From assembly GCA_002369195.1 (NCBI GenBank), contig DFEW01000001.1:1-15042 (forward strand): 15,042 nucleotides of DNA, written 5' to 3'. Both the position numbers and the translations under genes were made by a program. The notes under the pieces were generated by a model, which ran no database searches, was not told the origin of the DNA, and worked only from the letters and a program-made list of their open reading frames with translations. This DNA comes from Christensenella sp. UBA3792. Lineage in GTDB: Bacteria > Bacillota > Clostridia > Christensenellales > CAG-138. Position 1 is the stretch's first letter, and each line of letters begins with the position of its first letter. Shown here one piece after another: positions 1 to 15,042 of this stretch.

Positions 1-52
1 CATGTGAGACCATCGCTGTCGGCGACAGCCGACTGAGGGGTTGTCCTTCCTG

Positions 53-126
53 CGGGCTGCTGGGGTCGTCAGCCACTACATTCGTCTCTTTCGGCGGGCT
101 GCCGGAGATGTCAGCCCTTACAGGCG
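53..126. repeat. two diverged tandem units of about 32 bases
   Basis: Two copies, 53-84 and 95-126, start 42 bases apart and match at about 24 of 32 positions. Both begin CGGGCTGC and share a GTCAGCC core and a TACA near the end. Just before them, 15-29 is a perfect 6-base-pair hairpin (GCTGTC / GACAGC, loop GGC). The stretch lies outside any credible gene, between the window edge and the terminator at 150-193. It looks like intergenic repeat debris; its function is unknown. Confidence 0.5.
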
Positions 127-149
127 TATCATTGGGCGGGCACGCCGCC

Positions 150-193
150 AAAAAGAAAGAAGGTCCTCCGATGGGAGAACCTTCGTCTTTTTT
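150..193. terminator. bidirectional intrinsic terminator
   Basis: The stem GAAGGTCCTCC (159-169) pairs with GGAGAACCTTC (174-184) around the loop GATG, with one C/A mismatch. An A-rich run lies on the left (150-158) and a T run on the right (188-193), so it can terminate in both directions. On the minus strand it closes the leucine-rich-repeat gene, which stops at 206. Confidence 0.8.
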
Positions 194-205
194 GGGAATC
201 GCGGC

Positions 206-1357
206 TTACTCCGTCCAGTTATAGAGAATCTCGAACGGGTAGCCGTTGTTGATCATGTCGTCGATCGCGAGCGCCGCGTCGTCGTCGCCCTGTTCGAGCA
301 CGATCTTGCGAAGCTTCGCGCAGTCCTCCAGCTTATAGTAGTCGAGGAACAGGATCGGGCACTTGCCGAGGTCGAGCTTCTTCAGCGCGGGGAAGTTCTT
401 GAAATACGAGATGTCGCTGATGTTCGTGCGGTTGACGCGCAGGTTTTCCAGCTTCTTAAGTCCGGTCAGCGGCTTGACGCTCTTGAGCTTGCTGTTGCGT
501 CCGATGTGCAAGAATTTCAGCTTCGAAAGCGACGCCAGCGGCGAAACGTCCGTGATCTTCTTGAGATCGTACAGATAGAGCGTTTCGAGGTTCTTGAGCT
601 CGCCGATCGGCTCGAGGTCCTCGTCGGTCAGCGGGTTGTCGCCGAGGTTCAGGTACGTCAGCTTCTGCAGGTCCTCGAGCGCCGTCGTGTCGTCGATCTT
701 GTTGTGAACGAGGTTCAGCGTGCGCAGCTCGGTCAGATCGTCGACCCACGCGATGTTCTCGATCGCCTTGCCGCTGCCGGTGCCGCAGCTCGACAGCTGC
801 AGCTTTTTGAGCTTTCTGAGCCGGCCGAGCGGCGCGTAATCGTCCATGTAGCAATAATCGAGCACGAGCTCCTCCAGATCCGGACACAGCTCGATCAGGT
901 TCTGCACCTCTTCCTTTTTGATGTGCTTCGGCTTGCCGCTCTTTCCGTTGATGCCGAGACTCTTGCCGTTGATCTTCGTCGTACCCGTCTTGACCGTCTT
1001 TCCGCCGAACGTGAACGAGTCCGGCTTCGCGGTCGGCTTCGGCGTCGGCTTCTCGGTCGGCTTCTCCGTCGGCGCTTCGGTCGGCGCTTCGGTCGGTTCC
1101 GGCGTTACGGTCGGTTCGGGCAGCGCCGGATTGGGCGTAATGACGAGCACTTCCGGCTTTTCACTCGGCGCGATCGTCGGCTCCGGCGAGGGCGTCGCCT
1201 CCGCGATCGGCTGATCGACCGGCACGCAGCGGATGATGTCGAGGTGCAGCAGCACCAGGAAGGAGATGGCGGCCGTCATCGCGATGATCACGCCGCAAAG
1301 CACGATCACCAGCCAAAGCGGTACGCCGGCAAACGCGGTTTTCTTTTTGTTTTCCAT
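206..1357 (-). CDS. membrane-anchored leucine-rich-repeat protein
   Basis: This 383-residue protein has a short basic N-terminus, one membrane segment at about residues 11-39, a Pro/Thr/Glu/Lys stalk at about 55-115 (repeats such as PTEAPTEAPTEKPTEKP), and a C-terminal domain from about 150 to 370. That domain carries roughly eight leucine-rich repeats with LxxLxLxxN-type units, for example LTYLNLGDNPLTD. It is probably a signal-anchor protein with the repeats outside the cell, acting in protein binding or adhesion; no enzyme motif is seen. The start is set by AAGGAGG five bases before the ATG. It lies 30 bases after the stop of the upstream membrane-protein gene and ends in the terminator at 150-193, so the two probably form an operon. 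The partner and exact role are unknown. Confidence 0.88.
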   Translation of the reverse strand: MENKKKTAFAGVPLWLVIVLCGVIIAMTAAISFLVLLHLDIIRCVPVDQPIAEATPSPEPTIAPSEKPEVLVITPNPALPEPTVTPEPTEAPTEAPTEKPTEKPTPKPTAKPDSFTFGGKTVKTGTTKINGKSLGINGKSGKPKHIKKEEVQNLIELCPDLEELVLDYCYMDDYAPLGRLRKLKKLQLSSCGTGSGKAIENIAWVDDLTELRTLNLVHNKIDDTTALEDLQKLTYLNLGDNPLTDEDLEPIGELKNLETLYLYDLKKITDVSPLASLSKLKFLHIGRNSKLKSVKPLTGLKKLENLRVNRTNISDISYFKNFPALKKLDLGKCPILFLDYYKLEDCAKLRKIVLEQGDDDAALAIDDMINNGYPFEILYNWTE

Positions 1358-1387
1358 ACAATCCTCCTTGAATCGTTCCCCTCGGTT

Positions 1388-2146
1388 TCAGAACAGCAAC
1401 CGTATCAGCAGCACGCCCGCGGCAAGACTTGCCGCGTTCGCCGCAACCGTAAAGAGCAGCACGACCCACGTTTTGCGGGACGCGTACTTCCTGCGCCAGA
1501 AGAAAAACTCGATCAGCAGCACGATGGCTTCGAACACGGTCAGCGCGAACCAGTATCCGAAGCCGCTCAGCGTCGAGATCAGCAGCAGGACGATGTTCAT
1601 CGGAATGTTCGTGATCAGGTTCGCAAGGACGATGTAGCGCAGCGGCTTCATGCCAAAGCACAGCCCGACGAGCAGTTCGATGAGCACCGTCAGCGCGAAC
1701 GCCGCCGCGATCTCAAGGAGCAGAATGCCGACGAACAGCAGGATCGAGGCAAGGCCCGATTCTGCAAACGAACCGGTGCGGTCCGTCAGCGTGTTCGTCG
1801 CGCCGTCGTAGCGGTAAACGCCGTTGGGCGTGATCGGCAGCACGTTCGATTCCCGCACCGTGCCGTCCGGCGCCGTGACCTTCAAATACAGCTGCGTGTC
1901 GCCCTGCGAAAAATGAAAGTACTCGTCGGAAGGCACGCGGCTGACCTTGCGCTCGCCGTAGATCGCGTCCGGCTCGAATACCCCGTCCTCCCCCGCGAAC
2001 ATCGCGACGACGGATGTGCCGACCTCGATGCTGCGGCAGTCGATCTTTACGCCGAACGGATCCGGTGCAGGCGCGTTCGCGCTCGCAAACTGCGGTATAA
2101 GCAGCACGCACAATGCGAGCAGAAGCATGAAAATCCGTTTTTTCAT
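1388..2146 (-). CDS. signal-peptide-bearing multi-spanning membrane protein, unknown function
   Basis: I do not recognise the family. The 252-residue protein begins with a clear signal peptide (MKKRIFMLLLALC, cleavage probably after ASA near residue 23). An ectodomain of about 110 residues follows, with a beta-like segment (TQLYLKVTAPDGTVRESN), and then four or five hydrophobic segments to the C-terminus, one ending in the basic stretch FFFWRRKYASRK. The ATG at 2146 is preferred over one 12 codons upstream because GGGAGG lies about eight bases before it and the signal peptide starts cleanly there. It is first in a probable operon with the leucine-rich-repeat gene, behind the promoter at 2183-2211. 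The extracellular-domain-plus-membrane-bundle layout could fit a sensor or an envelope-assembly factor; that is a guess. Confidence 0.82.
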   Translation of the reverse strand: MKKRIFMLLLALCVLLIPQFASANAPAPDPFGVKIDCRSIEVGTSVVAMFAGEDGVFEPDAIYGERKVSRVPSDEYFHFSQGDTQLYLKVTAPDGTVRESNVLPITPNGVYRYDGATNTLTDRTGSFAESGLASILLFVGILLLEIAAAFALTVLIELLVGLCFGMKPLRYIVLANLITNIPMNIVLLLISTLSGFGYWFALTVFEAIVLLIEFFFWRRKYASRKTWVVLLFTVAANAASLAAGVLLIRLLF

Positions 2147-2182
2147 CGCGCGCCTCCCGATCAACGGTATATTTTCAAACAT

Positions 2183-2211
2183 AGTATATCATGTTCCGCC
2201 GCGCTTGTCCA
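2183..2211 (-). promoter_or_regulatory. housekeeping-type promoter for the 2146-206 operon
   Basis: Read on the minus strand, TGGACA (2211-2206) and TATACT (2188-2183) are separated by exactly 17 bases. The start codon at 2146 lies about 37 bases beyond the -10 box, leaving a short leader that contains GGGAGG. Confidence 0.65.
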
Positions 2212-2277
2212 CCGCAAACGGAACGAAAATATATCCTTGCTGTCCCAAAAAAGGACTTCCCCTTTGCGCCTCCTTCT

Positions 2278-2285
2278 GGTATACT
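2278..2285 (+). promoter_or_regulatory. extended -10 promoter for the small SOS-linked gene
   Basis: The TATACT at 2280-2285 is preceded by TG one base upstream (2277-2278), an extended -10. No good -35 is visible. The predicted transcription start, near 2292, falls at the left edge of the LexA-like operator, so a bound repressor would block initiation. Confidence 0.55.
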
Positions 2286-2294
2286 GTTTTTATT

Positions 2295-2308
2295 CGAACA
2301 TATGTTCG
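2295..2308. promoter_or_regulatory. LexA/SOS box (perfect 14-base palindrome)
   Basis: CGAACATATGTTCG is a perfect palindrome and fits the Gram-positive SOS-box consensus CGAAC-RNRY-GTTCG at every fixed position. It lies about ten bases after the extended -10 and 26 bases before the ATG at 2335, a position suited to LexA repression. It is the only match with correct half-site spacing that I found in the window. Confidence 0.85.
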
Positions 2309-2334
2309 TATTTCCGCATGAAAGGAGATTGGAT

Positions 2335-2721
2335 ATGGACTTGAATGACTGGAAGAAGCTTGCGGAACGGGAAGTGTCCCGCTATCGGGACAATCAGGCA
2401 TATGTGAGGGGCGTACTGGACGGCGGCGGGACGGGCGGCGAGCGGATGCAGCGGTGCGCGCGCTGGGTGCTCGCGGTCGATTACACGCGGGCGCATCTAA
2501 AGCGGGCGGACCCACAGAAGGCGGAGGTGTTTTCGAAGCTGTTCGGTCTGGACGCTCCTATAAAGAGCAGGAACGCGGCGCGAACGGCGAAGGCGGTGAG
2601 CATCGAGCTGCACATGTCGATCACGACGGTGTACCGCTGGAAGAGCGAGGCGCTCTCGCTCGTGCTGCTTGCGGCGGCGCAGACCGGCGCGCTGCGCCCC
2701 TATACGGTCGATCCGCATTGA
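2335..2721 (+). CDS. small putative helix-turn-helix regulator under SOS control
   Basis: This 128-residue basic protein has no membrane segment. Its C-terminal half (about residues 75-120) reads like a sigma-region-4 or helix-turn-helix fold: a helix around AARTAKAVSIELHMS, a turn, then ITTVYRWKSEALSLVLLAA. This resembles phage late-gene regulators of the ArpU/RinA type, but the match is from memory and weak. The start is fixed by AAAGGAGA seven bases before the ATG at 2335; a longer reading frame from 2191 would run back through the promoter and the SOS box. Being monocistronic and placed directly behind a LexA box, it is probably induced by DNA damage. It may be a prophage remnant or a domesticated regulator. 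No other phage gene is seen nearby. Confidence 0.75.
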   Translation: MDLNDWKKLAEREVSRYRDNQAYVRGVLDGGGTGGERMQRCARWVLAVDYTRAHLKRADPQKAEVFSKLFGLDAPIKSRNAARTAKAVSIELHMSITTVYRWKSEALSLVLLAAAQTGALRPYTVDPH

Positions 2722-2728
2722 TTCGCTT

Positions 2729-2759
2729 TGCCCTTCGTTTGCCTTTCAGACGGAGGGCA
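2729..2759 (+). terminator. probable terminator hairpin of the SOS-linked gene
   Basis: TGCCCTTCGTTTG and CAGACGGAGGGCA form a 13-pair stem with two G-T pairs and the loop CCTTT, starting eight bases after the stop at 2721. The following tract (TATTTGC) is poor in T, so termination may be partial. Confidence 0.5.
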
Positions 2760-2840
2760 TATTTGCATGCGCGGCGCAAACTTGGATGCAGTATGCAGCC
2801 GGTATTTCGTGTATTATACCATTATACATACCTTTTCCCG

Positions 2841-2870
2841 TGAATAATTGAACAATTTATGAATTATTCA
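2841..2870. repeat. AT-rich 9-base inverted repeat
   Basis: TGAATAATT (2841-2849) and AATTATTCA (2862-2870) are exact reverse complements around a 12-base spacer. The sequence is notably richer in AT than the rest of the window. It could be an operator for a dimeric regulator or an easily melted segment; no binding protein is known. Confidence 0.5.
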
Positions 2871-2916
2871 TTGAGTATTCAAGTTGCCTATACCGCATAT
2901 GCAGGTCGGATCAAAC

Positions 2917-2987
2917 GGTGGATAACCCCGAAAAATCCGATGATTCAAGCCCCGAATTGTGGATAACTCTGTGGACGATGTGGAAAT
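2917..2987 (+). promoter_or_regulatory. cluster of DnaA-box-like sites
   Basis: TGTGGATAA at 2958-2966 is a perfect DnaA box (reverse complement TTATCCACA). GGTGGATAA at 2917-2925 differs at one base. TGTGGACGA at 2970-2978 and TGTGGAAAT at 2979-2987 differ at two bases each. All four point the same way and lie just after the AT-rich inverted repeat. No dnaA, dnaN or rpmH is nearby, so an origin is not claimed. Confidence 0.4.
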
Positions 2988-3161
2988 GTATGCGATTATG
3001 CACCCGCATTTGCCGGAATGAATATTCACCTGCGCGGTACAAATCTGTCGAAAAGCCCCGAAGCGCCTGCACTTGCGAAGACGCCCGCTGCTGCGGTTCT
3101 ATGCATGAAGCGGAATTTGCCGTGAATACGTGCGCCGAATGCGCTTTTGATGCGTTGGTTC

Positions 3162-3190
3162 TTGCAAAACCGCTTCGAATCGGCTATACT
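3162..3190 (+). promoter_or_regulatory. promoter of the metallophosphoesterase gene
   Basis: TTGCAA (3162-3167) and TATACT (3185-3190) are 17 bases apart. The GTG start at 3221 lies 30 bases beyond the -10, with a ribosome site between, which also argues against a start at 2918. Confidence 0.7.
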
Positions 3191-3220
3191 GAACAACGAC
3201 AGTTTCGACGGGAGAACACG

Positions 3221-4276
3221 GTGAAGCGACTTCTTTTGATCCTCTTTATCATCCTTTTGACGGCATGCGCGGTACAACCGACCGGCACGCCTGCTCCCGC
3301 TTCCCCCGCGCCGACCGCCGTGCCGACCGAAGAACCGCCTTCCGTCGTGGAGGTGGCGGAACCGACCGCGGCGCCCGAGCCGACCGCCGCGCCGACCGAA
3401 GCGCCGACCGAAGCGCCGACCGCGACGCAGGAGCCGACGCCCGAGCCGCCGTTTTCGATGGTCTGGGTCAGCGACACGCAGACGATGGTCGCCTATCCGA
3501 GCATGTACGAGGGCTTTACCGCGATGTGCGACTGGATCGTCGAGAATGCCGAGGCGCGCAACTTCAAGCTTTACCTGCACTCCGGCGACATGGTCGACAA
3601 CGGTCTGAACCGCGGACAGTGGAGCCGCTTCTGTGAAGGCGTGCGCCCGATCGCCGAGAAGATGCCGCTGTTTGTAACCGCGGGCAACCACGATCGCGCC
3701 GCCAAGGGTCCGTCGTACTGGACCGAGCAGTTCTTCGTGACCGAGTTCCCGCCCGAACAGAGCTTTAACGACTGCAGCGCATCGTACATGATCCTCAACG
3801 AGGGCAGCACCTCGATCCTGTTTTTGAGCATCTGCTACGTGCGCGAGGTATACGACGCCGAGCTGGACTGGCTCAAGGCGGTTTGCGACGCACATCCCGA
3901 TCTGCCGGCGGTTCTGCTCGTGCACGGGTACCTGACCAAGGACGGCGGCATCGTGACGATGGCGCAGTACATGGAGAAAGTGCTTGTCTCGCAATGCCCG
4001 AACATCAAGCTGATCCTGTGCGGACACGCCCGCGGCATCGCGCGGCAGACCTTCGTCTATGACGACGACGGCGACGAGGTGCCCGACCGCACCGTCAACG
4101 TGCTGATGTACGACGTGCAGGAGGATCGCAAAAAGTACGGCTATCTGTGCCTTTTGACCTACGACCCCGCGACCAATTCGCTGTTCGTCGATTCCTACTC
4201 GCCGTTCCTCGACGATTACATCTACAACGACGACGATGTCGACACGGAGCGGTTCACGATCAAAAACGTATTTTAA
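3221..4276 (+). CDS. calcineurin-like metallophosphoesterase lipoprotein
   Basis: From a GTG start this is 351 residues. It has a lipoprotein signal with lipobox LTAC (Cys16), a Pro/Thr/Ala/Glu stalk to about residue 77, then a metallophosphoesterase domain. Visible motifs, in order: SDTQ (D85), GDMVDN (122-127), GNHD (155-158), VHGY (234-237) and GHARG (268-272). These match the dinuclear metal-binding set, but the usual DxH and GHxH have become DTQ and GHAR, so two metal-ligand histidines are replaced. Such proteins hydrolyse phosphomono- or diesters, often at the cell surface; the substrate here is unknown. The GTG was chosen for the GGGAGA upstream, the promoter at 3162-3190 and the signal peptide. 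It appears monocistronic and faces the inverted-repeat element. Confidence 0.9.
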   Translation: MKRLLLILFIILLTACAVQPTGTPAPASPAPTAVPTEEPPSVVEVAEPTAAPEPTAAPTEAPTEAPTATQEPTPEPPFSMVWVSDTQTMVAYPSMYEGFTAMCDWIVENAEARNFKLYLHSGDMVDNGLNRGQWSRFCEGVRPIAEKMPLFVTAGNHDRAAKGPSYWTEQFFVTEFPPEQSFNDCSASYMILNEGSTSILFLSICYVREVYDAELDWLKAVCDAHPDLPAVLLVHGYLTKDGGIVTMAQYMEKVLVSQCPNIKLILCGHARGIARQTFVYDDDGDEVPDRTVNVLMYDVQEDRKKYGYLCLLTYDPATNSLFVDSYSPFLDDYIYNDDDVDTERFTIKNVF

Positions 4277-4281
4277 GCCAT

Positions 4282-4444
4282 AAAAAGGGGCTGTTAAGAA
4301 AGTCTCGCATGTCATCCAAAGCTGCGAAGCGGTGAAGGATCTCAGAACGAAACCGTCTTGTCATGCAACACTGTTTCAAACTTGCGTTCAGAGATTCTTC
4401 GCCTGCGGCTCAGAATGACAGACTTTTCTTAACAGCCCCTTTTG
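4282..4444. mobile_element. MITE-like inverted-repeat element, about 160 bases
   Basis: The ends form near-perfect terminal inverted repeats: AAAAGGGGCTGTTAAGAAAG (then TCT) at 4283-4305 and its complement, with one extra base, at 4421-4444. The interior is also an imperfect inverted repeat: both arms contain a GTCAT core followed by a GAAG..ATCTC..GAACG pattern (left about 4311-4349, right about 4386-4420). It has no coding capacity and no clear target duplication. It fills the gap between two converging genes and touches the stop of the one at 4445, so its transcript could fold as a two-way terminator. From memory, short repeats with a GTCATTCTGAG core are dispersed in several bacterial genomes. 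Confidence 0.75.
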
Positions 4445-5188
4445 TTACTCCATCACAAGGATCAGCCGCCCGCGCGATTCGATCAGCGTGCCGATACGCT
4501 GGGTGAACGTCAGCCCGAACGTGCCGGTTTCGAGGTCCGCGTCGCGCTCGGCGCGGAAGAGCACGTATTCGCCGTCCTGCTCGGACAGTGCCAGAAACCC
4601 GTTCTGCAGCTGAAAATCGGACAGCGCCGAGGTGTGCGTGTCGAAGTCGAACCAGCCGACCTTCGCGCATTGATCCTCGTTCGCGCCGAAGTGGTACGTG
4701 TACAGCAGGTCGGGCACGTCGTCCCAGTTCAGATCGGTCAGCAGCACGTCGAGCACGCCCTTGCCGTCCGTGCCCTCGCCGAGGCGGTAGTATTCGCCGT
4801 CCTCGCACACATACGAGCAGCCGAGGTCGATGCTGCGAATCACCGTAAACCCGTTCGCGCCTTCCGGCGTCAGATCGAGCCAGCGTTCCGGATCGGACAG
4901 CCACGGACCGTAGTCCTCCAGATGCGCGTCGTTGAGGTCGAGCTTGTCGAGCGGCGGCGCGACCGCGATGTGCTTTTCCGCTTCGTAGAGGCGGTTGGGC
5001 AGCGGCGTCGGCTCCGGCGTGGCGGTCGGCTCCGGCGTGCTGCCGTTCGTGCGCGGACCGCTTGCGCAGCGCTGGATGCGGTAGGTGCCGTAGATCGCCC
5101 CCGCGAGCAGCAGCAGCGCCGCCAGGATGCAGACGACGACGAACGCGCCCTTTTTTATGACTTTTTTCCAGTTGGACTGTTGTTCCAT
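4445..5188 (-). CDS. single-pass membrane-anchored protein, unknown function
   Basis: This 247-residue protein has a basic N-terminus, a membrane segment at about residues 14-36, a short Thr/Pro/Glu stalk (STPEPTATPEPTPLP) and an external domain of about 180 residues rich in Asp, Leu and aromatics. The segment VLLTDLNWDDVPDLLYTYHFG resembles one FG-GAP/VCBS-type calcium-loop repeat, which suggests part of a beta-propeller, but I cannot name the family. The ATG at 5188 overlaps the TGA of the upstream CAT-like gene by one base, with GGAGG seven bases before it, so the two are probably translationally coupled. A TTG one codon earlier is less likely. It is last in the three-gene operon and ends directly at the inverted-repeat element. 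Confidence 0.82.
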   Translation of the reverse strand: MEQQSNWKKVIKKGAFVVVCILAALLLLAGAIYGTYRIQRCASGPRTNGSTPEPTATPEPTPLPNRLYEAEKHIAVAPPLDKLDLNDAHLEDYGPWLSDPERWLDLTPEGANGFTVIRSIDLGCSYVCEDGEYYRLGEGTDGKGVLDVLLTDLNWDDVPDLLYTYHFGANEDQCAKVGWFDFDTHTSALSDFQLQNGFLALSEQDGEYVLFRAERDADLETGTFGLTFTQRIGTLIESRGRLILVME

Positions 5189-5832
5189 CAATATTCCTCC
5201 AATGCGCAGATTGCCCCGTTCAACGCGTCGTACAGGCGTTTCAGGTGCACGCCGTCGATCAGGCGGTGATTGACCTGCACGGTGTACGAAAGCGTCTTTC
5301 TGCCCTTCTCATCGTCGCTGAACATGCCCCACAGGATGCGCGGGGTGCTGTCCGTGTTGTCGAGCGGGAATTCCTGGCTGATGTGCGTGTAATCGATCCA
5401 CGGCAGCGAGGAGATGTACACATCGTGTCCCGCCTCGTCCGCCTCCGCGGTCGGGATCGGGGACGGGTTGTCCGCCTCCGCCGCCCTGCAGCGCGCCGCA
5501 AAATCGGTCGGGGACTCGCCGTCCTTCCATTCGACGCCGCAGATGCCGAACAGCTCGTCGTCCCATTGGTAGGTATAGGACGGATTGCGGTGATCGAGCA
5601 GGTACACGTCCGCGCCGCGCAGTTCATACCGGAACGCCTCGACGCCGTTGACGGCCTTCATCGTCGCCCACATCAGGACCGCGTAGAACGAAACGCCGTG
5701 CGCCTTCGCCCATTTGACCGCGTCCGTCACGTCGACTCGCCACGTCACGCTGTAGAACGGCACTTCGAGGCGGGAAAACAGCAGGTCATGCGCATTTCTG
5801 CGCCATTCGCTTCGATCGATCTTCTGTTCCAT
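5188..5832 (-). CDS. chloramphenicol acetyltransferase-fold protein
   Basis: At 214 residues this is the usual length of type A chloramphenicol acetyltransferases. Family landmarks are present: a start resembling the family N-terminus, SFYAVLMWATMKAVN near residues 48-62, PWIDYTHIS near 144-152, and the active-site segment NHRLIDGVH with His189, Asp193 and Gly194 in the HxxxDG pattern. In characterised enzymes the catalytic His is preceded by another His; here it is Asn188. The fold is trimeric and uses acetyl-CoA. Many genomic homologues have no proven drug resistance, so the acceptor is open. The start lies four bases after the stop of the NlpC-like gene with no strong ribosome site, which suggests translational coupling. 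It sits between two envelope genes rather than among resistance genes. Confidence 0.88.
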   Translation of the reverse strand: MEQKIDRSEWRRNAHDLLFSRLEVPFYSVTWRVDVTDAVKWAKAHGVSFYAVLMWATMKAVNGVEAFRYELRGADVYLLDHRNPSYTYQWDDELFGICGVEWKDGESPTDFAARCRAAEADNPSPIPTAEADEAGHDVYISSLPWIDYTHISQEFPLDNTDSTPRILWGMFSDDEKGRKTLSYTVQVNHRLIDGVHLKRLYDALNGAICALEEY

Positions 5833-5836
5833 CGGT

Positions 5837-6532
5837 TCAGAACACGCGCCGTGCGAACACGAACGCTTCCTTCCAATAGTTTGAATTGCTCTTGGTCGTG
5901 ATCACCTTGCCCTCGCCCGAGGACGGATAGATCATCAACCCATCGCCGAGGTAGATCGTCACGCAGTTGACCGCGTCGTTGCCCGGCGTCCGATAGAAGC
6001 ACAGGTCGCCGACCTCCAGATCGTCCATCGATTCGACCATCTGCCAGTCGGTCATCTCCGAATAGCCCTTGCTCGTCTTGTGCCGCACCTTGACGCCTGC
6101 ACGGTTCAGACAGTAGTACACGAATCCGCCCGGGTCGAAGCCGGTCTCCTTTTCCGTGCCGCCGCGGTGATACGGCGCATCGAGCAGCGCAAGCGCCTCG
6201 TCGCAGAACGCCTCCGCCTTCGTGCGGTCCGGCTCGGGAGTCGGCGTCGGTTCCGCGGTGGGTTCGGGCGTCGGTTCCTCGGTGGGCTCCGGCGTCGGCG
6301 CCTCGGTCGGCGCTGCGGTCGGTTCGGGTGTAGGCGCCTCGGTGGGCGCGGGTGTGACTACGGTCTCGATGCTCGCCGTCTCGGCGGTCGGCGTCGGGGT
6401 CGCGCGTTCGATTTCTCCTACGATCTGTATCTTATCCTGCTCCGGATTGGAATTGATGATCTGCGGCGACGTGCAGCCGACCGCAAGAACGAGCGCCAAT
6501 CCGAGCGCAATGACGGTTTGTTTCCGGTTCAT
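5837..6532 (-). CDS. NlpC/P60-fold lipoprotein lacking the catalytic residues
   Basis: This 231-residue protein has a lipoprotein signal (lipobox AVGC, Cys20), a long Pro/Thr/Glu/Ala stalk at about 45-102 and a C-terminal NlpC/P60-like domain from 105. The domain keeps the frame of the family: GFDPGGFVYYCLNRAG, LEVGDLCFY and NCVTIYLGDGLMIY. However, the catalytic Cys of the FDCSGF motif is Pro134 (codon CCG), the first His (as in HVGIY) is Cys190, and the second His is Tyr202. Cell-wall endopeptidase activity is therefore not expected, and a binding or regulatory role is more likely. The ATG at 6532 is fixed by GGAGGT eight bases upstream and by the signal peptide; an earlier Met at 6661 lies inside the thiT terminator. 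It is first in the operon with the CAT-like and anchored proteins. Confidence 0.87.
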   Translation of the reverse strand: MNRKQTVIALGLALVLAVGCTSPQIINSNPEQDKIQIVGEIERATPTPTAETASIETVVTPAPTEAPTPEPTAAPTEAPTPEPTEEPTPEPTAEPTPTPEPDRTKAEAFCDEALALLDAPYHRGGTEKETGFDPGGFVYYCLNRAGVKVRHKTSKGYSEMTDWQMVESMDDLEVGDLCFYRTPGNDAVNCVTIYLGDGLMIYPSSGEGKVITTKSNSNYWKEAFVFARRVF

Positions 6533-6565
6533 GCAGGTACACCTCCGTTCCTGTAATGTACCATG

Positions 6566-6571
6566 ATTATA
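6566..6571 (-). promoter_or_regulatory. -10 box of the 6532-4445 operon
   Basis: TATAAT on the minus strand at 6571-6566 lies 33 bases before the ATG at 6532. The -35 is weak; the best candidate, TTTACG, lies about 20 bases upstream. An activator or alternative -35 may be needed. Confidence 0.5.
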
Positions 6572-6644
6572 AAAACAAGATGTCACCGAACCGTAAACGG
6601 AGTGTGAACAATTCGTGAGTTGTGCCCCAAAACACAAAAATGTC

Positions 6645-6672
6645 ACAAAAAAACGGGGCACAGATGCCCCGT
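6645..6672 (-). terminator. intrinsic terminator of thiT
   Basis: On the minus strand ACGGGGCA and TGCCCCGT form a perfect 8-pair stem with the loop TCTG, followed by a run of seven T. It begins 21 bases after the thiT stop codon. Confidence 0.9.
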
Positions 6673-6692
6673 AAAACCGCCTGGTTTGTCCG

Positions 6693-7244
6693 TCAGAACC
6701 GGTCGAGCAGCTCCACCGGCTTGATCAGAATCGCGCACACGATCACCGCGATGATCGTGTTCGGCAGCATGTACGCGCCGTTGTAAACGATCGAGAACAG
6801 GATCGCGCCGGGCGTCGCCACGGACAGGCCGAAAAAGTCCGCCGTCGGTTCGGCATACTCGGCATAGATCGTCACGCCGCTGGCAAAGTGCACGACAAAG
6901 CGCGCGATGCAGCCGATCAGCGCGGCAAGGGGCAGCATGCCCTTCTTCTTGCGAAGCAGTCCCGCAAAGCCGACGAACGCGTACGCGACCGAGTAGTCGA
7001 GCAGCATGCTCTCCCAGTTGACCGCCGTGCCGCCCGCCAGGAAGAACTTGAGCGTGCCGAACGCGAGACCGGCGAGCAGTCCCTGCCATACGCCCCAGCG
7101 GTACGCGTAAACGATCAGCGGAACCATGACGAAGTCGATCGAGCCGCCGAGCGCCGCGACCGGGATTTTCAGATAGCTGAGGGCGAGCGCAAGCGCGATG
7201 GCGATGCCGCCTTCCGCCAACATACGGGTAGAATTCTTTTTCAT
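6693..7244 (-). CDS. thiT: ThiT, thiamine-specific S component of an ECF transporter
   Basis: This 183-residue hydrophobic protein has about six membrane segments, the size of ThiT (YuaJ). Family-like segments are visible: GSIDFVMVPLIVYAYRWG, FLAGG..WESMLLDYSVAYAFVGFAG, GCIARFVVHFASGVTIYAEY and a C-terminal YNGAYMLPNTIIA. ThiT binds thiamine with high affinity and works with the shared ECF energising module (EcfA, EcfA', EcfT), which is not encoded here. The assignment is reinforced by the TPP riboswitch directly upstream. The start is set by AGGAGG eight bases before the ATG. It is a single-gene unit between its own promoter at 7386-7414 and the terminator at 6645-6672. Confidence 0.95.
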   Translation of the reverse strand: MKKNSTRMLAEGGIAIALALALSYLKIPVAALGGSIDFVMVPLIVYAYRWGVWQGLLAGLAFGTLKFFLAGGTAVNWESMLLDYSVAYAFVGFAGLLRKKKGMLPLAALIGCIARFVVHFASGVTIYAEYAEPTADFFGLSVATPGAILFSIVYNGAYMLPNTIIAVIVCAILIKPVELLDRF

Positions 7245-7260
7245 GTGTTTTCCTCCTTAC

Positions 7261-7288
7261 AAAAAATGCCGCCCCGCCGGGACAGCAT
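7261..7288 (-). terminator. thiT: regulatory terminator of the TPP riboswitch
   Basis: On the minus strand ATGCTGTCCC (7288-7279) pairs with GGGGCGGCAT (7275-7266) over ten pairs, two of them G-T, with the loop GGC and a run of T ending at 7261. It lies after the aptamer and just before the ribosome site, as expected for an expression platform that stops transcription when thiamine pyrophosphate is bound. Confidence 0.85.
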
Positions 7289-7304
7289 CCAAAGAGCTTA
7301 TGAA

Positions 7305-7376
7305 TACGCTTCCTACGATGGCATGACCCAACAGGTTCCAAGGGTGCTTCTCAGCCGAAGTGTTCGGCGCCCCTGC
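7305..7376 (-). promoter_or_regulatory. TPP (THI-box) riboswitch aptamer
   Basis: Read on the minus strand, the conserved THI elements occur in the right order: GGGGCGCC at the 5' side, CTGAGA (7354-7349), ACCCTT (7345-7340), GAACCTG (7338-7332), a bulged GGGTCATGCC arm and the closing CGTAGGAAGCG. The sequence between GAACCTG and the 3' closing stem is compact, as in bacterial examples. Binding of thiamine pyrophosphate should favour the terminator at 7261-7288 and shut off thiT. Confidence 0.95.
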
Positions 7377-7385
7377 GTCGCGTTT

Positions 7386-7414
7386 ATTGTAGCAAAAGAC
7401 GCGCCGTTCGTCAA
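7386..7414 (-). promoter_or_regulatory. promoter of the thiT riboswitch transcript
   Basis: TTGACG (7414-7409) and TACAAT (7391-7386) on the minus strand are separated by 17 bases. Transcription should start near 7379, a few bases before the aptamer. Confidence 0.85.
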
Positions 7415-7480
7415 GCGGCAAGTTTTTTTGCGTGCTGCAACGCCCCCGCGGTGCGTGTCAGCCCCCTCATCGGCGCCTGC

Positions 7481-7506
7481 GGAGCTTCTCCTCAAGGAGG
7501 AGCTCC
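7481..7506. repeat. 26-base palindromic hairpin
   Basis: GGAGCTTCTCCT and AGGAGGAGCTCC form a nearly perfect stem (one T-G pair) around CA. It has no T tract on either side, so it is not a classical terminator. It lies between the signal-peptidase terminator and the thiT promoter, in about 120 bases with no other assigned element, and may be a dispersed intergenic repeat. Confidence 0.5.
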
Positions 7507-7540
7507 GAAATGCGCGTGCCGAATGCCTTGCGCCAAAACC

Positions 7541-7565
7541 AAAAAAGTTCTCCCTTTCGGAGAAC
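7541..7565 (-). terminator. intrinsic terminator of the signal-peptidase operon
   Basis: On the minus strand GTTCTCC (7565-7559) and GGAGAAC (7553-7547) form a 7-pair stem with the loop GAAAG, followed by six T. It begins 15 bases after the stop codon at 7580 and closes the four-gene unit that starts at 9829. Confidence 0.9.
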
Positions 7566-7579
7566 CGTTCGGACCGCTG

Positions 7580-8125
7580 TTACGGATCGCGGGTGAAGAT
7601 CGTGAAACTGCGCAGGCGCACGCGCACGACGCCGAGGATCGATTCGACGTCAAGGCAGCCGATGCCGCGGTTGCGGCTGTCCTCGCCGTAGTTGCGGTCG
7701 TCCGAGAGCACGAACACCGTTCCCTCCGGCACCCGCGTGCGGGAGATGTCGAGCGGCGCGGACGGCGCATAGCGGTGCTCGTCGAGCCCGTACCGCCCGT
7801 CGATGATCAGGATGCCGTCCTTCGCCTCGACCGTCTCGCCCGAAAGCGCGACGATGCGCTTGATGAGCAGGTTCCCTTCGCCGTCGCGGAACGCGACCAT
7901 ATCGCCGCGCTGCAGCTCGCTGAAATGCTTATCCAGCCGGTCGTAAAAGACGGTATCGCCCTTTTCGAGCGTCGGCGACATCGACTCGTCCGCGACGTAC
8001 ACGGGCGAGAACCAGCCGAACAGGAGCAGCAGCACGAGTGCAAGACCGATCGCCCCCGCGAAGATCCAGCGGAGGATGTTTTGCGTCTGATGTTCCTTTT
8101 GAAAACGAACCGAGCGGGTTTCCAT
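7580..8125 (-). CDS. signal peptidase I, second copy
   Basis: This 181-residue membrane-bound serine protease of family S26 would remove signal peptides from exported proteins. It has one N-terminal membrane segment (about 18-38), the catalytic Ser48 in ESMSPTL and Lys89 in LIKRIVALSG. The conserved GDNRxxSxDSR box reads SDDRNYGEDSRNRG: the Gly-Asp-Asn-Arg core is altered to Ser-Asp-Asp-Arg and the internal Ser to Gly, while the two catalytic residues remain. It starts six bases after the stop of the first signal peptidase with no clear ribosome site, so it is probably coupled to it. It may prefer a different set of precursors. Confidence 0.93.
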   Translation of the reverse strand: METRSVRFQKEHQTQNILRWIFAGAIGLALVLLLLFGWFSPVYVADESMSPTLEKGDTVFYDRLDKHFSELQRGDMVAFRDGEGNLLIKRIVALSGETVEAKDGILIIDGRYGLDEHRYAPSAPLDISRTRVPEGTVFVLSDDRNYGEDSRNRGIGCLDVESILGVVRVRLRSFTIFTRDP

Positions 8126-8131
8126 AGGCGG

Positions 8132-8740
8132 TTACGGCACGCGCACGCGGTCGAACGGATAGATCACGCTGCGCACCTTGCCGAGCACGCGGCAGAGCGG
8201 GATCGGTCCGACGGCGGAATTGCGCGAATCGATGCTGACGGCGCGGTTGTCGCCGAGCACGAACACGCAGCCCTCCGGCACGACCTGCCGTTCGAGCGTC
8301 TGATAGCCGATGCGGTTCTCGTTGACGTACGGTTCGGATAGCGGCTTGCCGTTGACGTAGACGCGGCCGCCGATCGATTCGATCGTATCGCCGCCGACCG
8401 CCGTGACGCGCTTGACGCGCGAGTTGTACGACTTGCCGGTCTGCGTGTAGTATTCTTCCGGATAATAGCAGATCACGATGTCGCCGACCTCGGGCGGGTC
8501 CTTGATATAGGCGAGCCGGTCGACGAACATGATCTCGTTCTCCCCGAGCGTGTCGAGCATCGACGCGCCGTCCACGCGCACCGGATCGACCGCCACGGCG
8601 CGGATCGAGAACACGATCAGCATGACGAGCAGCAGGTGCATCATGAAATCGAACACGCGCCACGGCATGCCGCCTTCCATGCTTTCGTTTCGTTTTTCCG
8701 CCTGCCGTCTCAGCTTGGCGATCGGTTGAATGATGTTCAT
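8132..8740 (-). CDS. lepB: signal peptidase I, first copy
   Basis: This 202-residue S26 protease has one membrane segment (about 30-50), the catalytic Ser60 in GASMLDTLG, Lys110 in RVKRVTAVGGD and the conserved GDNRAVSIDSRNSAVG box (163-178), all intact. Ser-Leu is unusual after the nucleophile, since SMxPTL is common and this reads SMLDTL. The ATG overlaps the TGA of the DUF951 gene (ATGA), so translation is probably coupled. It is the more canonical of the two tandem copies and likely the general signal peptidase for the lipid-free exported proteins in this neighbourhood. Confidence 0.95.
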   Translation of the reverse strand: MNIIQPIAKLRRQAEKRNESMEGGMPWRVFDFMMHLLLVMLIVFSIRAVAVDPVRVDGASMLDTLGENEIMFVDRLAYIKDPPEVGDIVICYYPEEYYTQTGKSYNSRVKRVTAVGGDTIESIGGRVYVNGKPLSEPYVNENRIGYQTLERQVVPEGCVFVLGDNRAVSIDSRNSAVGPIPLCRVLGKVRSVIYPFDRVRVP

Positions 8741-8934
8741 GCTTCGGTCTCTTTCGTCAGAATTTGTTTAGCGGATTTCATAAAGTCGAGCCGGTCGAGC
8801 ATCACGACGCGCCCGCAGCCGAGACAGCGGATCTTGACGTCCGCGCCGACGCGGGTGATCGTCCACGTATCCGCGCCGCACGCATGCGGCTTTTTCATGC
8901 GGACCGTGTCGCCTAAATGGAATTGCCCGATCAT
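8737..8934 (-). CDS. DUF951 small cysteine-containing protein
   Basis: This 65-residue protein matches the short DUF951 family common in Firmicutes: it starts FHLGDTVRMKKPHACG, then DTWTITRVGADVKIRCLGCGRVVMLDR. Cys19 (in HACG), Cys37 and Cys40 (CLGC) could bind a metal, and the rest is strand-rich, which would suit a small nucleic-acid- or protein-binding fold. The function is not established for the family. It lies one base after the hydrolase stop, with AAGGAA before its ATG, and overlaps lepB by four bases, so it belongs to the same transcript. Confidence 0.9.
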   Translation of the reverse strand: MIGQFHLGDTVRMKKPHACGADTWTITRVGADVKIRCLGCGRVVMLDRLDFMKSAKQILTKETEA

Positions 8935-8935
8935 A

Positions 8936-9829
8936 TTACGTTCCTTCCGGTTCGCCGGCGTAGCGGATGTAGCGGTCGGCCGCCTCAGCGATCTGTCCCG
9001 CCTTTTCCTCGTGCATCCAATGTCCGGTGTTGCGAATGCTGTGGTAGACGCTCATCGGAAGCTGCTCGCGCAGTTCGAACAGCCGGTCCATCGGCTGCAG
9101 CTTGTCCGAATCGCCCCAGATGATGAAAAACTCGCGCTCCCTTTGCCGGATCTGCTCGATCGCGTAGTCCTCGTCGAAGTTGCGGATCGCGTACATGATC
9201 GCCTGCCGCGCCGCGAAGCTGTCGCATGTCTTGTAGTACTGCGTCACGACGTCGCCGGTGCAGACCGTGCCGTCGTAGTAGAACAGCGGCAGATACGCCT
9301 CGAAGTCCTTGCGGCTGTACAGCTCGCGCCACAGAAAGCCGAGCGGACGCTCCAGACGCCGGATCTTCTTGGGCATCTTTTCGGTGATGCCGCCGGGCGT
9401 TAAGGCGATGATCTTCATGAACCGGTCGGGGTACTTGGCCGCCGCGAGCATCAGGTAGAGCGCGCCCATCGTCACGCCGAGCGCATGCGCCCGCTTGAGT
9501 TCGAGCGCGTCGAGGCATTTTACGAGGATGTCCGCCATCTCGTCCATCGAGAAGTTCAGCGAATACGGATGGTCCGAATACCCGAACCCCGGCAGGTCGA
9601 TCGCGATCACGCAGTAGTTTTCCGCGAGGATCGGCATCAGCTTGCGCCAGGTGTAGATCGACTGCCCGACCGAATGCACCAAAAGAAGCGGCTCGCCTCT
9701 GCCCATCGTCAGATAGTGCACGCGGCACGGCTCGGGCTTCTGGTTCGCGCCCGAAAAGCCCGGCAGCTCGATGGTGAAGAAGTCGCCGATCAGGTCGGAG
9801 TTGACGATCGGTTTGTTTTTCTGTTTCAT
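8936..9829 (-). CDS. alpha/beta-hydrolase-fold protein with Thr at the nucleophile position
   Basis: This 297-residue cytoplasmic protein fits the alpha/beta hydrolase family: LLLVHSVGQS (oxyanion loop, 48-57), IDLPGFGYSDHP (77-88), nucleophile elbow LGVTMGA (117-123), WGDSDKLQP with Asp242, and TGHWMHEE with His270. The usual GxSxG nucleophile Ser is Thr120 (codon ACG), so normal esterase or lipase activity is doubtful, although Asp and His remain. The closest recognisable style is the haloalkane dehalogenase/epoxide hydrolase/meta-cleavage hydrolase group; the substrate is unknown. The start at 9829 is chosen for GAGGTG about six bases upstream and the -10 box beyond it; an upstream Met at 10003 would run back through the promoter. 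It is first in the operon with DUF951 and two signal peptidases. Confidence 0.9.
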   Translation of the reverse strand: MKQKNKPIVNSDLIGDFFTIELPGFSGANQKPEPCRVHYLTMGRGEPLLLVHSVGQSIYTWRKLMPILAENYCVIAIDLPGFGYSDHPYSLNFSMDEMADILVKCLDALELKRAHALGVTMGALYLMLAAAKYPDRFMKIIALTPGGITEKMPKKIRRLERPLGFLWRELYSRKDFEAYLPLFYYDGTVCTGDVVTQYYKTCDSFAARQAIMYAIRNFDEDYAIEQIRQREREFFIIWGDSDKLQPMDRLFELREQLPMSVYHSIRNTGHWMHEEKAGQIAEAADRYIRYAGEPEGT

Positions 9830-9853
9830 AAAAGCACCTCGTATATCATTTTG

Positions 9854-9882
9854 ATTATAGCGCGGCGCACCGGCGGATGCAA
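9854..9882 (-). promoter_or_regulatory. promoter of the hydrolase-DUF951-lepB operon
   Basis: TTGCAT (9882-9877) and TATAAT (9859-9854) on the minus strand are separated by exactly 17 bases. The ATG at 9829 follows 24 bases after the -10, with a GAGGTG ribosome site between. Confidence 0.85.
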
Positions 9883-9918
9883 GAAAAGGGCAAAAACTTT
9901 TCTTTTCGTACATATTTC

Positions 9919-9951
9919 TGTGACAAATCCGCGCCTTCTTTCTGTTATCAT
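9919..9951 (+). promoter_or_regulatory. possible promoter of the sigma-factor operon
   Basis: An extended -10 (TG-T-TATCAT, 9943-9951) is preceded by GTGACA at 9920-9925, but the spacing is about 20 bases. The leader to the TTG at 10057 would be about 100 bases and contains the overlapping palindromes GAACATGTTC (10018-10027) and GTTCGAAC (10024-10031), which could be an operator. The sigma factor may also use its own promoter in this leader, which I could not identify. Confidence 0.35.
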
Positions 9952-10056
9952 GTGTACGAACGCAAAATTTTTTGCAGCGGCCGTCACTTTTTTCAAAGTT
10001 CATACGCTTTCTTTAGTGAACATGTTCGAACACAGCGAAAAAAGGAGGTTTTTGTT

Positions 10057-10599
10057 TTGAAGCATTGGATCACCCGATTGCGAAACGACCCGGAACGCGC
10101 CGTTCATGCGCTGATGGACGCGCACGGCGGACTGGTCTATTATACCGTTCGCCGGGTCCTCGCCGGATATCCGGAGGACGATATCGAGGAATGCGTGTCC
10201 GACACGTTCTTCTACGTGTACCGCAATCGGGACCGTCTCGACCTCGAGGACGATGCGATCAAGGCCTATCTCGGCAAAACGGCGCTGCACCGCGCGATCG
10301 ATCACAAGAGAAAGGTCGCGCGCATCCCGACGCCGACCGAGGACGCCCTGTTTGACGCGGACGCTTCGGCGCAAAGCGCGGAAGAGCTTGCGGTTTCGGA
10401 ACTGACGCGCGGCGAGCTGATCGAATCGATCCTGGCGCTCGGCGATCCGGACGCGACGATCCTGATCGCAAAGTATTTTATCGGCATGAAGGGCAAGGAG
10501 ATCGCCGCATTGCTGCACATGAAGGAAAACACCGTCGTCTCCCGCGCTTCGCGGGCGCTGAAACAACTGCGCAATACCCTGAAAGGAGCAGAATCATGA
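10057..10599 (+). CDS. ECF-like RNA polymerase sigma factor
   Basis: This 180-residue protein has sigma region 2 at about residues 18-85 (VYYTVRRVLAGYPEDDIEECVSD, then FFYVYRNRDRL and a Lys/Arg-rich end) and region 4 at about 115-175, with a helix-turn-helix reading GMKGKEIAALLHMKENTV. There is no region 1 or 3, so it is an alternative, extracytoplasmic-function type. The start is a TTG at 10057: AGGAGG at 10043-10048 lies eight bases before it, no in-frame ATG is near, and the protein begins where family members usually do. Its stop overlaps the ATG of the next gene (ATGA), the classical layout of a sigma with its cognate anti-sigma. It would direct polymerase to a small regulon, likely envelope-related. 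Confidence 0.92.
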   Translation: MKHWITRLRNDPERAVHALMDAHGGLVYYTVRRVLAGYPEDDIEECVSDTFFYVYRNRDRLDLEDDAIKAYLGKTALHRAIDHKRKVARIPTPTEDALFDADASAQSAEELAVSELTRGELIESILALGDPDATILIAKYFIGMKGKEIAALLHMKENTVVSRASRALKQLRNTLKGAES

Positions 10600-12107
10600 C
10601 AAACGATTTATCCAAGGTCCTGTCGAATGCGACCGATGCGGAGGCATCCGCATTGATGGACCGCTTCGATCCCGAAGCGCATCTCGATGAAGATACAAAA
10701 GCCCGCCTGCACGCGCGGATTTCGCAAAGCATCCGGGAGACCAAAGCAAGCGCAAAGCGCAAACTGCGCTTCCCGTGGAAAGCGGTGCTTGGCATCGCAG
10801 CGGCGTGCGCCGCCGTGTACCTGACGCTCGGCTTTACCGTGCCCGGCGTTGCCGACACGCTGTATCGTGTGTTCCATCCCGACTATCGAACCGAAGCGTA
10901 CTTCTCCACCCCGCCCGAGCAGCGGCAGGATCCGGTAAAGGACCTCGAAGCGGCGGTCGGCGATTTTCACGCACAGGACGTGGAAAGCAAGGTCGAGCTG
11001 CTCGGCGAATACACGATGCTCACGCGCTACGACGCCGAATACAACGACATGGCGAACAGCACGCCGACGCTGCGCGAAACCTACGGATTTTCGCCGTACC
11101 GGCAGGCGGATTACGTATACCTGCGCGACATGCGCGCCTCCGTGCGCGAGCTGTACTACGACGGAGAACGTCTGTTCGTCACCGCGTTCGTCGCGACGGA
11201 ACACCCCGAATGGCTTCTCGCGGATGACGAAGCGACCCCGCCGAATCTGGAGCTTGCCGTCTTCGATTTTCAGCTGACGGTCAACGGCGAAGCGTTCCCG
11301 ATACAGTGGAACGTCTCCTCCGGCGGCGGCAGCGGCATCACCGTGCACGACGGCGAAAAGGGGCTGTGGGTCTCGACCGAGATCGATCTGACGGAGCCCC
11401 TGCCGGACGGCCGCTGCGAACTTTTGATGCTCTACTACGTCTACGACTGCGACGTCGACGACATGGGCGCGATCGGCAACGTCGGACGTCTGATCCACCG
11501 CATCTCGTTCGTATCCGACGCCGGCAACCGCCGCGCGGACGCGTGCACGGAAGCGACGTTTTGCGGGTCTGCCCCGATGACGTTCACCTTCGTCGATCCG
11601 GTCACGCTCGAGGAGAAAACCATCGAGAACCGCACCGTCAGCTTCGACGGTCTCAAAATGCGCTTTACCGCGCAGTATCTGGCGAGCGGGCTGAAGATCA
11701 CCGCACAGCTCGTTGCCGTCCCGCAGGACTGGACGGAGGCGGAGAAGGAAGCGTTCCTGTACGGCTTTTTCGAGCCGCTGACGTTTGAGGCGCAAAGCGG
11801 CGAAGATCGCATCGTCGTGAAGAACTATGAGATCTCGCGCAAGGACGGCAACTGGACGTTCGAGCTGCCGGTTTTCCCGTCCGAATACGAAACGGTCGGC
11901 GCGATCACGCTGATCCCGCGGATCCGGTATCTTTCGGAATTCGACGTCTATGTGCAGGACAGCGAAACGGAAGGACATTACGAGCACGTCGTGCTGAAGC
12001 CCGACACCGGCGCGATCCCGCGCGCGGAGCATTTCGGTCAAAGCACGGTCCTCGAAACCCCGCTTTCCGAAGTACGCATTGAGATCCCGCTTCCGAAGGG
12101 CGAATAA
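10596..12107 (+). CDS. membrane-anchored putative anti-sigma factor
   Basis: This 503-residue protein has a cytoplasmic N-terminus of about 60 residues (acidic then basic, SAKRKLRFPW), a single membrane segment at about 62-83 and a large extracellular part of about 415 residues rich in beta-like segments, Asp and Thr. This is the layout of clostridial anti-sigma factors that hold an ECF sigma factor at the membrane. I see no HxxxCxxC zinc motif, so it would be a non-zinc type; a DUF4179-like ectodomain is possible from memory only. The four-base ATGA overlap with the sigma gene supports partnership. The role is inferred from gene order and topology rather than from a recognised binding motif. 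Confidence 0.8.
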   Translation: MTNDLSKVLSNATDAEASALMDRFDPEAHLDEDTKARLHARISQSIRETKASAKRKLRFPWKAVLGIAAACAAVYLTLGFTVPGVADTLYRVFHPDYRTEAYFSTPPEQRQDPVKDLEAAVGDFHAQDVESKVELLGEYTMLTRYDAEYNDMANSTPTLRETYGFSPYRQADYVYLRDMRASVRELYYDGERLFVTAFVATEHPEWLLADDEATPPNLELAVFDFQLTVNGEAFPIQWNVSSGGGSGITVHDGEKGLWVSTEIDLTEPLPDGRCELLMLYYVYDCDVDDMGAIGNVGRLIHRISFVSDAGNRRADACTEATFCGSAPMTFTFVDPVTLEEKTIENRTVSFDGLKMRFTAQYLASGLKITAQLVAVPQDWTEAEKEAFLYGFFEPLTFEAQSGEDRIVVKNYEISRKDGNWTFELPVFPSEYETVGAITLIPRIRYLSEFDVYVQDSETEGHYEHVVLKPDTGAIPRAEHFGQSTVLETPLSEVRIEIPLPKGE

Positions 12108-12120
12108 GAAGGAACGCACG

Positions 12121-13431
12121 ATGAAAAAGCTGATCGTTCTGCTCTGTCTTTTACTGCTTCTTGCCTGCGTGCCGACGCCCGAAACGGAAGCGGTGGTCTA
12201 TCGCGGCGACGATGCGACGGCAAAGCCCGCCGGCGCCGAACGCGCCGACCTTTCGGCGATCCCCGAACACCTGAATCTGACAGCGCAGCCGCAAAACGGC
12301 GTGACCCTGCAATTCGATGCGGACGTGGAGCTCGACCGGAACGGCACGTTCCCGGTTTTAGAGGTGCGCGCGCTCGATACCGCCGCCGATCCCGCGTTCT
12401 GCGAACGCCTCCTCTCGCTGCTCTGTCCCGACGGCAAGCTCTATGAGCGCTGGCAGCCGACCAAAGCGGAGCTCAAGGAGGAGCTGCTTGCCGCAACCGC
12501 CTATGACGGACGCTGGGGCTCGATCTTTGAGATGGAGGACATGCCGGAGGTGCTGAAGTACCTCGAGGACGCCTATCAAGCCGCACCGGACGAACCGCAG
12601 CACACGGCGGTCGATCCCGGGAACGGATTTCTTCCGAAGCACAGGTATTATATCGTACGACCGGACGGCGGCACGGCATTGCTGACCTTCGGTTCCGAAA
12701 AGAACGGCGGCACATGGATCGACGACTCCCGCATGAGTTACTGCACCGAGGATTTCATTCAGGAGGGCGATCCGCCGCTCGACGAACCGCCAATCTCCGA
12801 ACAAGCAGCGATCGCCGCGGCGGACGCGCTGCTGCAATCGCTCGGCGTCGAATGCACGTCGCTGCTGTATACCGAACGCGGTTTCGGCTGGCGGCTGTAC
12901 GAGCGCACGGAAAGCGTTTGGATGTGCACCTATGTGCGCAGGATCGGCACGACTGACTCGAACGATCAGCACCGGGTGTTCGGATACCAGTATCCGCGCG
13001 ACGCCGCAACCGCGCTCGGCGCGCCGTGGGAGGGCGTGGAGTACATCCGCGTCACGGTCGGAAGCAAAGGCGTATGCGAGGTCTGGTGGTCGGGGCTTTG
13101 CGAAACGTGCGTAGTCACGGAGCCCGATGCGGCGCTCTGCGATTTCGATCAAATCCTTGCGCGCTTTCAGGAGCAGCTCGGCTACCGGTACGCGATGCCC
13201 GAGGGCGGCGTGACCGTTTCGATCGAAAAGCTGAAGCTGACCTACGGCGTCGTCAGCGAAAAGGACCGGCGCGGGTACGGGCTCTATATCCCGATGTGGG
13301 AACTATGTTACCGGACGGACACGGACGATCAGGCAGGCTTTTGGAATATCTATCTGTCCGCGCTCGACGGCTCGACCGTGGAACCGCGCATCACGACCGA
13401 CAGCCTGCTTCGCGAATCGCAGAACCCGTAA
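12121..13431 (+). CDS. large lipoprotein, third gene of the sigma operon
   Basis: I do not recognise the family with certainty. The 436-residue protein has a lipoprotein signal with lipobox LLAC (Cys16), then a long mostly soluble domain containing about nine cysteines and many Trp/Tyr. The opening pattern (VTLQFDADVEL, then PVLEVRAL, then LLCPDGKLYERW) reminds me of the clostridial DUF6034 lipoproteins, but that needs a profile search. No catalytic motif stands out. The ATG at 12121 is chosen for GAAGGAAC upstream and the lipid signal directly after it; a Met 14 codons earlier lies inside the anti-sigma gene. The short 13-base gap and the common terminator at 13436-13465 place it in the sigma operon, so it may be a target or ligand-sensing partner. 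Confidence 0.85.
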   Translation: MKKLIVLLCLLLLLACVPTPETEAVVYRGDDATAKPAGAERADLSAIPEHLNLTAQPQNGVTLQFDADVELDRNGTFPVLEVRALDTAADPAFCERLLSLLCPDGKLYERWQPTKAELKEELLAATAYDGRWGSIFEMEDMPEVLKYLEDAYQAAPDEPQHTAVDPGNGFLPKHRYYIVRPDGGTALLTFGSEKNGGTWIDDSRMSYCTEDFIQEGDPPLDEPPISEQAAIAAADALLQSLGVECTSLLYTERGFGWRLYERTESVWMCTYVRRIGTTDSNDQHRVFGYQYPRDAATALGAPWEGVEYIRVTVGSKGVCEVWWSGLCETCVVTEPDAALCDFDQILARFQEQLGYRYAMPEGGVTVSIEKLKLTYGVVSEKDRRGYGLYIPMWELCYRTDTDDQAGFWNIYLSALDGSTVEPRITTDSLLRESQNP

Positions 13432-13435
13432 ACGC

Positions 13436-13465
13436 AAAAAAACGGACCGCATAGGTCCGTTTTTT
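13436..13465. terminator. bidirectional terminator between the sigma operon and the YugP-like gene
   Basis: AACGGACC (13441-13448) and GGTCCGTT (13454-13461) form a perfect 8-pair stem with the loop GCATA, with an A run on the left and a T run on the right. It serves both the plus-strand operon ending at 13431 and the minus-strand gene ending at 13479. Confidence 0.92.
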
Positions 13466-13478
13466 CATCCCGAAGAGT

Positions 13479-14186
13479 TTATCTACGCCGTGAGCTCTGC
13501 GCGATCGAGAGGAAGCGCAGGACGGTGACCAGCGAGCCGAGCGCGGCGAGCACGTAGGTGAGCGCGGCGGCGCGCAGCATCTTTTTTGCGCCGGGCAGCT
13601 CGTCGTCGGTGAGATACGCGCCGTCCGTGAGCATCTGCAGCCCGCGGCGCGAGGCGTTGAACTCGACCGGCAGCGTGATGAGCTGGAACAGCAGCACCGC
13701 GGCGTACAGGATCACGCCCGCCATCGCAAGATAGTAGCCGGCATTGCCGGACCAGGAGACGAGCAGCGAGAGCAGCAGTCCGCCGAACACGAGAAACGGT
13801 CCGATCCGGCTGCCGAGGTTTGCCGCGGGCAGGATCGCGCTGCGCCATTTCATCGGGCGGTAGTCCTCCTGATACTGCAATACGTGCCCGATCTCGTGCG
13901 CGGCAACCGCAAGCGCGGCGACCGAATCGGAGTGGAACACCGCCTCGGAGAGCCCGACGGTCTGACTGCGCGGGTCGAAGTGATCGGTCAGCTCCCCGGC
14001 GACCGGCTGCACCGGCAGGGAAAGACCGTTTTTGTACAGCAGCTCGCGCGCAAGCTGCGCCCCGTAAATGCCGCGCGCGGACGGCTTTTGGGCGTATGCG
14101 CGGAACACGCGCTGCACATGCGACTGTGCGGCGAACGACAACAGCATGACTGCGATCGCCGCAAGGAAGTACAGATTGCTTTTCAT
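13479..14186 (-). CDS. YugP-type membrane zinc metallopeptidase
   Basis: This 235-residue membrane protein has an N-terminal hydrophobic helix (about 4-22), a cytoplasmic or external catalytic stretch with AHEIGHVLQYQ (HExxH at 97-101), two or three further membrane segments, and LPVEFNASRRGL near 171-182, where Glu174 is the likely third zinc ligand. This arrangement and length match the YugP neutral zinc metallopeptidase family of Firmicutes, whose substrates are poorly known but membrane-related. The ATG at 14186 lies just six bases after a TATAAT, with no ribosome site, so the message would be leaderless. An alternative ATG at 14222 adds 12 residues but has neither a ribosome site nor family similarity. 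Confidence 0.9.
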   Translation of the reverse strand: MKSNLYFLAAIAVMLLSFAAQSHVQRVFRAYAQKPSARGIYGAQLARELLYKNGLSLPVQPVAGELTDHFDPRSQTVGLSEAVFHSDSVAALAVAAHEIGHVLQYQEDYRPMKWRSAILPAANLGSRIGPFLVFGGLLLSLLVSWSGNAGYYLAMAGVILYAAVLLFQLITLPVEFNASRRGLQMLTDGAYLTDDELPGAKKMLRAAALTYVLAALGSLVTVLRFLSIAQSSRRR

Positions 14187-14192
14187 ACAAAT

Positions 14193-14198
14193 ATTATA
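14193..14198 (-). promoter_or_regulatory. -10 box of the YugP-like gene
   Basis: TATAAT on the minus strand at 14198-14193 is a perfect -10. No convincing -35 lies 16-18 bases upstream. The start codon at 14186 begins six bases later, close to where transcription should begin. Confidence 0.6.
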
Positions 14199-14221
14199 CC
14201 GTACTCCCGCTCCAAATACCA

Positions 14222-14249
14222 TTGCAAAACGCGAAAAATATGGTATAAT
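14222..14249 (+). promoter_or_regulatory. promoter of asnS
   Basis: TTGCAA (14222-14227) and the extended -10 TGGTATAAT (14241-14249) are separated by 16 bases. The leader to the ATG at 14303 is about 45 bases, too short for a T-box riboswitch. Confidence 0.8.
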
Positions 14250-14302
14250 TCTCTGTACGCAAACGCGAAATAAACCGGTTTAATTCCTCAAAGGAGGCAC
14301 TT

Positions 14303-15042
14303 ATGCAATATCTGAAACTCAAGGACGTTCAGAAGGCGCCCGAATCGTACGTCGGCGCGATCACCGTCTGCGGCTGGGTGCGCACCGTGCGCGAAGGCAA
14401 GTCGGTCGGCTTTATCGAGCTCAACGACGGCACCTCGTTCCGTCCCGTGCAGATCGTCTATGAGAACGACGAACGCAAGCTCGGCAAGGGCATCACGACC
14501 GGCTGCGCCATCGTCGTCGAGGGCGAGCTCGTTCTGACGCCGGACGCCCCGCAGCCGTTCGAGATCCACGCAAACGCGATCACGATCGAAGGCGAATGCC
14601 CCTCGGACTATCCGATGCAGAAGAAGCGCCACACGCTCGAGTATCTGCGCACGATGCAGACGCTCCGTCCGCGCACGAACACCTTCCTTGCGACGTTCCG
14701 CGTTCGTTCGGTCGTGGCGGCGGCGATCCATGAGTTCTTCCAGGACCGCGGCTTCGTCTACGTGCATACCCCGATTCTGACCAACGCCGACTGCGAAGGC
14801 CGCGGCGAGATGTTCCAGGTCACGACGCTCGACCTCGAAAACCTGCCCCGCACCGAGGACGGCAAGGTCGACTATTCGCAGGACTTCTTCAAAAAGCCGG
14901 TGCACCTTTCCGGTTCCGGTCAGCTCTATGGCGAAGCGTTCGCGCTCGCGTTCCGCGATATCTACACCTTCGGACCGACGTTCCGCGCCGAGTATTCCTT
15001 CACCGCCCGCCACGCGAGCGAGTTCTGGATGATCGAGCCGGA
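14303..15042 (+). CDS. asnS: asparaginyl-tRNA synthetase, 5' part
   Basis: The first 246 codons are present and the gene leaves the window. The product is a cytoplasmic class II synthetase that charges tRNA-Asn. An OB-fold anticodon-binding domain covers about residues 1-110 (AITVCGWVRTVREGKSVGFIELNDG). The catalytic domain begins after the RTNTF segment and shows FQDRGFVYVHTPILT, GSGQLYGEAFALAF, and motif 2 FGPTFRAEYSFTARHASEF. The WMIEPE ending is typical of asparaginyl rather than aspartyl enzymes; the usual ENS here reads EYS. AAAGGAGG lies six bases before the ATG, and the promoter at 14222-14249 is strong. Confidence 0.93.
   Translation, partial: MQYLKLKDVQKAPESYVGAITVCGWVRTVREGKSVGFIELNDGTSFRPVQIVYENDERKLGKGITTGCAIVVEGELVLTPDAPQPFEIHANAITIEGECPSDYPMQKKRHTLEYLRTMQTLRPRTNTFLATFRVRSVVAAAIHEFFQDRGFVYVHTPILTNADCEGRGEMFQVTTLDLENLPRTEDGKVDYSQDFFKKPVHLSGSGQLYGEAFALAFRDIYTFGPTFRAEYSFTARHASEFWMIEP

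Follow-up and report, generated by a model that had tools for sequence, protein, structure and literature searches.

A gene in the window (the whole analysed stretch of 15,042 nucleotides) encodes a predicted lipoprotein whose domain keeps the NlpC/P60 fold and has lost all three catalytic residues, and the same replacements recur in 109 aligned proteins and, as a complete set, in 34 of 36 genomes carrying the gene, where it is usually coupled to genes for a CAT-fold protein (CAT) and a membrane-anchored protein (ANC). We call such domains dead, meaning without these residues. Because the cutting residues are replaced alike across species, the clostridial dead NlpC more probably serves to hold or sense peptides of the cell wall than to cleave them, and the reading we prefer, with a probability of about 0.5, is that the lipid-anchored domain binds stem peptides uncut, as a stalked sensor or decoy beside CAT and ANC. 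The hosts are uncultured Clostridia, many from ruminant guts, and the family offers a well-defined and testable candidate system by which gut and rumen Clostridia might sense peptides or control hydrolases; its fixed replacement set and conserved three-gene operon add to the LytM and RipD precedents, and the 'C40 family peptidase' labels on some of these proteins are probably wrong as to activity.

Table 1. Features of the dead NlpC operon in the window
Feature	Positions	Strand	Basis
Dead NlpC/P60 lipoprotein, 231 aa	5837..6532	(-)	ORF; PF00877 56.3 bits; 109-member family
Signal peptide and lipobox Cys20 (residues 1-20)	6473..6532	(-)	Cys20 in 109/109
Pro/Thr/Glu/Ala stalk (residues 21-102)	6227..6472	(-)	Sequence; model low-confidence, mostly unstructured
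NlpC/P60 domain (residues 103-231)	5840..6226	(-)	
Pro134 codon, nucleophile (Cys) position	6131..6133	(-)	Pro 109/109 vs Cys 36/36 active
Cys190 codon, first His position	5963..5965	(-)	Cys 108/109 vs His 36/36 active
Tyr202 codon, third catalytic position	5927..5929	(-)	Tyr 109/109 vs His 18 / Asp 18 active
CAT-fold protein, catalytic motif retained (His189, Asp193, Gly194, Ser141)	5188..5832	(-)	PF00302 60.1 bits, cut-off 23.5; residues invariant in 32
ANC, membrane protein: one long N-terminal hydrophobic helix, short Pro/Thr stalk, beta-rich outer domain	4445..5188	(-)	
Terminator-like hairpin and T run, thiT/operon interval	6653..6672	(-)	Consensus match

Protein layout and loss of the catalytic residues

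The Pfam NLPC_P60 match at residues 120-229 (E 3.5e-15, curated cut-off 23 bits), together with a matching fold, places the domain in the NlpC/P60 superfamily, and the sequence features behind the lipid anchor and long Pro-Thr-Glu stalk of the original prediction recur across the family: Cys stands at residue 20 in every relative, a loose lipobox pattern was found in 107/109, and the median length between lipobox and domain is 95 aa, 69% of them P/T/E/A/S. By its signal peptide and lipobox Cys the protein counts as a bacterial lipoprotein with predicted lipidation, which would put the NlpC domain at the outer face.

A search with residues 103-231 matched 108 proteins and gave, with the query, 109 aligned rows, one of which (P0002, 98% identical to the query) is probably the window's own protein, leaving 107. 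The exchange of Cys, His and His for Pro134, Cys190 and Tyr202, predicted from one sequence, held throughout this alignment, with one Ile for Cys190 as the sole exception, and Asn189, Pro203 and Ser204 are each found in 109/109. Measured against an active C40 enzyme, the family has Pro, or Thr or Ser in outlying members, where the DCSG motif carries the catalytic Cys, Cys or the single Ile at the catalytic His, and Tyr in place of the polar residue at the third site (His, with Asp as the variant among local relatives), so that the domain would probably lack peptidase activity. Two refuting outcomes had been named beforehand, and neither came out against the prediction: a shifted but intact triad was not seen, the 36 active relatives aligning their Cys and His exactly on 134 and 190, and no family member with a standard triad occurred among the sequences read. 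The other conserved Cys of the dead family, Cys141, is also present in 30/36 active relatives.

Wider searches gave the same pattern. In two of the 36 family genomes, both of one genus, Thr replaces Pro (DTSG), one of them also having Val for Cys190, while one whole genus retains mostly DPSG; thus graded forms exist. The gene of one further genome (G069) is cut by contig ends, its pieces giving Pro-Cys and Cys-Tyr separately. A profile search matched 229 proteins; among the matches listed were 120, of which 111 were new, and these comprised 27 Pro-Cys-Tyr, six Thr-Cys-Tyr, one Thr-Val-Tyr and one Ser-Cys-Tyr protein, seven fragments with Cys-Tyr in which the first position is missing, 64 Cys-His-His and three Cys-His-Asp proteins, one His-His fragment, and one Asn-Phe-Tyr protein (P0252). 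Among the best 80 of 183 contig stretches encoding a relative, 22 are family loci (L087-L108), 20 with Pro, Cys and Tyr and two cut ones agreeing where visible; the remaining 58 (L109-L166) all have the nucleophile Cys, and His at position 190 in 54/58 by pairwise alignment, with an apparent shift in the other four. The 22 family loci come from records named as uncultured Clostridia, Clostridiales, Eubacteriales or Bacillota, and in eight of them the title mentions goat, cattle, sheep, water buffalo or reindeer.

Besides this family, an apparently independent second case was seen. P0252 and its relative in G718 (46% identical; L237, L267, the gene at L267:5808-6467) are stalked NlpC proteins from another clostridial family, lipoprotein-like, with Ser/Thr-rich stalks and Asn-Phe-Tyr for the triad. 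A quick tree, whose starred branches force two changes, sets them apart from the window's family, and so the catalytic residues seem to have been lost at least twice. A tblastn search of the 12.5 kb of L267 found no relative of CAT or ANC; the same-strand flanks there look, as read from sequence, like a YpeB germination protein and a D-Ala-D-Ala carboxypeptidase.

Changes specific to the active site and a partly kept pocket

Comparison of the 109 rows with the 36 active relatives over 129 positions found only 134, 135, 190 and 203 conserved in both sets yet different between them, while 24 positions are conserved and common to both; the change is thus specific to the active site. In a tree built without the catalytic columns, 23 dead and 36 active sequences still separated on one branch (97/94), from few columns and with a midpoint root only. 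Median dN/dS among pairs with dS < 1.5 was 0.36 for the NlpC domain (392/528 pairs), 0.29 for CAT (348/496) and 0.52 for ANC (436/528).

In YkfC, PMC2954226 assigns gamma-D-Glu recognition to Tyr226, Trp228, Asp237, Ser239 and Ser257, positions that we mapped onto the dead family at sequence level by motif and the 7cfl alignment. Three of the five, corresponding to Tyr226, Asp237 and Ser257 (residues 121, 133 and 154 here), are invariant in 109/109. The other two are changed: the Ser239 position is Gly in 105/109 and the Trp228 position Arg in 83/109, Trp being found in just 3/36 active relatives too. The Arg255 position is His in 93/109 as against Arg in 31/36 active relatives. By this mapping the gamma-D-Glu pocket is partly retained and partly rebuilt, and the altered Ser239, Arg255 and Trp228 positions mean that the ligand may differ. 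The window protein also departs from YkfC-type enzymes in its lost triad and in having no SH3b domain, and from the clostridial autolysin domains of Acd24020 (7cfl) and LytE, which have the catalytic Cys and His, in having neither.

The three-gene operon and its distribution

The coupling proposed in the original prediction was confirmed and extended. Four nucleotides separate the NlpC stop from the CAT start, and the end of CAT shares 1 nt with the beginning of ANC, a spacing that suggests co-transcription, and the operon recurs in four genera of the bacterial family. Among 103 genomes of that family searched, the dead NlpC was present in 36, judged by reading the active sites, and in 33 of these NlpC, CAT and ANC lie contiguous on one strand (with ANC cut by a contig end in G066 and CAT matched in two pieces in G069). 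CAT-ANC is on a different contig from the dead NlpC in two others (G010 and G102), and in G038 NlpC adjoins ANC directly, a search of the interval yielding no CAT.

ANC (E < 1e-50) occurs in 40/103 genomes, including all 36 with dead NlpC. The other four (G062, G065, G067 and G068) have canonical NlpC domains as best matches (L039, L042, L041 and L040, respectively), and CAT lies beside ANC in G065 and G068 and not in G062 and G067; since four family genomes thus have ANC, and two of them CAT-ANC, alone, CAT and ANC do not need the dead NlpC. In the other 63 genomes its absence is judged by score, with active sites read for some best matches, four of which (L268-L271) are all Cys-His-His. An order-wide search of 396 genomes gave nine genomes with matches of at least 178 bits, all in this bacterial family, and a next best match of 141 bits; 21 loci from that search (L176-L196) all have the Cys. 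Because common descent would by itself produce much of the pattern, co-occurrence across four genera of one family is not independent evidence, and the partnership of NlpC with CAT and ANC is to be read as presumptive.

The CAT protein belongs to the PF00302 fold, with an invariant HxxxDG motif, and since the catalytic residues are kept in 32/32 aligned sequences the enzyme is probably active. It shares fold and motif with CatA-type enzymes, but a CatA chloramphenicol acetyltransferase is rejected (NF000491, 63.7 bits against an equivalog cut-off of 270). For ANC, a profile scan gave no Pfam match at E 1; a 103-sequence alignment was built, the model (pLDDT 90.5) has a helix at 8-43 followed by strands, consistent with a beta-rich outer part, and the matches obtained were only weak ones of propeller type.

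Several variants of the locus were observed. L232 (G010) and L081 (G011) each carry a tandem pair of ANC-like genes after CAT, and ANC in L059:4274-5230 carries a Cys-rich, zinc-ribbon-like N-terminal extension before its membrane helix (best Pfam 22.1 bits, below cut-off). Two genomes without dead NlpC have a DUF3006-like stretch on the upstream side, beside ANC at L229:5052-5261 (41.0 bits, above cut-off) and sharing an open frame with CAT at L228:4874-5791 (21.5 bits, below cut-off, the start chosen by script). Between thiT (6693-7244) and the operon, a hairpin matches the terminator consensus (Table 1), six such sites being found in 3.3 kb against 3.1 expected. The thiT gene carries its own TPP riboswitch (7293-7384); it is near-identical in L051 (97%, the NlpC domain there being 79%) and very distant (26-36%) in L050, L059, L060 and L068, with a TPP riboswitch beside it in all five, which suggests either that the gene was replaced at its site or that it was transferred recently.

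Proposed role and alternatives

The sensor or decoy reading starts from a domain that has lost the peptidase residues but retains its fold and some of the positions that recognise gamma-D-Glu. A flexible stalk would hold it off the membrane at the outer face, where it would bind peptidoglycan stem peptides without cleavage as a membrane-tethered sensor or decoy, and it may compete with catalytically active NlpC hydrolases in that cell. The cytoplasmic, acyltransferase-like CAT and the single-pass ANC would be made beside it and could relay a signal or assemble into a complex. Points against this reading are the rebuilt pocket positions, the four genomes that have ANC and in which no dead NlpC was found, and the lack of a CAT match between NlpC and ANC in G038. 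The nearest precedent is RipD (Rv1566c) of M. tuberculosis, which binds peptidoglycan without cleaving it according to PMC12067865 and PMC6628586. RipD has an N-terminal domain and C-terminal pentapeptide repeats, whereas the window protein has a lipobox, a stalk and a C-terminal domain with the Pro-Cys-Tyr replacements, and it scores 30.1 bits against the RipD family cut-off of 215 (NF033743).

A rather unlikely alternative, though the likeliest of the rivals, is that the dead domain would bind an active NlpC hydrolase to activate or block it, with no peptidoglycan needed. It is modelled on degenerate LytM factors such as EnvC and DipM, of a fold unrelated to NlpC, in which a dead hydrolase domain regulates live ones; that inactive LytM domains regulate autolysins is stated in the abstract of PMC10336132. 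Candidate targets exist in the source genome, where eight PF00877 loci, the window's included, were found: in L001-L004 a His or Asp completes a triad with Cys and His, L006 and L007 show the Cys in a partial alignment only, and L008 failed to align with the profile. In G057 (L053) a canonical Cys-His-His domain immediately precedes the dead gene and shares its strand, but such direct adjacency occurs in just 1/36 genomes, and the substrate-pocket residues are invariant beyond what contact alone requires. Long-frame NlpC matches also lie about 12-15 kb off on the same contig in G060, G063, G071 and G077.

Conservation of the replacements themselves raises another option. Tyr202 is found in every family sequence showing the column and Cys190 in nearly all, and the two together seem to be under tighter constraint than the nucleophile, whose position drifts among Pro, Thr and Ser; there is therefore room for a new role, and Cys190-Tyr202, with Asn189 and Pro203, might form a new catalytic, redox or covalent centre. 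We think this improbable, as one genome has Val and one protein Ile in place of Cys190, and no known enzyme with a Cys-Tyr pair in the NlpC fold was found. A more elaborate version, quite speculative, would make these residues a muropeptide-sensing or redox/covalent site on the membrane stalk that ANC links to the cytoplasmic acyltransferase in a three-part wall sensing system, of a type for which no description was found. It is likewise doubtful that the domain is a neutral structural remnant, a spacer or scaffold whose pocket has no ligand: all catalytic residues are lost, the stalk is long and stalked surface proteins are common in the genome, but the pocket and active-site residues are invariant and dN/dS is below 1. 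Chance or a decayed gene is ruled out by the shared substitutions, and an artefact (pseudogene, sequencing error or misalignment) is barely conceivable, for although the genomes are incomplete drafts, no listed family match has an internal stop, 34/36 genomes share the substitutions and gene order is conserved.

Pro/Thr/Glu stalks are common in the source genome, and within the window itself the genes at 206-1357 and 2918-4276 encode proteins with Pro/Thr/Glu stretches, one of leucine-rich-repeat and one of calcineurin-like phosphoesterase type. At 7580-8740 two signal peptidase genes lie side by side (Peptidase_S26, 105.7 and 126 bits).
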